DNA of 64,000 nucleotides. It comes from Lachnospiraceae bacterium (GTDB taxonomy: Bacteria; Bacillota; Clostridia; Lachnospirales; Lachnospiraceae). Where the stretch lies: positions 1 through 64,000 of the forward strand of contig JAIDHX010000046.1 in assembly GCA_029053015.1 (NCBI GenBank), read 5' to 3'. This document shows, in pieces, positions 1-64,000 of the stretch (position 1 is the stretch's first letter; each line of letters opens with the position of its first letter). The notes beneath the pieces are model-generated. The model was not told the origin of the DNA, did no database searches, and saw only the letters and a list, made by a program, of their open reading frames with translations. The position numbers were made by a program, and so were the translations under genes.

Positions 1-111
1 TTATCAAATATCCTGCAGGGACAAGCAATAGGACTTATTATTTTGGCAATAGGAATCAATCTGCTGTTAAAATCCGCTAAAATGTGTAATCAATCAGAAC
101 CACTTGTATAA
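1..111 (+). CDS. C-terminal end of a membrane protein (partial)
   Basis: The frame is open from base 1 to a TAA at 109-111, giving the last 36 residues of a protein that begins outside the window. The fragment contains a hydrophobic stretch (GLIILAIGINLLL) followed by a short polar tail, as in a final transmembrane helix. The stop lies in the loop of a terminator-like hairpin, which supports a real gene end. The family cannot be named from so little sequence. Confidence 0.45.
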   Translation, partial: LSNILQGQAIGLIILAIGINLLLKSAKMCNQSEPLV

Positions 112-122
112 CAGGTGGTTTT
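98..122 (+). terminator. Hairpin at the end of the partial membrane gene
   Basis: A 10-bp stem (98-107 with 111-120) with a three-base loop is followed by a short T run. It sits across the stop codon of the upstream partial gene, so it probably terminates that transcript. Confidence 0.5.
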
Positions 123-310
123 GATGCGTTTATGATTACTGTCAATTAGTCAGGCATATGAAAGGATGCTCCGACGGGGATGAGTTCAAGACCTGCAGAT
201 CCCAATATCCCCTTTGTTTTGCTGATCCTACCATCCCTTTCCATTTCGTAGTTGCTTTTCACCCAATTCAGAGTTAACATACACCAACCGCGAAAGGAGG
301 AAACGTTCTT

Positions 311-618
311 ATGGACAAAAATTCTACATTGTACCAACTGATGAGTATGCGCATGAATGACATCATGAACGGGATCACGGAACAGGATGAGGACTACCAG
401 GCACTGCTCAAGAAGTTGACAGATACTCTGGCAGTCTGGAGTTCCTGCATCTCCCGGAGGAAACCATGGAACTGATCGACCGCTATGGGAGCGGGTACAA
501 CACTATCGGGAGCCGCTATGGGATGCTGGCATATATGCTGGGGTTTTCCGACTGCCGGGAGCTGCTCTTAGACCCGGCACATCCCGGAAAGGAGGTGCTG
601 ACTGATGGACTCTTATAA
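311..618 (+). pseudogene. Frameshifted DUF6809-like mobile-element protein
   Basis: An ATG at 311 behind GAAAGGAGG opens a frame that ends at a TGA near 473. The rest of the protein continues in another frame from about 430 to a TAA at 616-618 (LIDRYGSGYNTIGSRYGMLAYMLGF region split over two frames). Joined, the parts give a roughly 100-residue helical protein of the kind common beside conjugation genes in Clostridia. The length and pattern resemble DUF6809; that assignment is from memory of the family and tentative. At least one frameshift near 430-450 makes it a pseudogene. It overlaps the next fragment by 14 bases, as in an ancestral operon. Confidence 0.5.
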
Positions 619-793
619 CCTTTCCTACACCCCTGGGTTTGAACAGCAGAAAAGGCTCTCCGACCTTGCCAGGCGGTGCAGGGAAATAAGCGGCTGGGGT
701 GTGCAGGAACTTCTCCAGCATGCCGCCACCGCTAACTACAAGGCTGACATTGACTTAAAGCAGGAATTCATGGATAAGATTATCTTAAAGTGA
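605..793 (+). pseudogene. Truncated N-terminus of an integrative-element protein
   Basis: The reading frame gives 62 residues starting MDSYNLSYTPGFEQQ and then loses similarity to its relative after about residue 53. The same segment recurs at 2277-2425, where the family continues for about 130 more residues. The copy here therefore looks like the front end of a longer helical protein typical of clostridial integrative elements, cut off by a rearrangement near 770. It starts inside the end of the preceding pseudogene. Function unknown. Confidence 0.5.
617..766 (+). repeat. Imperfect direct repeat, copy 1 (second copy 2277-2425)
   Basis: About 150 bases from aacctttcctacaccc onward recur at 2277-2425 with scattered substitutions and small indels. 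Both copies encode the N-terminal part of the same mobile-element protein family. Two related elements, or two modules of one, have therefore contributed to this locus. Confidence 0.65.
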
Positions 794-1290
794 TTCCTTC
801 ACTGCATACGCCACCCGCCCTTTAACCTGCACACATTTCGACCCTGCCCGCCACCTCTGGTTTCCTCTCCATTTTGGGCTGCCCTGCACTTCCTGCCAGC
901 ATGGTTGAAGGCTGTTTTTGCCAAATCACCTCAGACAGGGCTAAAAGGGTTCCCGGCGGTCTGTTTATCCACTTTTTCCAAACAAAGCCACAAATCGCCA
1001 CACGGACGTCCACAGGGGGTAACACAGCCTTCCGGCTCCCTATCCGTACTCACCAATTCCATAGCAGCCAGGGATTGGAGAAGTACTGCCATATTTACAG
1101 AAATAGAAAAAAGGCGCCCATCTTTCGACAAAACGCCTTGTCCCTGTTTCAGTCACTGCCAACTCTGCTGTCATAACACCCTAAACCTCAGTATGCAACG
1201 CAATCCCTGCTTGTTTTCAGTTAATAATTACTGGCCTGCTTTCGCAGAGATTTGTTTTCTTTCTGGTTTTGTTTAGTTTTTTTCTTACAC
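794..1290. other. Intergenic stretch, no gene recognised
   Basis: About 500 bases without a convincing coding frame: the open frames overlap each other, lack ribosome binding sites and give unordered Pro/Ser/Cys-rich products. It lies between a truncated mobile-element gene and the terminator of the displaced tRNA fragment, so it is probably eroded accessory DNA. Confidence 0.5.
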
Positions 1291-1321
1291 AAAAAGCCCG
1301 CAAACACGAATGTTTACGGGC
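1291..1321 (-). terminator. Terminator behind the displaced tRNA-Asn 3' fragment
   Basis: The stem 1296-1306 with 1311-1321 and a TTCG tetraloop on the minus strand is followed by five T. It matches the tRNA-Asn terminator at 7945-7974 in layout, with a paired change at the stem base (G-C here, A-T there). This is what a displaced original tRNA 3' end would carry. Confidence 0.7.
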
Positions 1322-1325
1322 TTTA

Positions 1326-1386
1326 CTCCCCGAGTAGGGCTCGAACCTACAACCCCGCGGTTAACAGCCGCGTGCTCTACCATTGA
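1326..1386 (-). pseudogene. Truncated tRNA-Asn (3' 61 bases), element end
   Basis: These 61 bases are identical to the 3' part of the intact tRNA-Asn gene at 7984-8055, including the GTT anticodon loop and T arm. The first 11 bases of the tRNA (5' acceptor strand and start of the D arm) are missing and replaced by unrelated sequence, so no cloverleaf can form. The fragment is best read as the displaced chromosomal tRNA 3' end, i.e. the distal attachment site of an integrated element. Confidence 0.8.
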
Positions 1387-1389
1387 TTG

Positions 1390-1854
1390 ATATGCAACCG
1401 GAATATCTAAAGAGGCATTCCCCATATATTTTCTCCTGTTCGACACTACTCCCCGGGGCAGGCGCAGGGTGCGCCCATAGGCAGCAGACACAGACCAGCC
1501 CTGGCTTAAGGCCGTCATGGGGATTCCACCCTTCCGAGGCTCTCTCCGAACCGCCCTCATTGCGTGTTCCCGCTCCTGCGGGGCTGTGACTGGACGGAAG
1601 TATCATTATAGGCTGTCCATGTCATGGCAGACGACCCGCCACAGGCCGCTTTGCCTAAATTATTCACGGAGTACCATATGAAGTCCACATGTTAAATTTA
1701 TGGTGCCTCAGCATGATTACCGGAGATTTGATCTCTGTTTCTCCTGAAAAAAATAGACATTCCTTTGGCATTTTTCTGTTTTCTGAAGCTGTTATAGTGC
1801 ACCTACTGTCCTCAGCATAGCTATGACTGCAGTTTCTGAATGTTTGCGAGTGTT
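1390..1854. other. Left end of the element, no gene recognised
   Basis: About 460 bases with no frame that has a start site, ribosome binding site and sensible composition. Integrases often sit next to such an attachment repeat, but no recombinase motif can be read here on either strand. Confidence 0.45.
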
Positions 1855-2205
1855 TCACAAAATTTCTGTCACTTTTTCTCCGTAGGTTTTCTCCCACTCT
1901 GCACGAGCAGCCTTATAATCAAGATACTCGCTCTTGGCTACTTTAAATTCCGTATAAAACGCCTGCACAAAATCAAATTTGTATTCCTTCACAATAGATG
2001 AAAGCTGCCTTTTCATATTTAAAATCCGGGTGTCAATCCCGTCAATCTCCTGTTGCAACTCCTTACGCCTTCCCCTTTTGAAGATACCCGCGCATCCAGA
2101 TAATTCCTTTTTCAGCTTATTCCGCTTTTTCTCACGTTCAAAAATTGCCTCAATCTGTTCCTTGAGTTTGCTGTCGATTTCTTTTAGGCAGGGATATTTA
2201 CCTGC
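1855..2205 (-). pseudogene. C-terminal fragment of a MobA/MobL-type mobilization protein
   Basis: The minus-strand frame can be read from about 2205 down to the stop at 1855. It gives a highly charged helical segment ending in MKRQLSSIVKEYKFDFVQAF and EYLDYKAARAEWEKTYG. This pattern resembles the C-terminal coiled region of MobA/MobL-like plasmid mobilization proteins in Clostridia (recalled, not searched). No N-terminal relaxase motifs (HUH histidines) precede it, and the sequence upstream belongs to another gene on the other strand, so it is a remnant. Confidence 0.45.
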
Positions 2206-2276
2206 AAATACAGAGGGCTTTGGCTACGACAGTCTTTATGTCCCCGTCATTTCCCGATTCGGATTTACAATAAGCA

Positions 2277-2425
2277 AACCTTTCCTACACCCTTGGATTT
2301 GAACATCAAAAAGGTTCTCCGACCTTGCCAGACGGTGCAGGGGAATAAACGGCTGGGACGTGCAGGAGTTTCTCCAGCATGCGGTTACTGCTAACTACAA
2401 GGCTGACATTGACCTGAAACTTGAT
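2277..2425 (+). repeat. Imperfect direct repeat, copy 2 (first copy 617-766)
   Basis: Second copy of the roughly 150-base segment described at 617-766. This copy carries an extra frameshift near its start but runs into the downstream body of the gene, which the first copy lacks. Confidence 0.65.
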
Positions 2426-2851
2426 TTTCTGGAGGACGAAGTAATCCGGCTAGAAAATCAGTTCTGCATCCGAACAGCTAGGGAGCAGCTGTGTATCAGC
2501 GATGAGGAACATGCCGCCTGTCAGCGGGTCGCGGATACATTCAGTGAGATTATGAGATATACAGTGCTGACCTTTTGGTCCTTGACACCGGCAGGTACGG
2601 CTTTGTGAAACTCCAGTATTTCCACCCTCCCTTTGGGTATGACGAGACCGGCATCTCAACATCCGGCAGGGACCTGTTCAACGATCTGTGGAATGAGTGG
2701 ATCCCCCTCCGGCTCCTTGCCCTTACCAAAGGCACACCCATGGCAGACCTGGACTATCAGGATATGTTCCAGTGCCTGCCTGCGGAAAAACAGTAGGAAT
2801 TTACGGATAAGCGAAACTATTTCCTTGACCGTTCCTGGATCACCCTCTGAG
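2287..2851 (+). pseudogene. Frameshifted integrative-element accessory gene
   Basis: Three frames read in turn give one protein. They are a start-like segment (2287-2350), a middle part with KADIDLKLDFLEDEVIRLENQ (2370-2560), and a C-terminal part with GRYGFVKLQYFHPPFGYDE and KGTPMADLDYQDMFQCLP (2575-2795), with an in-frame TAG before the last motif. The product would be about 185 residues and matches a conserved hypothetical protein that accompanies conjugation genes in clostridial elements. At least two frameshifts and a stop show it is dead. No function is known. Confidence 0.5.
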
Positions 2852-2884
2852 GGCACCTTATGAACATAAACGAACGGATCAAAC

Positions 2885-3745
2885 AGGGCGGCTCTCTCAT
2901 CATCGGCTATAACAGAAAGAGAATCAAATCTCTTTCCTGCAGCCTCTGTCCGTTCCTCCAGCTACCCATAGTCCTTCACACCGTTTTCAGTCAGGAAGTT
3001 GATTGTCTTTGCTACTTCTTTCAGATTGAAAACTTTCGCCCATTGTTCATAGCCTTTGCCTTTTCCAGCCTGGAGTTTCGTCCGGATATCCAACAGGAGG
3101 TTTACCCTCCTGGGATCTCCCTGGCGCTTTTCCTCTGCAGGAGTTCTGGAATTGGTCGCTGTCTTCTGATGCCCTGCAGCTTTCCTGGATCCCGCTGTTT
3201 TCTGTCCCTCTTCTGCATTCCTTTCCCCGTCTGTATTCTGCCTGTCCGCCGCTTTCTGGTTTCCTGCTGTTCCGTCGCGCCCCGGTTTCCTGCCGCTTCC
3301 TGTTTCTCCCCTGTTTCCCATCTTCCTGCCATATCCTGGCTTACTGTTTCCTGAGTACGGGTGCCGCCTATCCCCTCATGTAAGACTTCTTCTGTGTACC
3401 CCTACCCCAGGCGGAAGGAACGTGTGAATCTTTCCTGCCCCTGGGCACGGAATTCCAGCGATTTCCCCTCCACTTTACCTCGTACCCCTCTGCTCTCATG
3501 CGGGAAAGGAATTCCTCATAATCACCACAGCCGGGAAGCAGGCGGTCAATGTCCTGCCGCAGTCGCTCCTTGTAGCTGCGTCCCCGCTTTGCCGCCGCCT
3601 TTTCCGGATACCGGATAGTGCTGTTCTGCTTTGCCCCTTTTTCTTCCTCCTCCCCGATGATGGAATAGCCATGTTCCCTGCAGATCTGGTCATTAAGTCT
3701 GCGCAGGGCGAAGGAGGAATTCTTGAAGTTCTTGAATTTCCCGTT
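2885..3745 (-). pseudogene. Broken relaxase (MobA/VirD2-type), C-terminal two thirds
   Basis: Minus-strand frames preserve successive relaxase segments. These are SFALRRLNDQICREHGYSII near 3715-3660, a YKERLRQDIDRLLPG and EEFLSRMRAEGYEVKWRG block near 3590-3480, and a C-terminal piece with KGKGYEQWAKVFNLKEVAKT near 3040-2970. They lie in different frames, with a stop shortly after DYG at 2962. The N-terminal HUH endonuclease part is absent; in its place are two cargo genes, while mobC, which normally precedes the relaxase directly, lies beyond them at 7011-7349. The gene was therefore interrupted and part-deleted by the cargo, then decayed. Confidence 0.7.
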
Positions 3746-3756
3746 ACATTCAAAAT

Positions 3757-5952
3757 TCACATAAGTACAGTAAACACGTGCATTTTCTGTAACATCTCTT
3801 CCCGTCGATATACCATCTCATGATGACAAATATTGGCAGTGTTTACCTTTTCCATCTTAAGTTCTTTTACAATCTCATAGTTAAACAGCTCACTATCCAA
3901 ATACTGTTTTAAATACTCTTCCACTTTCGCAAAGAATTTCTGTCCTTGTTTCGTATATGCATAAATTACCAAACAAGTAACAGGAACACCTTGCGTATCA
4001 TAGTTTTTCAACATCCGGTTCATATGATCATCAAGTTTTGTTTTGTTGATAGAGTCTATTTTCAATGCTTCTTGGATTGCAAATTGGCTTCCATTTTGAT
4101 AAATTAAAATATCAATCTCACCAAGTTTATCTTCATTGCCAGATAGTCCCTGCACCTCTTCTCTATGAATATTTTCCTCACCATAGTAAGCTTTAAGAAA
4201 AAATGCAACTAGATTGTTGATAGATCCTTCTTCCCTTTTTTTTAATACATTTCCAATTTCATCAAATTCCCACTTATTATAAGGATCACTTTGAATTCCA
4301 CGAAACGCCGTTAACAGTTTACCGCATAAAACAGAATCCTTATCCACATTCCAGAATGATTCTGCCTTTTGTTTTATACTATTATAATACTGTTGCCAAT
4401 CAAATGCAGGCATATGGCGTATTGTCTTTTCCATCTGTTCTGCCAATACACAAATCTGCAACCTTTCCTCTTCTGTATAGAAATTATATATTTCATCAAA
4501 ATCACACCATGAATAGTCATCCTCTAATATTTTTGCACCACTATATGGAACAATACGTATATTGCCATCCCTATGGCCAGTCAAACTATGAAATAGACTC
4601 ATAAAATCATTAACTGCTTTACTTTGTTGATATTCTGACTTAGTCTTCATAATATTCAATAACAACTCAAATTTCCGTGAAACCAGGTTATTTGAGAACC
4701 AACGTGTTAATAATTCATATTCTTTATAATTCCAAGGAAGCTTTGGATATTCCAATAAAAGCCTTTTTCTCTCAAGAATATCCATGCAATACTTCTGATA
4801 GAAAGAGTTTATATGTTCTGCAACCATAAGAAATTCCCTCATACCACTATTATCATAATAAATTTCATCAAATATACCTATAAGCCGCTGTCTTTTCTTT
4901 TCATCCTTTGTAATAAGCAAGCTGCGATAAAACACAAGAAGGTATTCTTTCTGAATAAGGACTCCCGCAGAGAAATCTTTAGTGGTATCTATTAGAAGTG
5001 AGATTGCCTCTTCCTCTCGTCCACACAGTTGATAAAAAAGAGGTAGAAATACCTTCATCGCTTTTACACTATACTTATATGAAAAACCGCCAAAATATTT
5101 TATTATACGAATCATTTCACTCAAATAATCCGTCATAGTATTTGTAATGTATAATCGATATCCCAGTTCTTTTTCCAATATTTTTTGTATCATCTGAGCA
5201 TACTCACTATAATCAGACTCTGCCACCAGCTTCGGATCCAGCTCAATCAGCGGATTAACTGCACATGTTATCTTGGGATAATAGACACTCCCTAGTTCAC
5301 CTAAATAACCTTCAATTCTCATCCGCACAAGCGCCTCTTTAACCTTATCCTCACTACCAGCTTCTATAATATCCTTTGCGCACATAATCAGGTATGGAAA
5401 TGCATTTTCTTCCAGCTTATACATGTATTTTTCAATATTTGACTCATTATAAATCATTGGATACCAAACACCAATATTTCTCGCATCACTTCGAGCAATT
5501 TTTTTGAGAAAACCAAAATCATAGAGTTCCCACATATAATATTCAAATTGTTCATAACTCAAATCCAGAATAATATCTGATTCCTTTTGAAATTCACCAA
5601 GAAACTTATATATTTCATCGAAAACTTGTAAATCAGTTACTCGTTTTTGATAAAATTTATTTGCCATCCAAAGAATCATTTCACTATCAGGACACTGCCT
5701 TAGTTGCTCATCAAACCAGTTCTGAATGTCCGCTGAACAGAATATATCAACTATTTCACATATGACAACCAACATATCATACATACCATAAGTATTTAAA
5801 GTCACTAGAAACTCCTTAAAAGACTCCTCTTTCTCTTCGATTGACTGGCATATTTTTCTCGCGGTCCATAAAGAACCATATTGACCCAACTCTTCAATAA
5901 CCAATATAGTTCCCGAACCACATATCTTATCATAAAGGCTTATTTGTTCCAT
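3757..5952 (-). CDS. Large helical protein with C-terminal PD-(D/E)XK-like domain, putative defence
   Basis: This 731-residue cytosolic protein has no signal peptide or membrane segment. Residues about 1-560 are almost entirely predicted helix, rich in Leu, Ile, Tyr and Glu, with a repeat-like rhythm. Near the C-terminus GEIDILI (Asp614) and AIQEALK (Glu628, Lys631) resemble the D...ExK core of restriction-endonuclease-like domains, with the spacing after Glu one residue longer than the textbook form. I recall similar C-terminal domains in anti-phage NTPases, but there is no P-loop here. The gene is AT-rich compared with its surroundings and sits with a phosphatase-fold gene inside a relaxase remnant. 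The start has a modest AGAGAG site. Function is inferred only; the family is unrecognised. Confidence 0.7.
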   Translation of the reverse strand: MEQISLYDKICGSGTILVIEELGQYGSLWTARKICQSIEEKEESFKEFLVTLNTYGMYDMLVVICEIVDIFCSADIQNWFDEQLRQCPDSEMILWMANKFYQKRVTDLQVFDEIYKFLGEFQKESDIILDLSYEQFEYYMWELYDFGFLKKIARSDARNIGVWYPMIYNESNIEKYMYKLEENAFPYLIMCAKDIIEAGSEDKVKEALVRMRIEGYLGELGSVYYPKITCAVNPLIELDPKLVAESDYSEYAQMIQKILEKELGYRLYITNTMTDYLSEMIRIIKYFGGFSYKYSVKAMKVFLPLFYQLCGREEEAISLLIDTTKDFSAGVLIQKEYLLVFYRSLLITKDEKKRQRLIGIFDEIYYDNSGMREFLMVAEHINSFYQKYCMDILERKRLLLEYPKLPWNYKEYELLTRWFSNNLVSRKFELLLNIMKTKSEYQQSKAVNDFMSLFHSLTGHRDGNIRIVPYSGAKILEDDYSWCDFDEIYNFYTEEERLQICVLAEQMEKTIRHMPAFDWQQYYNSIKQKAESFWNVDKDSVLCGKLLTAFRGIQSDPYNKWEFDEIGNVLKKREEGSINNLVAFFLKAYYGEENIHREEVQGLSGNEDKLGEIDILIYQNGSQFAIQEALKIDSINKTKLDDHMNRMLKNYDTQGVPVTCLVIYAYTKQGQKFFAKVEEYLKQYLDSELFNYEIVKELKMEKVNTANICHHEMVYRREEMLQKMHVFTVLM

Positions 5953-6047
5953 AATGATATCTCTCTTTTCAGTTTACAAACACGATATATCATAATATTA
6001 AATAGATTCAAATTGAATGGTTCATTATACAGTCAAGATTTGCTACA

Positions 6048-6875
6048 CTAAAATGAAAATTCTGCACTTAATATGGCATGATCTGGGTATGGAGCAGGAA
6101 TCTGATTCTCTGGTTTCTCCCATCCATATTTGGTCTGAAAATTTGTTCCCCATTTATAAATTTTAGGTTCTCTATTAACAAAGGAACGATAATATGGCTT
6201 AACTTCAAAGTCACTTATTCCCTTTACTATAAAATGATCCAAGGCAAAACAATAATCATCTTGACTATTTACATCTCTCGCCCAACTAGCCCCCTCAGGA
6301 GTTTTTCTAATATAACTGTCTCTTATAATATTGTCAATTGCAGTTATATTCCACCTATCTTTATCAACAAAGCTTCGTCTATTACAATTAAAATCACCCG
6401 CAATGATAACATTTCCATCTGGAATAGATCCTAAAACAAGTTGAAACTGATTTAATTTTTCTTTATCAGAAATATTCATAGCATGAATCCTTAGCCCAAC
6501 TATAGTAAATAACTCATCAGAATTCTTCACTTGACATTTCAGTATCAAGTTGTCTGGTGCTGTATGGCCCTTTGCCAAAAAAGAAAAATATGATATAACC
6601 TCGATTTTCTCTCTATTAACTGCTATAATTACATCATTGTTGCCTACCTGATCATTATTACTTGAAAGCAGTAAATATTTATCCGAATTAAAGGCATCTG
6701 AGCAAACTTTCTTCCAATTAGAAGTTCTCTTACTGCATTCAGTAATTATAGCAATATCGGAATGTTGATTTCTTATTTCCTCAGCCACCCAGATAGGCAT
6801 TGGCATCCTTGAATGGCCCAGCCTATGGTTTATATTCCATTCTATTATCTTCAAAATATCTTTCATCCCTTCCAT
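6048..6875 (-). CDS. Endonuclease/exonuclease/phosphatase-fold enzyme
   Basis: The 275-residue product carries the ordered motifs of the DNase I/exonuclease III/phosphatase fold. They are IIEWNIN near residue 12, ITE (metal-binding Glu) near 41, GLRIHA near 130, GDFN near 156, LDH near 213, and a terminal PDHAIL near 265. All catalytic positions appear intact, so it should hydrolyse a phosphodiester or phosphomonoester with Mg2+. There is no signal peptide, so it acts in the cytosol. It lies 95 bases upstream of the 731-residue gene on the same strand in the same AT-rich cargo. The pair may be co-transcribed and could act together. The substrate is unknown. The start could be three codons further in. 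Confidence 0.8.
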   Translation of the reverse strand: MEGMKDILKIIEWNINHRLGHSRMPMPIWVAEEIRNQHSDIAIITECSKRTSNWKKVCSDAFNSDKYLLLSSNNDQVGNNDVIIAVNREKIEVISYFSFLAKGHTAPDNLILKCQVKNSDELFTIVGLRIHAMNISDKEKLNQFQLVLGSIPDGNVIIAGDFNCNRRSFVDKDRWNITAIDNIIRDSYIRKTPEGASWARDVNSQDDYCFALDHFIVKGISDFEVKPYYRSFVNREPKIYKWGTNFQTKYGWEKPENQIPAPYPDHAILSAEFSF

Positions 6876-7010
6876 ACTTTCTAAATGGTTTTCTAAAGAA
6901 AAATTATCACTTGAAGAGATCCAAGAGATAGAGCATTATTTATCGCACTGATTGTAACATGGACAACTTTGAGCGTCAATGCACATTCCGTGAAATCATC
7001 AGTCCCCTGC

Positions 7011-7349
7011 CTACAACTTTACAAATCTCCCCACCAGCAACGCCACCTCCTTCTGTACCTCTACATACCCTTTCCGCAGGTCCTCAACGTCCTCCCCATA
7101 GAGGTTCCTAATCTCACTGCACCTGCGGGCGATCTGGTTCACATTGTTGGAGATGGAGCGGAGGATCTTTATCAGCTCCTTCACACTCCCCATATCCAGG
7201 TGGATGACATAGCCGTCCACCGCCATCTTGCGCAGGTAGGCCCGCTTGTTGCCAGTGCCAGCCTGTTCCATCTTCTGTTCAATCAAGGCCATCTCCTCCG
7301 GGGATACCTTGAAGTAAAGCCCAACCGTGCGCCCTTCATCCTGCCTCAT
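7011..7349 (-). CDS. mobC: MobC-like relaxosome accessory protein
   Basis: The 112-residue protein begins with a ribbon-helix-helix-like strand (RTVGLYFKVSPEEMALIEQKM), followed by NKRAYLRKMAVDGYVI. It ends in a helix with SNNVNQIARRCSEI, the hallmark of bacterial MobC mobilization proteins. MobC assists the relaxase at oriT. The start follows GGGAGG by seven bases. In intact elements the relaxase gene follows directly; here the next genes are cargo, and the relaxase remnant appears only 3.3 kb further on. Confidence 0.8.
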   Translation of the reverse strand: MRQDEGRTVGLYFKVSPEEMALIEQKMEQAGTGNKRAYLRKMAVDGYVIHLDMGSVKELIKILRSISNNVNQIARRCSEIRNLYGEDVEDLRKGYVEVQKEVALLVGRFVKL

Positions 7350-7428
7350 CCTACCGCCTCCCTTTCCATTCTCCTCCCTGCGCCGGGGTTTGCCGGTGTC
7401 GGAGGCTCATAATATTCCTTCAATGCTT

Positions 7429-7668
7429 TCAGGATGGACGGCCTGGTTCCCGGATCAGCCCATGTTTCCTGTTTTTCCTCCCTTTCCTCATCCGCATCTT
7501 TACCATCTTCCTTTCAATGGTAAGCCTGCCCTGTTCACATTTCACTGTCAGCTTGTCTCCTATGGAAAAACCAATATCGTCCAGCCATTGGCCCTGTATC
7601 GTGATCCTGGGAACCGGAGTATAATCTTTCGTACTCCCCTTGTAAACCGTTATTTTTCTTTCTTCCAT
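7429..7668 (-). CDS. SymE-like protein
   Basis: The 79-residue product contains TPVPRITIQGQWLDDIGFSI and GDKLTVKCEQGRLTIER at residues 17-53, the AbrB-like swapped-hairpin fold of SymE-type toxins. The basic tail (KMRMRKGRKNRK) may reflect drift or a shifted frame. SymE relatives are frequent in clostridial conjugative elements; in E. coli SymE is an SOS-linked toxin repressed by an antisense RNA. Here it lies 80 bases upstream of mobC on the same strand, with ribosome binding site GGAGGAAGG. Whether it is toxic is not shown by the sequence. Confidence 0.7.
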   Translation of the reverse strand: MEERKITVYKGSTKDYTPVPRITIQGQWLDDIGFSIGDKLTVKCEQGRLTIERKMVKMRMRKGRKNRKHGLIREPGRPS

Positions 7669-7944
7669 ACAATCCTTCCTCCCATGTTTCTGTCATTCCT
7701 GCCATGCAGGATAATCTCCTGTCCCATCCCATGGCATTTGGCAATGCTGCCTCCAGACCGTATATCCTGCCTCTCCGCCTCCTTTGTACCGTCTGGTTTT
7801 GAATCATGTTTATTGTACCCTCACCGGAACAGGATCCCACCAGAGAACGCAGTTCCGGTCTGTTTTTCGGTTACCACTCACATGCCTGCTTTTGCAGCCA
7901 TGCGCACTATCTTCTTACATTTTAAAGTGTTTTCCAGAACGTCA

Positions 7945-7974
7945 AAAGACCCGCAAACACTGATGTTTACGGGT
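7945..7974 (-). terminator. tRNA-Asn terminator
   Basis: An 11-bp stem (7949-7959 with 7964-7974) and a four-base loop, followed by TCTTTTG on the minus strand, lie 10 bases past the tRNA 3' end. Confidence 0.75.
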
Positions 7975-7983
7975 TTTCCCTAA

Positions 7984-8055
7984 CTCCCCGAGTAGGGCTC
8001 GAACCTACAACCCCGCGGTTAACAGCCGCGTGCTCTACCATTGAGCTATCGAGGA
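7984..8055 (-). tRNA. tRNA-Asn (anticodon GTT)
   Basis: The 72-base gene folds as a cloverleaf with a 7-bp acceptor stem (TCCTCGA/TCGGGGA), D arm AGCTCAATGGTAGAGC, anticodon arm CGCGGCTGTTAACCGCG and T arm GTAGGTTCGAGCCCTAC. The discriminator base is G, as expected for tRNA-Asn, and CCA is not encoded. Its 3' 61 bases are duplicated at 1326-1386, marking it as the integration target of the element to its left. The intact copy keeps a consensus promoter on its 5' side, so the insertion preserved tRNA function. Confidence 0.95.
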
Positions 8056-8083
8056 AAGCTGGCATTTTCTGCCTTCGATGTTA

Positions 8084-8112
8084 ATTATAGTAACTGCTTT
8101 GTCTTCTGTCAA
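8084..8112 (-). promoter_or_regulatory. tRNA-Asn promoter
   Basis: Perfect sigma-A boxes on the minus strand: TTGACA at 8107-8112 and TATAAT at 8084-8089 with a 17-base spacer. Transcription would start about 20 bases before the tRNA. Confidence 0.9.
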
Positions 8113-8128
8113 TAGGATGCGGCAAAAA

Positions 8129-8605
8129 TCAGTAAATTACGCCGCAGGCTATTTTTGTACCGGAACCTCCCGATGGCTGGCTTTTGAAGTCGTCCGGCAT
8201 ATCATGAACGATAACGGTATGGCCTGCTACCTCGCCCGGCAGGAATCGCTCCGTGAAAAAAGCCCCCCACGCAGCCCCGTTGTTGCCGAAAAGTACCGGC
8301 ATATCGCCCATATGCAGCGGATGTTCCTTGCCATATGGATTCAAATGCATCCCTGCGTCTGCAAAGGCATCTGTGCTGTTACCTGTGCACGCCTTTCCTT
8401 CATGGATATGAAAACCGTATACGCCGCTTCCGTTATCCGGCAGTCCCGCAATATCAGCCACCACCACCGTACCTCTTCTGAACCTGTAAAATAATACCAT
8501 GCCTTCTATGTGTGGATAGTCCGGACCTCCCTTTATGTTCGCATAACGCTCCGGCTGTCCTGACACCAGCAGCGGATAAATGGATTCCGACAATATTTCA
8601 TACAT
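8129..8605 (-). CDS. sodC: Cu/Zn superoxide dismutase
   Basis: The 158-residue protein has the SOD1-type ligand set in order: His66 and His68 (GFHIHEG), His87 (bridging, HLNPYG), His95, His98 and Asp101 (zinc), and His134 (copper, GHTVIVHD). Cys73 and Cys154 match the conserved disulfide. The channel arginine is replaced by Lys151. The zinc loop is shorter than in animal SOD1. There is no signal peptide, so it should act in the cytosol, unlike most bacterial SodC. I chose the ATG at 8605 over one 33 bases upstream because GGGAGG precedes it. That site lies in the 3' arm of a strong hairpin, which could limit translation. Confidence 0.85.
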   Translation of the reverse strand: MYEILSESIYPLLVSGQPERYANIKGGPDYPHIEGMVLFYRFRRGTVVVADIAGLPDNGSGVYGFHIHEGKACTGNSTDAFADAGMHLNPYGKEHPLHMGDMPVLFGNNGAAWGAFFTERFLPGEVAGHTVIVHDMPDDFKSQPSGGSGTKIACGVIY

Positions 8606-8607
8606 AC

Positions 8608-8665
8608 AAAAAAGCGCCTCCCGATATAGAATATTCAACCTATGATATCCTATTCCGAAAGGCGC
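8608..8665 (-). ncRNA. Structured hairpin element, copy 1 (before sodC)
   Basis: Minus-strand RNA folds as a 10-bp outer stem (8656-8665 with 8614-8623), a small internal loop, and a 7-bp inner stem (8645-8651 with 8628-8634). A 10-base loop containing GGUUG caps it, and six U follow. It lies between the stop of the glycosidase gene and the sodC start, and its 3' arm contains the GGGAGG of sodC. A homologous structure with compensating base changes is at 10134-10194. It could be a terminator, a translational switch, or both. Confidence 0.6.
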
Positions 8666-8683
8666 CGCATGTGCCTGTCTTTC

Positions 8684-10102
8684 TCAGCCCACTTTCCCGG
8701 GAACTTCATACCGAATTCTGAACTCGGGCGGATTTTTCATCTCTGTATAGTAATTGTAATTCCAGTCCTCCGTGCCGTCATCGTGGTTCTCTCCGTCCGC
8801 AGGCGTGGCAAACAGCTTTACTTTAAGCTGCTTACTGCCGTCAAGCTTATCTTTGAAAAATGCGGACATAAGGTCTATGGTTTTCACATCGGGAGCCTTA
8901 TAAAACCAGTGTCCGTTTATCTCTATCATCAGCGCGATTTTATCTTCCACGGTAATCTCGCAGAATTCGGGCGTTCCTTCAAAATCAACGGGAATTTCAA
9001 TTCCGTCCGCATCTTCGGAGCCGCCCCAGCGCATGGTCACAGGGAACTGCACTTCTTCGCCCGACGTCATCTCAGGCATAAAATACGGGTCATGCAGCAC
9101 CTTTTTATACTCCTCCAGCATGGGCTGCTCAATTCCCACCGATTTATTATTCGGGTCTTCAATCTCCAGACCCAGACGCCCTCTGTCGCGGAACTGGTAC
9201 AGGGAAATCCCCTTAAACCAGTCTTCCGCATGTTTATCGCGAAAGTATTCCGCAAACCGCACAACGGACTCACCCTGTGCGAACGCACCGGTCACATCGC
9301 CGTCCGTATTAAACTCGGCCGTCGTCATCGGCTTTTTGCCGCAAAGCTCTATCAGCCTTTCGGCAGTATTTTTAAATTTCTCGTAATATCCCGGAACGTC
9401 ATCGCATTTGTACTGCCCGCCGCCCACTTCAGCAACATCGTAGGGCCAGCCGTAGTGCAGCGCAAGATAACAGTCCGCCGACCAGATATCTGCCGCCTTG
9501 TATGCATCCAGAAATTCCTTCTCATAATCCACGCCGGAGCCGTCAGCCTTCATAAATCCCGCACAGAAAATCGTGCTGATATTGGGCGCTTCCTCCTTGA
9601 TGATATTGTGGAATCGCACAAAGAAATCGGCAACTTCCTGATAGGAAAAGCGCTTGTTATGGGTAAACCAAGTTCCTGCACATTCATGATTAATTCGAAT
9701 GCGCATACGCCCAAAAGGCTTTAACTGGCGGGCCACCTTTCTAAGCTGCTCGTCGTCCAGAGAACAGTCAATCGTCAGTGTCAGCAGCACATCCTGCCCG
9801 TGGCGGCGGATATCCCGCATCTGCTCAAAAGGCTGTCCGTCCGCATCATACGGAAAATAGTCGTCGTAGGGATAATCCCACTGAAAGCTGATCTCCAAAT
9901 CCTTGCAGGCCTCGCTGATTCTCTGCGGCCATTCCTTATCTTTTGGATAATAAGTGTACATAATATTGACACAGCGGTGCGGTCTGCCCAGCTTATGTAA
10001 AATATAATCCTGGCAGACATACTCTGCGCGCTCACTGCCGTCTCCCAAATCCAACGCGCATTTTGCTTCTCCCATATGAACCTTGTTGTATTGATTTGCC
10101 AT
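8684..10102 (-). CDS. TIM-barrel glycoside hydrolase-like protein (unclassified)
   Basis: The 472-residue protein lacks a signal peptide. RIRINHECAGTWF (Glu140) resembles the acid/base strand-4 motif of clan GH-A enzymes such as GH26 and GH39, and KPMTTAEFNTDG (Glu263) fits the strand-7 nucleophile. These suggest a retaining beta-glycosidase acting on an imported oligosaccharide. Residues beyond about 370 form a beta-rich C-terminal domain. No CAZy family can be assigned by eye. The gene has its own GGAGGG site and lies between two copies of the hairpin element; it follows rplT on the same strand, but that hairpin probably separates them. Confidence 0.65.
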   Translation of the reverse strand: MANQYNKVHMGEAKCALDLGDGSERAEYVCQDYILHKLGRPHRCVNIMYTYYPKDKEWPQRISEACKDLEISFQWDYPYDDYFPYDADGQPFEQMRDIRRHGQDVLLTLTIDCSLDDEQLRKVARQLKPFGRMRIRINHECAGTWFTHNKRFSYQEVADFFVRFHNIIKEEAPNISTIFCAGFMKADGSGVDYEKEFLDAYKAADIWSADCYLALHYGWPYDVAEVGGGQYKCDDVPGYYEKFKNTAERLIELCGKKPMTTAEFNTDGDVTGAFAQGESVVRFAEYFRDKHAEDWFKGISLYQFRDRGRLGLEIEDPNNKSVGIEQPMLEEYKKVLHDPYFMPEMTSGEEVQFPVTMRWGGSEDADGIEIPVDFEGTPEFCEITVEDKIALMIEINGHWFYKAPDVKTIDLMSAFFKDKLDGSKQLKVKLFATPADGENHDDGTEDWNYNYYTEMKNPPEFRIRYEVPGKVG

Positions 10103-10133
10103 AAAATTCCCTCCGAAAACATTTTATATACAG

Positions 10134-10194
10134 AAAAGGCACCTCCCAAGAGCACAGGATATCCAACCAGTGATACCCTGCTTCGGAAGGCGCC
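10134..10194 (-). ncRNA. Structured hairpin element, copy 2 (after rplT)
   Basis: The outer stem is 10 bp (10185-10194 with 10138-10147) and the inner stem 8 bp (10173-10180 with 10155-10162). A 10-base loop again contains GGUUG, and four U follow. Several stem positions differ from copy 1 but stay paired. It begins 13 bases after the rplT stop and ends about 30 bases before the glycosidase start, so at least it is a plausible terminator of infC-rpmI-rplT. Confidence 0.6.
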
Positions 10195-10207
10195 ATATGT
10201 GCATTAC

Positions 10208-10564
10208 TTATGCGATTTTTGTCTTTGCAAGCTCTGCCAGTGTCTTGAAGCCTTCGCTGTCATTTACTGCCATCTCTGCAAGCATCTTTCTGTTGATGTC
10301 AACGCCTGCCTGCTTCAGTCCGTACATAAACTTGCTGTAGGATAAGCCGTTCATTCTTGCTGCTGCGTTGATACGTGCAATCCAAAGCTGTCTGAACTGA
10401 CGCTTTCTCTCTTTTCTGCCCGCGTAGGAGCTTGCAAGTGCACGCATAACGGACTGCTTTGCCACTCTGTACTGTTTGCTTCTTGCGCCTCTGTAACCCT
10501 TTGCAAGCTTTAATACTCTGTTATGTTTTCTTCTGGCATTCATGCCGCCTTTAATTCTTGCCAT
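10208..10564 (-). CDS. rplT: 50S ribosomal protein L20
   Basis: The 118-residue product starts [20 protein letters not shown] and keeps the basic N-terminal extension and the globular end ([12 protein letters not shown]) of L20. It is the usual length. L20 nucleates 50S assembly by binding 23S rRNA, and in Firmicutes represses its own operon through the leader RNA upstream of infC. It is third in infC-rpmI-rplT. Confidence 0.97.
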
Positions 10565-10590
10565 GTCTTATTTTCCTCCTTGCCGATTGA

Positions 10591-10788
10591 TTATAAATAC
10601 GGTAAAATCTTCTTCATGTTCTTCTCGTTGGTCTTGTCTGTAATAGCAGACTGTCTCAGATTACGTTTTCTCTTCGTGGATTTCTTGGTTAAGATATGGC
10701 TTTTATAAGCTTTGCTTCTCTTTAATTTACCTGTTCCTGTCACCTTAAAACGCTTCGCTGCTGCTCTGCTTGTCTTCATTTTTGGCAT
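10591..10788 (-). CDS. rpmI: 50S ribosomal protein L35
   Basis: A 65-residue, very basic protein starting [20 protein letters not shown], the standard L35 beginning. It lies between infC and rplT in the conserved order. Confidence 0.96.
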
Positions 10789-10830
10789 AACGATTTCCTC
10801 CTGTTTTTTGCTTAATCTATTTTAACTGCG

Positions 10831-11340
10831 CTAATTACGCTTCTCAGTTAAAAACATGGTCATGCTCCGCCCCTCTACCTTGGGCGCTTTTTCCACCACG
10901 GCGATATCGGACAGGCTGGCTGCAAAGTCATCTAAAATATGCTTGCTGTTGTTCATATGCGCCATTTCCCTGCCGCGGAAACGCAAGGTTATCTTTACCT
11001 TGTCTCCCTTGGTCAAAAACTTTCTTGCCGCGTTCACCTTAGTGTTTAAATCATTGGTATCAATGTTGGGAGAAAGCCGGATTTCCTTTATCTCGATAAT
11101 CTTCTGTTTCTTTTTGGCTTCCTTCTCTTTTCTGGCCTGCTCATACTTGAACTTGCCGTAATCCACAATCTTACATACGGGCGGCTTTGCCGTGGGTGCG
11201 ATTTTTACCAAATCAAGCCCCGCCTCTTCCGCCAGCTTTTGTGCTTCCCGCGCAGACATAACGCCTAACTGCTCTCCGTCTTCGCCGATGAGACGTACCT
11301 CTTTGTCTCTAATCTGTTCATTAATCATTAATTCGCTAAT
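10831..11340 (-). CDS. infC: Translation initiation factor IF-3
   Basis: The product (about 169 residues) holds the IF-3 N domain (MINEQIRDKEVRLIGEDGEQ), the linker, and the C domain (KITLRFRGREMAH). IF-3 binds the 30S subunit and enforces correct start codon choice. The best start is an ATT at 11340: GGAGGG ends seven bases before it, whereas the next ATG (11328) has no ribosome binding site at a proper distance. AUU starts in infC are known from other bacteria, where they let IF-3 repress its own synthesis. A longer ATG frame from 11409 would run through the leader terminator and is rejected. Confidence 0.9.
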   Translation of the reverse strand: MSELMINEQIRDKEVRLIGEDGEQLGVMSAREAQKLAEEAGLDLVKIAPTAKPPVCKIVDYGKFKYEQARKEKEAKKKQKIIEIKEIRLSPNIDTNDLNTKVNAARKFLTKGDKVKITLRFRGREMAHMNNSKHILDDFAASLSDIAVVEKAPKVEGRSMTMFLTEKRN

Positions 11341-11579
11341 GGCTATACCCTCCATAAAGAAAATAAAAGTGGATAGCATAACTATCCACTCATCATTCAT
11401 ACCTTTCATAATCCCGTCTCATACCGCTTTTCAAAAGGGCCGTTCCGCAGTTCTGATTTACTGTTTCTGCTATACAGACTGTTTGTGGGACTATGTAATT
11501 TTGAATTATTGACACTTACGAGCCTGCGCTGTAAGGTGAGAGCGGATACTCTGCTTGATTGTTGCACGTTTTTACATGC
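11341..11579 (-). ncRNA. infC operon leader (L20-leader type), with attenuator
   Basis: About 240 bases of untranslated leader separate the promoter from infC and end in a terminator hairpin. The conserved-looking block AGTATCCGCTCTCACC lies near its 5' end. In Firmicutes, leaders at this position bind L20, which favours termination. Assignment to that class rests on position and layout; I cannot confirm the consensus fold by eye. Confidence 0.6.
11358..11389 (-). terminator. Attenuator upstream of infC
   Basis: A perfect 8-bp stem (11382-11389 with 11369-11376) and five-base loop are followed by TTTTATTTTC, only about 20 bases before the infC ribosome binding site. It is inside the leader, so it acts as a regulated attenuator rather than an operon end. 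Confidence 0.8.
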
Positions 11580-11585
11580 TCAAAT

Positions 11586-11614
11586 AGAATAACACACGCG
11601 CTCTCTCTTGTCAA
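11586..11614 (-). promoter_or_regulatory. infC-rpmI-rplT promoter
   Basis: TTGACA at 11609-11614 and TATTCT at 11586-11591 on the minus strand, 17-base spacer. Confidence 0.8.
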
Positions 11615-11634
11615 TTGTTTTTTACACTATTTTT

Positions 11635-12750
11635 TCACTGAAGGATAAATCGCATGTACACAGGGTCATGGTCCGAATACCGGTACTGCAAATCCACATT
11701 TTCATACCAAGTGCATTTTATATTGTCCGAAATAATGAAGCCGTCCAGCGTCACCGTATAGGTGGTTTCGGGGTTGTATGCCTCGTCCGCGTTTCTGGCG
11801 CTGTTATGCATGGCTGCCCGCTCCTCGTCGGAAAAATCATCCAGACAGAAACGGAAGCCCTCCGGCAGTTCTTCCCGCGGAAAAGGATATGCCCAGGATG
11901 CCCTCTCGCCGCCATCGTCTGTAAGCACCTTTAAATCATGGTTAAAATCGCCGCCGCAGATAACATAATTGCCCGCCGCATACTCCCTCTGCATATCCTC
12001 GCAGAGCATGGCTATCTGCCCCTGCCTGATTTCGTCGCTGTTGCCGTAAGCCGACATATGTAAATTGATAATGCAGAGATACTTTCCACCCTCCACGGGT
12101 ATCCGGTTTATGCTGTAGCATCGGTCCAAATCCAAAAACTTGCTGAAAGAAGTGGATATGGGAAAACTCCGCCGCATCGCACTTTCAATCGGATAGGCGG
12201 ACATCACCGCAAGCCCTGCCTTGCTCTTGCCGTGCGGCTCTGTCAGAGGATAGAACAGAAACGCCGAATCATAATTGACTGCAAAGGTCATGAAGTAATC
12301 CTTGTAATACGCCTGAATTTCCTCATACTCATCTACATGATAACTCCTTGTGGAGTTCAAATCGACTTCCTGCCACAGTACAAAATCGGGATTTATGGTC
12401 TCCGATACGTAGGAAGCCGCACCGCACACCGTTTCCAACACACTCTCTTTGCTCTCCGCCACGGAGGACTTTCCCCCGTCCATAAAAAAGCTGAACTGCG
12501 GCGTATACGCGCCGAATCCTATATTATAGGTGACAATGCCGTACTCTTGTCCAATCTGAACAAGTTCCTGCGTCTGCTCCCCTTCCTTGGTTATCGTTAC
12601 CGCAAGCTCCAGATTGTCCGGCAGCCGCTTATAAGACAGCATCACGTACGCCATATAAACCGCCACCACCAGCACAAGCACTCCCACCAGTATGCCCACC
12701 GTCTTAAGCGCCGCTTTTAAAATCCGTTTTCCCGTAGATTCTTTCGCCAT
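11635..12750 (-). CDS. Membrane-anchored endonuclease/exonuclease/phosphatase family protein
   Basis: The 371-residue protein begins with a basic stretch and one transmembrane helix (VGILVGVLVLVVAVYMAYVML, about residues 17-38), leaving the catalytic domain outside. The domain has the fold motifs VTYNIG, LWQEVD (metal Glu), INLHMSAYG, GGDFNHD, LDGFIIS and SDHDPV. All active-site residues are present, so it should cleave a phosphoester; relatives act on lipids, nucleotides or sphingomyelin-like substrates. The start is the ATG at 12750, eight bases behind GGAGG. It stands alone between the infC promoter and an esterase gene. Confidence 0.85.
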   Translation of the reverse strand: MAKESTGKRILKAALKTVGILVGVLVLVVAVYMAYVMLSYKRLPDNLELAVTITKEGEQTQELVQIGQEYGIVTYNIGFGAYTPQFSFFMDGGKSSVAESKESVLETVCGAASYVSETINPDFVLWQEVDLNSTRSYHVDEYEEIQAYYKDYFMTFAVNYDSAFLFYPLTEPHGKSKAGLAVMSAYPIESAMRRSFPISTSFSKFLDLDRCYSINRIPVEGGKYLCIINLHMSAYGNSDEIRQGQIAMLCEDMQREYAAGNYVICGGDFNHDLKVLTDDGGERASWAYPFPREELPEGFRFCLDDFSDEERAAMHNSARNADEAYNPETTYTVTLDGFIISDNIKCTWYENVDLQYRYSDHDPVYMRFILQ

Positions 12751-12846
12751 TTCCATGACCTCCATCCGTTTCAGAACAAAATCCTATCATGAGAATACCA
12801 CAACCAAGAGGCAAAGTCCAGTTATCGGTATCACAACGACTTTATT

Positions 12847-13527
12847 TTACATCCGTTCCTCCAATATCCACCGAATCCCATCCGCCGTTCTCCGGTCGGG
12901 TTCCCTGAAATGATTGCCTTGATTTAAGACGAACGCAGTCAAAATCCCCTGTTGGCTGTAATATGCATGGAGCTGCTTCGTCCGCTCCTCCACAGAAGAC
13001 AGATATGGATTCTTTGTATGTGCTTCCCTGTCGCCAAGTGAAAAATACATTTTTTCGGGCACACGACGCATTTCATGTCCCTTCACATAATCTGTGAAAT
13101 CAGGGAACCAGAATGAGCCGGACGCACTGACGATTCTTGCGAACACGTCCGTATGATATGCTGCATATACCGCAAACAGCCCCGCAAGGGAATACCCTGC
13201 AAGGACATTGTATGCCGGCCTGCCTCCAAGCGCCTCCTCTACGGCGGGCAGAATTTCCCCCGTAAGAAGCGCAAGATAAGATTCCGCACCGCCTGTGCAC
13301 GGCTCCTCGCCCTTTGCTATCGGCGGAGCCTGCCACGGCGACATGTCATGATACCACCGGATATCCGAAACTGCCGCAAGGGTAAACGCCGGACATCCCA
13401 CGCGCTGACATTGCTCCCATACCGCGCTTCCCTCTTCATGTACCGTGTTCAGATAAACAACCGGAGCGCCCGCCTGCTCTTTTCCATATATGCTTATTTT
13501 CTTATCCTGTACTGTCAATTCCGTCAT
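12847..13527 (-). CDS. Alpha/beta hydrolase (putative esterase family)
   Basis: The 226-residue protein has the nucleophile elbow GYSLAG, followed by SASGSFWFPDF. The catalytic His is probably in LNQGNHFREPD near the C-terminus. It resembles the putative-esterase group (esterase D/IroE-like) that hydrolyses small esters or siderophore trilactones. No signal peptide. A longer frame reaches 13638, but AGGAG lies about 11 bases before the ATG at 13527, which I take as the start. The leader contains one copy of a 54-bp repeat with a promoter. Confidence 0.75.
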   Translation of the reverse strand: MTELTVQDKKISIYGKEQAGAPVVYLNTVHEEGSAVWEQCQRVGCPAFTLAAVSDIRWYHDMSPWQAPPIAKGEEPCTGGAESYLALLTGEILPAVEEALGGRPAYNVLAGYSLAGLFAVYAAYHTDVFARIVSASGSFWFPDFTDYVKGHEMRRVPEKMYFSLGDREAHTKNPYLSSVEERTKQLHAYYSQQGILTAFVLNQGNHFREPDRRTADGIRWILEERM

Positions 13528-13584
13528 AGTCTTGTATGTTCTCCTATCCAAAAAGCCGTATCTTCCTGTTTTTTTCCATCTGCA

Positions 13585-13638
13585 ATATTGTAATGCAGCT
13601 TCTGTAAATATTTTACAATGAAATATGCCCTGAATCAA
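13585..13638 (-). repeat. 54-bp promoter-bearing repeat, copy 1
   Basis: It matches 14450-14503 with four mismatches. On the minus strand it carries TTGATT and TAAAAT boxes 17 bases apart and the near-dyad TGTAAA-N3-TTTACA. Here it would drive the esterase gene. Confidence 0.6.
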
Positions 13639-13737
13639 TGCTCATGGTTAATAAAGAAACTTCATGTAGTCTTCTTGTCCGGAACCGTAGTATATAAGTG
13701 TAGGCAAAAAGCGAGGTCTTTGTATGAATACGAAACA

Positions 13738-13765
13738 TTGACATAGATACACAATATGATACAAT
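13738..13765 (+). promoter_or_regulatory. Promoter of the VOC-family gene
   Basis: TTGACA at 13738-13743 and TACAAT at 13760-13765 with a 16-base spacer, about 50 bases before the start codon. Confidence 0.7.
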
Positions 13766-13814
13766 TAGTTCGTAGAAAATGTTGACGTTAATTTAATAGT
13801 TGAGGAGATAAATT

Positions 13815-14234
13815 ATGCTGATACCACACTTGCATTTTTGTGACAACTGCGAAGAAGCGATTGCTGTATATGAGAAAGCGTTTAATACAAAAGCCGAAAG
13901 CATCGTATACAGCCGTGATTATGCACATATCGTGGACAACCGTGATGATGAACCTAATGAATGTCCGGACAATAACAGAATAACGCACGCTGTTATGAAC
14001 ATCCACGGACAAAAAGTTTTTCTGAATGATAGATTTGGCAACAAGGACAAATCTCTTAATTGTGCTGTTCATTTAATTGTTATGTTTGCATCTGTCGAAG
14101 AACTTCTTGCTTGCTATGAGTTTTTCAAAGAAGGAAGCACAATTGTTGACCCGTTCGAAAAATTACCGTACAGTGAATTATCGGTTAACTTTGTTGATAA
14201 ATTTGGTGTGCAATGGGGTTTTATGACAGAGTAA
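13815..14234 (+). CDS. VOC (glyoxalase/PhnB-like) family protein
   Basis: The 139-residue protein starts MLIPHLHFCDNCEEAIAVYEKAF, typical of PhnB-like members of the vicinal oxygen chelate fold. It contains two beta-alpha-beta-beta-beta halves, with a metal-ligand-like His in the first strand and a closing FGVQWGFM. Substrates of this branch are mostly unknown; some confer resistance or act as demethylases. GAGGAG precedes the start. It appears monocistronic. Confidence 0.8.
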   Translation: MLIPHLHFCDNCEEAIAVYEKAFNTKAESIVYSRDYAHIVDNRDDEPNECPDNNRITHAVMNIHGQKVFLNDRFGNKDKSLNCAVHLIVMFASVEELLACYEFFKEGSTIVDPFEKLPYSELSVNFVDKFGVQWGFMTE

Positions 14235-14449
14235 CAATATAACAATTGAATACCCGCCGCCCATTAAAGCGGCACATAGAAGCAGTAAATCAGAAACAGG
14301 TTTGCTGCTTTTTTGCGCAGCTGGTTTTGATGAATGCAAAGGGATTTTTTCAGCAAACCGGAAAGCGGAATATCCACCCTCATGGACGCCTGCAGACACG
14401 CGTTCACAAAAAGCTCTGCCACCGTATTTGCACCCTCAAATGCAAGAAA

Positions 14450-14503
14450 ATATTGTATTGCAGCCTCTGTAAATATTTTACAATGAAATATGCTCTGCAT
14501 CAA
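14450..14503 (-). repeat. 54-bp promoter-bearing repeat, copy 2
   Basis: Second copy of the repeat at 13585-13638. On the minus strand it keeps TTGATG and TAAAAT boxes 17 bases apart, but what lies downstream of it (14235-14449) is only an unconvincing minus-strand frame. It sits immediately upstream of the malic enzyme promoter on the opposite strand. The rest of the gap 14235-14449 shows no supported gene. Confidence 0.6.
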
Positions 14504-14510
14504 CTTCCGC

Positions 14511-14539
14511 TTGCGCCGAAAACAGAAATATACTATGAT
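14511..14539 (+). promoter_or_regulatory. Probable malic enzyme promoter
   Basis: TTGCGC at 14511-14516 and TATGAT at 14534-14539, spacer 17, ending 33 bases before the start codon. The dyad TGTAAA-N3-TTTACA lies just upstream at 14468-14482 and could be an operator. Confidence 0.5.
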
Positions 14540-14572
14540 ATGATAGAAAAATATAGGAAAAGAGGGACAGCC

Positions 14573-15724
14573 ATGACAACCAACGAAAAAGCATTACTGC
14601 TCCATGAGCAGTGGAACGGAAAACTTGAGACAGTAAGCAAAACGCCTGTTAAATCCAGAGAGGATTTGGCGCTTGCTTATACACCCGGCGTTGCGGAGCC
14701 CTGCAAGGTGATTGCAGAGGATAGGGAAGCCGCCTATAAATACACCATGAAAGCCAATACCGTGGCCGTTGTATCGGACGGCAGCGCCGTTTTAGGACTG
14801 GGCAATATCGGTCCATACGCTGCGATGCCCGTTATGGAGGGCAAGGCGGTACTGTTCAAGGAATTCGGCGGCGTCAATGCAGTCCCGATTTGTCTGGATA
14901 CACAGGATACCGAAGAAATCATCAAAACCGTTGCGTACCTTGCCCCGGGCTTCGGCGGCATCAACCTGGAAGATATCAGCGCGCCCCGCTGCTTTGAAAT
15001 CGAGGAACGCCTGAAACAAATGCTGGATATCCCCGTTTTCCATGATGACCAGCATGGTACTGCCATCGTGGTGCTCGCGGGCATCATCAACGCCTTAAAG
15101 GTGACCGGAAAGCAAAAAGAAAACTGCAGGATTGTCGTAAACGGCGCAGGCAGCGCGGGCGTTGCCATCACAAAGCTGCTGCTCACCTACGGCTTCCCCG
15201 ATATCATTATGTGCGACAAGACCGGTATCGTTTCCAAAGATACGGAAGGCTTGAACTGGATGCAGCAGAAAATGACCGAGGTCACCAATCTGCAGAATAT
15301 GACCGGAACGCTTGCGGACGCCATGAAGGGCGCCGACATCTTTGTGGGCGTTTCCGCGCCCAACATTGTCAGTGAAGAAATGGTTGCTTCCATGAACAAG
15401 GACGCCATTCTCTTTGCCATGGCAAATCCCGTTCCTGAAATTATGCCCGATTTGGCAAAAAAAGCAGGCGCAAGAGTAGTCGGCACCGGACGCTCTGATT
15501 TTCCCAATCAGGTCAACAACGTGGTCGCTTTCCCCGGTATCTTCAGGGGCGCTCTGGAAGGACGCGCCACACAGATTACGGAAGAGATGAAGCTGGCTGC
15601 CGCCCTTGCCATCGCAGGGCTTGTACCCGATGAAGAGCTCAGCGAGGACAATATCATGCCCGAAGCCTTCAATCCCAAGGTGGCGGATGTAGTGGCGGAA
15701 GCAGTAAAATCCCACATCAAATAG
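14573..15724 (+). CDS. NAD(P)-dependent malic enzyme
   Basis: The 383-residue protein converts malate to pyruvate and CO2 with reduction of NAD(P). It has the short bacterial form without a phosphotransacetylase domain. Visible are LAYTPGVAEPC near residue 30, the metal-binding block FHDDQHGTA near 155-163, the nucleotide-binding glycine motif VVNGAGSAGVA near 186-196, and FAMANPVPEI. It starts at the ATG behind AGAGGGA; a longer open frame upstream runs through the promoter. It is followed 9 bases later by the radical SAM gene. Confidence 0.93.
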   Translation: MTTNEKALLLHEQWNGKLETVSKTPVKSREDLALAYTPGVAEPCKVIAEDREAAYKYTMKANTVAVVSDGSAVLGLGNIGPYAAMPVMEGKAVLFKEFGGVNAVPICLDTQDTEEIIKTVAYLAPGFGGINLEDISAPRCFEIEERLKQMLDIPVFHDDQHGTAIVVLAGIINALKVTGKQKENCRIVVNGAGSAGVAITKLLLTYGFPDIIMCDKTGIVSKDTEGLNWMQQKMTEVTNLQNMTGTLADAMKGADIFVGVSAPNIVSEEMVASMNKDAILFAMANPVPEIMPDLAKKAGARVVGTGRSDFPNQVNNVVAFPGIFRGALEGRATQITEEMKLAAALAIAGLVPDEELSEDNIMPEAFNPKVADVVAEAVKSHIK

Positions 15725-15733
15725 GAACTGCTT

Positions 15734-16741
15734 ATGAACACCGAATGGCTCTCCAAACCGTATTATTCTTTGGACGCTTACATGAAACATACCTACGGGG
15801 AAAAATATTATAAACTCGCGCTTGACGGCGGTTTTACCTGTCCGAACAGGGACGGCACCTTAGGACACGGCGGCTGTATTTTCTGCAGTGCGGGCGGCAG
15901 CGGCGATTTTGCCAGGCGGACGGATGCCGCTTCCGTAAGGGAGCAGCTTCTTGCGGGCAGGCAGCTTTTGTCCGGCAAAAATACCGGCAGCCGCTTTATC
16001 GCCTATTTTCAGGCATATACCGGCACCTACGCGCCTGTCTCCTATCTGCGGGATATTTATACCGCCGCCCTCTCGCTCCCCGAAATTGCCGGCATTTCCA
16101 TTGCAACCCGCCCCGACTGCCTTGGCAAAGATGTGCTTGCACTGCTTGTTGAATTGAAAGCAGACTATCCCGAAAAGCTGATCTGGCTCGAGCTTGGACT
16201 GCAGACCATACATGAAGAGACCGCAGCTTTTTTCGGCAGGGGCTATACCCTTCCCGTGTTTGAGGAAGCAATGGCTGCCCTCGCCCAAGCTGCTGTTCCG
16301 GTGATTGTGCATGTGATTTTGGGACTGCCAAACGAAACGCCGGAAATGATGTACGAAACCGTGCGCTATTTAAATCACATTCCAAACCCGCAAGACCCGT
16401 CAGCAAATACGGTTCTGCGCCCCTTCGGTATCAAGCTTCAGCTTCTACACATACTGCAAAATACCGTTCTCGGGGATATGTATCTGGAAAACCGGCTTTC
16501 CGGTTTTTCTGTGTTGTCTTTGGAAGAATATACAGATATCCTGATTCACTGTCTGGAGCTTTTAAGCCCCGATATCGTGATTCACCGACTGACCGGAGAC
16601 GGGCCTAAGAACCTGTTGCTTGCTCCGCTTTGGAGCCTGAATAAAAGAAATGTACTCAACACGCTGCACAAAACCATGAGACAGCGGCACACATATCAAG
16701 GGAGATGTTTTTATGCTGCAGGATCCACTGACTTTATATAA
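15734..16741 (+). CDS. TIGR01212 (YtqA-type) radical SAM protein
   Basis: The 335-residue protein carries Cys36, Cys48 and Cys51 (FTCPNRDG...GGCIFC), the wide-spaced iron-sulfur site of the TIGR01212 family rather than CxxxCxxC. A SAM-binding glycine region (ELGLQT) follows. The reaction for this family is, to my knowledge, not established; distant relatives modify tRNA. It overlaps the next gene by 29 bases, so the two are translationally coupled. Confidence 0.88.
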   Translation: MNTEWLSKPYYSLDAYMKHTYGEKYYKLALDGGFTCPNRDGTLGHGGCIFCSAGGSGDFARRTDAASVREQLLAGRQLLSGKNTGSRFIAYFQAYTGTYAPVSYLRDIYTAALSLPEIAGISIATRPDCLGKDVLALLVELKADYPEKLIWLELGLQTIHEETAAFFGRGYTLPVFEEAMAALAQAAVPVIVHVILGLPNETPEMMYETVRYLNHIPNPQDPSANTVLRPFGIKLQLLHILQNTVLGDMYLENRLSGFSVLSLEEYTDILIHCLELLSPDIVIHRLTGDGPKNLLLAPLWSLNKRNVLNTLHKTMRQRHTYQGRCFYAAGSTDFI

Positions 16742-17228
16742 ACTGATTGTACTCTATATGCTTGACAGGGTAAGCTTTCCGCTGACCAAAGCACAGGTAA
16801 GCGATTTTATTCAGGAAAGAGAATACACCACTTTTTTTACCCTGCAGCAAGTGATTGCAGAGCTGATTGACACACAGCTTATTACAGCCAATACCATTTT
16901 AAACAGGACGCAGCTTGCCATTACCGATGAAGGGCGGGAAACGCTCCGCTTTTTCGGCAGCCGTATCGGCGCCGCTATCAAAGAAGATATTGAAGATTAT
17001 TTGTCTGAAAAGGAGTTTGCGCTGCGAAATGAAGCCTCTGTTTCGGCAAACTATTATAAATCCACAAGCGGAGAATACGAAGCGCGCCTTACAGCAAAGG
17101 ACCGTGGCATCACGCTGGTGGATATCACACTCTCCGTTCCCGTAAAGGAAGTAGCGGAAGCCGTCTGTGAAAATTGGCAGAAAAAAAACGAAGCCGTCTA
17201 CCAGTATCTGGTAGAACAGCTTTTCTAA
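16713..17228 (+). CDS. DUF4364 family protein
   Basis: The 171-residue protein matches the Firmicutes DUF4364 pattern. The first 75 residues look like a winged helix (LYMLDRVSFPLTKAQVSDFI, TLQQVIAELIDTQLI), and a beta-rich end (EYEARLTAKDRGITLVDITL) follows. It may be a transcription regulator, which is inferred only. GGGAGATG lies before the start, inside the end of the radical SAM gene. Its stop faces the convergent gene four bases away. Confidence 0.85.
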   Translation: MLQDPLTLYKLIVLYMLDRVSFPLTKAQVSDFIQEREYTTFFTLQQVIAELIDTQLITANTILNRTQLAITDEGRETLRFFGSRIGAAIKEDIEDYLSEKEFALRNEASVSANYYKSTSGEYEARLTAKDRGITLVDITLSVPVKEVAEAVCENWQKKNEAVYQYLVEQLF

Positions 17229-17232
17229 GGGC

Positions 17233-17895
17233 CTATTTTGTACTCAGCACTGTCAGCAGCGACTTGTAGCGTTCGCTTTCCTCGTCAATGTCCTGCTGTG
17301 TGACACCATAATACCGGTGAATATCCTCCGAAATCGCCTCCATCGCCCTGCCGGCATAGGAAACGGAAATCACCGGCCGAAACATGTCCAGTTCGATTTC
17401 CAGCCTTCCCTCTTCTCCCCTGTCTATCACAAACATATGGTATTCCGTCGGAAAAGCTTCATAAGGAACTGCCTCCGCCCTGTCCTGACATTCCTTTGTC
17501 CATGCTTCAAGTTCCTTCTGCCATTTTATGAGCGCTTCTTTATCCGTCAAATCCTTTGGCGGAAAAAAACGCTTCATTTCTCCTAAAAGTTCCGGTTTTT
17601 CCCGCTGAATCAAACTGTATTTCATCCCCCGCTTCCGCTCCTCATAATAGGGATAAGTGCCATCTGCTTCGACTGCGCCGTAACGCTGCTGCATATATGC
17701 GATAAGCTCCTCCATAGTGTGGGCACCCGCTGTAATCGTTTTGCGCACCTTATTCCTTTTTCTCTGATATTGCTTCCTCCGCAGCCATATTTGAAAGCGT
17801 TTCAAAATATTTGTTTCCTTGTGCCCAATCGTAAATATGGATGTGGGACCGTCCTCGCCTCCGATGATCGTAACTGCATTTACCTTTTTACTCAT
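17233..17895 (-). CDS. Soluble protein with OadB-like N-terminal motif
   Basis: The 220-residue protein begins with VTIIGGEDGPTSIF (residues 8-21). This matches the conserved GGADGPTS(I/V)F segment of beta subunits of sodium-pumping decarboxylases, where its Asp takes part in Na+ transport. The rest is charged, hydrophilic and has no membrane span, so it cannot be such a pump. Residues 120-220 suggest a small alpha/beta domain. The motif may be a peptide-like module reused in clostridial proteins. It ends the minus-strand run rarA-vanZ-this gene, 11 bases after VanZ. Function unknown. Confidence 0.65.
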   Translation of the reverse strand: MSKKVNAVTIIGGEDGPTSIFTIGHKETNILKRFQIWLRRKQYQRKRNKVRKTITAGAHTMEELIAYMQQRYGAVEADGTYPYYEERKRGMKYSLIQREKPELLGEMKRFFPPKDLTDKEALIKWQKELEAWTKECQDRAEAVPYEAFPTEYHMFVIDRGEEGRLEIELDMFRPVISVSYAGRAMEAISEDIHRYYGVTQQDIDEESERYKSLLTVLSTK

Positions 17896-17906
17896 ATGGT
17901 TCCTTT

Positions 17907-18716
17907 CTAATTTTCCACCTCATGCCAGCCGCCGCCTTTATACCGGTAATGTAACATCGTTCCGTCTGGCAATCCTACAAACAGGCTATAGTCGTCCTTT
18001 CCCCACATAATGCCTTGATAGCCCCATAATGTTTCTATCGAAATACTGTCCACCAATTCGTCCGTTTCTGTGTTGTAAATATCCACCCGCACACATGGAT
18101 AGCCGTTTTCCGATACCGTATCCTCCTGTGTGGCGAGATATCTGCCGTCAAAGCTCTTACAGTCCATTTTGACAAACCAGCTATACTGTCCCTCCTGTAT
18201 ATTCGCCATCGCCTCCTCAGCAGAAGGTTCCTTGAAGAAAAAGTACGAATATATTGTTGCAAAAACCGAAACGCCCAGACAGACATAGTTGATAAACTTT
18301 ATTTTATCCCATTTGTTGAGTTTTGCTCCGACGCCTGCCCCGACAGTGTTTAAAATCAAATCATCCAGTTCGGTATATCCTGTCCCCATCACATACTGCA
18401 TACACTCGATTGCCAAAGACAAAAGAAAGCCATACAGCACAATGCGCAGAAACTCCATTTCCGGCTTTTGGTACTTCAGGTACATGCCAAAGGGCATAAA
18501 GACCACAATATTGCCCAAAAACAAATACAGTGCCCGCAGAAGCTCTCCATGCTTTAACAGCCGCGCATATTCTGCAAATGGTTTTAAATTAAGACTGCCC
18601 TGAAAAAAATGATTCCACGACATTGCCCACGGGCGGAATACCGTGATGCCTAACAGCAGCGCCATATAGATGATAAAAGGTGTTTCCCATTTTTGCTTAT
18701 TTTTAGAATCTTGCAT
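17907..18716 (-). CDS. VanZ family membrane protein
   Basis: The 269-residue protein has four to five hydrophobic helices in the first 150 residues with the VanZ signature (NIVVFMPFGMYLKY, LSLAIECMQYVMGTGYTELDDLILNTVGAGVG). A C-terminal domain of about 110 residues follows that is likely extracytoplasmic. VanZ relatives influence teicoplanin or lipopeptide susceptibility and cell envelope in some Firmicutes, but most are of unknown role. The start ATG follows the rarA stop directly, so it is coupled to rarA. Confidence 0.85.
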   Translation of the reverse strand: MQDSKNKQKWETPFIIYMALLLGITVFRPWAMSWNHFFQGSLNLKPFAEYARLLKHGELLRALYLFLGNIVVFMPFGMYLKYQKPEMEFLRIVLYGFLLSLAIECMQYVMGTGYTELDDLILNTVGAGVGAKLNKWDKIKFINYVCLGVSVFATIYSYFFFKEPSAEEAMANIQEGQYSWFVKMDCKSFDGRYLATQEDTVSENGYPCVRVDIYNTETDELVDSISIETLWGYQGIMWGKDDYSLFVGLPDGTMLHYRYKGGGWHEVEN

Positions 18717-18717
18717 T

Positions 18718-20049
18718 TTATTCCTCTTCCGATTCTCTCCGGATTCTCTGCATATGCTCCCTGATTTTTACCTCGTAGCCGTTTCCGGAAGGCTTGTAAA
18801 ATTCTCTGCCGTTCAGTTCATAGGGCAGATATTGCTGCTTCACATAGTTATTTTTGTAATCGTGGGCATATTTGTAGCCTGTTCCATGTCCAAGCTTTGC
18901 CGCACCCTTGTAATGGGCATCCTGCAAATGTACCGGAATCGCAAGGTTTCCGGTCTCCTGCACGGCATGCATTGCCTCCGCAATCCCCTCCGACGCAGCA
19001 TTACTCTTGGGCGCCGAAGCAATATATGCAACCGCCTGTGCCAGAATAATCTGCGCCTCCGGCATGCCGACCCGTTCCACCGCAAGAGAAGCGTTTACCG
19101 CCACCACAAGCGCCTGCGGGTCTGCATTTCCCACGTCCTCCGCGGCGCATATCATCATTCGCCGCGCAATAAAGGTTACGCTTTCCCCCGCATAGAGCAT
19201 CCGCGCCAGATAATAGACCGCCGCATCAGGGTCGGAGCCCCGCATACTCTTGATAAAGGCAGAAATTGTATCATAATGGCTGTCCCCGTTCTTATCATAA
19301 CGCATGACGCGCTTCTGGATACACTCCTGCGCAACTTCCAGCGTAATATGTATTTTTCCATCTTCGCTGCGGTTCGTCGTCATAATGCCCAGCTCAATAG
19401 CGTTCAGCGCATGTCTGGCGTCCCCGCCGGAAAGTTCCGCCAGAAATTCCAGTGCGTCCTCCTCTATCTCCGCCTCATAAGCGCCCATGCCTTTTTCCCT
19501 GTCATAGACCGCTTTTTTCAGAAGCTGCCTGATATCCTCTTTTTCCAAAGGCTTTAATTCAAAAATAACAGAGCGGGAAATCAGCGCGCCGTTGACCTCA
19601 AAATAAGGATTTTCTGTGGTCGCGCCAATCAGGATAAGGGTGCCGTCCTCCACGAAAGGAAGAAGATAATCCTGCTGTCCTTTGTTAAAACGGTGGATTT
19701 CATCAATAAAGAGAATGGTTCTCTTCCCGTACATTCCCTGCACATTCTTTGCCTTTTCCACCGTCTCCTCCATGTCCTTTTTCCCTGCAACGGTGGCATT
19801 TATCTGCACAAACTCCGCGCTTGTGGTATTGGCAATCACCTTGGCAAGGGTAGTCTTTCCCGTGCCCGGCGGCCCGTAAAAAATAATGGAGCTCAGCTTG
19901 TCCGCCTTGATGGCGCGGTAAAGCAGCTTATCCTTCCCGATAATGTGCTGCTGCCCGACCACTTCCTCTAACGTGGTCGGGCGCATCCGCGCCGCAAGGG
20001 GCGACTCCTTCTCCATATTGTTTTGTCTCATGTATTCAAATAAATCCAT
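18718..20049 (-). CDS. rarA: Replication-associated recombination protein A
   Basis: The 443-residue AAA+ ATPase (MgsA/RarA) has Walker A GPPGTGKT (59-66), Walker B LFIDEIHRF, sensor and arginine-finger blocks (GATTENPYFEV, LSGGDARHALN), and the C-terminal tetramerisation domain with PKSNAA and AHYKGA. It acts at stalled replication forks with SSB. Length and motifs are standard. It may be the head of rarA-vanZ-(OadB-motif) or a continuation of the run from the zinc genes, whose last stop is 50 bases upstream. Confidence 0.96.
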   Translation of the reverse strand: MDLFEYMRQNNMEKESPLAARMRPTTLEEVVGQQHIIGKDKLLYRAIKADKLSSIIFYGPPGTGKTTLAKVIANTTSAEFVQINATVAGKKDMEETVEKAKNVQGMYGKRTILFIDEIHRFNKGQQDYLLPFVEDGTLILIGATTENPYFEVNGALISRSVIFELKPLEKEDIRQLLKKAVYDREKGMGAYEAEIEEDALEFLAELSGGDARHALNAIELGIMTTNRSEDGKIHITLEVAQECIQKRVMRYDKNGDSHYDTISAFIKSMRGSDPDAAVYYLARMLYAGESVTFIARRMMICAAEDVGNADPQALVVAVNASLAVERVGMPEAQIILAQAVAYIASAPKSNAASEGIAEAMHAVQETGNLAIPVHLQDAHYKGAAKLGHGTGYKYAHDYKNNYVKQQYLPYELNGREFYKPSGNGYEVKIREHMQRIRRESEEE

Positions 20050-20099
20050 ATCTACTCCCAGTTAAATTCTCTAAGCAGAGCAGTCTGTGACTGACGCTT

Positions 20100-21074
20100 C
20101 TAGTTCTGCCATCTGATCTGCTCTTCTAAAATCAACGGATAGCAGCACAGTTCTTTTCCGTCCAAGTCCGCACGGTGCATATCCACTGCAGAAATCTGCC
20201 GGTTGTTATAGGTATTGTAGTAATAAATTCCACGCGCCGTATTGCAGCAGCTTGTATAGATTGTCTTCTCATATTCGCCGTTCTCCAGTTCACAGCAGCC
20301 GTTCTGCTGATCCACTGCGCCGAGAATATGGAAGAACTGCCCCACGCTTTCATTCTCGGAATCGCCGGACAAAGAATTCATATTGACAAATGCTGCCCTT
20401 ACAAACCTTGACTGCGAGGACAAATCTCCGGGCAGTCCCAGCGCGCCCATGCCCCTGCTGTAAACCGTAAGGGGCAGTCCCTTTGCAAAAAGATTTTGGG
20501 GCGGCTTCACGGACAGGTGCATATAATTGTTCAGTGCAAACATCTGCTCCGGAAAGGTCGGATTATTTGCCAACACCCTGACCGGATTGTCATAGACGTG
20601 GATGCCGTCCGCCACTGATTCCAACGTAATCGTCTCATCCTTGTCTGCAATCATCCAGTGGAGCTGTGACGTCGGAAGACTTTCATGAAAAGGGGTATCT
20701 GTAAGATTTATCTTCGCAAGTTTTTCCCTGCACTCCTTCACCGTAGCACAGCTTCCCAAAAGCCACCAAATCAATTCAAAAACCGCAACATTCTCCCTGC
20801 CCTCCACAGGCTTATTGTAGTGGGCGTTTCCGACAAAATTGAGTCCTGCTATGGCAAGTCCTTTTTCATTGACGGCATCGTAATAAAGCGGACAGCCCTG
20901 CGCAACATGCGCCATGCCAATCATGGCATAATGGCTTTCCATATCCCCCATCTCAAGGAAATGAAAGGGATAATTGCGGGGTGTCACCACAATCTCCTCT
21001 CCATAGGAACATTCGTAATCCAATGTCCTGCCAAAATAAAAATCCTTCGTTTTGTAAGCCGCTGCTGTGCACAT
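20100..21074 (-). CDS. bsh: Bile salt hydrolase (choloylglycine hydrolase family)
   Basis: This 324-residue N-terminal nucleophile enzyme deconjugates glycine or taurine from bile acids. The catalytic set falls at the classical positions: Cys2, Arg16, Asp19, Asn79, Asn170 and Arg223. The initiator Met must be removed to free Cys2. The segment SRGMGALGLPGDLSS (206-220) is typical of true BSH rather than penicillin acylases. GGAGGG lies seven bases before the start. There is no signal peptide. It is the last of a run of closely spaced genes headed by CobW and ZIP zinc genes. Confidence 0.92.
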   Translation of the reverse strand: MCTAAAYKTKDFYFGRTLDYECSYGEEIVVTPRNYPFHFLEMGDMESHYAMIGMAHVAQGCPLYYDAVNEKGLAIAGLNFVGNAHYNKPVEGRENVAVFELIWWLLGSCATVKECREKLAKINLTDTPFHESLPTSQLHWMIADKDETITLESVADGIHVYDNPVRVLANNPTFPEQMFALNNYMHLSVKPPQNLFAKGLPLTVYSRGMGALGLPGDLSSQSRFVRAAFVNMNSLSGDSENESVGQFFHILGAVDQQNGCCELENGEYEKTIYTSCCNTARGIYYYNTYNNRQISAVDMHRADLDGKELCCYPLILEEQIRWQN

Positions 21075-21086
21075 AAAAAATCCCTC

Positions 21087-21821
21087 CTATTTTTTTCTTT
21101 TTTCTGCCGCTTTTCTTTTCAACTCCTCCAATACGTCCTTATAACGTTTTGAACTCATGGAAGGGTTATTGCGGATACGACGATAAAAATTTTGTAACTC
21201 CGGCTTTTTCAGCAAATGCTCCTTAACCGCATTGAAACGGCTTTCGAAGTCTGCCTTGATTTCGTCCATCTCTTCCTTCACTTTTTCCATCCGCACCAGA
21301 ATATCCCGCAAATCCAATGCTTCCTTGAAGGAAAGCGTAAAATCACAGTCGATGTAAATGGTCAAAAGAATCGTCACCACTGTCAAAAGGTCTGCAGGTA
21401 TTCCGATTACAAGGCTCTCAATAGGTCTGTGTATCACGTAGTTCATCAGCAGGGTAAGACCGCCCCACGCCAACGTCGAACTTAAGCAAATCTGCCCTTG
21501 AAAATTGAAGGGCTGGCTGGAGTAATCCCAATACCGCACCTTAAAAAGCGCCTCCATCACAACGCCTGTCACATATTCCAGCACGGTTGCGCCGATACAG
21601 CCGGCAATATAAACCGCCCACCAATGTTCTAAAAAGGGCTTTGATACCACCAGCATCATGATGGCGCCGCTGCCGTAAAGCGGCAGGAAAGGTCCCTTCA
21701 TAAACCCTCTGTTTACCGGCTTCCTGCTTTTTAAAGAAACATAGGCTGACTCAAAGCACCAACCGAAAAAGCAGTAAAAATAGAATAGAAACAACCATTG
21801 TATCAACGTATAAGAATACAT
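21087..21821 (-). CDS. CmpB-type (PF06541) putative ABC transporter permease
   Basis: The 244-residue protein has about five membrane helices in the first 165 residues with the family pattern (FFGWCFESAYVSLKSRKPVNRGFMKGPFLPLYG, broken by no gap, and the VLEYVTGVVME helix). A charged cytoplasmic coiled C-terminus follows (EEMDEIKADFESRFNAVKE). The permease label is a database name; no ATPase partner is nearby and transport has not been shown. It lies between ylmH and bsh with gaps of 9 and 12 bases. Confidence 0.8.
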   Translation of the reverse strand: MYSYTLIQWLFLFYFYCFFGWCFESAYVSLKSRKPVNRGFMKGPFLPLYGSGAIMMLVVSKPFLEHWWAVYIAGCIGATVLEYVTGVVMEALFKVRYWDYSSQPFNFQGQICLSSTLAWGGLTLLMNYVIHRPIESLVIGIPADLLTVVTILLTIYIDCDFTLSFKEALDLRDILVRMEKVKEEMDEIKADFESRFNAVKEHLLKKPELQNFYRRIRNNPSMSSKRYKDVLEELKRKAAEKRKK

Positions 21822-21830
21822 ATCCGGCTC

Positions 21831-22601
21831 CTATCGGTACACCTGCATGCCAAGACACAGTTTCCCTTTTTTCGTCTCGTACTTTACTCCTGTAAAAATA
21901 AACTTGCCATACCCTCTCACATTCACAACCTCACCGGCCTTTAACAGGCGGCTGTTATTTTCCACCAGCCTGCCATCCACATATACCTTTGCACTCTGAA
22001 ACAGGGCAAGGCTCTCCGCCCGCGAAAGCTTGTAGATCTTTGACAGGCACCCGTCTATCCGCAGGGAACTGACCTGCACTTCCTCTTCCTTGGGTTTATC
22101 TGCCTCCATCTCCTCCATCTGCTCCACCACCTCGCAGCTTACATGGGTGTGCTTTATCTGCGTCAAGTTTTCACAAATGTATGGTGCCATGGAGGACTGA
22201 CAATAGAAATACCCGCCATCCTGCCCTGCGCGGATATCGCCGATACAGCTTCTCTCAATGCCCAGATTCATCAGCGCGCCCAAAAAATCCCTGTGGCTTA
22301 AGGCTTCTGCAAATTTGAGCATAAGCGGCTTGGCATGAATACAGGAAATCGGATACGCCTCCTCATAGCCAAGAGCCTCGGGGGAACCAAAGCGTATCAT
22401 CTTCCGCTCTGCGCCCTCATCCCCGCCAAACAGTGCCGGCGCGGCAAAATCCAGTTCCCTTTCCATTCCGTAATAGAGTTCCAGCTCTGCCAGCCCCAGA
22501 AAACCACTGAAGGTAAACAGGTTCTGCCGATATGATTTATCTGCCAAATCCCGCAGGCGCCTCTGTAATTGTAGTTGTTCCTTTTCTGAATCAAGTGCCA
22601 T
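21831..22601 (-). CDS. ylmH: YlmH-type S4 RNA-binding protein
   Basis: The 256-residue protein has the YlmH N-terminal domain (FTFSGFLGLAE, FGSPEALGYEEAYPISC, HRDFLGALMNLGIER) and a C-terminal S4 domain (SRAESLALFQSAKVYVDGRL, GEVVNVRGYGKFIF). YlmH acts in ribosome quality control/RNA binding in Bacillus and is usually by the division cluster; here it sits among zinc genes instead. AGGGAG before the ATG at 22601 sets the start, 39 bases inside the longest frame. Confidence 0.9.
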   Translation of the reverse strand: MALDSEKEQLQLQRRLRDLADKSYRQNLFTFSGFLGLAELELYYGMERELDFAAPALFGGDEGAERKMIRFGSPEALGYEEAYPISCIHAKPLMLKFAEALSHRDFLGALMNLGIERSCIGDIRAGQDGGYFYCQSSMAPYICENLTQIKHTHVSCEVVEQMEEMEADKPKEEEVQVSSLRIDGCLSKIYKLSRAESLALFQSAKVYVDGRLVENNSRLLKAGEVVNVRGYGKFIFTGVKYETKKGKLCLGMQVYR

Positions 22602-22626
22602 ACTTATCTCCCTGAACCCTTCACAC

Positions 22627-23418
22627 TTATCCCAACGCAACGTCCAGTATCATCATCAGTAAAAAACCGGCGAGCACGCCCACCGTGCCCACATGAGAAT
22701 GTTCCCCCAAATGCGCCTCCGGTATCAGTTCCTCCACGACCACATAGAACATGGCGCCCGCTGCAAAAGACAGAAGCCACGGCATATAGGGAACCAGAAG
22801 GGTTGCAAGAAGCACGGTCAGCACGCCGAACAGCGGCTCCACCACGCCGGACAGACAGCCCGCCCAAAACGCCTTAAAAGAAGTCGTCCCTTCTTTCTTC
22901 AACGGCAGCGAAATTGCCGCGCCCTCGGGAAAATTCTGAATTCCGATTCCCAGTGCCAGCGCAAAAGCCGCCGCATAGTCTGCGCCGGAGCCTCCGTTTA
23001 GCTGTGCGTTGGCAAAAGCCAGCCCCATCGCCATGCCCTCCGGAATATTGTGCAAGGTGACTGCAAATACCATCAGGGTCGTCCGGTGAAGCGAGGTCTT
23101 CGGCCCCTCCGCTTCTTTCTCTCCCTGATGCAGATGGGGAATCATTTTATCCATTATAAGCAAAAATGCCGCGCCAAGCACAAAACCGCCCGCCGCAGGC
23201 ATCCATCCTCTCTGTCCGTTCTCTTCCGCCTGCTCTATCGCAGGTATCAGCAGGGACCAGACCCCTGCTGCAATCATAACGCCCGCTGCAAAGCCCAAAA
23301 AGGACTTGTGCACAGCCTCCTTCATTTCCTTTCGGAAGAAAAAGACAACAGCCGCCCCCAGCGAGGTCATAAGCCACGCAAAGCCTGTACCCTCCAAAGC
23401 CAGCAAAAATGTGTTCAT
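22627..23418 (-). CDS. ZIP family metal transporter
   Basis: The 263-residue protein has eight hydrophobic helices with the ZIP metal site HNIPEGMAMG in helix IV and QNFPEGAAIS in helix V. A cytoplasmic loop with HLHQGEKE follows helix III. It imports Zn2+ or related divalent cations. Its position 30 bases after two CobW metallochaperone-type genes supports zinc. Confidence 0.93.
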   Translation of the reverse strand: MNTFLLALEGTGFAWLMTSLGAAVVFFFRKEMKEAVHKSFLGFAAGVMIAAGVWSLLIPAIEQAEENGQRGWMPAAGGFVLGAAFLLIMDKMIPHLHQGEKEAEGPKTSLHRTTLMVFAVTLHNIPEGMAMGLAFANAQLNGGSGADYAAAFALALGIGIQNFPEGAAISLPLKKEGTTSFKAFWAGCLSGVVEPLFGVLTVLLATLLVPYMPWLLSFAAGAMFYVVVEELIPEAHLGEHSHVGTVGVLAGFLLMMILDVALG

Positions 23419-23448
23419 ATCAATCCCTCATGTCCGCGCTGAAGTCTG

Positions 23449-24378
23449 CTAATTAAAACTTATCACTGCATTTTTCGGCGCTTTTGTTTTTTCCACGCTG
23501 ACCGCATGCAGAACCGGTCCCTCTCCCTGATATTCTTCCCTGTATTCCTTTGCAACATTCGCCTTTACCTTTACCCATTCCTTCTGTGTAAGCGAATCTG
23601 CTCCGGCATATTCACAGGGATAGCCCAGAAATGCCATATCGTCCGCACAGCAGGTCATAGCCATGCGCCCCGGCACAAAATAACCTTTGGGAAAATTCTC
23701 CGGTTTCAAAACCATGGCGGTAAACTCCACCTTTTTCCCGATATATCTCTCCGGATGGTCCATGCTGTCCAGATACCAGATGCCGTATCCGTAATCATCC
23801 AGCTCTAAAACCTCCTGCTTTAAATCGTAGGGTAAATCGTCCTCCATGATTTCCGTAATCTCGCCGTTCGCATCTTCAAAAATAATGTCGGCGCGGGGAT
23901 TCACCGCCTTCAGATTCCGCTTATAGCTGCTTAAATCCTGAATTCCGTCGCAGCGGTTCATAATAATCATTTCGGAATTACGAATCATCTCCGCCAGAAG
24001 TGAGCGCATATTGGTATAGTAACTCTGGAAGGTTGAACCGTCTATGATCGTAATCTGTTGTTCTATCTTCCAGTGCCACGGCAGCTTCATGTTTTTAAAA
24101 TTCCACATGCCGTTGTATTCCACAATGATTCTCTCCGGCTTATATTTCTTTTCCAGTTCCAGAAGATGACTCGGATTAAATTCCTCCTCCGCCTCAATCA
24201 GCTCCACCACTGTCCGGCTCTTTTTCAGCAGGTCGCCGTCATATTCCACTTCGCCCTCCTCACAGAGCAGAAGCAGTGTCGTCCCTCTGGTCTGGAAGTA
24301 TGGCTGCGCAAGCGTATATGTGATAAACTCCGTTTTGCCGCTCTCCAAAAAACCGTTAATCATATAAACAGCTTTCAT
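23449..24378 (-). CDS. CobW-like GTPase with DUF1980-type C-terminal domain
   Basis: The 309-residue protein has Walker A GFLESGKT (9-16), a switch-like LLLCEEGEVEYD, and NRCD in the G4 position, but lacks the CxCC metal motif of standard COG0523 proteins. The C-terminal 110 residues (YIGKKVEFTAMVLKPENFPKGYF, GRMAMTCCADDMAFLGYPCEY) match the C-terminal half of YcgQ-type proteins (DUF1980). That domain usually partners a YcgR-like permease, absent here. It probably handles zinc with its neighbour; the stop of the upstream CobW gene is five bases away. Confidence 0.8.
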   Translation of the reverse strand: MKAVYMINGFLESGKTEFITYTLAQPYFQTRGTTLLLLCEEGEVEYDGDLLKKSRTVVELIEAEEEFNPSHLLELEKKYKPERIIVEYNGMWNFKNMKLPWHWKIEQQITIIDGSTFQSYYTNMRSLLAEMIRNSEMIIMNRCDGIQDLSSYKRNLKAVNPRADIIFEDANGEITEIMEDDLPYDLKQEVLELDDYGYGIWYLDSMDHPERYIGKKVEFTAMVLKPENFPKGYFVPGRMAMTCCADDMAFLGYPCEYAGADSLTQKEWVKVKANVAKEYREEYQGEGPVLHAVSVEKTKAPKNAVISFN

Positions 24379-24383
24379 TTCCC

Positions 24384-25709
24384 TTATTTCCTTTCAAACA
24401 GTTCTTCCAGCTTTTCTTCTGCCAGTTTGGAGCCGATAACGCACAGTTTTCCCGTTACCTGCGGCTTTCCTGTCCGGATATCGCTCTCTTCCGGCACATA
24501 ATCAAAGTAAATCCATGTGCCGTCCTCCGCGGGAACCATGCCCTTCGCACGAAGAACCATGCCGTATTCCCCACCGTCAAGCTCCTTTAAAATCGCTTCT
24601 ATTCTCTCAGCCGTATAAACGGTTGGTGTTTCCTTTCCCCAGCTTGTAAATACCTCGTCCGCATGATGGTGATGGTGCTCATGGTCATGGCAGCCGCAGG
24701 TGCAGTCCTCGCCGTGGTCGTGGTGATGCTCGTGGTGGTCGTGGTGACATTCCTCGTCATGCTCATGGTGGTGCTCGTGATGGCACTCTTCGCCGTGGTC
24801 ATGATGATGTCCGTGGCAGCACTCCTCGTCGTGGTCATGGTGATGCCCGTGGCAGCACTCCTCGTCGTGGTCATGGTGATGCTCGTGATGGCACTCCTCG
24901 TCGTGGTCATGATGATGTCCGTGGCAGCACTCCTCGTCGTGGTCATGGTGATGCTCGTGGTGACATTCCTCGCCATCCTCATGGTGATGTCCGTGGCAGC
25001 ACTCCTCACCTTCTTCATGATGATGGTCGTGATGATGCTCCTCGTCATGTGCATGATGGTGATGGTGCGCATGCTCCTCCTCTAACAGTGCCGCCATCAT
25101 CGTCTCCAGCTTATCTGCGCCTTCAATGGTCTTTAAAATATCTTCGCCCTGCAGCTCCTCCCACGGCGTCGTGATAATAGTTGCCTGACTGTTGTACTCG
25201 CGAATCATCTCCACGCATTTTTCCAGTTTCTCCTGACTCATGCCCGCTGTCCTGCTTAAGACAATCGTTCCTGCATAGGCAATCTGGTTGCAGAAAAATT
25301 CGCCGAAATTCTTGATATACATCTTGCATTTTGCAGCATCTACCACTGCAACTGCGCTGTTTACCTCTACCTCGGTATCCGCCGCTACATTTTCCACTGC
25401 CTTAATGACGTCGGAAAGCTTGCCTACGCCGGACGGCTCTATCAGGATACGCTCCGGTGCGTAAGTAGTGAGCACTTCTTTCAGGGAAGTGCCGAAATCT
25501 CCCACCAGTGAGCAGCAGATACAGCCGGAATTCATCTCTTTGATTTCAATACCCGCTTCCTTTAAGAAACCGCCGTCAATCCCGATTTCTCCAAATTCAT
25601 TTTCAATCAGCACCACCTTAGAATCCGCCAGTGCTTCCTTTAACAGCTTTTTAATTAAGGTCGTCTTTCCGGCTCCCAGAAAACCGGAAAAAATATCTAT
25701 CTTTGTCAT
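24384..25709 (-). CDS. CobW-type zinc GTPase with long His/Cys-rich repeat
   Basis: The 441-residue metallochaperone-type GTPase has Walker A GFLGAGKT (9-16), the metal-binding GCICC (62-66), the PSGVG block near 93, and a C-terminal CobW_C domain (360-441). Between them residues 213-349 form a tandem repeat of 12-residue units such as CCHGHHHDHDEE and CHHEHHHDHDEE, far longer than usual His-rich linkers. It would store or buffer many zinc ions. I place the start at 25709, four bases behind GGAGGG, rather than at an ATG 12 bases upstream. It heads the zinc operon. Confidence 0.93.
   Translation of the reverse strand: MTKIDIFSGFLGAGKTTLIKKLLKEALADSKVVLIENEFGEIGIDGGFLKEAGIEIKEMNSGCICCSLVGDFGTSLKEVLTTYAPERILIEPSGVGKLSDVIKAVENVAADTEVEVNSAVAVVDAAKCKMYIKNFGEFFCNQIAYAGTIVLSRTAGMSQEKLEKCVEMIREYNSQATIITTPWEELQGEDILKTIEGADKLETMMAALLEEEHAHHHHHAHDEEHHHDHHHEEGEECCHGHHHEDGEECHHEHHHDHDEECCHGHHHDHDEECHHEHHHDHDEECCHGHHHDHDEECCHGHHHDHGEECHHEHHHEHDEECHHDHHEHHHDHGEDCTCGCHDHEHHHHHADEVFTSWGKETPTVYTAERIEAILKELDGGEYGMVLRAKGMVPAEDGTWIYFDYVPEESDIRTGKPQVTGKLCVIGSKLAEEKLEELFERK
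24663..25073. repeat. 36-bp tandem repeats coding the His-rich domain
   Basis: About eleven degenerate copies of a 36-base unit (core gtggcagcactcctcg...) run without spacers. They keep frame and encode metal-binding residues. Such repeats expand and contract easily, so length may vary between strains and assembly errors are possible. Confidence 0.85.
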
Positions 25710-25762
25710 AATACCCTCCATTCCAAATTCTGCGCGGCTTTGCGCTTGCTTTTTCCTATCAT

Positions 25763-25791
25763 ATTGTGGAACAATTTTGACAGAATGTCAA
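25763..25791 (-). promoter_or_regulatory. Promoter and operator-like palindrome of the zinc operon
   Basis: TTGACA at 25786-25791 and CACAAT at 25763-25768 with 17 bases between. The -35 box is half of the perfect palindrome TTGACA-N3-TGTCAA (25777-25791), a likely repressor site. It does not look like the usual Zur box, so the regulator is unknown. Confidence 0.5.
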
Positions 25792-25813
25792 GAAACCCGT
25801 TACAATTTTATCA

Positions 25814-26497
25814 TCATTTAAGAATCCCTCTCGCCACCATCTGGCTCCACTCCGATTCTATGATGGAATAGGGCAGGATTGCCGCCTCTTTGCTCTTGCT
25901 CACACCGCATAAAATTCCCACAAAATATCCGTTTTCCTCCACAATGGCGCAGCCCGACATACCGGCACGACAGTCCATTTTAGCAAGCATCATATCCAGG
26001 GAAAAATCCTCTAAGTAAACCCAGAAATAAATCAATTCTCCTTCAATCCGCTCCACAGAGCCGCCTGCGGCTGACACAGCCCACAGCCTGTCCCCGCCCG
26101 TCAGCGAATCAAAATGCTCTCTGGACACAGGAACCTCCTGCAGCCCTGCCACACTGCCGTCCATATGCACTTCCAGAAAAGCCACATCCGCGGTTTCAGA
26201 GCGGTACAGCACCTTTGCCTCCCACTCCTCTTTGCCGCCAAACGCTACCCTGCAGCCGTCCCCGTCTGCAAGCGCATCCAGAACATGTCCCGCCGTGACA
26301 ATAAAAAGCCTGTCTCCCTGCTGCCTGTAAACCACGCCCTGTCCCACATATTCCGCCGCCCTGACCGTCACCCCAAAGGACGGCTTCTCTTCTTTCCTGC
26401 CGCTAAATCCCTTCCCGAAAACGCCTGCTGCAAACACAGCCACTATTCCTATCCATAAGAAAATCCATTTTTTATACTTTATTACTTTTTTCATCAT
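25814..26497 (-). CDS. Membrane-anchored trypsin-like serine protease
   Basis: The 227-residue protein has a signal anchor (WIFLWIGIVAVFAAGVFG) and then the S1-type triad: His in TAGHV, Asp in TADVAFLEV, and Ser in MSGCAI, which takes the place of the usual GNSGGP with an altered oxyanion loop. It lies outside the membrane. No PDZ domain follows, so it is not a full HtrA. The start is uncertain: two adjacent ATGs at 26497 and 26494 have only a weak GGGG site; longer frames begin at 26587. Confidence 0.7.
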   Translation of the reverse strand: MMKKVIKYKKWIFLWIGIVAVFAAGVFGKGFSGRKEEKPSFGVTVRAAEYVGQGVVYRQQGDRLFIVTAGHVLDALADGDGCRVAFGGKEEWEAKVLYRSETADVAFLEVHMDGSVAGLQEVPVSREHFDSLTGGDRLWAVSAAGGSVERIEGELIYFWVYLEDFSLDMMLAKMDCRAGMSGCAIVEENGYFVGILCGVSKSKEAAILPYSIIESEWSQMVARGILK

Positions 26498-26632
26498 ACC
26501 CCATTTCTGCGCGCATCCTGCTGCATAGCACAGACTTTTGCCGGATACGCACAAGCTTCCGGTCACGCGGCAGTTGTCTTTTGTCAAATTATCATGTATA
26601 ATTATTTTACTACAATACGAAGGAGGTTACAT

Positions 26633-27004
26633 ATGGGTAAATTTGTAATACGCAAAACAAACACAGGCGTAAAATTTGATTTGAAGGCCGGCAACGGCGA
26701 AGTAATCGCTACTTCCGAGGTATACTCCTCCGATGCTGCCTGCAAAAACGGCATTGCCAGCGTACAGAAGAACGCGCCGATAGCCGCAGTAGAAAATCAG
26801 ACAGTGGAAGGTTATACCACCGAGAAAAATCCCAAATTTGAGGTTTACACGGACAAAGCCGGTGAATTCCGCTTCCGCCTGAAAGCTACCAATGGACAGA
26901 TTATCGCTGTCAGTGAAGGTTATAAAGCAATGGCAGGCTGCATGAACGGCATTGAATCCGTTAAGAAAAATGCTGTAGATTCGCCTGTTGTAGAGGCAGA
27001 CTAA
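26633..27004 (+). CDS. YegP family (DUF1508) protein
   Basis: The 123-residue protein consists of two copies of the DUF1508 motif. The first is residues 3-48 (FDLKAGNGEVIATSEVY, CKNGIASVQKNA) and the second 60-115 (FRFRLKATNGQIIAVSEGY, CMNGIESVKKNA). The family is widespread and of unknown function. AGGAGG precedes the start at 26633. It is monocistronic and closed by a strong terminator. Confidence 0.9.
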   Translation: MGKFVIRKTNTGVKFDLKAGNGEVIATSEVYSSDAACKNGIASVQKNAPIAAVENQTVEGYTTEKNPKFEVYTDKAGEFRFRLKATNGQIIAVSEGYKAMAGCMNGIESVKKNAVDSPVVEAD

Positions 27005-27028
27005 CACTTTTGGAAATGCAGGAAGCAA

Positions 27029-27067
27029 TATCGCATCGGATATTCCCATCCGATGCGATATTTTTTT
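27029..27067. terminator. Bidirectional terminator
   Basis: A perfect 12-bp stem (27029-27040 with 27049-27060) is followed by seven T on the plus strand. It ends the YegP gene and lies against the stop of the convergent SUKH-LRR gene. Confidence 0.88.
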
Positions 27068-28526
27068 ATCTGCCCGCTCCCTGACTGCCGTAGGAATAAA
27101 GATTTACATACTGTTTCATTTCCTTTGCCATATCGTCCAGCTTCTCCTTCGGTATACTGCCGCAGACTGTAAAGCTGTTTACCTTACTGCCGGCAAACAC
27201 GGCAAAGTTCTGTTCTATATCCGCCGCCATTCCCACCCTTTCCAGAGACGGGTGATTGGCATATATTTGCAGATCCCTTACCGGATAGACAAATTCCTTC
27301 AGCTTTGTAAGCCCGCAGACCGCCGAAAGTCCCTCTTCATTGCGCGCTGCCGCCGCCAGATGGAACTCCGTCAGTTTCTTAAGTCCCTGCAAAAAGTCCA
27401 GATTATCCAAGGTATGCCAATGCAAATCCAGCTTTTTCAGGCTCTTCAACCCTCCGATAAACGCGCCGTCGCGCAGTTCCATGTCCTCCACACTAAGCTC
27501 CTGCAGCCCCTCAAAGCCGGCCAGTTCCTCCGGCGCTATACCAGCTACTTTTCTCACGCTGAGACTTTTTAACGTCTTTGATTTCTGCAATGCAGACAAG
27601 CCTTCCGCACACATAACGTTCAGACTGAGTTCCTTAAGCTGTGGTGCCTCTGCAAGCACTGACAGATTTTCTTCCCCAAAGGTACAATTTACAAAAATCA
27701 GTTTTTTAAGCTGCGGCGCTTTTGCAATACAGCTTATGTTTTCCAGCGTACAGTCATGGAATATCAATTCCTTTAAATTCTCCATATATTGGAAAGGCGC
27801 ACAGTCAATCATTTTCCCCTTAAGAAGCAAAGACCTTTCCTTGGCAAAGCAGCTTACCGGTACGACCGCCTTTTTATAGCGCTCCTGCCAAAAGCCTGCA
27901 GGCAGGCTTATCTCCGCCGTATCACCGCTTTCTGTCGGCGCCGTCAGTTTGTCCAGCGAATTGAACAGATGCCCTGTCGCTTCCATGAGAAAGGGCTTAT
28001 CACCATCCTTTGTGTTGACAATCAGAACGCCGCTTTTCAGCCACACTGTCATCTTTTCAAACAGCGCGCCCAGACTGTCTGCCAGCAGATAGCAGCGATC
28101 CATATCGTAATCCACCGCAATAATCTGCCCTGCCTTGCCCTCGTCTGTGGGTGACATGTCCATAAAAAGATACGCCCTGCTGCCGTCAAAGGCAAAGGGA
28201 ATCCACGTAAGCCCGCACACAGGCTCCTCCTGTATGGCTTTGGTTCCCATGGCGGTCATTTCAATCTCCGCTTTCTTGAAAAACGCAAGCTCTGAAAGTA
28301 CCCGCTCCAAAGGCAGAAAAATAAGCCCTGCAAAAAATCCGGTATGCTCTGTCAGAACCTCTCCGTCAAAGCGGCTGTACAATGCAGTCAATTCCGCAGG
28401 CAGCTCACATCCTGCCGCTGCCGCCAGCTGCTGCAAGCCTTCCTCCCCTGCCCCTCTGTTTAAGCGTTCCTCTATGTCCGGCAGCTTTGCTCTGACTGCG
28501 GATACATATTGTTCCAAAGAATGCAT
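27066..28526 (-). CDS. SUKH (SMI1/KNR4)-leucine-rich repeat protein
   Basis: The 486-residue protein starts with a SUKH-like domain of about 160 residues (CELPAELTALYSRFDGE; LTWIPFAFDGSRAYLFMDM). From about 250 on it has at least nine irregular leucine-rich repeats (LKKLIFVNCTF, LKELSLNVMC, LQELSVEDMEL, LKKLDLHWHTL). SUKH proteins bind other proteins, often as toxin immunity proteins; LRRs also bind proteins. Start at 28526 behind AGGAGG. It is last in the DUF5717 operon, so it may be an adaptor of that system. Confidence 0.75.
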   Translation of the reverse strand: MHSLEQYVSAVRAKLPDIEERLNRGAGEEGLQQLAAAAGCELPAELTALYSRFDGEVLTEHTGFFAGLIFLPLERVLSELAFFKKAEIEMTAMGTKAIQEEPVCGLTWIPFAFDGSRAYLFMDMSPTDEGKAGQIIAVDYDMDRCYLLADSLGALFEKMTVWLKSGVLIVNTKDGDKPFLMEATGHLFNSLDKLTAPTESGDTAEISLPAGFWQERYKKAVVPVSCFAKERSLLLKGKMIDCAPFQYMENLKELIFHDCTLENISCIAKAPQLKKLIFVNCTFGEENLSVLAEAPQLKELSLNVMCAEGLSALQKSKTLKSLSVRKVAGIAPEELAGFEGLQELSVEDMELRDGAFIGGLKSLKKLDLHWHTLDNLDFLQGLKKLTEFHLAAAARNEEGLSAVCGLTKLKEFVYPVRDLQIYANHPSLERVGMAADIEQNFAVFAGSKVNSFTVCGSIPKEKLDDMAKEMKQYVNLYSYGSQGAGR

Positions 28527-28551
28527 CGTGGTATTCCTCCTCTTTCCGGCA

Positions 28552-29721
28552 TCACCCATACTTCTCCTCATACTTTTCCACCATCTCGGAAATTTCCGCC
28601 GCATAGTGGGGATACTCCGCCGCCACGTCACGGATTTCCTTCTGGGCGGCTTCTGCAAGCTGCTGGTTGTATTCAATCTGCTTTCTGAGCGTCTGGCGTC
28701 TGATAATCAAATCATGACGGATTTCCAGTCTTTCCCTTGCATCAATAATGGCGCCCGGCTGCAGTACCCATCTGTCCGGGTCCTTTATCCGAAACTGGAC
28801 AAGCTGCCTTGCAAGCTGCCTCCTGTAATATTCCAGCTTTGCCTCCGCTTCCGCGTACTGCCTGCGCTCTTCCTTCTCCTCCTGATACATATCCCACTGC
28901 TCCTTGAGCTTTGCTGCGCTCTCCACTCCGTATTTTAAGCAGAGATATTCCAGCAGGTTGGTATTGTTGACATAGCGGATTTTCACCTTGTTCTGGAGCT
29001 GAATCAGTTTATTGGCTGACGCCTCCACTCTTCCCAGTTCCTTTTCCGTGTCCGCATATTTGACAAAAAGCACGGTGATGGCAATCGCAGCGGCAGCCGC
29101 CGAAACAAAATAACCGACTGCCGTATCCATGTGAAAGCCGAACTGCAGAATCAACAGCATAAACACACAGGCAAAAAGCGCCGTAAGACAAATGACCGCC
29201 ATTCCCCTTAAGTTGACCAGCGCGCTCTTCAGTTCCTGCTTCCGGTAGCCATATGCATGGCGCTCCCCGTCCAACCTTGCAAGATCCTGTTTTACAAGCT
29301 TCCTGTACTTTTCCGCCTCCTGCAGTTTGACAATGCCTTCCTCGATTTCGCTCTCCTGTGAGCGCATCTGCCTGTATTCCGCTTCAGAGAGATGTTGTTC
29401 CTTGTCCAGATAACGCCTTCTGTCCTGCTCAAGCGTCTGCATTTTACCGGCGCATCCCTTAATTTCCATCATATGCTCCGGCGGCAGCGCCTCGATTTCC
29501 TCCATATCGGTGAGATAGGCTGTCACCATGGCGTATTCTCCATTCAGAAGCTGTATTTCCTTCTGGGCTTCTCCAATCTGCTCCAGACAGCCTGTCAGGT
29601 AGCGCGCCCGCTCTTCGCCATCGTTGAAATCGATGTTACTGCGCTCATATACAATTTCCGAAAAGTCTTCCTGTTCTTCTTTCTGTTTTTTTCTTCCAAA
29701 CAGCCATTTTAAAAAGCCCAT
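28552..29721 (-). CDS. Membrane coiled-coil protein of the DUF5717 operon
   Basis: The 389-residue protein has a long coiled coil (about 45-165), two membrane helices (MAVICLTALFACVFMLLILQ and VGYFVSAAAAAIAITVLFV, about 174-225), and a second coiled coil (about 228-380). Both coils would face the cytosol. I do not recognise the family. Between the helical-repeat protein and the SUKH-LRR protein it could form the membrane anchor of a complex. AGGAG precedes the start. Confidence 0.65.
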   Translation of the reverse strand: MGFLKWLFGRKKQKEEQEDFSEIVYERSNIDFNDGEERARYLTGCLEQIGEAQKEIQLLNGEYAMVTAYLTDMEEIEALPPEHMMEIKGCAGKMQTLEQDRRRYLDKEQHLSEAEYRQMRSQESEIEEGIVKLQEAEKYRKLVKQDLARLDGERHAYGYRKQELKSALVNLRGMAVICLTALFACVFMLLILQFGFHMDTAVGYFVSAAAAAIAITVLFVKYADTEKELGRVEASANKLIQLQNKVKIRYVNNTNLLEYLCLKYGVESAAKLKEQWDMYQEEKEERRQYAEAEAKLEYYRRQLARQLVQFRIKDPDRWVLQPGAIIDARERLEIRHDLIIRRQTLRKQIEYNQQLAEAAQKEIRDVAAEYPHYAAEISEMVEKYEEKYG

Positions 29722-29749
29722 ACAGTCTCCTTTACCATCTCATCCTTTC

Positions 29750-30595
29750 TTAACTGCCCACGCTTTCACGATACTCATTTTTCAATTCATACAGCCTCTT
29801 GTCGGTTTCTGCATAATACCCTGACGAATCCCCCTGTACCTTCCGCAAGAGCCTCTTATCAAGATACCGCTTCTGCTCCGACTCTTCCCATGCCGCCGAA
29901 AGCTCCTCCACACGTTTTTCAAGGGTAAGCGTTTCCTCGTAATATTCGGGATGCCCTGCCGCAAAGGCAATATAGTCCTCTTCCTTCATGGACAGCCGCA
30001 TCGCCGCCAGATACTCCACCAGCGTCTCCTTGTCCTGCCAGAGCTCATAGGATTTCAGAAACTGCTTTGCCGCTTCCTCAAACAAAAACAAGCCGCACAA
30101 CGCCACGCCCATATTGTGAATGATTTTGGAGGTCAATTCTTTCTCCTCCACGGGAAGCTTGCCCAAAAGCACCTCATACTCCAGAATCGCCGCCGTATAC
30201 TTGCCATTCTGTACCAGATAGTCCACTCTTGACTTTAACTTTTCATATACGCTTAAGTTTGCCCCTGTTTCATAAATTTCTTCCGCACGCTCCACGGTTT
30301 CTTCATCATAAAAACCCGTGTATCGCAGAATCACACCTGCAAAAGCGCCTGCGGGCGTCTTTTTGTGCAGCAGCGGATACAGCTCCCCCGCCAGTTCGGG
30401 AAGCTTAAGTTCTTCCTCTATCCATCTCACAAGCCGCTTATTGATGATTTCCCTGTCCAGCAGAAAAGCGTTTTCCTTCAGCACATAGCAGAGTTCCTCC
30501 GCCGAATATACCTTTAAGCCGAGATTTTCAAAATAATATGGAGTTGCCGCATATTCGCCTGTTCCAAGCAATATTCTTCCCACTTTAAGCCTCAT
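29750..30595 (-). CDS. Helical repeat (TPR-like) protein of the DUF5717 operon
   Basis: The product of about 281 residues starts RLKVGRILLGTGEYAATPYY and has a first domain with KENAFLLDREIINKRLVRW. A TPR-like middle follows (KYTAAILEYEVLLGK; FLFEEAAKQFLKSYELW). No catalytic motif is visible. The start is uncertain: the ATG at 30595 has a weak site; a TTG at 30625 overlaps the end of the DUF5716 gene and has GGACGGAAAG before it. Confidence 0.65.
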   Translation of the reverse strand: MRLKVGRILLGTGEYAATPYYFENLGLKVYSAEELCYVLKENAFLLDREIINKRLVRWIEEELKLPELAGELYPLLHKKTPAGAFAGVILRYTGFYDEETVERAEEIYETGANLSVYEKLKSRVDYLVQNGKYTAAILEYEVLLGKLPVEEKELTSKIIHNMGVALCGLFLFEEAAKQFLKSYELWQDKETLVEYLAAMRLSMKEEDYIAFAAGHPEYYEETLTLEKRVEELSAAWEESEQKRYLDKRLLRKVQGDSSGYYAETDKRLYELKNEYRESVGS

Positions 30596-30611
30596 TTCTG
30601 CATATGCTTTA

Positions 30612-31892
30612 TTACGCAATCTCAAAACTTTCCGTCCATTTTAAATGGCTTGCCGGATATATTTCACCGAAACCCAAATCCTCCACGGTAAGCTCAATAC
30701 ATCTCTCGGAGGTCATTCTGATTTCCATGTAAAGTCTGGATGCCGCGCCTTCCCTGATGGGCAGTCCCTCCAGTGTAACTTGTGCAAATTTTATGTCCCG
30801 TCCATTCAACGGTGTGATAATCAGGGAAAATACGTTGTCCTCCTGAAGCAGAAATTCGACGCTTCCCTGCGCCTCAAACCAGCTTGTCCCTGCGTCCAGA
30901 AGCGCATAGTAGGAATCCTCTCCCTGCCGTGACAGACGCATACCGATATTTGCCTTCAGCTTATCGTCGCCCAAAAACACATGCGCGCTGCCGGTTTCGC
31001 TCGGCGAAAGCTTTTCCCGCATGGCATAGCAGGCGCCTTTGCTGTATAGATTATTTCCCTGAAACACTCTCCTGCCGCGGCACAAATAGGGCAGGGAGTC
31101 CTTCATCCACTCCTCCCTGAAACCGGAGCCAAGCAGATATGCCGAAGAAATCAGCTTCCCTTCGCAGACCTGTTTTAGCAGCACGAGAAATTTCTCGTCA
31201 AGCCGCCTTCCCAGCTCTTCGTCAAAAGGCTCCTCCGGCGCCGTCTCCCCACAGCTTAAAAAGGGATATTCCATCTCCTTTGCGAATGCCACCACAGGCG
31301 TGGTTCTGCGGTTAAACTCCACATTGTATGCCTTGACAGAATCCGTAATATAGTCAAATACCACTACCTGCTTTTGCCAAAGCTCTTCCGGCTGTTGAAT
31401 GGTGTAATAGTAGATGCTCTCCACATGACTCTGATAACAGATATTTTTCGTCTTCAGGGACAGCCCTGCCACAATACTGTCCATCAGCTCCACCATTCTG
31501 TCGTCCATATTTTCACAGGTTATCATCAGGGCGCCTATCCTGTCCGTCTCCGCTATGAGGGACAGGCGGTTTAAGCTGCGTTTGACAAACAGAGTCAAAA
31601 GCGCCGCGGGGTCAAATTCTTCCTCTTCCACGATTACCTTTTCCCCGCTTAACGCCAGTTCCACAAGGTCGGTGACGAGACTCCCCTCCCCTGCCTGAGC
31701 CTGCTTATATGCCTCTTTTCCGAAAAACCACTGGTTCGCCCCGTTTCGCTTGCACAGCACGGTCGGAATATTATAGCTTTCTTCTCCCGCTATCACGGAC
31801 AAGGTCTCAGGCTCCCCGCCTTCATATGTACAATAGCTAATCTGGGAGTAGCGATTCCCAAGGTCATATCCCACTATGATTTTTTCCTTCAT
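30612..31892 (-). CDS. DUF5716 family protein (actin/Hsp70-fold ATPase-like)
   Basis: The 426-residue protein begins IIVGYDLGNRYSQISYC, the phosphate-1 strand-turn-strand of the actin/Hsp70/FtsA fold. It has a phosphate-2-like VVVFDYITDSVKAY near residue 178 and an adenosine-site-like AYLLGSGFREEW near 260. No DnaK substrate domain is obvious; the C-terminal 110 residues look beta-rich and could play that part. The fold is inferred from motifs, the family label from memory. Start at 31892 behind GGGAG. It follows the DUF5717 gene by 23 bases. Confidence 0.75.
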   Translation of the reverse strand: MKEKIIVGYDLGNRYSQISYCTYEGGEPETLSVIAGEESYNIPTVLCKRNGANQWFFGKEAYKQAQAGEGSLVTDLVELALSGEKVIVEEEEFDPAALLTLFVKRSLNRLSLIAETDRIGALMITCENMDDRMVELMDSIVAGLSLKTKNICYQSHVESIYYYTIQQPEELWQKQVVVFDYITDSVKAYNVEFNRRTTPVVAFAKEMEYPFLSCGETAPEEPFDEELGRRLDEKFLVLLKQVCEGKLISSAYLLGSGFREEWMKDSLPYLCRGRRVFQGNNLYSKGACYAMREKLSPSETGSAHVFLGDDKLKANIGMRLSRQGEDSYYALLDAGTSWFEAQGSVEFLLQEDNVFSLIITPLNGRDIKFAQVTLEGLPIREGAASRLYMEIRMTSERCIELTVEDLGFGEIYPASHLKWTESFEIA

Positions 31893-31915
31893 CCGCAATC
31901 TCCCTTCCCGTCCTG

Positions 31916-34900
31916 TCAGTTCAGTCCAAACAGCCCGTTTTTCAAATATTCCTTGTATTCATATTCTGCAAGCAGCTTGTCCACGGTATCGTAGTCCTGC
32001 AGCGTATTGCTGATACTTAAATCATTCAGCATATCATATTTACTTTCTATGCCGTGACCGCCGGTCTCGCTCACCTGAATGGCGGCGCTTTCCGTAAGCT
32101 GCTCGCTGCCGTTCCTGCTTTCCATGATATAGTACTGCAGGCGTTCTCCGAAAAACAGTACAAAATCCTTGTAGCAGACCCCGCCGTAAGCGTCCTGCAT
32201 CTCCTCCGTCCGGTACACGGACTCCCCGCCATCCGCAGACTCCACACAGTAATGCATCACCGCCTTCGCCTCCGGATGCGCCTTGTATTCCACGATTGTC
32301 CTGTCGGAGAGCAGATACCGGTCAGCGGCATCCAGATTCGGAAATTCCGTAAACATTTTGAGCCTTATGTGCTCTGCCAGCATTTCATGAATAAAAATAT
32401 ATAGTATATTTTTTAATTCACCTGTAAGCTCTCCCTTATTTTCCGCAAAGTATTTGATAAAGCCCAGCTTACATACGATATGCACATTTTCTCCACGCCT
32501 GTACATGGCTGCTATTTCTTCAAACAGATACCCATCCGTCACCCTGTCCTTTACAAAGTACTCATAGGCGCATTGTGATAAAAATGCCGCTTCCACCTCC
32601 GCCTTGGCGCCGCCCGACACATAGGTCTTAAAGATATCGTTTTTTTCTCCCACAAAAGAGCCCGAAAACAGCATTTGCAGCAACATTTTTTCGCAGAGCT
32701 CATAGGTATCCACACAGAAAGATGACGCTGCCTTGTAAATGTCGCGCAGTTCCCTTGTCAGCCCTTTAAAATGCAGGGTAAGATAGCGCAGGCACCTCTC
32801 GTCATATTTGCCGTGGCGGAAAGCATACCATACCGCCTCTAAAAGCACCGGCTCCTCCACAAACTCATTTTCCCTGATCGCCCATGAGCACAGGCGCACC
32901 AGCGTCTTCGGATCCATGCCATAGGGACCGTAAACCTTCAGCCATTCGTAAGCGGCCTCTTCCTTGCCCCGTATCACCATAAAGCGGAGTGCTTCCGCCC
33001 GCTCCTTCGTGGAAAGCTGCAGATTCTGCACCTGTTCCAGATAGTCATCCAGTTCCGCTATTTTGTCATTTTCATAGTAGTAATGCATCAGCTTCATGCC
33101 GATGACACGTTTTGTTGCTTCGCTTACTTCGCTGTCCTCCAAAAGGAAACGGAAACGCAGTGCATTGTCCTCCGTCACCTCCGACGGCTCGCGCCCGCTC
33201 ATACACATATAGAGGTTTAAATCCTGTTTGTCGCCTGCAGCCGGTGCAATAAGCTTCACCAGCTTGCCCGGCAGCAGCAGTTTTTCCGTGGTATGCGGCA
33301 CGCTCACGGCATACCGGTTCTGCTGCCCGTCTTCCAAAAGAAGCACGCTGTCTGCGCCCGGCAGCGACACCAAAACGCGCCCATCCGTCACCGGATAGTA
33401 CTTTTCCTTTGCCAGACCGGCCTGATATACCACCGCATAGCGTATCTGCTTCCACGGCGTCTGTATCAGATGCATAAAAAGCAGTTCCGCAAGTGCTTCT
33501 GCAATCTCCTCCGTCAGCATGCGCGGCTGCACAAACTCCTTGTACAAATATGCCAAATCCCGCGTAATGCGGCGCTTCCGTATCTGTTCCAGCACAAACT
33601 GCTCAATTGTGTTGCGGTAACTCTCATACAACTCCGGAAAAGCGTGCCTGTTCCTATGTACATTGGCGTACACAAAGGCCGCCAGTTCATAACTCAAGCT
33701 GTTCTGGTAGGAAAAATACATCAACACCACCTTGGGCAGCTTTTCCGCCGTGTCAATATTTACGCTCATCACATAGTACTCATAGAGGCGTGTAATTCTA
33801 AGCTCGTATTCCACGCCCAGCCTGTACCAGTCCAGATATTTCTCGCCCGTCTTATTCCCCTTAATCAGCAGACTGCAGATTTCCTGCAGTACGCAGGGCT
33901 CCGGCTTTAAGCTGTAGCAAATCTTTAAAATCCGGTACAGGCCATCCGAGTACTCCCTTTCCTTCTGTACCAGATACAAAAACTGCAGGATAACATCATC
34001 GTTTAACATTTCCTGTTTTGCGCCGTATATCAGAAGTTGTTTTTCAAAGGGATGAAGCCTTGTCAAAAGGGAGGGATTCAAGTTCAGCAGAAGCAGCGCC
34101 TCCACATAGATAATCGGGCTTCGGCAGCCCCTCTCAAACTGCTCCTCCAAAAACATCCATCTCTTGGAAAAGCTGCGGTTATATTCGTCGGAAAGATAGA
34201 GCAGCAGCCACGCTACTCGCCACTCGCCGCGGTTCTTTTTGTAAATGTGTTCCACCTTATCCGTGATTTTATCGATATATGCTTCGTCCCTGCTCACAAG
34301 CGTCGTCAGATAAAGATAATATGCTTCCAGCACAGGATCCGTCCACGCACCGCCATAAATAATATCCGCGGCATGATCTAAAAACCACTGCGCTTCGTTG
34401 AACCGCTCTTCCGTAATGAGTAATTGCGCCTGAAAAAGCTTTGCCGAAATGTCAAAATCATCCTCCGACGCCATCCTGTCCACCAGACTGCCGCTCTCCC
34501 GAAGCCACGTGGCAGCGCTGATCCGTTTCAGTCGGAATGACTGATAAAGATCCATCAGTTCCAATGTCTGCCGCTTCTTTTCCCTGTGCAGCACGCCGAC
34601 ATCGCCCATGCCCCCAAAACTTACCGTCACCGGGATCTCAATTTCATCGCAGTTTCCCAAAATCCTGACAGCGCCGAAATTATTGCCGTCATGCAGGTAA
34701 CCGCTGTCAATGAAAAAGACGAGACGACAGGTATTACCCTCAAAATCGCTGTCTGAAATTTCTACTGTCTCTGTATACAGGAAATCTCCCTCCGTCTCTA
34801 TCGCAAGCGCAGTATATCCCCAGCCATTGCGGGTTATGAGCACTTCCTTTTCCACAATCCCCTCCGGCTCCTCAATTCGAATTTCACTTGTATCCACCAG

Positions 34901-35479
34901 ATACTCTATCTTTTGCTTTTTGTTGATTCCAATCAAAAATTCTTCTACATTCTGCCGATTGCCCTCATATGCGGACATGCCCAGATAATACTCGTAGTAC
35001 TGCCTGTCGCTTCCGTTAAAAATCCGCGCAAAATCTGCGGAATAGAACATTCGGACCGCCTCTTCAGAGTATGCCTTTGCCAGATTGGCAAAGTGAAAAA
35101 GATTCCTTATCGTGCCGAGCGGAGAATCCAGCTGCGTATACTCCACATTTACCACAAAAGGCAGATAATATTCGCCCTGATTGCTGATAACGTAGAATTC
35201 GCCCTTTACAACCTCGCCCTCCTCCAGATTTTCCCCGTGAAAGCAATAAAATATTTCTTCCTCGCTTCCCACAAAGTCCGGCGTCATACATTCCATCCTG
35301 CTGTCCGAGGAAAGAACACGCCCCTGCGTCAGCCTGCCCTTTTCCCCGAATATCCGAAAAGAGCCCTCACTGCGCTCGCCCCGCTTTATGGTGAGTTCCA
35401 GTTTTGCACATGAAAAATCAAGGGAACCGTTCTCGTACTCGAAGTTCCCTTCCAAAAGTCTCTCTATCACTTCCTCCAT
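31916..35479 (-). CDS. DUF5717 family protein
   Basis: This 1187-residue protein has an N-terminal part (to about 310) of beta domains (LDFSCAKLELTIKRGE; GEFYVISNQGEYYLPFVVNVEY; FEGNTCRLVFFIDSG), as in IgG-like or chaperone-binding modules. About 700 residues of helical repeats follow. It has no signal peptide or membrane span. The family is largely restricted to Lachnospiraceae-type Clostridia and of unknown function. It heads the operon with the actin/Hsp70-fold gene. Start at 35479: the promoter's -10 box lies at 35511-35516, which excludes the longer frame from 35512. Confidence 0.85.
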   Translation of the reverse strand: MEEVIERLLEGNFEYENGSLDFSCAKLELTIKRGERSEGSFRIFGEKGRLTQGRVLSSDSRMECMTPDFVGSEEEIFYCFHGENLEEGEVVKGEFYVISNQGEYYLPFVVNVEYTQLDSPLGTIRNLFHFANLAKAYSEEAVRMFYSADFARIFNGSDRQYYEYYLGMSAYEGNRQNVEEFLIGINKKQKIEYLVDTSEIRIEEPEGIVEKEVLITRNGWGYTALAIETEGDFLYTETVEISDSDFEGNTCRLVFFIDSGYLHDGNNFGAVRILGNCDEIEIPVTVSFGGMGDVGVLHREKKRQTLELMDLYQSFRLKRISAATWLRESGSLVDRMASEDDFDISAKLFQAQLLITEERFNEAQWFLDHAADIIYGGAWTDPVLEAYYLYLTTLVSRDEAYIDKITDKVEHIYKKNRGEWRVAWLLLYLSDEYNRSFSKRWMFLEEQFERGCRSPIIYVEALLLLNLNPSLLTRLHPFEKQLLIYGAKQEMLNDDVILQFLYLVQKEREYSDGLYRILKICYSLKPEPCVLQEICSLLIKGNKTGEKYLDWYRLGVEYELRITRLYEYYVMSVNIDTAEKLPKVVLMYFSYQNSLSYELAAFVYANVHRNRHAFPELYESYRNTIEQFVLEQIRKRRITRDLAYLYKEFVQPRMLTEEIAEALAELLFMHLIQTPWKQIRYAVVYQAGLAKEKYYPVTDGRVLVSLPGADSVLLLEDGQQNRYAVSVPHTTEKLLLPGKLVKLIAPAAGDKQDLNLYMCMSGREPSEVTEDNALRFRFLLEDSEVSEATKRVIGMKLMHYYYENDKIAELDDYLEQVQNLQLSTKERAEALRFMVIRGKEEAAYEWLKVYGPYGMDPKTLVRLCSWAIRENEFVEEPVLLEAVWYAFRHGKYDERCLRYLTLHFKGLTRELRDIYKAASSFCVDTYELCEKMLLQMLFSGSFVGEKNDIFKTYVSGGAKAEVEAAFLSQCAYEYFVKDRVTDGYLFEEIAAMYRRGENVHIVCKLGFIKYFAENKGELTGELKNILYIFIHEMLAEHIRLKMFTEFPNLDAADRYLLSDRTIVEYKAHPEAKAVMHYCVESADGGESVYRTEEMQDAYGGVCYKDFVLFFGERLQYYIMESRNGSEQLTESAAIQVSETGGHGIESKYDMLNDLSISNTLQDYDTVDKLLAEYEYKEYLKNGLFGLN

Positions 35480-35510
35480 GGCACTCACCTTCTTTTGCAT
35501 ATTTGTATTC

Positions 35511-35540
35511 ATTATACCATTATATGGCGGTCTTGTGCAA
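35511..35540 (-). promoter_or_regulatory. Promoter of the DUF5717 operon
   Basis: TTGCAC at 35535-35540 and TATAAT at 35511-35516 with an 18-base spacer. The transcript would start near 35504, leaving a 25-base leader with AAGGTGAG. Confidence 0.7.
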
Positions 35541-35617
35541 ATTTATTTTACGGTGAGACTTCCACACTTTGACAATGCCGCATATACTGTTGGTAAGTAA
35601 ATCAATGAGGATTTTTT

Positions 35618-36889
35618 ATGTCCAAAAACCTTCATGCTGCCCAGACGGGTGCAGAAAACACAGATTCCGGTGAATTGCGTATAAACGTTACCTCCTCGCT
35701 CGGACAGATTCCCATTCGGGATGCCACAGTTTCCATCTCCTATGCGGGCTCCCCGGGCGATATCATCGAAACGCTTTCTACAGACAGTTCCGGACTGACG
35801 GAGACTGTGACGCTTCCGGCTCCTCCCATCGACTTAAGCCTTGAACCGGAAACCGAAATACAGCCTTACTCCGAATACAATATTACGGTGACGGCGCCCG
35901 GCTATGAACCGGTGGAGGTGACCGGCTCCGAGCTTTTGGCAGATACCGTATCTCTCCAGCCCATACGCATGAATCCGCTGGAAATCACAGAGGAAGAGGA
36001 AAAACTTGTCAATATTCCGCCCCATACGCTTTGGGGAGAATATCCGCCCAAAATACCGGAACCGGAAATCAAACCAATTGATGAGAGCGGTGAAATTGTC
36101 TTGAGCCGCGTCGTTGTCCCCGAATATGTCATTGTCCACGACGGGGTTCCCTCTGACAGATCCGCTCCGAATTACTGGGTAAAATACACAGACTATATTA
36201 AAAATGTGGCGTCCTCCGAAATCTACGCTACATGGCCGGAATCCACGATATATGCCAATGTTCTGGCAATTATGTCCTTTACCCTGAATCGCGTTTACAC
36301 GGAGCAATACCGCAATCAAGGTTATGATTTCACCATTACCAGTTCGACTGCCTACGACCAGAAGTGGATTTACGGGCGCAATACCTTTGAAAACATAGGC
36401 AGGCTTGTAGATAATATTTTCAACAATTACCTTTCCAGACCCGGGGTACGGCAGCCTATCTTTACCTCCTACTGCGACGGGCAGCGCGTTACCTGCGCAG
36501 GTCTAAGTCAGTGGGGCTCCAAATATCTGGGCGATGAGGGCTACTCCGCGATTGAAATCATACGCTATTACTATGGCAGCGATATGTATATCAATACCGC
36601 CGACGTTATTTCCGGCGTGCCCTCCTCCTGGCCCGGCTACAATTTGACGACAGGTTCCTCCGGCGACAAGGTGCGCCAGCTCCAACAGCAGCTTAACCGG
36701 ATTGCCGGCAATTATCCCGCCATCCCCACCATTGTTGCCGACGGCATCTACGGTCCGCGCACGGCAGAGGCAGTCCGTGTCTTCCAGCAGGTATTCGCCC
36801 TGCCCGTCACCGGCGTCACAGACTTCGCCACATGGTATGCCATTTCTCGGATTTACGTCGGCGTTACGAGGATTGCGGAGCCCGGTTAA
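35618..36889 (+). CDS. SpoIID-like protein with peptidoglycan-binding domain
   Basis: The 423-residue protein has a beta-rich N-terminus (about 20-115, carboxypeptidase-regulatory-like). A SpoIID/LytB-like middle follows (ASSEIYATWPESTIYANVLA near 195; FTSYCDGQRVTCAGLSQWGS near 285), then a C-terminal peptidoglycan-binding domain (GDKVRQLQQQLNRIAGNYP...GPRTAEAVRVFQQVF). Such proteins process spore or forespore peptidoglycan. There is no recognisable signal peptide, so it may be made in the mother cell and act at the cortex. GAGG precedes the start, and a terminator follows. Confidence 0.7.
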   Translation: MSKNLHAAQTGAENTDSGELRINVTSSLGQIPIRDATVSISYAGSPGDIIETLSTDSSGLTETVTLPAPPIDLSLEPETEIQPYSEYNITVTAPGYEPVEVTGSELLADTVSLQPIRMNPLEITEEEEKLVNIPPHTLWGEYPPKIPEPEIKPIDESGEIVLSRVVVPEYVIVHDGVPSDRSAPNYWVKYTDYIKNVASSEIYATWPESTIYANVLAIMSFTLNRVYTEQYRNQGYDFTITSSTAYDQKWIYGRNTFENIGRLVDNIFNNYLSRPGVRQPIFTSYCDGQRVTCAGLSQWGSKYLGDEGYSAIEIIRYYYGSDMYINTADVISGVPSSWPGYNLTTGSSGDKVRQLQQQLNRIAGNYPAIPTIVADGIYGPRTAEAVRVFQQVFALPVTGVTDFATWYAISRIYVGVTRIAEPG

Positions 36890-36914
36890 GCAGTTTTTGC
36901 ACAAAAGAGCATGA

Positions 36915-36973
36915 CAAAAAGGCGTCCCCGTCTATACCTTCTGAAAAGGTTATAGTCCGGAGACGCCCTCTTT
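36915..36973. terminator. Bidirectional terminator between convergent genes
   Basis: A long interrupted stem (36921-36941 with 36948-36967) lies between the stops of the SpoIID-like gene and the solute-binding protein, with A and T runs on both sides. Confidence 0.75.
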
Positions 36974-36996
36974 TATCTTATTCTTTGTTTTATTCT

Positions 36997-39312
36997 TTAT
37001 TTTGCCCTTTCATTTAAATATAACTGCACTCTGTTGTCCAGCTTTTCCGCCGCCTGCTCCGCAGTGACGTCACCTGCAAAGTACGGCGCCAGTTCCTCCG
37101 ATACCATGCCGGAGATGGCTGATACATAGAACTTGGCCGGCTGCGCGTTTTCGAGAAGAAAGTAGAACCACTGCTCCTGTTCTTCGGTGTAGGGGGCTGG
37201 CAGATAACGTACACCATACTCCATTCTTGTGGAGTATACACTGAATTCACCCGTGTCCAGCTCCTGCGTTTTATCCAATAACACCCTAAAGGCTTCCAGA
37301 TGAACCGGAAAATCCGCCTTATAACCGGATAATAGCACACCCATGCCCGCATTTCTAGCCTCTTCTTCCGCACTATATAAAACATACTTGCTCTGCACTT
37401 CCTCGGATATAAGGTAACGCAAAAATTCCTTTGCGCCTTCCTTACAGTCGGAATTCACATTCACGTACAATTCCCGACAATTTACATAAATGCCATTGCC
37501 CGCTGTTCGCGGATACCCAATTGGCGCCGGACTGTCCTGAAAACAGGCATACAGATAATTCATGCGTTGCGTTTCGCTCATGGTTTCCACCACGGCAAAG
37601 GCTTCCCCCTCTGCAATCAGGCGGCCTGTCTCCTGTCTTTGGTTCTCCGAATCGCTGTACTTCTTAGCAAAAGCAAGCAGTTCCAGAAATGGCTTTTCCG
37701 TCAGATGGCTTTCTCCCGCTTCCCAGTCAATGTAAGTAGTATCCGAATTGTCCCTCAATGCATAATCTATCACAATGGTCATGCCACTACAGCCCGGCTG
37801 CAAAAGTTTCACGCCGGAGGTCTCCACTGCCTTCATCATTTCCGCCATGCTCCATGAACTGCGCCCCCCTGTAAAAGCCTCGGGATACACGGCAAAACTC
37901 AGCGTACAGTCATAGGGAATCCCATAAAGCCTGCCATCTATGCGGCAGCCCTCCAAAGCCGCCTGCAGATAGGATGACTCATCCGTAATCACATCGTCAA
38001 GACACTCCAGATAGTCGTTTTCCACATAGGGCGTGATATCATAAATCACATCATGCCCCAGCATATCCGGTCCTCTGCCCACACTGATTTCCAACTGGAT
38101 GCGTTCTGCAAACTCTGCCATACTCTCCCCGTCCTCCGGTTTTAGGACGGACACATGGTATTTATCGCTCTGCCTGTTAAAACGGGCAATCGCTTTGTTC
38201 AATGCCAAAGGCTCATCGGCAAAGGCAAGAATAATCTCCTGCTTTTCACTCACAGGAGCGGTATTGCTCTCTTTCAGGGTAAGCAAGGTATACTCCCCGT
38301 CCATCTGTACCAGAAAACGCATGTCGCCCTCTTCCCCTGCCTCCATGCTGTATAAATCGTTGATGATATAATCTTTTTTTATGAAATTAAATACAGACTC
38401 TGTTTCCTCGCCGACCAACCAGATATTTCGGGTGTCCGCCATATACAGTCTGCCCGTCGTTGAAAAGCCGGCTTTATATTCGTAACGGTTAATGTCTTCA
38501 AAGTTCTCCAACAGTACTTCGTCGCTTTTGAGGCTGTGGATTGTCGCTCCTTCTCCATTAACGCCATACCAGTAAAGGTTTCCTTCTGCATCTTCAAAAG
38601 CATCTAAAATCTCACCCGACAGCTTTATCTCCTGCCGTACATTCAGCGTGTTATCCAAATAAGTAAAGCCGTTCTCCGGATGTATGTCCATCGTCTCTAT
38701 GAAAAAGTAAAAGTTTCCTGCCGTATCGCCCAAAAACCTGCCATACATTGTTTTGTCAAGTTTTTCAGGAATCGGGCAGAGAATTTTCTCCACCCCATTT
38801 TCTCCCATCACGCCTAAATATTTACAATCTTCCTCCTTCGAATAAACAGAAACATATAGCTTTTCTCCATTCCAGAAAAGAATACTGAAGCCGCTGTATT
38901 TCTTTCCATCCAGTTCAATATCAGTTGAGGGTATATTTTTCCACTCCATATCCGCAAGGTTCAATACCTGTATATATCCGTCTCCCCAGACACCTTCTTC
39001 ATTTATAGAGCTAACTCTCCGATAGACTGTATCTCCATAAAGTACAGGGGCATGTGTTACCAAGCGGTATTCCCCTACAAGCGGTTTGACTGCACTGTCC
39101 GGATCGGGAAGCGCTGTTTCTTCCATGATGTAATAGATTTCACCGTCCCCCCGCGCCGCGTCAGTTTCTTCACCACTCGCCATGCTTCCTGCACCGGAAC
39201 CCTCACCACCGGTTACAGGCTGCGGATTTTTTCCGCAGCCCGCCAGTGAAAGCGTCAATAATAATGCTATGCAAAGAAAGCGTTTTTTTAAACTGTTTTT
39301 TGTTATGCTCAT
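36997..39312 (-). CDS. Lipoprotein solute-binding protein with propeller-like N-domain (771 aa)
   Basis: The signal peptide ends in a lipobox LSLAGC (Cys26), so it is anchored outside the membrane. Residues about 60-380 show a repeating four-strand rhythm like a beta-propeller. Residues about 400-770 are a type-1 extracellular solute-binding domain (IILAFADEPLALNKAIARFN, SVGRGPDMLGHDVIYDI, GRLYGIPYDCTLSF). Sugar-binding is likely from the family, but no permease or ATPase gene is near. It is a divergent relative of the two proteins at 39868 and 42506. Start at 39312 behind AAGGAAAGTGGG; a longer frame to 39435 covers the end of the preceding gene. Confidence 0.8.
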   Translation of the reverse strand: MSITKNSLKKRFLCIALLLTLSLAGCGKNPQPVTGGEGSGAGSMASGEETDAARGDGEIYYIMEETALPDPDSAVKPLVGEYRLVTHAPVLYGDTVYRRVSSINEEGVWGDGYIQVLNLADMEWKNIPSTDIELDGKKYSGFSILFWNGEKLYVSVYSKEEDCKYLGVMGENGVEKILCPIPEKLDKTMYGRFLGDTAGNFYFFIETMDIHPENGFTYLDNTLNVRQEIKLSGEILDAFEDAEGNLYWYGVNGEGATIHSLKSDEVLLENFEDINRYEYKAGFSTTGRLYMADTRNIWLVGEETESVFNFIKKDYIINDLYSMEAGEEGDMRFLVQMDGEYTLLTLKESNTAPVSEKQEIILAFADEPLALNKAIARFNRQSDKYHVSVLKPEDGESMAEFAERIQLEISVGRGPDMLGHDVIYDITPYVENDYLECLDDVITDESSYLQAALEGCRIDGRLYGIPYDCTLSFAVYPEAFTGGRSSWSMAEMMKAVETSGVKLLQPGCSGMTIVIDYALRDNSDTTYIDWEAGESHLTEKPFLELLAFAKKYSDSENQRQETGRLIAEGEAFAVVETMSETQRMNYLYACFQDSPAPIGYPRTAGNGIYVNCRELYVNVNSDCKEGAKEFLRYLISEEVQSKYVLYSAEEEARNAGMGVLLSGYKADFPVHLEAFRVLLDKTQELDTGEFSVYSTRMEYGVRYLPAPYTEEQEQWFYFLLENAQPAKFYVSAISGMVSEELAPYFAGDVTAEQAAEKLDNRVQLYLNERAK

Positions 39313-39352
39313 ATTTCCCACTTTCCTTTTCCCGTGTTTATAACATTTCTTA

Positions 39353-39664
39353 TTACTGTCCACACCGCTCAGTATGCCTAAGAATACTATAAGAATCGCC
39401 ATATTGAGTTTTACCACACGCACACTTGTATACATAACGATATCGGTCTAATAAAACTTCACAAGTATGTTTATTGCTCTTTTCATCTAAATATGTATGG
39501 TAAGTTATATGTGTACTTCCCAAATACTCTGTCCCCATATACGAGAACGCACACTCATGTACCGGCGGTTCCTGCTTTGTCTCCGCACTCACACTCACAC
39601 TAATTCCCCATAGCATCACACAAGCCAGCACCATAGCACCAATTCTCTTCATCTTTGTTTTCAT
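39353..39664 (-). CDS. Small secreted Cys/His protein
   Basis: The 103-residue protein has a signal peptide (MKRIGAMVLACVMLWGISVSVSA) and a mature part of about 77 residues with six Cys-His-like positions, including YKCACGKTQYGDS and RHTERCG. This resembles a tiny zinc or disulfide module. I do not recognise the family. A similar-sized secreted gene occupies the same place before the next solute-binding gene (41965-42282). It is 40 bases upstream of the 771-residue lipoprotein and probably cotranscribed. Two ATGs are possible (39670, 39664); the second fits AGGAG better. Confidence 0.65.
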   Translation of the reverse strand: MKTKMKRIGAMVLACVMLWGISVSVSAETKQEPPVHECAFSYMGTEYLGSTHITYHTYLDEKSNKHTCEVLLDRYRYVYKCACGKTQYGDSYSILRHTERCGQ

Positions 39665-39737
39665 ATTCATTTTCTCCTGTTCTCCCTGGATTAATCATTC
39701 GGTTTCAACTGTTCCCACCCTTTTGTTCTTTCCTGTG

Positions 39738-39861
39738 CAACGGAATCACCCCTCTCTACTTTTCATTGTAGGAGAGGTGTCATCTTAAGTAAAGTGAAGA
39801 ATTTTCCAGTTCCAAATCCGAACTTTCTCTTCTGTTTTACTGCCATATATGGTATAATGAT
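39738..39861 (-). promoter_or_regulatory. Repeated promoter/operator, copy A
   Basis: On the minus strand TTTACT (39788-39793) and TACAAT (39765-39770) are 17 bases apart. A 12-bp interrupted dyad (CACCTCTCC-TAC with GTAG-AGAGGGGTG) spans the -10 box and start point. About 120 bases are shared with copy C at 44675-44795. It would drive the small secreted protein and the 771-residue lipoprotein. Confidence 0.65.
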
Positions 39862-39867
39862 TTGTCG

Positions 39868-41868
39868 TTATTCCAATTCCGCAAGATAAAGCCTCACCCT
39901 GTTTTCTATAATGCCGCTGATTTCCTCTATGCTCTTGTCCTCCGTAAAATATAGCTCCGCTTCCTCTTCAATTATCTCCAAAATATGTTCCGTCCGGTAA
40001 GGTGCAGTTTCTGCATCATTAAGACATTCCCAGAACCTTGCAAGCTGTTCTTCCTGCACAGCCATTCCTTCAGACCATATGGAGGTATTATAATAAAACT
40101 GCTCTGCCTGTGCATCCACATACTCCTGCAACACCTTTTCATGGACCGGCAGTCGAAAATCCTTTTCCACAAGCCTCTGGTTTTCTTCCTCCAAAAGAAA
40201 CTTTATAAACTGCCATGCACCGTCCTTATGTTCGGATGCTGCATTGATAGAGACACCATATACGCACAGCCTGTGCTTCATTCCCTCTTCTGTCGGATAT
40301 CCTGCTAATATCATGCCTTCCTGCATTGCTTCCGCATCAGCCTTTGCAAAAGAGAGAATCTGCCCGCCAAATACCGGTCTGGCAATCTCATCCCATTGCT
40401 GGTTTCTGTCCGTCACACCGTACTTCTTCACAACACGCAGTATCTTCTCCCATAGTTCCCCACTGAAATCGCAAGTCTTTCCTTCCCAGTCCACCATGCC
40501 ATAAAAATCATTGGACATCTGGAAAAAGTAGTCCAAAAGTTTATTTGGAGTGTAATTATAAAGAGAGTTATAAATCGCCTGCCCGTCATAATTTTCCATA
40601 TTATTCAAAAGAGTTTCTATATTGTTTCCTGCCAGTTCCTCCCTTATATAATGAGTAATCACCTGCATTTCATAGCCCATACCATAGATACCGTCCTCCC
40701 TGCCAAGGCTTTGGAATGCTGCCGGAGTATAAGCATCCCTGCTCATTTCTTCCTGCGCAAAATAGGGCTCCAGATTCTCCAGAGCGCCTTTTGCCGCAAG
40801 CGCATATATGTCGGACACTGCATCTTCTGCAATCAAGTCCGGTCCTTTTCCCGTCGCAATCTCCAGATCATTGCGTTCCGCAAAATCCCATCCGTATTCC
40901 TCCCCCCTGTCTTGCAGAAACACATGGTACTCCTGATTTTCCTTATTAAACTTTGCCACCAGCAGTTTTAATCCCTCATTGGCATACAACACCTTGAAAA
41001 CCAACGGGGTTTTCCCCATTTCCTCAAGACTTACTTTCTTTAAACCCTTTACATAAAAATTTTCTCCGTCACGCACAAACTGTTCCAGTATACCTTCCTC
41101 TGTCATTTTAAATGCGTATATCATTCCACCAGCCATGCCGGGGCGGTAGGAAGTGCCATTCCATTTCACATACCATGTCTTTTCCCCACTTTCCATGTCC
41201 CAATCATACACGCCGCTTAAATCTATTATCATAACACCTCTTGCTGCACCTTCCGCTATGCCGTAGCAATCAGACAGCGTATATTTACCAGAAAGCGTCC
41301 CACTTTCCTTGTTCAGGATTTTCAGTACATCGCCCATCATACCACTATCTTCAACAAGAACAATATCTCCCTCTCTGGACATGCAGATATCGATAATCCT
41401 TCCTTCCGGCCGCAGCGTATACGCTTCCTCTCCGTCTGACCGCAGCACAGCCAGCACATTGTTGCTGTAAACATAAAAATATTCCTCATCCCTGTACCAT
41501 GTATATCCAACTTGGTAACCCGCAGACACATTTTCCAGCAACAATTCCCTCTCGTTTTGCTCTTCGTAATAGCAGAAAATCTGCCCGCTATTGTTCCCGA
41601 TAAACCAAATCCTTTCCCCATTAAAATACTGTGCCCCAAGGAAAATCTCTCCCTCCTGCAAGGGAGGAGCTATGGTTTCTTCTGTCAGCTCTATGTCATA
41701 AAACCCATCCGCCTCTATGCCGCCGGTAACAGGAGCAGCCGAAGCATCTCCTCCTTGCGCGCTGTTTTCCGAACCGCCCGTATTATCGCTTCCATTTTTC
41801 CTGTCACCGCAACCTGCAAGCAATAAAATTACGGATAAAAGCAGACAGATCCATTTTTTTCTTTTCAT
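39868..41868 (-). CDS. Lipoprotein solute-binding protein (666 aa, paralog 1)
   Basis: Lipobox LLAGC gives an anchored lipoprotein with Cys20. A low-complexity linker is followed by a propeller-like region (about 60-290) and a type-1 solute-binding domain (GLKLLVAKFNKENQEYHVFL, IATGKGPDLIAEDAVSDIYA, REDGIYGMGYEMQV). It is clearly the product of a recent tandem duplication with the gene at 42506-44494, the two being near-identical over long stretches. No transporter membrane genes are nearby. The start at 41868 has AAAGGAAATAACC before it. Confidence 0.82.
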   Translation of the reverse strand: MKRKKWICLLLSVILLLAGCGDRKNGSDNTGGSENSAQGGDASAAPVTGGIEADGFYDIELTEETIAPPLQEGEIFLGAQYFNGERIWFIGNNSGQIFCYYEEQNERELLLENVSAGYQVGYTWYRDEEYFYVYSNNVLAVLRSDGEEAYTLRPEGRIIDICMSREGDIVLVEDSGMMGDVLKILNKESGTLSGKYTLSDCYGIAEGAARGVMIIDLSGVYDWDMESGEKTWYVKWNGTSYRPGMAGGMIYAFKMTEEGILEQFVRDGENFYVKGLKKVSLEEMGKTPLVFKVLYANEGLKLLVAKFNKENQEYHVFLQDRGEEYGWDFAERNDLEIATGKGPDLIAEDAVSDIYALAAKGALENLEPYFAQEEMSRDAYTPAAFQSLGREDGIYGMGYEMQVITHYIREELAGNNIETLLNNMENYDGQAIYNSLYNYTPNKLLDYFFQMSNDFYGMVDWEGKTCDFSGELWEKILRVVKKYGVTDRNQQWDEIARPVFGGQILSFAKADAEAMQEGMILAGYPTEEGMKHRLCVYGVSINAASEHKDGAWQFIKFLLEEENQRLVEKDFRLPVHEKVLQEYVDAQAEQFYYNTSIWSEGMAVQEEQLARFWECLNDAETAPYRTEHILEIIEEEAELYFTEDKSIEEISGIIENRVRLYLAELE

Positions 41869-41964
41869 GGTTATTTCCTTTCCCTGTAAATTGCATATAT
41901 TATAAAATTTCAACTATACAGCCTCTTTGGGGCGGTCGTAATCCCGCCCCGCCTGACTAATTAA

Positions 41965-42282
41965 TTAATGATGCATAGAATGGGTTTCGGAAATTTTTAC
42001 CGGACCATCGCTAAATACATGTTGGCAACTCCCACATATTACCTTGCATTTCTGCCAAATTACAGTTAAGGTGCATGTCGCCAAAATAGGTTCCCCATTA
42101 GGTTTATTAGCTACCCACACAGGATGCGTAGATGTAGTAGAATATCGGCTGTCATACAGTATCGTAAGTATATTATCATCTGGGTGTATACACGTATTGG
42201 GGTCTACTGCTGCCAACGTTACCATCCCAAAACTTCCTGCCAAAATCATCACTGCTGTTAATAATGCTATTATTTTCTTCAT
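41965..42282 (-). CDS. Small secreted protein
   Basis: The 105-residue protein has a signal peptide (MKKIIALLTAVMILAGSFGMVTLAA). The mature part contains CIHPDDNI, CTLTVIWQKCKVICGSCQHVF and a His-rich end (SETHSMHH). It parallels the small protein at 39353 in size, place and Cys/His content, although sequence identity is low. A longer frame upstream to 42450 covers the promoter and is not used; the ATG at 42282 has ACAGGTAAG before it. Confidence 0.65.
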   Translation of the reverse strand: MKKIIALLTAVMILAGSFGMVTLAAVDPNTCIHPDDNILTILYDSRYSTTSTHPVWVANKPNGEPILATCTLTVIWQKCKVICGSCQHVFSDGPVKISETHSMHH

Positions 42283-42395
42283 GCTGCTTACCTGTTTCCC
42301 TTTCCTTGCCGCAGCCTCTTTTTGGTACTTCACAATCTCCTGCAGCAAATACTTGTATATATCCCATTCCGGGATTCTACGTTTACAATTACAAT

Positions 42396-42498
42396 TTACA
42401 TTCCTAACGGAATCACCCCTCGCTACTTTCCACTGTAGGAGGGGTGTCATCTTAAGTAAAGTGTGGAATTTTCAGGCAGACTCATGATATTCGCCGCA
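42396..42498 (-). promoter_or_regulatory. Repeated promoter/operator, copy B (internally deleted)
   Basis: TTTACT (42455-42460) and TACAGT (42432-42437) with 17 bases between, and the same dyad. Compared with copy C about 75 bases are missing after the -35 region, probably by deletion between short similar sequences. Its upstream end repeats 44804-44841. Downstream leader 42296-42395 repeats 44572-44674. Confidence 0.65.
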
Positions 42499-42505
42499 CG
42501 CTATA

Positions 42506-44494
42506 TTATTCCAATTCCGCAAGATAAAGCCTCACCCTGTTTTCTATAATGCCGCTGATTTCCTCGATGCTCTTATCCCCCGTAAAATATAACTCCGCTT
42601 CCTCTTTGATTATCTCCAGAACAGGTTCCGTCCGGTAGGGTGCAAGTTCTGCGTTATTAAGGCATTCCCAGAACCTTGCAAGCTGATCTTTCTGCACAGC
42701 CGGGGTATCATAGTAAAAATAATAAAACTGCTCTGCCTGTGCAGCCACACACTCCTGCAGCACCTTCTCGTGAACCGGCAAGTAGGAATCCTGTTCCACA
42801 AGCCATTGATTTTCTTCCTCCAAAAGAAACTTGATAAACTGCCATGCACCGTCCTTATGTTCGGATGCCGCATTGACAGAGACTCCATGTATGGACAGAC
42901 AGTGCTTCATTCCATCCTCTGCCGGATATCCCGCTAATACCATGCCTTCCTGTATTGCTTCCGTATCATTCTTTGCAAAAGAGCTAACCTCCCCGCCAAA
43001 TACCTGCATAGCAATCTCATCCCATTGCCGGTTTCTGTCCGTCACACCATACTGCTTCGCAACACGCAGTATCTTCTCCCACAGTTCCCCGCTGAAATCG
43101 CAAGTCTTTTCTTCCCAGTCCACCATGCCGTAAAAATCATCGGACATCTGAAAAAAGTAGCCCAAAAGTTTATTTGGAGTGTAATTATAAAGGGAGTTAA
43201 AAATTGCCTGCCCGTCATAATTTTCCATGTTATCTAAAAGAGTTTCTATGTTGTTTCCTGCCAATTCCTCCCTTATATACAGGGTAATCACCTGCATTTC
43301 ATAGCATATGCCATAGATACCGTCCTCCCTGCCAAGGCTTTGGAATGCTGCCGAAGCATAGGCAGCCCTGCTCATTTCCTCCTGCGCAAAATAGGGCTCC
43401 AAATTCTCCAAAGCGCCTTTTTCCGCAAGTTCATATATGTCTGACACTGCATTTTCTCCAATCAAATCCGGACCCTTTCCCGTCGCAATTTCCAGATCAT
43501 TGCGTTCCTGAAAATCCCATCCGGTTCCTATCTCCCCGTCCTGCAGAAACACATGGTACTCCTGATTTTCCTGATTAAACTTTGTCACCAGCAGTTTTAA
43601 TCCCACATTGGCATACGCTACCCTGAAAATCAGCGGCGTTTTCCCTATTTCCTCAAGACTTACTTTCTTTAAACCCTCTACATAAAAATTCTCTCCGTCA
43701 CGCACCAAACGCTCCAGTTTACCGTCTTCTGTCATCCTGATTGCGAATGTCATTACGTCAACCATGTTGGGGCTATAGGAAGTGCCATTCCATTTCACAT
43801 ACCATGTCTTTTCCCCACTTTCCATATCCAAATCATACACGCCGCTTTGGTCTATAAGCAAAATGCCTTTCTCCGCCCCCTCCGCTATGCCGAAGCAGCT
43901 AAACAGCGTATATTTGTCTGAAAACGTCCCGCTTTCCTTGTTCAGAATTTTCAGTACCAGACCCTTCGCGCCATATTCAACAAGAACAATATCTCCCTCT
44001 TTGGACATGCTGATACCATCAATCATTCCTTCCGGACGCAGCGTATACGCTTCCTCCCCGTCTGACCGCAGCACAACCAGCGCGTTGTAGCTGTATACAT
44101 AGAAATATTCTTCGTCCCTGTACCACGTATATCCGGCCCGGTAGCCCGCATATACATTTTCCAGCAGCAGTTCCCTCTCATTTTGCTCTTCGTAATAGCA
44201 GAGAACCTGTCCGTCATTATTCCCGATAAGCCAAATCCTCTCCCCGTTAAAATACTGTGCCCCAAGAAAAATCTCTCCCTCCTGCAAGGGGGGCGCTATG
44301 GCTTCTTTTGTCAGCTCTATGTCATAAATTCCTACCGACTCTATGCCGTTGGCGGCAGGGCTGCCCGAGGCATTTCCTCCTTGCGCGCTGTTTTCCGAAC
44401 CGCCCGTATTATCACTTCCATTTTCCCTGCCGCCACAGCCTGTAAGCAATAAAATGACTGCTAAAAGCAGGCAGAACCATTTTTTTCTTTTCAT
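42506..44494 (-). CDS. Lipoprotein solute-binding protein (662 aa, paralog 2)
   Basis: Lipobox LLTGC (Cys20), then the same arrangement as paralog 1: propeller-like middle and solute-binding domain (FNQENQEYHVFLQDGEIGTG, IATGKGPDLIGENAVSDIY). The two differ mainly by point changes and small indels. The first gene downstream of the XRE regulator, it follows promoter copy C directly, without an intervening small secreted gene. GGGAAGGGAAG precedes the start. Confidence 0.82.
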   Translation of the reverse strand: MKRKKWFCLLLAVILLLTGCGGRENGSDNTGGSENSAQGGNASGSPAANGIESVGIYDIELTKEAIAPPLQEGEIFLGAQYFNGERIWLIGNNDGQVLCYYEEQNERELLLENVYAGYRAGYTWYRDEEYFYVYSYNALVVLRSDGEEAYTLRPEGMIDGISMSKEGDIVLVEYGAKGLVLKILNKESGTFSDKYTLFSCFGIAEGAEKGILLIDQSGVYDLDMESGEKTWYVKWNGTSYSPNMVDVMTFAIRMTEDGKLERLVRDGENFYVEGLKKVSLEEIGKTPLIFRVAYANVGLKLLVTKFNQENQEYHVFLQDGEIGTGWDFQERNDLEIATGKGPDLIGENAVSDIYELAEKGALENLEPYFAQEEMSRAAYASAAFQSLGREDGIYGICYEMQVITLYIREELAGNNIETLLDNMENYDGQAIFNSLYNYTPNKLLGYFFQMSDDFYGMVDWEEKTCDFSGELWEKILRVAKQYGVTDRNRQWDEIAMQVFGGEVSSFAKNDTEAIQEGMVLAGYPAEDGMKHCLSIHGVSVNAASEHKDGAWQFIKFLLEEENQWLVEQDSYLPVHEKVLQECVAAQAEQFYYFYYDTPAVQKDQLARFWECLNNAELAPYRTEPVLEIIKEEAELYFTGDKSIEEISGIIENRVRLYLAELE

Positions 44495-44571
44495 GATTAC
44501 TTCCCTTCCCTGTCAGTTGCACATGTTATAAGATTTCAACCATACAATCTCTTTAAGGGAGGTTTATTTCC

Positions 44572-44841
44572 TTTCCTGCCGCAGTCTCTTTTTGGTACTT
44601 CACAATCTCCTGCGGCAAATACCTGTATATATCCCATTCCGGGATTCTACGTTTACAGTTACAATTTACATTCCCAACGGAATCACCCCTCTCTACTTTT
44701 CATTGTAGGAGGGGTGTCATCTTAAGTAAAGTGAAGAATTTTCCAGTTCCAAATCCGAACTTTCTCTTCTGTTTTACTGTCATATATGGTATAATAAATC
44801 GTTGTGTGGAATTTTCAGGCAGACTCATGATATTCGCCGCC
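44572..44841 (-). promoter_or_regulatory. Repeated promoter/operator and leader, copy C
   Basis: TTTACT (44725-44730) and TACAAT (44702-44707), spacer 17, with the dyad over the -10 region. The leader 44572-44674 matches the one before the small gene at 42282, but here that small gene is missing and the leader runs into the 662-residue lipoprotein. This fills the gap between that gene and the XRE gene. Confidence 0.65.
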
Positions 44842-44855
44842 GCATTCGCAGCGCG

Positions 44856-45056
44856 CTATCCCAACAATTCCGTCACCGGCACGCCAAAAACATCCGCCAT
44901 ACTGGTTATGGCATAGATATCCGGCACCGCCACGCCGTTCTCCCACTTTGATACCGTGGATGGCGTCACGTACAGCTTCGCTGCCAGTTCCTTTTGGGTC
45001 AGTTTTTTCTCCTTTCGCAGACTGCGCATTTTTTCACTGATTTTATCCCTATTCAT
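44856..45056 (-). CDS. XRE-family transcription regulator
   Basis: The 66-residue protein is a single helix-turn-helix domain (LRKEKKLTQKELAAKLYVTP, STVSKWENGVAVPDIYAI). No other domain is present. It sits just upstream of the first promoter/operator copy on the same strand, so it is the obvious candidate to bind the repeated dyads. That link is inferred. Start 45056 is one of three nearby ATGs and has GAGG nine bases before it. Confidence 0.8.
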   Translation of the reverse strand: MNRDKISEKMRSLRKEKKLTQKELAAKLYVTPSTVSKWENGVAVPDIYAITSMADVFGVPVTELLG

Positions 45057-45125
45057 ATTCATTAACCTCATTCCCTTTTGTCCTGCATATCGCGACAGAC
45101 TCTTTATGCTGCCGGTTCAAATCCC

Positions 45126-47414
45126 CTATAAAATGTCTATTTCTTCCGCCTCTTCTTTTCCAAACCGTTTTACCAGTATCTTTTTGTACGGCTTGTCGTA
45201 TCCCGCATGCACCAGCCTGCAGGTCACCTTGCCGTCCTCCCCTGCGGTAAAGTGGTATTGGTTGTATGCACCTTCACGATACATAAAATCCGCTCCGTTG
45301 TCAAGGTAATGGTCGTACTCGCCCTCACCCTGCCATACCATAACGGTCAGCGTATCCTGCGGCTTCTCTCCCACATAGGACTGCTCCTCCATCATCGGCA
45401 GAACCGTTCCCGCCTTCACATAAATGGGGCAGGTGTCCAGCGGCGCATCCCGCAAAAACCACACCGGGCCGGTGATCTTTTCTCCTGTCCAATAGTCATA
45501 CCAAACGCCCTCGGGCAGATAGACCGCGCGCTTCCTCACACCCTGATAGACTACCGGCGCTGCCAGAATGCTGTCGCCAAGCATAAATTCGTCGTTGCAT
45601 ACCCTTGCCGTCTCGTCCTTCTCATAATGGAGCACCAGCGGACGCATAATGGGCATGCCCGTCTTTTCCCCCTCAAAAAACAAATCATAAAAATACGGAA
45701 TCCACTGGTAACGCAGCTTCACATATTTTCTGTAAATATCCATAATTTCCCTGTCAAACTGCCACGGTTCCTGCGGCCTCGTGCCCAGAGCGGAATGATT
45801 GCGGAACAGAGGGGAAAAGCAGCCCACCTGCACCCATCTCGCCAGAAGCTCCGGCGTCACGTCTGCGCCAAAACCGCCCACATCCGTTCCCACAAAAGGC
45901 ATACCCGACAGCCCCAGATTGCAGAGTTGGGGAATCACCATCTGTACATGCGCCCAGAGACTGTTGTTGTCCCCCGTCCACGCAGTCGCATATTTCTGGC
46001 TTCCGGCATAGCAGGCTCTTGTAATCACAAAAGGTCTGCGCCCGTCAAGCTCCTTCAATCCGCCAAACGCCGCCCTTGCCATCTGATGTCCGTATATATT
46101 GTGCATCTCCGCATGGGTTATTTTTCTATCCTCGTCGGAAAATACCACATCATCCGGCAGAGGTCCCTTAAAGCTGGCCGGCTCGTTCATATCGTTCCAA
46201 ATACCCCGCACACCCATATCCAGCAAAAACTGCTGTTTTTCGCCCCACCATTTCCTGACGGCAGGATTGCCGAAATCGGGGAACGCCGAATCGCCCGGCC
46301 ATACCGCATTGATATAGACCTCGCCCTCCGGCGTTTTGGCAAAATAACCGTTTGCCACGCCCTCGTCATATACTTCATAGCCCTCTTCCTGCTTTACACC
46401 GGGATCATTGATGGTAACCACCTTAAAGCCCTGTGCGGACAGCTCTTCCAGAAATGCTTTGGGCGCATTCTGATAGCGTCCTTCATTCCATGTAAACACC
46501 TTATAGTCCTGCATGTAATCGATGTCAAAATGAATTACATCACAGGGAATGTCGTTGCTGCGGAATCCTTCCGCCACCTTCTTTACATCCTCCTGCGTTG
46601 TGTATCCCCAGCGCGACTGATGATACCCCAGCGTCCACTTTTGCGGAAGCGGACAGGTTCCCGTCAGATAGGTATATCCGGCAAGCACCTCCGGCATGGA
46701 ATGTCCCGCTATGTAGTAATAGTCCAGTGCACCGTTCACTGCGCCAAACCAGTAATAATCCTCCGACTCCTGCCCCATGTTAAAATAACTCTTGTAGGTA
46801 TTGTCCATGAAAATACCGTATACATACGTATCGTTGAGCGTGATAAAAAACGGAATCGATTTATACAGCGCCTTAAAGCAGTCCACCTGCGGCGCGGGAT
46901 TATCCGTATTCCACATTTCGTAGTCATAATGCCTCTTATCCAAAAATCCGGTCTTATCGCCCAAGCCGTAAAAATGCTCGGAGCCGCTCAGTTTTTTAAT
47001 GACCTCAAACTCACATCTCTGCCCGTCAAAATCAGCGGCATGTCCTTCCTCCACCAAGAGCTTTTTCATCTCGTCACTGACTCTCTGCAGAGGCTTTCTC
47101 TCTCCGCGGTAATCCTCACAGACGCAGACGCCTTCCCCGTCAAAAAAATCCACATAAAAACCGTCCGAGACCCTGACTGCCGCATCCTTGGTCCGAATCC
47201 AGAGAAATGCCCCCTCTTTTTCCACCTTTATATCTGTGGGAACTTCCTTTTCCCCCTCAATCGCCTTCGAGCCCACCCTGCTGCCGTCCCTGCTCCTGAA
47301 AACATTGAAAATAAGCGGCGTAAGCACCCTGATTTGTGCTTTTTCTCCCTCAAAATCAAGCGTTATCTTCTGTCCGTTCACTTCGTAATTTGTCAGCTTT
47401 CCAAATCCTCTCAT
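45126..47414 (-). CDS. Glycoside hydrolase family 31 (alpha-glucosidase-like)
   Basis: The 762-residue enzyme has the GH31 nucleophile Asp408 in GIWNDMNEP and the acid/base Asp482 in WTGDNNSLW. HQSRWGY (265-271) and HFDIDYM (295-301) help bind substrate. It would release glucose (or xylose) from alpha-linked oligosaccharides in the cytosol, as there is no signal peptide. Length is standard. GGAGGATGGT sets the start at 47414; a longer frame to 47576 is not used. It complements the maltodextrin cluster further right but is not joined to it. Confidence 0.93.
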   Translation of the reverse strand: MRGFGKLTNYEVNGQKITLDFEGEKAQIRVLTPLIFNVFRSRDGSRVGSKAIEGEKEVPTDIKVEKEGAFLWIRTKDAAVRVSDGFYVDFFDGEGVCVCEDYRGERKPLQRVSDEMKKLLVEEGHAADFDGQRCEFEVIKKLSGSEHFYGLGDKTGFLDKRHYDYEMWNTDNPAPQVDCFKALYKSIPFFITLNDTYVYGIFMDNTYKSYFNMGQESEDYYWFGAVNGALDYYYIAGHSMPEVLAGYTYLTGTCPLPQKWTLGYHQSRWGYTTQEDVKKVAEGFRSNDIPCDVIHFDIDYMQDYKVFTWNEGRYQNAPKAFLEELSAQGFKVVTINDPGVKQEEGYEVYDEGVANGYFAKTPEGEVYINAVWPGDSAFPDFGNPAVRKWWGEKQQFLLDMGVRGIWNDMNEPASFKGPLPDDVVFSDEDRKITHAEMHNIYGHQMARAAFGGLKELDGRRPFVITRACYAGSQKYATAWTGDNNSLWAHVQMVIPQLCNLGLSGMPFVGTDVGGFGADVTPELLARWVQVGCFSPLFRNHSALGTRPQEPWQFDREIMDIYRKYVKLRYQWIPYFYDLFFEGEKTGMPIMRPLVLHYEKDETARVCNDEFMLGDSILAAPVVYQGVRKRAVYLPEGVWYDYWTGEKITGPVWFLRDAPLDTCPIYVKAGTVLPMMEEQSYVGEKPQDTLTVMVWQGEGEYDHYLDNGADFMYREGAYNQYHFTAGEDGKVTCRLVHAGYDKPYKKILVKRFGKEEAEEIDIL

Positions 47415-47524
47415 ACCATCCTCCGCCAAGCATGATTTTCTTTTCCCGATTATACTCTGATTATAATATAATTCACCCGAAAAGCAAACACTTATATTCC
47501 CGCAGCATGTCAGATTTATTGGCT

Positions 47525-48328
47525 TTAAAAAGACTTTGATTTGCAACGCTGACAGTATCGAAATAAACAAAGCCACTGGATGTACAGCGTGACGCCGTCT
47601 TCATGGGAATGTGGCAGCCCCGCCTGCTTCAACGCCACCTGCACCTGCCTTTTTGTAAGCAATCCTCCTTTTCCGCAAACACCATATTTCATCGAATGTG
47701 CAATAAATTTTTGAAAGGCACCATATTCACTCTTCTTCAAATCAGGCACTGCTTTTTTGGTGAAATGCAAAAGGACTGAATCTACCGACGGTTTGGGGTG
47801 AAAATCCTCTCTGCGAAAATGCCATAAAACTTTCATTTCCCAATTTACCTTCAGCAACAGTGACTTTTCGTTTTCCCTTGGAATCCCCATGAATCTTTTT
47901 GCCGCGCCCTTCTCCATAATAAGCCAGATATCCGTCGGCGGATTGTTTGTATTCGTTAGTTTTTCTATAATCTGCGTCGTAATAAAATAGGGAATGTTGG
48001 CAAACACCTTGTAATTTCCCTTTACCGGCAGAGAATACTTCAGAAAGTCCCCACAAATCAGTTTTACATTGGAAAACTGCGACAATTTTGTCCTTGCATA
48101 GTCTGCAAGCTTTGCGTCAATCTCAATGGAATAAACAAAGCCGCCCTTCTGACAAAGCGCTTCCGTCAGGTGCCCTTTTCCTGTTCCAATCTCAAAGACA
48201 GTGTCCTCTTTGCCAATGCCGCCAAGCCGCACAATCCTGTGCAGCAGTTTTCTGTCCGTTATGAAATTTTGTGAATTTGAAAGCTGTTTTGTATCGTTTC
48301 TTTTTTCCTGTTTCCTGCCTTTTTGCAT
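47525..48328 (-). CDS. erm: Erm-type 23S rRNA adenine-N6 methyltransferase
   Basis: The 267-residue protein has the Erm/KsgA motifs: SNSQNFIT (17-24), EIGTGKGHLT (46-55), SIEID (67-71), GDF (93-95), NIPYFITTQII (111-121), and FHPKPSVDSVLL. Methylation of A2058 gives macrolide-lincosamide-streptogramin B resistance. It is Erm rather than housekeeping KsgA because of the FHPKPSV segment and the overall spacing, and it has an inducible-type leader. It appears divergent from ErmA, B and C and may be a chromosomal lineage. Start at 48328, behind GGAGATG; two earlier ATGs lack a site. Confidence 0.88.
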   Translation of the reverse strand: MQKGRKQEKRNDTKQLSNSQNFITDRKLLHRIVRLGGIGKEDTVFEIGTGKGHLTEALCQKGGFVYSIEIDAKLADYARTKLSQFSNVKLICGDFLKYSLPVKGNYKVFANIPYFITTQIIEKLTNTNNPPTDIWLIMEKGAAKRFMGIPRENEKSLLLKVNWEMKVLWHFRREDFHPKPSVDSVLLHFTKKAVPDLKKSEYGAFQKFIAHSMKYGVCGKGGLLTKRQVQVALKQAGLPHSHEDGVTLYIQWLCLFRYCQRCKSKSF

Positions 48329-48381
48329 ATAAATCATCTCCATTTCCAAATCAATTTATAGTTTCTTTTGAAAAAGGCAAC

Positions 48382-48422
48382 AAAAAAGCAGGTAAATCCT
48401 CCGCAAACGGACTTTTCCTGCT
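48382..48422 (-). terminator. Attenuator terminator in the erm leader
   Basis: AGCAGG...CCTGCT (48417-48422 with 48387-48392) closes a hairpin with an inner UCCG/CGGA stem, followed by six T. It lies 54 bases before the erm start. The stop codon of the second leader peptide overlaps its 5' arm, so a ribosome there would block its folding. Confidence 0.75.
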
Positions 48423-48456
48423 AAAACGATACAATATGGCAAACAGAGCAAAACAT
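48421..48456 (-). CDS. erm leader peptide 2 (MFCSVCHIVSF)
   Basis: Eleven codons from an ATG three bases behind a perfect AGGAGG (48460-48465), ending in TAG at the edge of the terminator. The short spacing weakens the case, but the placement against the terminator suits a regulatory peptide. The sequence has no well-known stalling motif apart from a weak IV pair. Confidence 0.5.
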   Translation of the reverse strand: MFCSVCHIVSF

Positions 48457-48556
48457 GAGCCTCCTCACATCCTGCCTGCCTACATATGACATTTGTATTT
48501 GCATGCAAAAAAATCCCATTTACATGAGACGATATATCTGCTTTTTTATCGCCCTG

Positions 48557-48592
48557 TTATACGGATACGACCGCAAATACAAATAAACACAC
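48557..48592 (-). CDS. erm leader peptide 1 (MCLFVFAVVSV)
   Basis: Eleven codons from a GTG, five bases behind AAAGGTGG (48598-48605), stop TAA. AVV at residues 7-9 parallels the IAVV stalling motif of the ErmA leader peptide (MCTSIAVV...), and both begin Met-Cys. Codons 3-7 lie in the strand that pairs with 48491-48502, so a macrolide-stalled ribosome would break that pairing. Confidence 0.65.
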   Translation of the reverse strand: MCLFVFAVVSV

Positions 48593-48622
48593 GTAAGCCA
48601 CCTTTCTTTTCTATTTGGATAA

Positions 48623-48651
48623 AGTATAACAAAAAGGAAGCTGCATGTCAA
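48623..48651 (-). promoter_or_regulatory. erm promoter
   Basis: TTGACA at 48646-48651 and TATACT at 48623-48628 with a 17-base spacer, near consensus. Confidence 0.85.
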
Positions 48652-48683
48652 TTTTTCTGCCGGACATTTTTTGCCGGGAAAAA

Positions 48684-49835
48684 TTATGCAGGTATATATC
48701 TATTATAAATTTCCACATGGTCATAGATACATCTCCAAACGCTGGTTGAACCTACCGTTACACAAATGTACGGTGTTCCGCCTGCAAAAATACCATAGCT
48801 TACCGCACAGTTTCGAGCCTGGGTTATATACCCCGTCTTAGCGCACAATACCTCGCCCCCTGTTTCTTTATCCTCGATTCTCCGCAAGAACCAATTAGAC
48901 ATTGTAATCCCATCCGGATGTTGTTCCGTTGGCGCAGTGGTATAAATATGCGCAGACAAAAATTCCCTGCACAACTCGTTCTGCATTGCCGCCTTCATAA
49001 TAATAGCCATATCATAAACAGTGCAATAATGGTTTTCATCATAAAGTCCTATACAATTCGTAAAATGAGCGCTGTCCGCTATCCCAAGCTCTTCCAATTT
49101 TGCATTCATCATATCTACAAATGCCTCATGGGAACCCGCTGTATAAATCGCAAGCCCTAATGCAGCATCGCCTCCGGACGGCAGCACAGCTCCGTAAAAC
49201 AGATCGCGCACTGTTACTTCTTCCCCATTCAAAAATCCCACTGAGCTGCAATCATGTACATAGGCATAATCGGTAATTTCCAAAGTCATGGTGAAAGTGT
49301 CATCCAGATTTTCTTCCTTAATCTGCTCCGCTGCTACGAGCACAGTCAGCACCTTTGTCATGGATGCAGGATAGATTCTTTCATCCGCACCCTTCGAGGC
49401 AATGATGATATCTGCACTTTCATCAACCAGAATAGCATTCGTACTGATTACTTCCTCATCGTAAATGGTAACTGTATCCGGTGTTGATTCAAAACTATAA
49501 GCGAGCCTTTCTTCTTCCGGTTCTGATACACTTATCTCAGTTTCTGGTATCTCTCCCTCCGTCCCAGCCATATCCGGTACACCGGTCCGCCTTGCGGTCC
49601 CCGCACTTTGCTCCTTTGACAGAAATTTATCCGCTTCCTGTTTTCTGCCGTGTTTTATGACAAAACCGATAAAAACTGCCAGCACAATAAGTCCTATCAG
49701 GCACAAAAGCCTTTTCAACATACGCTGCCTTCTTATGCGCCGCTGCCGCTCAAGCCGCATACGTCTTCTTCGCTCGTAGCGAATGCGGAATTCTCTTTCT
49801 TCATCTCTGTCATCCAAATATGGTTCCATGGTCAT
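48684..49835 (-). CDS. D-alanyl-D-alanine carboxypeptidase (S11 family)
   Basis: The 383-residue protein has a very basic cytosolic start (RRRRMRLERQRRIRRQRMLKR in the first 41 residues), one membrane helix (about 43-60), a linker, and an extracellular DacA-type domain. The motifs are SMTK (158-161), SGGD (220-223, in place of SxN) and KTGYI (333-337). It trims peptidoglycan stem peptides. The C-terminal domain of PBP5 is absent. The promoter end of erm lies just downstream. Start is the first of two ATGs; the ribosome binding site is weak. Confidence 0.88.
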   Translation of the reverse strand: MTMEPYLDDRDEEREFRIRYERRRRMRLERQRRIRRQRMLKRLLCLIGLIVLAVFIGFVIKHGRKQEADKFLSKEQSAGTARRTGVPDMAGTEGEIPETEISVSEPEEERLAYSFESTPDTVTIYDEEVISTNAILVDESADIIIASKGADERIYPASMTKVLTVLVAAEQIKEENLDDTFTMTLEITDYAYVHDCSSVGFLNGEEVTVRDLFYGAVLPSGGDAALGLAIYTAGSHEAFVDMMNAKLEELGIADSAHFTNCIGLYDENHYCTVYDMAIIMKAAMQNELCREFLSAHIYTTAPTEQHPDGITMSNWFLRRIEDKETGGEVLCAKTGYITQARNCAVSYGIFAGGTPYICVTVGSTSVWRCIYDHVEIYNRYIPA

Positions 49836-49998
49836 TCTCTGCCAGCTTTCTGAAACGCTTTATCTTTCCATCTTTCCTGTACATTTTAAAAGATGTGTTC
49901 ATTTTATCATATGCCCATAACCATTTCAATTTATTTGGGGTGAGAACTTTTTTACAAAATCTGCCGGACATTTTTTTATCTAAAAAATTAACTTTTTG

Positions 49999-50026
49999 TG
50001 CAACCGCCCGCTTTTTTTGACGAGAT
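49999..50026 (+). promoter_or_regulatory. Possible ECF-type promoter before the sigma gene
   Basis: TGCAACC at 49999-50005 and CGAGAT at 50021-50026 separated by 15 bases resemble the AAC-containing -35 and CG-containing -10 of ECF promoters. Autoregulation by the sigma factor that follows would be typical. A vegetative alternative (TTGACG at 50016) lacks a clear -10. Confidence 0.4.
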
Positions 50027-50066
50027 ATAAAGTAAGGGCTTAGCAGCCTGAAAGGAGAACAAACTC

Positions 50067-50624
50067 ATGCATGACGATAAAATTGTTTCCCTTTATTTTG
50101 CGCGGGACGAAGCGGCAATTCGGGAGACGGAGAAAAAATACGGGCGCTATCTGTCAAAAATCGCTTACAACATTCTCTATGACCGCGAGGACTGCAGGGA
50201 AAGCGTAAACGATACTTATTTAAGCGCATGGGAAAGCATCCCGCCCCAAAAGCCGGATATGCTTTCCACCTATCTGGCAAAAATAACCAGACGGATTTCC
50301 ATCGATATTCTGCGGAAGAAAAGCCGCAGCAAAAGACTTCCCTCAGAATATACGGTTTCTCTTTCCGAACTGGAGGAGGCGCTTTCCGGCGGCAACGCAA
50401 CCGAAGCAGAAATAGACACGCGCCTTTTGGCAGACGCAATTAACGGATATCTCAGGACGCTGCCCGAAGCAGCGAGAAATGCGTTTATCGGCAGGTATTA
50501 TTTTGCCGATCCTATCAAAGAAATTGCTGTTTACTCCCATTCAAGCGAGGCAAAAATAAAAAGCCTTCTGCACCGTACCCGCAATAAGCTGCGGCTCTAT
50601 CTGGAAAAAGAAGGATTCATGTGA
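50067..50624 (+). CDS. ECF-type RNA polymerase sigma factor
   Basis: The 185-residue protein has sigma region 2 (YGRYLSKIAYNILYDREDCR, VNDTYLSAWESIPP) and region 4 (LRTLPEAARNAFIGRYYF, IKEIAVYSHSSEAKIKSLLH) without regions 1 and 3. GAAAGGAG precedes the start. The gene after it encodes a membrane protein in the usual anti-sigma place, so release by an envelope signal is likely. Confidence 0.9.
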   Translation: MHDDKIVSLYFARDEAAIRETEKKYGRYLSKIAYNILYDREDCRESVNDTYLSAWESIPPQKPDMLSTYLAKITRRISIDILRKKSRSKRLPSEYTVSLSELEEALSGGNATEAEIDTRLLADAINGYLRTLPEAARNAFIGRYYFADPIKEIAVYSHSSEAKIKSLLHRTRNKLRLYLEKEGFM

Positions 50625-50642
50625 ATTGCAATGGAGGTTATT

Positions 50643-51701
50643 ATGAAACGTGAAATGATCAGCGATGCGCTGGATTTACTGGACGACGATTTGATTGCCC
50701 ATACAGACAGAATACGAAAAAAGGGAAAGAAGCAGCAGATAAGCAAAACGCTGGCTGAGTTTTGTAGCGCAGCAGCATGCCTCTGTCTTATACTTGCTGC
50801 CGCAACAGTTCTTCCCGCCCTGCTTCTCAGGAACGTGCCAACGCTGCCGGACGGCATTGGTATGGGATATGCAGACAGACTGCCCGACAACACCACAGTG
50901 CCATCCGGTCCCGAAACAGACTTGTCCGGCACCAATATCCCAACCGATATCCCGCAGGACAATCCGGAAACTATAGAACCCTTTATTTCAATGGAATCCC
51001 TGCTTGTGTCCGATTCCGGCTCCGACTATATAAGCACGCAAGCGCTCCGGCTTACCTTTGTCCCCGTCGGAGATTACACGGGAATCTATACCAACGTACC
51101 TACGGACGCAGATTTATCCGTGTGCCTTGGCGCTTTCATTCCCGAAGCCGAAGAATGGTATTATGTCTCCGGGCACAGGGATATGCAATACCTGATTCAA
51201 AATGCGGACGGCGCTTATACACTCTGGAAATTCCAGTGCTTTACCGGTGATTCCTACCCCTATAGCGACGTTTTAAAGCTGGTTTACCGGCTGGAATCCC
51301 CCGATGCCATTATGTCAATTCAAGTATCTCCTCCCACCATGGTCAACACTGAGGCAGGGAAAAAATTACAGGAGCAAATCGGGAACAGCACCATCACAGA
51401 CCACGCTGAAATCGAAGCTGTCTATCAGGTGCTCTCCTCCCTCACCTGTTACGGCAGCGACCGCTGGGATATCATCAATTACGGCAGTGCAGATGCCGCC
51501 ACAGACGGCACGGGACCGTTAGATGCAGTCAGATTTGGACGGTATCTGTCCCTTGTCACGGAGTACGGCAACGAAATTGACGGCTTGAAATACACGGCAG
51601 TTTCCGATATGTTTTACGAATTCAGCGGTATTGCCTACAATACCCTGACAGAAGAACAGGCGCAAAAAATGTGCGAGATTTTCGGAATTGAAACAGAATA
51701 A
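50643..51701 (+). CDS. Putative membrane anti-sigma factor
   Basis: The 352-residue protein has an N-terminal cytosolic part of about 35 residues (ISDALDLLDDDLIAHTDRIR), one membrane helix (FCSAAACLCLILAAATVLPALLL, about 42-65), a Pro/Thr/Asp-rich linker, and an outer domain of about 230 residues. This is the arrangement of clostridial anti-sigma factors whose cytosolic helix holds the ECF factor. The family is not named from the sequence. GGAGG five bases before the ATG at 50643 sets the start. Confidence 0.7.
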   Translation: MKREMISDALDLLDDDLIAHTDRIRKKGKKQQISKTLAEFCSAAACLCLILAAATVLPALLLRNVPTLPDGIGMGYADRLPDNTTVPSGPETDLSGTNIPTDIPQDNPETIEPFISMESLLVSDSGSDYISTQALRLTFVPVGDYTGIYTNVPTDADLSVCLGAFIPEAEEWYYVSGHRDMQYLIQNADGAYTLWKFQCFTGDSYPYSDVLKLVYRLESPDAIMSIQVSPPTMVNTEAGKKLQEQIGNSTITDHAEIEAVYQVLSSLTCYGSDRWDIINYGSADAATDGTGPLDAVRFGRYLSLVTEYGNEIDGLKYTAVSDMFYEFSGIAYNTLTEEQAQKMCEIFGIETE

Positions 51702-51713
51702 ATTTATCAGGGT

Positions 51714-51752
51714 AAACCCCTGCCATTTTAGATAGATTGGCAGGGGTTTTTT
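51714..51752 (+). terminator. Terminator of the sigma/anti-sigma operon
   Basis: A perfect 12-bp stem (51714-51725 with 51738-51749) and T run follow the anti-sigma stop; the convergent oxidase gene ends 30 bases further on. Confidence 0.88.
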
Positions 51753-51781
51753 GATTTGTTTCTTCTCTCCATAACGCTTTA

Positions 51782-52240
51782 TTATTTCGTGTAATTTACA
51801 AATGCAGTCTCTTTATCATATTCTGCCAGTTCATTCGCAGAAATATCGCCAATACCGTCATATCTGTAATAACGGCCATGATCTGCCTGAAATTCAAGGA
51901 CACAATAATCTTCATCATCCACCCCATTCGGATAGTATTTCTCATCGCCCTCATTCCATATCATAGCTTTATATTCGTGATCAAAGTGCACAATAATGGT
52001 TCCGGTAAAACACACGCCTTCAAAAGTCCGACAATTATCAAAATACAGGCAGGCCTTATTATTTCTCAATAATGCCTGAACATGCTGAGAGGATGTATTT
52101 GTTGAAATCAAATGGCCTCCCAGCCCTTTATGCCAAGTACTAAATACTTTTCTTATACTAGGATTCCCATCTTTGTCCAAAAAACCGATACTGGCAAACC
52201 CGGATTCTTTTACTAAGTTATCAATTTCGTTCAGCGTCAT
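51782..52240 (-). CDS. Pyridoxamine 5'-phosphate oxidase-like flavin protein
   Basis: The 152-residue split-barrel protein (SIGFLDKDGNPSIRKVFSTW, ISTNTSSQHVQALLRNNKACLYF, EGVCFTGTIIVHFD) belongs to the flavin/F420-type PNPOx-like superfamily. Its task is probably reduction of a small molecule or flavin storage. It overlaps the marR stop by four bases (ATATGA), so the two are coupled. The MarR protein probably senses a compound related to its substrate. Confidence 0.85.
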   Translation of the reverse strand: MTLNEIDNLVKESGFASIGFLDKDGNPSIRKVFSTWHKGLGGHLISTNTSSQHVQALLRNNKACLYFDNCRTFEGVCFTGTIIVHFDHEYKAMIWNEGDEKYYPNGVDDEDYCVLEFQADHGRYYRYDGIGDISANELAEYDKETAFVNYTK

Positions 52241-52680
52241 ATCTTTCTTTCCTCCTCTTCGAGATTCTTCAATATTTTCTCCAGTCCTGCATCCAGTCTC
52301 AAAATCTCCTCATCCGTAAACCCTTTATAAAACAAGCGGCTCATTTCGTCGGAGACTTCTTTGTATTTACTTTCCAGCCTGCGCGCATTATCCGTAAGGC
52401 AAATGCGGATTTGCCGACGGTCTTCGGGATCATAACATCTTGTAATATGTCCCATACTTTCCATTCGGTCAAGCATGCTGGTCAATGTTGTTTTTGCCAG
52501 TCCTGTTCTTCTGGCAAGTTCCACGATGGGCAGATTATCCTCCTGCCATAAAACATAGAGAATATGTCCCTGCGCGCCGTTAAATTCGTCAATTCCGGCT
52601 TCCGTCAGCAATCTGCCGAAGACACGTCCCTGAATCTGTTTTATCTGTGAAATTAAAAATCCGCCTTTCGTCTCAAGCAT
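52237..52680 (-). CDS. MarR family transcription regulator
   Basis: The 147-residue protein has the winged helix-turn-helix (LPIVELARRTGLAKTTLTSML, HITRCYDPEDRRQIRICLT) flanked by dimerisation helices. AGGAGG precedes the ATG at 52680; the longer frame to 52731 runs through the promoter. It probably represses its own operon through the palindrome upstream. Confidence 0.92.
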   Translation of the reverse strand: MLETKGGFLISQIKQIQGRVFGRLLTEAGIDEFNGAQGHILYVLWQEDNLPIVELARRTGLAKTTLTSMLDRMESMGHITRCYDPEDRRQIRICLTDNARRLESKYKEVSDEMSRLFYKGFTDEEILRLDAGLEKILKNLEEEERKI

Positions 52681-52699
52681 TATTTTCCTCCTATATGGA

Positions 52700-52728
52700 A
52701 TAGTACTATATAGTACTATATATGTCAA
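52700..52728 (-). promoter_or_regulatory. marR promoter with palindromic operator
   Basis: TTGACA (52723-52728) and TACTAT (52700-52705), spacer 17. The palindrome AGTACTATATAGTACT (52702-52717) fills the spacer and -10 box, so a bound dimer would exclude RNA polymerase. Confidence 0.8.
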
Positions 52729-52748
52729 CACTTTTTATTATGGTGACC

Positions 52749-53330
52749 TTATTTCATAGAATAGAGTTGTATGCAAATAATCATTGTTCCAATCCCATAT
52801 CCGATTGGCGCAATATACCATATATTTTCGTTGATAAATACTGTTCCCAAAAATCCGATAAGGCAGAGCATGCCGCAAACCAATGCATTTAATTTCATGA
52901 TTCGCTTCGATTTGTCACTGCTTTTGGCAGACAAACCAACACATAAAAAAGCAAGACCTGTAAAAAATCCCCACGCCAGATAGTCAATCGCCATTTCTAC
53001 AGATGGCCAAAAGCCAATCCGAAAATAAACAGGAACAAGAACACCTTCATTTATAAGTCTTCTTGTCACAGTGATATTTACAATATGAGCAGCTCCGGTT
53101 AATGCACATGTGCAAGCCATAAAGGCGAGCATTGCATTTTTATAAAGTGATGTAATGGATAAGGAATTACTAAGTTCTAATAAAACAAAAAGGACTACAG
53201 GCGCACTAAAGATGGTCATTAGCTCCCATGCTGTCAGCGCCACTTCTGATTTGGTGATAAGAAATAAGCCTACTGATAAAAAATATAAAACACAAGTTAT
53301 GATTCCTATTACGGATATTTTTTTCGTCAT
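52749..53330 (-). CDS. Polytopic membrane protein, unknown
   Basis: The 193-residue protein has six hydrophobic segments (for instance ISVIGIITCVLYFLSVGLFL, LALVCGML-type helix near 150, IWYIAPIGYGIGTMIICIQL). No transporter or enzyme motif is visible. GGGAGG precedes the start. It lies upstream of marR on the same strand, but marR has its own promoter in the gap. Confidence 0.65.
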   Translation of the reverse strand: MTKKISVIGIITCVLYFLSVGLFLITKSEVALTAWELMTIFSAPVVLFVLLELSNSLSITSLYKNAMLAFMACTCALTGAAHIVNITVTRRLINEGVLVPVYFRIGFWPSVEMAIDYLAWGFFTGLAFLCVGLSAKSSDKSKRIMKLNALVCGMLCLIGFLGTVFINENIWYIAPIGYGIGTMIICIQLYSMK

Positions 53331-53535
53331 ATATTTCCTCCCGGATTTTTCGGAAAAGTTGATATCCTTTTTCCATCGTGTTACGAACCCCTCATAAGGA
53401 CAAAAATAACCTGTAACAGATTATAACACAATATGAACAGGATATGAAGAACTGATTGAAATGCTTTCATAAAAGCGACTACCGCTTGTTTTGCTATTGC
53501 ATTATTGCCGGTTATTTTGAGAGCATTAAATATTC

Positions 53536-53565
53536 TTGTTTGCTCGTTAATGAGTATGGTACAAT
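53536..53565 (+). promoter_or_regulatory. Possible promoter of the HD-domain gene
   Basis: TTGTTT (53536-53541) and TACAAT (53560-53565), spacer 18, 48 bases before the start codon. The rest of the gap 53331-53535 shows nothing else. Confidence 0.5.
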
Positions 53566-53612
53566 GTTTGTGCTGTACGGTATGGCAAATCGCAATTTGG
53601 GGAGGTATGATG

Positions 53613-54176
53613 ATGGATAGAACAATCGCAGAAAAATTGCTTATAGAAGCAGAAAGTATGAATAAAGGCGCATGGGTTGAGCATTCATATCATGTAGCAC
53701 GTTTGGCTGAAAAAATAGCCTGTAAGGCGGGCATGAATAGCGAAAAGGCATATATTTATGGCCTGCTTCATGATATTGGACGGAGAAATGGCAATATGCA
53801 GGCTCGCCATGCCATAGAAGGTTATCAATACTTAACGCATATAGGATTTGACGAAGGCGCAAGAATTTGTCTCACGCATACATTTCAATATCAGGATGTT
53901 GAAGCAATTTATGACTCTTGGGATTGTAATAGTGAGGAAAAGCAATTTGTAGCAGAATACTTAAAAGGGATTACTTATAACGATTATGATAAGTTAATTC
54001 AATTGTGCGATGCTTTGTCATTGGCAAATGGTTATTGTTATGCCGAAAAGAAGATGGTCAATAGCGTGATAAAATTTGGGTTTAAAGATACCACAATTAA
54101 TAAGTGGAAAGCAATATTGGAATTAAAAGAATATTTTGATGAAAAAATCCAAAGTGATGTATATCTGCTGTTTTGA
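53613..54176 (+). CDS. HD-domain phosphohydrolase
   Basis: The 187-residue protein has the HD signature: His24/His27 (EHSYHVARLAEKIA), His53-Asp54 (GLLHDIGRRNG), and a later LCDALSLANG with Asp. It probably hydrolyses a nucleotide phosphate. No second domain is present. GGGGAGG lies seven bases before the third of three adjacent ATGs, which I take as start. The gene is more AT-rich than its neighbours and seems monocistronic. Confidence 0.85.
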   Translation: MDRTIAEKLLIEAESMNKGAWVEHSYHVARLAEKIACKAGMNSEKAYIYGLLHDIGRRNGNMQARHAIEGYQYLTHIGFDEGARICLTHTFQYQDVEAIYDSWDCNSEEKQFVAEYLKGITYNDYDKLIQLCDALSLANGYCYAEKKMVNSVIKFGFKDTTINKWKAILELKEYFDEKIQSDVYLLF

Positions 54177-54281
54177 ATATTATCGTAAATACCGCAAAGC
54201 CGTAATACAAGATGTTCCGTTTCAAACGTTACTGTTCCCAAATATTTAGCCCGCTCTTTTTCAATAAGCGGGCTAAACATC

Positions 54282-54995
54282 CTACCGCAGCACTAACGGC
54301 GCAATTTTCCTGAAATCCCCGTCCATAATGCGGTAGGAAGCGCTGTACACGCCGTACTCCTTTGGGGAAATATCCGTGTGGATGTACAGGGAATCCATAC
54401 CCACCGCACATGCGCCTGCAATATCCGCTGCCTCGTCGTTTCCTATCATGATGCTCTCTTTCTTTACCAGCCTGTATTGTTTGAGCAGTCCATTAAAAAA
54501 TGCAGGAGAAGGCTTTTTGACTCCCTGTTTGGAGGAGAGGAAAATGCCGTCAAAATAAGGAACAATTCCCAGCATACAAAGCTCCGGCTCCGTAAAGTCC
54601 GCCTGCGCATTGGAAAGTAGGTAAATGCTCTTTCCCCTTCTCTTCAACTCCTTTAAAAATGCTTCCACACCGTCGTAAAGGGCAAGTTTCTCCCTGGAGA
54701 GAGTTCTGAAAAAAACTGCCGTCATCTTCGCCTGCGTATCGTCACAAACAATCTCTTTTTGCTGATACAGCTTTGCAAACACCCGGCGCAAATCCGGTTC
54801 TGCATCCTTGCCGCCAAGCGCCTCTTTCTCTTTCTGCTCCAGCCGGCGGAACTCCCTTTTCAACTCCGCGGGGCTGTAAAAAGCCCCGAAGGATGCATAG
54901 AGTTCGGCAAGCTTCTTCCACAAATAAGGCTTATCCTCATCGGTGCGGATATCCGCCAGCGTGCCGTATAAATCAAAAATATAATTCCGGTACAT
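54282..54995 (-). CDS. HAD family hydrolase
   Basis: The 237-residue protein has the HAD motifs FDLYGTLADI (first Asp nucleophile near residue 9), LLSNAQADF (motif II Ser/Asn), GVKKPSPAFF (Lys), and GNDEAADIAGA (acidic motif IV). It belongs to the phosphoglycolate-phosphatase/YjjG-like group; a sugar-phosphate role is suggested by its place at the end of the glycogen operon. GGGAGG is nine bases before the ATG at 54995, and the debranching gene's TGA (54997) overlaps that site, so translation is coupled. Confidence 0.88.
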   Translation of the reverse strand: MYRNYIFDLYGTLADIRTDEDKPYLWKKLAELYASFGAFYSPAELKREFRRLEQKEKEALGGKDAEPDLRRVFAKLYQQKEIVCDDTQAKMTAVFFRTLSREKLALYDGVEAFLKELKRRGKSIYLLSNAQADFTEPELCMLGIVPYFDGIFLSSKQGVKKPSPAFFNGLLKQYRLVKKESIMIGNDEAADIAGACAVGMDSLYIHTDISPKEYGVYSASYRIMDGDFRKIAPLVLR

Positions 54996-54996
54996 C

Positions 54997-56988
54997 TCAT
55001 TCATCCTCCCGCAGCATATCATACACGCGCAGCATTTCTCCCACGCTCCACGCCTGTGCGAAACAGCCCTTCGACGAAACCGGATTCGCGCCGTCGTAAA
55101 TCTCGGGAAGCTGTCCGATGCAACCCTCCCGCAGCGCAGCGGTTATACTCTCAAGCTGTTCCTTTACATATGTCTTTGCTTCCTCAGAATATCCATGCAC
55201 CTTCAGATAGGCAAGGTAGTAGCCGCCCAGCGGGAATACCCAAACCGTCCCCTGATGGTACGCCAAGTCTCTTTTTAGCTGTTCGCCGCCATAGACGGGA
55301 CAAAATTCCCCATCCGCAGGGTCCAGCGTTCTAAGCCCATAGGGGGTGTACAGCTTCCTAAACACCGTCTCCACCACTTGTCTTTCCCGCTCCGGAGAAA
55401 GCACCGAAAAGGGCAGCGAAACCGCCCAAATCTGGTTACAGCGAATCTGCGAATCAGCCTTTGTGCCGGAGAGCACGTCTTTTAAGCAGCCCGCCTCTTC
55501 ATTCCAGAACTTTGCAAAGCTTTCCTTCACCAGATCGGCAAGCCGTCCATAGTCCCATTCCTGTACTGTCACCGCACTTCCTGCGTCCGCCTCCTTCTCC
55601 ATGCCGGCTTTCTGCGCGGGACAAAGCTTCTGAAACTCCTCCATAATGCGCAGAACATTGTACCAGTAAGCATTGATTTCCACAGGCTTGCCATGTCTTG
55701 GCGTTGGCAGGATATCCCCCACCCTGACGTCCATCCATGTGACCTGATCCAAATCCTTTCCTGCAAAAATCAATCCGTCCGTATCCATGCCAATGCCGAA
55801 GTCCGTACCTTTTTTGTACCATTCTATGATCTCCGCCATCGTCCCATAGGCGCTTTTTACAAAGGCAATGTCCTTTGTCCTCTTATAATATTCATACACG
55901 GCAAGAATAAAAAGAAGCGAGGCATCCACGGTGTTGTACCCGGGCGCTTCCTTTCCCTCCGGAAACAGATTCGGCATCAAACCCTTTTTGCAGTAAGCAA
56001 GAAAGGTCTTTAAGATACTCTCCGCCTCTTCATACCGCCTTGTGGCAAGACAGAGCCCCTGTATGGCAATCATGGTGTCCCTGCCCCAGTCCTCAAAGAA
56101 AGGAAATCCCGCCAGTATCGTCTGCTTTGCCGTTGATGCGCGGTAGGAAATAAACTGATCCGCGTTGACAGCAAGCGTCTTTGCCGTCTCGTCCGCAAAA
56201 CCCGCCTGTCTCTCCAGCGCGCGCCGGCGCTGCTTCATGCACGCAAGCATCTCCTCTACAGAGGGCAGCTCCTTCATCACGCCATAGACAATAGAAAGTG
56301 TGTCTGTCTGCCCCGCGGAAACAGTCAGCCTGACACGGTGGTTGACAGCCGTACAGCCCGTTTCCCGCCTGCCGTCACAGGCGTCATAGGCATAGTAGAG
56401 GTTGTCAAAAAAGCGAAGGGGCAGCTCCGAAAATTCCCCGTTTGTCTCACAGTAAAGCTGCTTTCCGTTTGCACTGATTTTTCTTCCTTCCACCGTAAAG
56501 GACTGCTCCCTGGAGAGCAGCGCGCCCTTTGGCACAAATTGTAAGTGGGGATACACAAAAAGTGTCACCGCCTTATCCGAGCGGTTCTTGATTTCGTAGG
56601 ATATGCCCACCGTGTTTTCTCCCTGCTTTACAACCAGGGTACGTACGATTTCCACGCCCTTTATCAGATAGCTGAATTGCGGGTAATCCTCGTAGGAAAA
56701 GCGAGTCTGATAGAGAAATCCTTCCTCTGCGGAGCCGTCGGCAAACCGCTGGCTGGAAATATGTATCTTTTCTTCCCCCATACACAGCATCTCCTCCAGC
56801 CTGTGTATCATATTGACTCTGTTGTTGGGCGCGTGCATACATGCCATCAGCACTGCATGGTCGTTCCGGCTGCAGGAGCCAATCGTGGTAAGAGAAGAAA
56901 ATCCCCCAAGTCCGTTCGTCATCAGAAAGCAGTTTTCCTCTCCCCGTTCCAATGTCTGAAAATCCTGTTTTCCATATATAAATTTCAT
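54997..56988 (-). CDS. Glycogen debranching enzyme (amylo-alpha-1,6-glucosidase)
   Basis: The 663-residue enzyme has an N-terminal beta domain with LMTNGLGGFSSLTTIG and a C-terminal (alpha/alpha)6 barrel with FPFFEDWGRDTMIAIQGL, DGLIFAGKDLDQVTWMD and ACYWNVLRI-like segments (EINAYWYNVLRIM). It hydrolyses alpha-1,6 branch glucose after chain transfer. GGAGACG sets the start at 56988. It is followed by the HAD gene and preceded by malQ with a 46-base gap. Confidence 0.93.
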   Translation of the reverse strand: MKFIYGKQDFQTLERGEENCFLMTNGLGGFSSLTTIGSCSRNDHAVLMACMHAPNNRVNMIHRLEEMLCMGEEKIHISSQRFADGSAEEGFLYQTRFSYEDYPQFSYLIKGVEIVRTLVVKQGENTVGISYEIKNRSDKAVTLFVYPHLQFVPKGALLSREQSFTVEGRKISANGKQLYCETNGEFSELPLRFFDNLYYAYDACDGRRETGCTAVNHRVRLTVSAGQTDTLSIVYGVMKELPSVEEMLACMKQRRRALERQAGFADETAKTLAVNADQFISYRASTAKQTILAGFPFFEDWGRDTMIAIQGLCLATRRYEEAESILKTFLAYCKKGLMPNLFPEGKEAPGYNTVDASLLFILAVYEYYKRTKDIAFVKSAYGTMAEIIEWYKKGTDFGIGMDTDGLIFAGKDLDQVTWMDVRVGDILPTPRHGKPVEINAYWYNVLRIMEEFQKLCPAQKAGMEKEADAGSAVTVQEWDYGRLADLVKESFAKFWNEEAGCLKDVLSGTKADSQIRCNQIWAVSLPFSVLSPERERQVVETVFRKLYTPYGLRTLDPADGEFCPVYGGEQLKRDLAYHQGTVWVFPLGGYYLAYLKVHGYSEEAKTYVKEQLESITAALREGCIGQLPEIYDGANPVSSKGCFAQAWSVGEMLRVYDMLREDE

Positions 56989-57034
56989 AATCGTCTCCAT
57001 TTATGGGAAAAACCGCCGAAGCGGTTTTCCTTGT

Positions 57035-58525
57035 TTATTCCGGTAAGCGTGCGCTGATTTCGGTAAGTCGATATATTTTTTCAATGACTTCGTCGGTCAA
57101 CATCCCTTCTGTCATTCTCCACAGCCAGTTTCCGCCCAGCGTGGAGGGCTTGTTGATTCTCGCCTCTTTATCCAGTCCCAGATAGTCCTGCACAGGAATG
57201 ACACAGGTGTCGGCAACACTCAGCATTGCCATACGCACAAAATCCCAGTATTTTTCTTTGTCCGGCGTTGCCGCATTATTCATGTATTCTTCTGCAAACG
57301 CCCTGCTTTCGTCGTCAAGACCTTTGTACCACTGCACCAGCGTCTCGTTGTCGTGGGTGCCTGTATAAACCACACAGTTTTTGTGATAGCCGTGCGGCAG
57401 ATAATCCGATTGCTCCCGCGGATCAAAGGCAAACTCCAGCACCTTCATGCCGGGGTATCCGCTTTCCTCCAAAAGCCGCATAACCGACTCTGTCAGAAAG
57501 CCCAAATCCTCCGCAATAATTTCCTGCTCGCCAAGCCTTGCACGCAGCGCCCAAAACAGCTCCATACCGGGCCCCTTTTCCCAATGTCCGTACTCCGCCG
57601 TCTCATCCCCCCACGGAATACTGTAATACTCGTCAAAGCCACGGAAATGGTCAATCCGCACCACATCATACAAGGAAAAACAATGTTCCATCCTGCGGCA
57701 CCACCAATGATAACCGGTCTGCCTGTGGTATTCCCAGCGGTACAAAGGATTACCCCAAAGCTGCCCCGTCTCGGAAAAGGCGTCGGGCGGACAGCCCGCC
57801 ACGGCAGTCGGACAATACTCGCCGTCAAACTGGAACATCTCCGGATGCGCCCAAGCATCCGAGGAGTCAAACGCCACATAGATGGGAATATCCCCGATAA
57901 TCCGAATTCCCTTTTCGTTTGCATACCGCTTCAGCCTGCTCCACTGTTTCTGAAATACAAACTGCAGATACTTATAAAACTCAATGTCAAAATAACACTC
58001 CCGCCGATAATAATCCAGCGCAAAGGACCAGCGCTTTTTGATATCCTCCGCCCATTCACTCCATGCCGCTCCGTCAAAGCGCTGCTTGACCGCCATAAAA
58101 AGAGCATAATCCTCAAGCCAGTCTGCATTTTGCTCCATGAAACGGATAAAATCCGGATTCTGTGCTATATTGCTGCGCTCATAGGCAAGCCGCAGCAGAA
58201 GAAAACGCTGTCTGTACTGTTTTTCGTAGTCAATTTGCGCGGGGTTACTGCCAAAGTCAAACGACTCGCATTCTTCCTCCGTCAGCACGCCTTCTTCCAC
58301 CAGCGCATCGGGATCGATAAAATAGGGATTGCCCGCAAAAGACGAAAACGACTGATAGGGAGAATCCCCATAGCTTGTGGGGGAAAGCGGCAGAATCTGC
58401 CAATAGCTCTGCCCCGCTTCCACCAATTTGTCGATAAATGCATATGCTTCCTTTGAAAAACAGCCTATTCCGTATTTGGAAGGCAGGCTTGCCACCGGAA
58501 GCAGAATCCCGCTTGCTCTTTTCAT
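57035..58525 (-). CDS. malQ: 4-alpha-glucanotransferase
   Basis: The 496-residue GH77 enzyme has RIDHFRGFDEYYSIP (nucleophile Asp), IIAEDLG (acid/base Glu) and GTHDNETLVQW (transition-state Asp). It disproportionates maltodextrins, releasing glucose and longer chains. It starts MKRASGILLPVASLPSKYGIG, as most clostridial MalQ, with AAGGAAAGG upstream. It lies 19 bases from pulA. Confidence 0.96.
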   Translation of the reverse strand: MKRASGILLPVASLPSKYGIGCFSKEAYAFIDKLVEAGQSYWQILPLSPTSYGDSPYQSFSSFAGNPYFIDPDALVEEGVLTEEECESFDFGSNPAQIDYEKQYRQRFLLLRLAYERSNIAQNPDFIRFMEQNADWLEDYALFMAVKQRFDGAAWSEWAEDIKKRWSFALDYYRRECYFDIEFYKYLQFVFQKQWSRLKRYANEKGIRIIGDIPIYVAFDSSDAWAHPEMFQFDGEYCPTAVAGCPPDAFSETGQLWGNPLYRWEYHRQTGYHWWCRRMEHCFSLYDVVRIDHFRGFDEYYSIPWGDETAEYGHWEKGPGMELFWALRARLGEQEIIAEDLGFLTESVMRLLEESGYPGMKVLEFAFDPREQSDYLPHGYHKNCVVYTGTHDNETLVQWYKGLDDESRAFAEEYMNNAATPDKEKYWDFVRMAMLSVADTCVIPVQDYLGLDKEARINKPSTLGGNWLWRMTEGMLTDEVIEKIYRLTEISARLPE

Positions 58526-58544
58526 GTGTCCGGTTCCTTTCCTT

Positions 58545-60467
58545 TTATATCATGGCGAGCAGCATACCACTGTGCGCCGCCACCAAAACTTCCTTTTCCT
58601 CTGTATCTAAGGCGCGCTTTATGTCCGCCGCCTTCCCGTCAGCCAAGACCGCCCATGCACCCTCCGGCAGTCTAAAGGAATAATCTTCGGCATCCGCATT
58701 GTAAATCACCAGCAGCTCCGATACCCCTTCCTTATCCGGGCTTGTATTGTCCACGCGGAAGGAAACTACGCCGCTTTTGTGTATTTTTTTCTCTGTAATC
58801 CGCGTGGAAGCGGAAGCCGATTTATCGCACAGCCCCGGCAGATGCTTCCTCAAACGAATCAGTCCCTTGTAGTAATCCACCAGCTCCTTGTATTCCACCG
58901 TCCTGCTCCAGCGCAGCATATTAATCTCCGGCAGGGAATTGTAGCTGTTGCCTTCCCCGAATTTGGTACGTCCAAACTCCTCTCCGGCCTGCATAAAAAG
59001 ATTGCCCTGACAGGTAAAATAGATAAACGCCGCCAGCTTGTTTGCCGAAAGCACATCCTCGTATTTCTTTTCAAAATCGGGCTTCTCGTGCATGGAATAC
59101 ACCAGCTTATCCCAGAGGGTAAAATTGTCATGCGCAGACACGTAGTTAATAATCTGCCCACAGCTCTTCGGTCTGAAGCACGCGCCGCCGTCCCGCCAGC
59201 CTGTCACGGCAAACAAAAGCAAAGCCTCCAGACCGGAACCGCCATTGACAAAACCGGGCTCCTTTTCTTCAAACACATGGCCTTTAATCACATCTCTGGT
59301 GTCGTCGCTGAAAATACCGATGCCCTCGTCAAGGCTTTCCGTATTTTCCTTTAACGCCGCCTGCGTGCCGTCCTCCATGGGCGATGTGTCCGCCCGCCAC
59401 GGCTCGCCGTACAGGATTTTTTCACCCTCGCCAAACTCTTCATTTAGCTCGCGCCGTATCCGGTTCATCAATTCCACGGTCAGAAGTCCCATCAAATCAA
59501 AACGGAAGCCGTCTATATGGTACTCCTTCGCCCAGTACATCACAGAATCCGCAATGTAATTGTCTACCATCGCCCTTCCTGCGGCAATATCATTTCCACA
59601 GGCGGAGCCGTCCGACAAACTGCCGTCCTCCTTGTGGCGGTAATAATACCCCGGCGCCATACGCTGCAGCCACGAATCCTCGCTATAAGTATGATTATAC
59701 ACCACATCCATGATAACGCGCATCCCTTTTTTGTGAAGCGCCTGAATCATTTCCTTGCACTCCCGTATTCTGACCGTGCCATCCGACACATCAGTGGCAT
59801 AGGAACCCTCCGGCACATTGTAATTCAAAGGGTCGTAGCCCCAGTTATACTGCCCGTCATTTCCCGCTTCGTCCACGGAACCATAATCAAAAAACGGCAT
59901 AAGATGTACATGGGTAACTCCCAGTTCCCCTAAATATTCCATACAGGTCGGGTAACTTCCATTCGTCCCCTCCACCGTAAATGCCTTATACTTTCCGCGG
60001 TATGCCTCCGAAACCCCGCTGTCCGCATCATAGGAAAAATCCTTGATATGCAGCTCATATATAATCTTCTCCGGTTCCGCCTCCGGCGCTTTATCCTCTG
60101 CAAATCCCACCGGGTCCGTCAGTTTTAAATTGACCACCATGCTTTTGCGCCCGTTACAGTTACAGCCCGTGGCGTAGGGGTCGGCAGTACGCAGCGCCTG
60201 CCCGTTCGTATAGACAAGGTAATCATAATACATGCCGTGCAGGTTTTCTTCAAATTCCTGTTTCCACACACCCCTGTCCTCCGGCTCCATTTCCCTTATA
60301 ATACATGCTTTTTCATTGTCATTTCGGTAGAGCCGCAGTTCAATTTTTTCAGCAAAAGGGCTCCACACCTTAAAAACCGTCCCTTCCGCCGTACACTTTG
60401 CCCCTAAATCCTTTCCGTCATACCGGAAACAGTTGTCAAAATCTTCTCTATATACAAAGGTTTTCAC
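58545..60467 (-). CDS. pulA: Type I pullulanase
   Basis: The 640-residue GH13 enzyme has an N-terminal CBM48-like domain (about 20-110), YNWGYDPLNYN, and the four conserved regions: VIMDVVYNHT, GFRFDLMGL (nucleophile Asp), LYGEPW (acid/base Glu) and VSAHDN. No signal peptide is present, so it debranches imported or stored alpha-glucans in the cytosol. The start is a GTG at 60467 behind AGGAGTGAGG. A hairpin terminator lies between malG and this gene. Confidence 0.94.
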   Translation of the reverse strand: MKTFVYREDFDNCFRYDGKDLGAKCTAEGTVFKVWSPFAEKIELRLYRNDNEKACIIREMEPEDRGVWKQEFEENLHGMYYDYLVYTNGQALRTADPYATGCNCNGRKSMVVNLKLTDPVGFAEDKAPEAEPEKIIYELHIKDFSYDADSGVSEAYRGKYKAFTVEGTNGSYPTCMEYLGELGVTHVHLMPFFDYGSVDEAGNDGQYNWGYDPLNYNVPEGSYATDVSDGTVRIRECKEMIQALHKKGMRVIMDVVYNHTYSEDSWLQRMAPGYYYRHKEDGSLSDGSACGNDIAAGRAMVDNYIADSVMYWAKEYHIDGFRFDLMGLLTVELMNRIRRELNEEFGEGEKILYGEPWRADTSPMEDGTQAALKENTESLDEGIGIFSDDTRDVIKGHVFEEKEPGFVNGGSGLEALLLFAVTGWRDGGACFRPKSCGQIINYVSAHDNFTLWDKLVYSMHEKPDFEKKYEDVLSANKLAAFIYFTCQGNLFMQAGEEFGRTKFGEGNSYNSLPEINMLRWSRTVEYKELVDYYKGLIRLRKHLPGLCDKSASASTRITEKKIHKSGVVSFRVDNTSPDKEGVSELLVIYNADAEDYSFRLPEGAWAVLADGKAADIKRALDTEEKEVLVAAHSGMLLAMI

Positions 60468-60504
60468 AATTCCTCACTCCTAAGCTCGGGCAAAACCCTT
60501 AGTT

Positions 60505-60546
60505 TAAAAAGGCTGCCGCAAAATAGAAACGTTTTTCGCGGCAGCT
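60505..60546 (-). terminator. Terminator between malG and pulA
   Basis: GCTGCCGC (60538-60545) pairs with GCGGCAGC (60512-60519) on the minus strand, followed by C and five T. It probably lowers expression of the enzymes relative to the transporter. Confidence 0.7.
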
Positions 60547-60573
60547 CTTTTTTCGTACTTCTCTGTAAAACAA

Positions 60574-61425
60574 TCAGCCTTTTACGGCTCCCGATACTCC
60601 TTCCACATAGCATTTCTGCGTCATCAGGAAGAGAATCGCTATCGGTATGGAAATCACAACACAGCCGGCATAGAATTGCGTGTAGTAGTATTCCACAAAT
60701 TCCTTTTCCAGCATATTCCACAGACCGATTGCAATGGTATAATAGGGCGTTTCATTTCCCATGATAACCTTTGCAAAAATGTAATCCACCCAGGGACCCA
60801 TGAATGCGGTCAGCAGCGTATATGTGATAATCGGCTTCGACATGGGAATCGTCACATGGATAAAGGTATCCCATTTGGTCGCGCCATCTATATAAGCCGC
60901 CTCATCAATGGTCTTGGGAATCGTGTCAAAAAATCCCTTTGCCATATAGAAGCCAAGTCCCGCGCCGCCGGAATAGACCAGCACAAGCGCTACTTGCTTC
61001 AGCACACCCGTCTCCAAAAAGCCTAAGCCCTTTAAGATGTAGTACACTGCTATCATGGACATAAAGCCCGGGAACATACCGAGTATCAGCGCAATGTTCA
61101 TGAACGGCTTTCTCATCTTAAAGCGCAGGCGGCTCATAACATAGGAAACGCACAGCACAAAGAATGCGGAAAGCAGTGTACTGAATATCGCAATGATCAG
61201 GGTATTCATAAACCATCTGGGAAAGTCAACACCGCTGTTCCCATGGAACAAATTCTTATAATTATCCAGCGTAAAGCCTCTGGGCCATATATAACTCTTA
61301 TAGGAACCGCCCTCTTTACGGAACGAGGTCAGTACAACATAGAATATCGGAAGAACCCAGATAATGCTGAGGATAGCCAGCAGCACATGGCAGGCTGAGT
61401 TGGTAATAAATCTTTTCGCTCTCAT
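60574..61425 (-). CDS. malG: Maltodextrin ABC transporter permease, MalG type
   Basis: The 283-residue permease has six membrane helices and the cytoplasmic EAA loop EAAYIDGATKWDTFIHVTIP that docks the ATPase. Its start overlaps the malF stop (TAATG). No ATPase gene is in the window; such systems often share a multi-sugar MsmX-type ATPase encoded elsewhere. Confidence 0.93.
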   Translation of the reverse strand: MRAKRFITNSACHVLLAILSIIWVLPIFYVVLTSFRKEGGSYKSYIWPRGFTLDNYKNLFHGNSGVDFPRWFMNTLIIAIFSTLLSAFFVLCVSYVMSRLRFKMRKPFMNIALILGMFPGFMSMIAVYYILKGLGFLETGVLKQVALVLVYSGGAGLGFYMAKGFFDTIPKTIDEAAYIDGATKWDTFIHVTIPMSKPIITYTLLTAFMGPWVDYIFAKVIMGNETPYYTIAIGLWNMLEKEFVEYYYTQFYAGCVVISIPIAILFLMTQKCYVEGVSGAVKG

Positions 61426-62819
61426 TATTGGAATGCCCCCTCATCTTTATAAGCACCGGTACGACGGTAGGTCAACAGTGACAAAACGGCAAGGATAATA
61501 AATACCAAAATACCGATAACGGCGCCCAGATTGTAGTCCTTCTGCGTGATGGTCAGCCTGTACAGCCAGGTAACCAAAAGGTCTGTCTTTCCTGCGTAGT
61601 AATAGTCCAGAGAATCGGGACCGCCGCCGGATAACAGGAAAATCACGTTGAAGTTGTTGATATTGCCCGTAAAAGAGGTAATCAGGTTGGGCGTCATAAC
61701 GAAGAGCATATACGGCAGCGTAATCTTTCTGAAAATGGTAGGCGCGCTTGCACCGTCAATCTTTGCCGCCTCGTAAAGCTCTGCGGGAATGTTCTGCAGA
61801 ATACCCGTTGTAGACAGCATGGTAAACGGCACGCCTATCCAGATATTGATGCAGATAATGGTAATCTTTGCATACAGCGGATTGGTAAAGAAAGGTATGG
61901 ATTCCGTCGCGCCAATCACGCCTAAATGTCGTAACATTACGTTTACAGGACCATTTGTATTGAAAATGGTTCTCATGCTGAGCAGGGTTACGAACTGCGG
62001 AACCGCTACTGACAGCACAAACATAAATCTCCAGAAGCCCTTGCCCCTTGTTCCCTTGCGGTTAATCAGAAGCGCCAGCAGAAGCCCAAGAATAAAGCAG
62101 CTTACAGTTGCAAACACCGCCCAAATTAACGTCCAGGACAATACCGGCCAGAAGGTTGAAGCCAATTTGCTCCCCTGTGAAAACATGGCCGCAAAATTGT
62201 CAAGCCCCACCCAGTCAAACAAGTTTCCGGGCGGCTGATGTTCATGGTCATAACTGGTAAATGCAATCAAAATCATGAATATCAGCGGTACAATCGTAAA
62301 GCAGAGAATACCGATAATCGGGAATGTCAGCAGAAATGCGTGAAGGTTTTCCTCCTGCAGCGATTTCAAATCGTCCCTAAAATTCGGCACCTTCAACCCC
62401 TTTTCCTTGCGGAACTGTGTACAGTAGGCGCTCTTTCCCGACATGCATGCCACAAATATGACTGCAGCGGTCAATACAAATGTGATAACACCATACAGCA
62501 GACAAAGCATGGAATTGTCGCCGGCTGTATACTCATAAATACCGAGGGCCTCATTGTAAGTCTGCCCCTGTTCCAACGTACCCAGTGTAATAAAATTGCC
62601 AATCGCACCGATTCCGAAAGAAATCATATAGAAAAGGTATCCGATTTCAATGGCAAGGAACAGCAGACCTCGTGCAATCTGTTTGTTGATAAGATTTCCA
62701 AGCCCGAATATAAAGAAGGAAAGCCTCGTGATGATATTTCCGTTTTTAAATGACTCGGAAACTTTGATATCGGCCGGTCTGCGCGCAGCAGACCGGTCCT
62801 TTTTCTTAAATATCCTCAT
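61425..62819 (-). CDS. malF: Maltodextrin ABC transporter permease, MalF type
   Basis: The 464-residue protein has an extended N-terminus with extra helices (about 30-150) and then the six-helix permease core with the EAA loop EAAKIDGASAPTIFRKITLP near residue 350. This longer form is typical of MalF in clostridia. It follows the binding-protein gene by 22 bases. Confidence 0.93.
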   Translation of the reverse strand: MRIFKKKDRSAARRPADIKVSESFKNGNIITRLSFFIFGLGNLINKQIARGLLFLAIEIGYLFYMISFGIGAIGNFITLGTLEQGQTYNEALGIYEYTAGDNSMLCLLYGVITFVLTAAVIFVACMSGKSAYCTQFRKEKGLKVPNFRDDLKSLQEENLHAFLLTFPIIGILCFTIVPLIFMILIAFTSYDHEHQPPGNLFDWVGLDNFAAMFSQGSKLASTFWPVLSWTLIWAVFATVSCFILGLLLALLINRKGTRGKGFWRFMFVLSVAVPQFVTLLSMRTIFNTNGPVNVMLRHLGVIGATESIPFFTNPLYAKITIICINIWIGVPFTMLSTTGILQNIPAELYEAAKIDGASAPTIFRKITLPYMLFVMTPNLITSFTGNINNFNVIFLLSGGGPDSLDYYYAGKTDLLVTWLYRLTITQKDYNLGAVIGILVFIILAVLSLLTYRRTGAYKDEGAFQ

Positions 62820-62841
62820 TCTGGAACCTCCCCCCAGAGCT

Positions 62842-63999
62842 TTATTCCGCCGTCATGGCGTTTACAAAATCATCCAGTTTTGCCTGTACATTGTCTTTTG
62901 TAATGTCACCGCTTCTGATTTCGGTGGGGATTGCATTTGCGTAGGTCCAGTATCTTGCGCTGAATACGGAGTTTGCAGGCTGTGCAACGCTCGCCATATT
63001 CGCCTCGTTTACGATTACGGTTGCCATCGGGTCAGCCTTTACCGCATCACTGTTTCCTGCTGCGATGTTAGCCGGAATCTGGGAAGACAATTCATAGCGC
63101 AGAATCTGATTCTCTTCGTTGCCAAGGAATGCAGCAAACGCAACTGCTGCTGCCATATTCTGGGAATGTGCGTTTACGCCGATGCACTTGGAGCCGTAGA
63201 AGCCCAGAAGCTGATAGTCTGTACCATCGGGATTGAAGGTAGGAATCACTGCCAGACCAAGGTCGTCACCAAGAATGCCCTTGTACAGGTCATAATCCCA
63301 GGAACCGGTGAACCATGCGCCGATTCTGTGATCCTCAGCTAACTCGGAAACAGAAATTTCACCGTCATATGCGCACTTCGGATTGTTAATCAAATCAATC
63401 AGGTAATTGGTAACTGCAACACCGGTTGCATTGTTCCAGTCAACACCTGCGGACAAATCGCTTCCTTCCGGTCCGAAGATGCTTAAGCCTGCGCCATAGT
63501 AGTAGCAGCCCAGCTTCCAGCCGCCTGCGGATTCAAAATAGAAGTTGTATACATTGTCTGCGGTTTCCTTCGCCATAATCTTCTCTAAAGAAGTGATGTC
63601 TGACTCGTCAAGAATTGTCTTGTCATAGTACATAAAGAATGTATTGTGGGTAAAAGGAATGCCGTACAGTGCCTCGTCTACAACTGCTGTTGCCACAACG
63701 GACTCTGCGATAGTATCCTTTACCATTTCCTCAGTGCTTCCGCCAAGTCTTGCAATTGCACCCGCCTCTACCATCTGGGGAAGCTGGTCGCTGGCATACA
63801 TAAATACGTCTGCAGCCGCGCCTACGTCTCTTAACAGGTTCTCTGCGCATTTGTCTTCGCCGACAATTTCAGTAACCCATGTAATATTATACTCCGGATG
63901 CTCTGCGGCAAATGCAGCCTGCTGCTGTTCCATAATGCCGGTATCCACCTGGTTCTGCGGGCACCAAACCTTCAATGTAATATCCGTAACCTCACCTGA
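62842..63999 (-). CDS. malE: Maltodextrin ABC transporter substrate-binding protein (partial)
   Basis: The frame is open to the right edge, giving the last 385 residues; the signal peptide and lipobox are outside. Visible are TLKVWCPQNQVDTGIMEQQ, AAADVFMYASDQLPQMVEAG, YGIPFTHNTFFMYYDK and GAWFTGSWDYDLYKG, all typical of MalE-like type-1 sugar-binding proteins. It lies directly upstream of malF and malG. Confidence 0.9.
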   Translation of the reverse strand, partial: SGEVTDITLKVWCPQNQVDTGIMEQQQAAFAAEHPEYNITWVTEIVGEDKCAENLLRDVGAAADVFMYASDQLPQMVEAGAIARLGGSTEEMVKDTIAESVVATAVVDEALYGIPFTHNTFFMYYDKTILDESDITSLEKIMAKETADNVYNFYFESAGGWKLGCYYYGAGLSIFGPEGSDLSAGVDWNNATGVAVTNYLIDLINNPKCAYDGEISVSELAEDHRIGAWFTGSWDYDLYKGILGDDLGLAVIPTFNPDGTDYQLLGFYGSKCIGVNAHSQNMAAAVAFAAFLGNEENQILRYELSSQIPANIAAGNSDAVKADPMATVIVNEANMASVAQPANSVFSARYWTYANAIPTEIRSGDITKDNVQAKLDDFVNAMTAE

Positions 64000-64000
64000 A

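Follow-up and report, generated by a model that had tools for sequence, protein, structure and literature searches.

ErmA is controlled by a two-leader system, in which macrolides stall the ribosome on a leader peptide that contains an IAVV motif. The mef(E)/mel and mef(A)/msr(D) attenuator carries a leader peptide of the '+x+' kind (Mef(E)L/MefAL, MTASMRLR); Chancey and colleagues describe a 5' stem-loop that is disrupted by the stalled ribosome and an anti-attenuator formed by the distal repeats dIR1 and dIR2, with leader, terminator and distal repeats tested by deletion (PMC4335068). Apart from the peptide, these authors saw no homology between this leader and that of erm(K) (PMC4335068). 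Transcription attenuation with an Arg-x-Arg leader in front of erm is described for erm(D), erm(K) and erm(J) of Bacillus (ErmDL, MTHSMRLRFPTLNQ; PMC8298421, PMC4335068), and erm(K) is reported to possess two adjacent terminators (PMC4335068). The tlrB (yxjB) gene of Bacillus subtilis, which codes for another methyltransferase, is reported to combine an RYR leader, a terminator, an RNA polymerase pause and a sequestered ribosome site, with the stalled ribosome itself blocking the base of the terminator (PMC6851288). Among erm upstream peptides at large, a 2024 survey reports no universal conservation pattern and postulates independent origins (PMC11264731).

Here, we analyzed a stretch of 64,000 nucleotides from a Lachnospiraceae bacterium (contig JAIDHX010000046.1; hereafter, the window), which carries an erm gene on its reverse strand (Table 1). 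The erm product scores 213 bits with the broad NCBIfam Erm model NF000499 (cut-off 212) and matches Pfam RrnaAD. The gene is chromosomal, in a genome of 3,691,300 bases, and is flanked by a D-Ala-D-Ala carboxypeptidase gene on one side and a family 31 glycosidase gene on the other. For comparison, we assembled 80 erm relatives, giving 81 loci with the window, and inspected up to 700 bases upstream; most relatives are metagenome-assembled and the loci are related, such that counts over them are not independent. The best-matching relatives come from genomes named Lachnospiraceae, mostly metagenome assemblies. On a protein tree of the 81 Erm and five KsgA sequences, Erm stands apart from KsgA. 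In the same genus, 15 of 138 genomes have an erm match at E ≤ 3.6e-59; the remaining matches, with 31–38% identity, are taken to be KsgA. Two loci from same-genus genomes (L004, L005) show one in-frame TGA inside the erm match. Among plasmid records, 1,774 have an Erm match, none of them at ≥60% identity, with identities of 35–38% among the 15 matches listed.

Upstream of erm, we found a frame that the preliminary description of this DNA had not listed. It encodes MFICICGRIRITGR and starts two nucleotides downstream of the frame MCLFVFAVVSV, which had been put forward as the sensor. The ribosome site AAAGGTGG, previously assigned to the latter, is indeed present; it serves the second GTG two bases downstream, the start of MFICICGRIRITGR. 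A hand tally gave an Arg-x-Arg (or Lys-x-Arg) peptide before erm in 78 of the 81 loci, with the upstream region of L086 unrelated and those of L080 and L104 cut by contig ends. An automatic search for an Arg-x-Arg mini-ORF with a ribosome site returned 77 of 81 loci, the window included, subject to hand corrections (false picks for L060 and L086; RKSR in L060 and L074; a 28-residue form in L105). With a stricter ribosome-site score, 71 of 81 loci were retained, compared to 3 of 81 when these stretches were searched in reverse complement. Moreover, in the last 11 codons of the 43 leaders of the commonest form, entropies at codon positions 1, 2 and 3 were 0.477, 0.595 and 0.937, respectively, and a maximum at position 3 is expected of a coding frame. 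Internal stops were encountered in none of these 43 leaders in the MFICICGRIRITGR frame, but numbered five and one in the other two frames. As judged from sequence, the MFICICGRIRITGR frame, not MCLFVFAVVSV, is the conserved and probably functional candidate sensor, and a putative short Arg/Lys-x-Arg/Lys leader with its own ribosome site, of the '+x+' kind, precedes a macrolide-resistance gene at this locus. In L086, a contig labelled Flavobacterium, erm lacks such a leader; by eye, unrelated sequence lies immediately upstream, which suggests an insertion or a misassembly.

The near-consensus promoter of the preliminary description was likewise found, although a scan of the stretch returned two promoter-like sites, no excess over shuffled sequences (mean 2.2). 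By alignment, this promoter is kept in L084 and absent in L032, where the upstream DNA differs. L032, the closest relative (erm 95% identical), has the leader in common with the window, while its DNA diverges from about position 48620 upwards; there, another promoter appears to front the conserved attenuator.

Table 1. Features of the erm leader region in the window, ordered along the transcript.
Feature	Position	Strand	Remarks
Putative promoter, TTGACA-17-TATACT	48623..48651	-	11/12 consensus; TG before -10
Leader ribosome-binding site, AAAGGTGG	48598..48605	-	Within a 15-base block identical in 10 aligned leaders
Frame MCLFVFAVVSV of the preliminary description (GTG start)	48557..48592	-	In another frame than the conserved leader, which it overlaps; taken as non-functional
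Candidate leader peptide, MFICICGRIRITGR (GTG start)	48546..48590	-	Arg8-Ile9-Arg10 at 48569-48561
P1, 5' arm (leader codons 3-6)	48573..48584	-	Covariation; 11 of 12 pairs counted
Antiterminator, 5' arm, GGCGATAAAAAAGCAG	48538..48553	-	Overlaps leader stop; folding, alignment
T1, TCTCAT-loop-ATGGGA then T7	48507..48529	-	Weak hairpin; 94.6% of cells paired
P1, 3' arm	48491..48502	-	Covariation
Leader 2 of the preliminary description, MFCSVCHIVSF (ATG start)	48421..48456	-	Behind AGGAGG; judged not functional
T2, putative intrinsic terminator, AGCAGG...CCTGCT and T-run	48382..48422	-	-14.0 kcal/mol
Antiterminator, 3' arm (T2 3' arm and U-run), CTGCTTTTTTGTTGCC	48376..48391	-	Pairing in alignment
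erm (23S rRNA adenine methyltransferase)	47525..48328	-	ATG at 48328, start inferred from relatives

The leader folds far better than its shuffled versions (z = -6.64). A T2 match was obtained for 58 leaders, 55 of which were placed in an alignment (A1; L049, L082 and L094 left out); the terminator pattern missed L078 and L088, in which the same arms are present by eye. The perfect 12-base pairing noticed earlier, with ATTTGTATTTGC fully complementary to its partner segment, corresponds to a helix, P1, that joins leader codons to the segment following T1; 87.2% of cells pair across the 55 leaders, with two-sided changes in 8 of the 11 counted pairs. T1 itself is a possible pause site or first terminator. 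The claimed terminator-like hairpin, at 48422-48387 with a T-run, was also recovered; it is paired in 95.5% of cells with two-sided changes in three of six pairs, and a putative intrinsic terminator is thereby placed between the leader and the gene, while a simple consensus terminator scan did not list T2. Taken together, P1, T1 and T2 yield a covariation score of 0.221, compared to 0.129 for shuffled alignments (0 of 500 as high) and ≤0.105 when the structures are slid, in a comparison that favors the structures in place because they were taken from the window row.

In addition, GGCGATAAAAAAGCAG can pair with the T2 3' arm and U-run, forming a putative antiterminator that is paired in 93.0% of cells, compared to ≤68.5% for slid versions, to which the same bias applies. 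Three of its pairs show two-sided changes in the 55 leaders, but pair types are not in excess over shuffles (121 of 500), and support for this helix is therefore mostly conservation. In a single-sequence test, the long-range duplex beat all 50 shuffles in 55 of 73 leaders and was beaten once or twice in six; the remaining 12 comprise 11 leaders of a sister erm clade (see below) and L075, for which the wrong leader was taken. A further helix, between the P1 3' arm and a TTGTAT stretch before T2, was considered and set aside as weakly conserved (16–46 of about 54 cells paired per pair). The leader RNA is absent from Rfam at gathering score: a permissive scan of 47400-49000 returned one microRNA match far below cut-off, and in eight related loci the sole matches were an azaaromatic riboswitch and a tRNA, each outside the leader.

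To follow the alternative pairings, we folded the 55 leaders with a 29-base mask representing a ribosome stalled on Arg-x-Arg, the middle residue of the motif occupying the P site. Under this mask, the antiterminator was predicted at >0.5 and T2 at <0.2 in 42 leaders, while 13 of the 55 failed these thresholds. Free RNA favored T2 in 28 of the 42; in 14, including the window (0.99), the antiterminator was already predicted to be favored, and requiring an off state in the free RNA thus lowers the count for the fold switch from 42 to 28 of 55 leaders. In the window, the off state therefore requires ordered formation of P1 and T2 and hence kinetic control. P1 was predicted in the early transcript of 49 of 55 leaders, and when pairing was barred up to the end of P1, T2 was above 0.5 in 53 of 55. 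When the ribosome was placed at the stop codon, 51 of 55 leaders had T2 above the antiterminator, although in leaders that end right after Arg-x-Arg this state is hardly distinct from the stalled one. In these predictions, an alternative pairing removes the terminator when the leader is occupied, in the window as well.

We favor, with a probability of roughly 85%, a ribosome-mediated transcription attenuator of the '+x+' (ErmDL/MefAL) kind, with MFICICGRIRITGR as the sole sensor peptide. This model is based on the conserved frame, on conserved and covarying helices and on the folds predicted with and without a masked ribosome; from these we infer the drug, the stalling, the timing, the pausing at T1 and the read-through. 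Deletion tests published for mef(E)/mel, whose attenuator has the same plan, also speak for it (PMC4335068). In the absence of drug or of a ribosome on the leader, P1 would form first and hold the antiterminator arm in its loop, T2 would form and transcription would end before erm. A macrolide-bound ribosome would stall on MFICICGRIRITGR while Ile9 occupies the P site and Arg10 is next to be added; by covering the P1 5' arm, it would free the antiterminator arm, which could then pair with the T2 3' arm and the U-run, such that RNA polymerase would read into erm. T1 might make the polymerase pause and so stay in step with the ribosome, as is described for tlrB. The earlier idea that a ribosome stalled on a first leader rearranges the RNA and prevents an intrinsic terminator from forming is thus backed by comparison and folding.

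The preliminary description had assigned these events to other peptides: MCLFVFAVVSV as leader 1, with an ErmA-like AVV stall, and MFCSVCHIVSF as leader 2, which would become exposed and whose ribosome would block the terminator. Both frames can be read in the window, both have ribosome sites there and in L032, a stall at AVV would cover almost the same bases as proposed above, and the TAG stop of leader 2 touches the 5' arm of T2, as had been stated. However, a functional role for either frame is not borne out by the relatives. The AVV frame has a start codon in only 12 of 77 leaders and none in 65 (window counted); it closes after one or two codons in 9 of these 12 and is open past two codons only in the window, L032 and L058. 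In L084 (erm 92% identical over the available part), it stops after two codons, in L032, a codon is inserted within the motif (FASVV), and relatives read VVLAP or VVHAP without a start codon. Val-Val is a shifted reading of the codons around the arginines. Leader 2 occurs in the window and L032 only (2 of 81 loci, search of 450 upstream bases), or in 3 of 10 aligned related leaders when L084 with its changed, weaker ribosome site is counted; L033 has ATA in place of the ATG. Neither named peptide is therefore conserved among close relatives, the two-peptide arrangement falls away with leader 2, and terminator loss is explained by the long-range antiterminator instead of a ribosome on leader 2. 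We consider the two-leader reading highly improbable.

Translational attenuation, in which the stalled ribosome would free the erm ribosome-binding site and the hairpins would not be terminators, is the usual mode of inducible erm genes (PMC4335068) and fits a sister clade of the window's erm. This clade comprises 17 erm relatives among L089–L111 (nine labelled Oscillospiraceae, four Defluviitaleaceae and four others), which on the tree of 81 Erm and five KsgA sequences form a group of 19 with L104 and L105 (support 0.946), while the base of the other clade, which contains the window, is weakly supported (0.091). The leader is short, for instance MCVIRIRK, and keeps Arg-x-Arg. In 16 of the 17, L111 being the sole exception, the leader start is immediately preceded by a TACACCT-like stretch whose possible pairing with GAGGTGT upstream of erm reaches -8.9 kcal/mol or better; in 13 of 17 (not in L096, L100, L106 and L111), the pairing beats at least 190 of 200 shuffles, placing it in their best 5%, and L105 exhibits a compensatory change (GCACCT with AGGTGC). 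The sister clade thus seems to have kept the sensor with a different output, translational control by sequestration of the erm ribosome site. In the window clade, however, T2 has a T-run and is located upstream of the erm ribosome site, and the pairing of the antiterminator arm extends through the U-run, which makes a purely translational switch very improbable there. A mixed control is compatible with the attenuator: protection of the mRNA by the stalled ribosome might add a large part of the induction, as suggested for mef(E), whose terminator-less mutants are reported to have stayed inducible (PMC4335068); we regard such a contribution as possible, if rather doubtful. Deletion of dIR1, the equivalent of the antiterminator arm, gave higher, uninducible expression, for which the authors invoke a new pairing (PMC4335068); this result speaks against the simple model, which predicts less expression.

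Returning to the proposed transcription attenuator, we searched for its RNA with a covariance model built from 46 leaders (alignment A2) and covering the first 130 positions. At E ≤ 0.001, it matched 11 of 138 genomes in the genus and 17 of 397 in the family; at E ≤ 0.01, matches came from 15 of 392 genomes in the order and 9 of 391 in the class. These genome sets overlap, and the searches used stricter filters. Of 33 distinct matches at E ≤ 2.1e-6, 15 lie before erm or erm pieces, 17 (L126–L138, L140–L143) before mef(A)-like efflux genes, which are spread over many genera, and one before a mef-related transporter. The last (L148, 1501-1611, minus strand; 44.8 bits) belongs to another family of the class; the RNA lies about 110 bases upstream of the open frame of the distant transporter, with the leader MLICMRK. 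Two mef-like transporters that were scanned reached 541.7 and 555.1 bits for MefA, below the cut-off of 675. At 13 loci from 12 genera (L126–L135, L140–L142; one cut short), the protein is 99.8–100% identical to that of L126, which argues that the mef-like gene is mobile or has recently spread. A DNA search of plasmids and phages with the Lachnospiraceae mef leader gave no match. At L126, the strand opposite the mef leader carries an azaaromatic riboswitch (RF01764, 2486-2612) at a distance of about 0.9 kb. Nine weaker matches to the model (E 2.4e-4 to 0.01; L144–L147, L149–L153) are probably due to chance: no erm or mef-type gene was found there, scanned genes were unrelated (for example glmS, ispE and aconitase; no family for L152; L145–L147 outside the gene scan), and no Arg-x-Arg leader was seen in the stretches inspected. 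Five of the nine recur in a small search, with smaller E-values that only reflect less sequence searched.

The mef-like leader reads MLICVR* or MLIFVR* in the three loci examined (L126, L136, L138); with one arginine, at which the peptide ends, it recalls the release-stalling MsrDL (MYLIFM; PMC10314930). Leaving aside each other, the Lachnospiraceae mef-like leaders are nearest, within the set compared, to a Lachnospiraceae erm leader, L073 (scores 53.5 and 49.5; null maxima 18.0 and 19.5); for streptococcal-type mef(A) leaders, the nearest are other clostridial erm leaders, with scores of 32.5 and 35.5 to L077 (null maximum 15.5). The window leader scores 9.5 and 13.0 against mef(A) leaders (null maximum 15.5) and is thus within the null, so that sequence kinship, if any, would run through other erm leaders. 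Whether the attenuator, with its Arg-rich sensor, P1, antiterminator arm, T1 and T2, is an exchangeable cassette that was passed between unrelated macrolide-resistance genes of Clostridia, the sister erm clade having retained the sensor while its output shifted from termination to sequestration of the ribosome site, strikes us as evenly balanced.

In these Clostridia, one sensor motif extends across two erm clades whose outputs appear to be of two kinds, and erm and efflux genes share one RNA plan, which makes the evolution of drug-sensing leaders testable. In gut bacteria with erm genes far from the named ones, the RNA model can help to find macrolide resistance that is probably inducible. 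The corrected frame has a practical side, as the AVV frame would have directed toeprinting to the wrong site. By title, no paper on Lachnospiraceae erm leaders was found within the limited collection searched.

With ErmA, the window shares a macrolide stall on a leader peptide, here predicted, but the window clade has neither a conserved second leader nor a conserved AVV frame. The tlrB switch is akin in its RxR-type leader, terminator and pause, yet differs in the gene and in the ribosome itself acting on the terminator; a distal antiterminator arm, as proposed here, is not mentioned in the available part of its description (PMC6851288). The Bacillus erm(D)/erm(K)/erm(J) leaders resemble the window in placing Arg-x-Arg before an erm gene and in transcription attenuation, and one relative (L087) has a leader, MTHSMRIRK, that resembles the ErmDL type; for erm(K), the comparison covers leader peptide and mode of control. 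The closest plan is that of mef(E)/mel and mef(A)/msr(D), with a '+x+' leader and a 5' stem-loop disrupted by the stalled ribosome, as proposed here. In a mef(A) leader (L155), GGCAATAAAAAAAGCAG directly follows the peptide frame and forms an arm that pairs with CTGCATTTTTTATTGCC, the 3' arm and U-run of the terminator; a T-run hairpin lies between arm and terminator, the terminator ends CCTGCATTTTTTATTGCC, and the order of parts is the same as in the window. In contrast to mef(E)/mel, the gene here is erm, and the leader has 14 codons with four residues after Arg-x-Arg; with the covariance model, the mef(A) leader scores 12.1 bits (E 0.041), a sequence too distant for certainty. The leader of the window is thus a new member of a kind of switch that is already known, and the new part is the sharing of the RNA between erm and mef.
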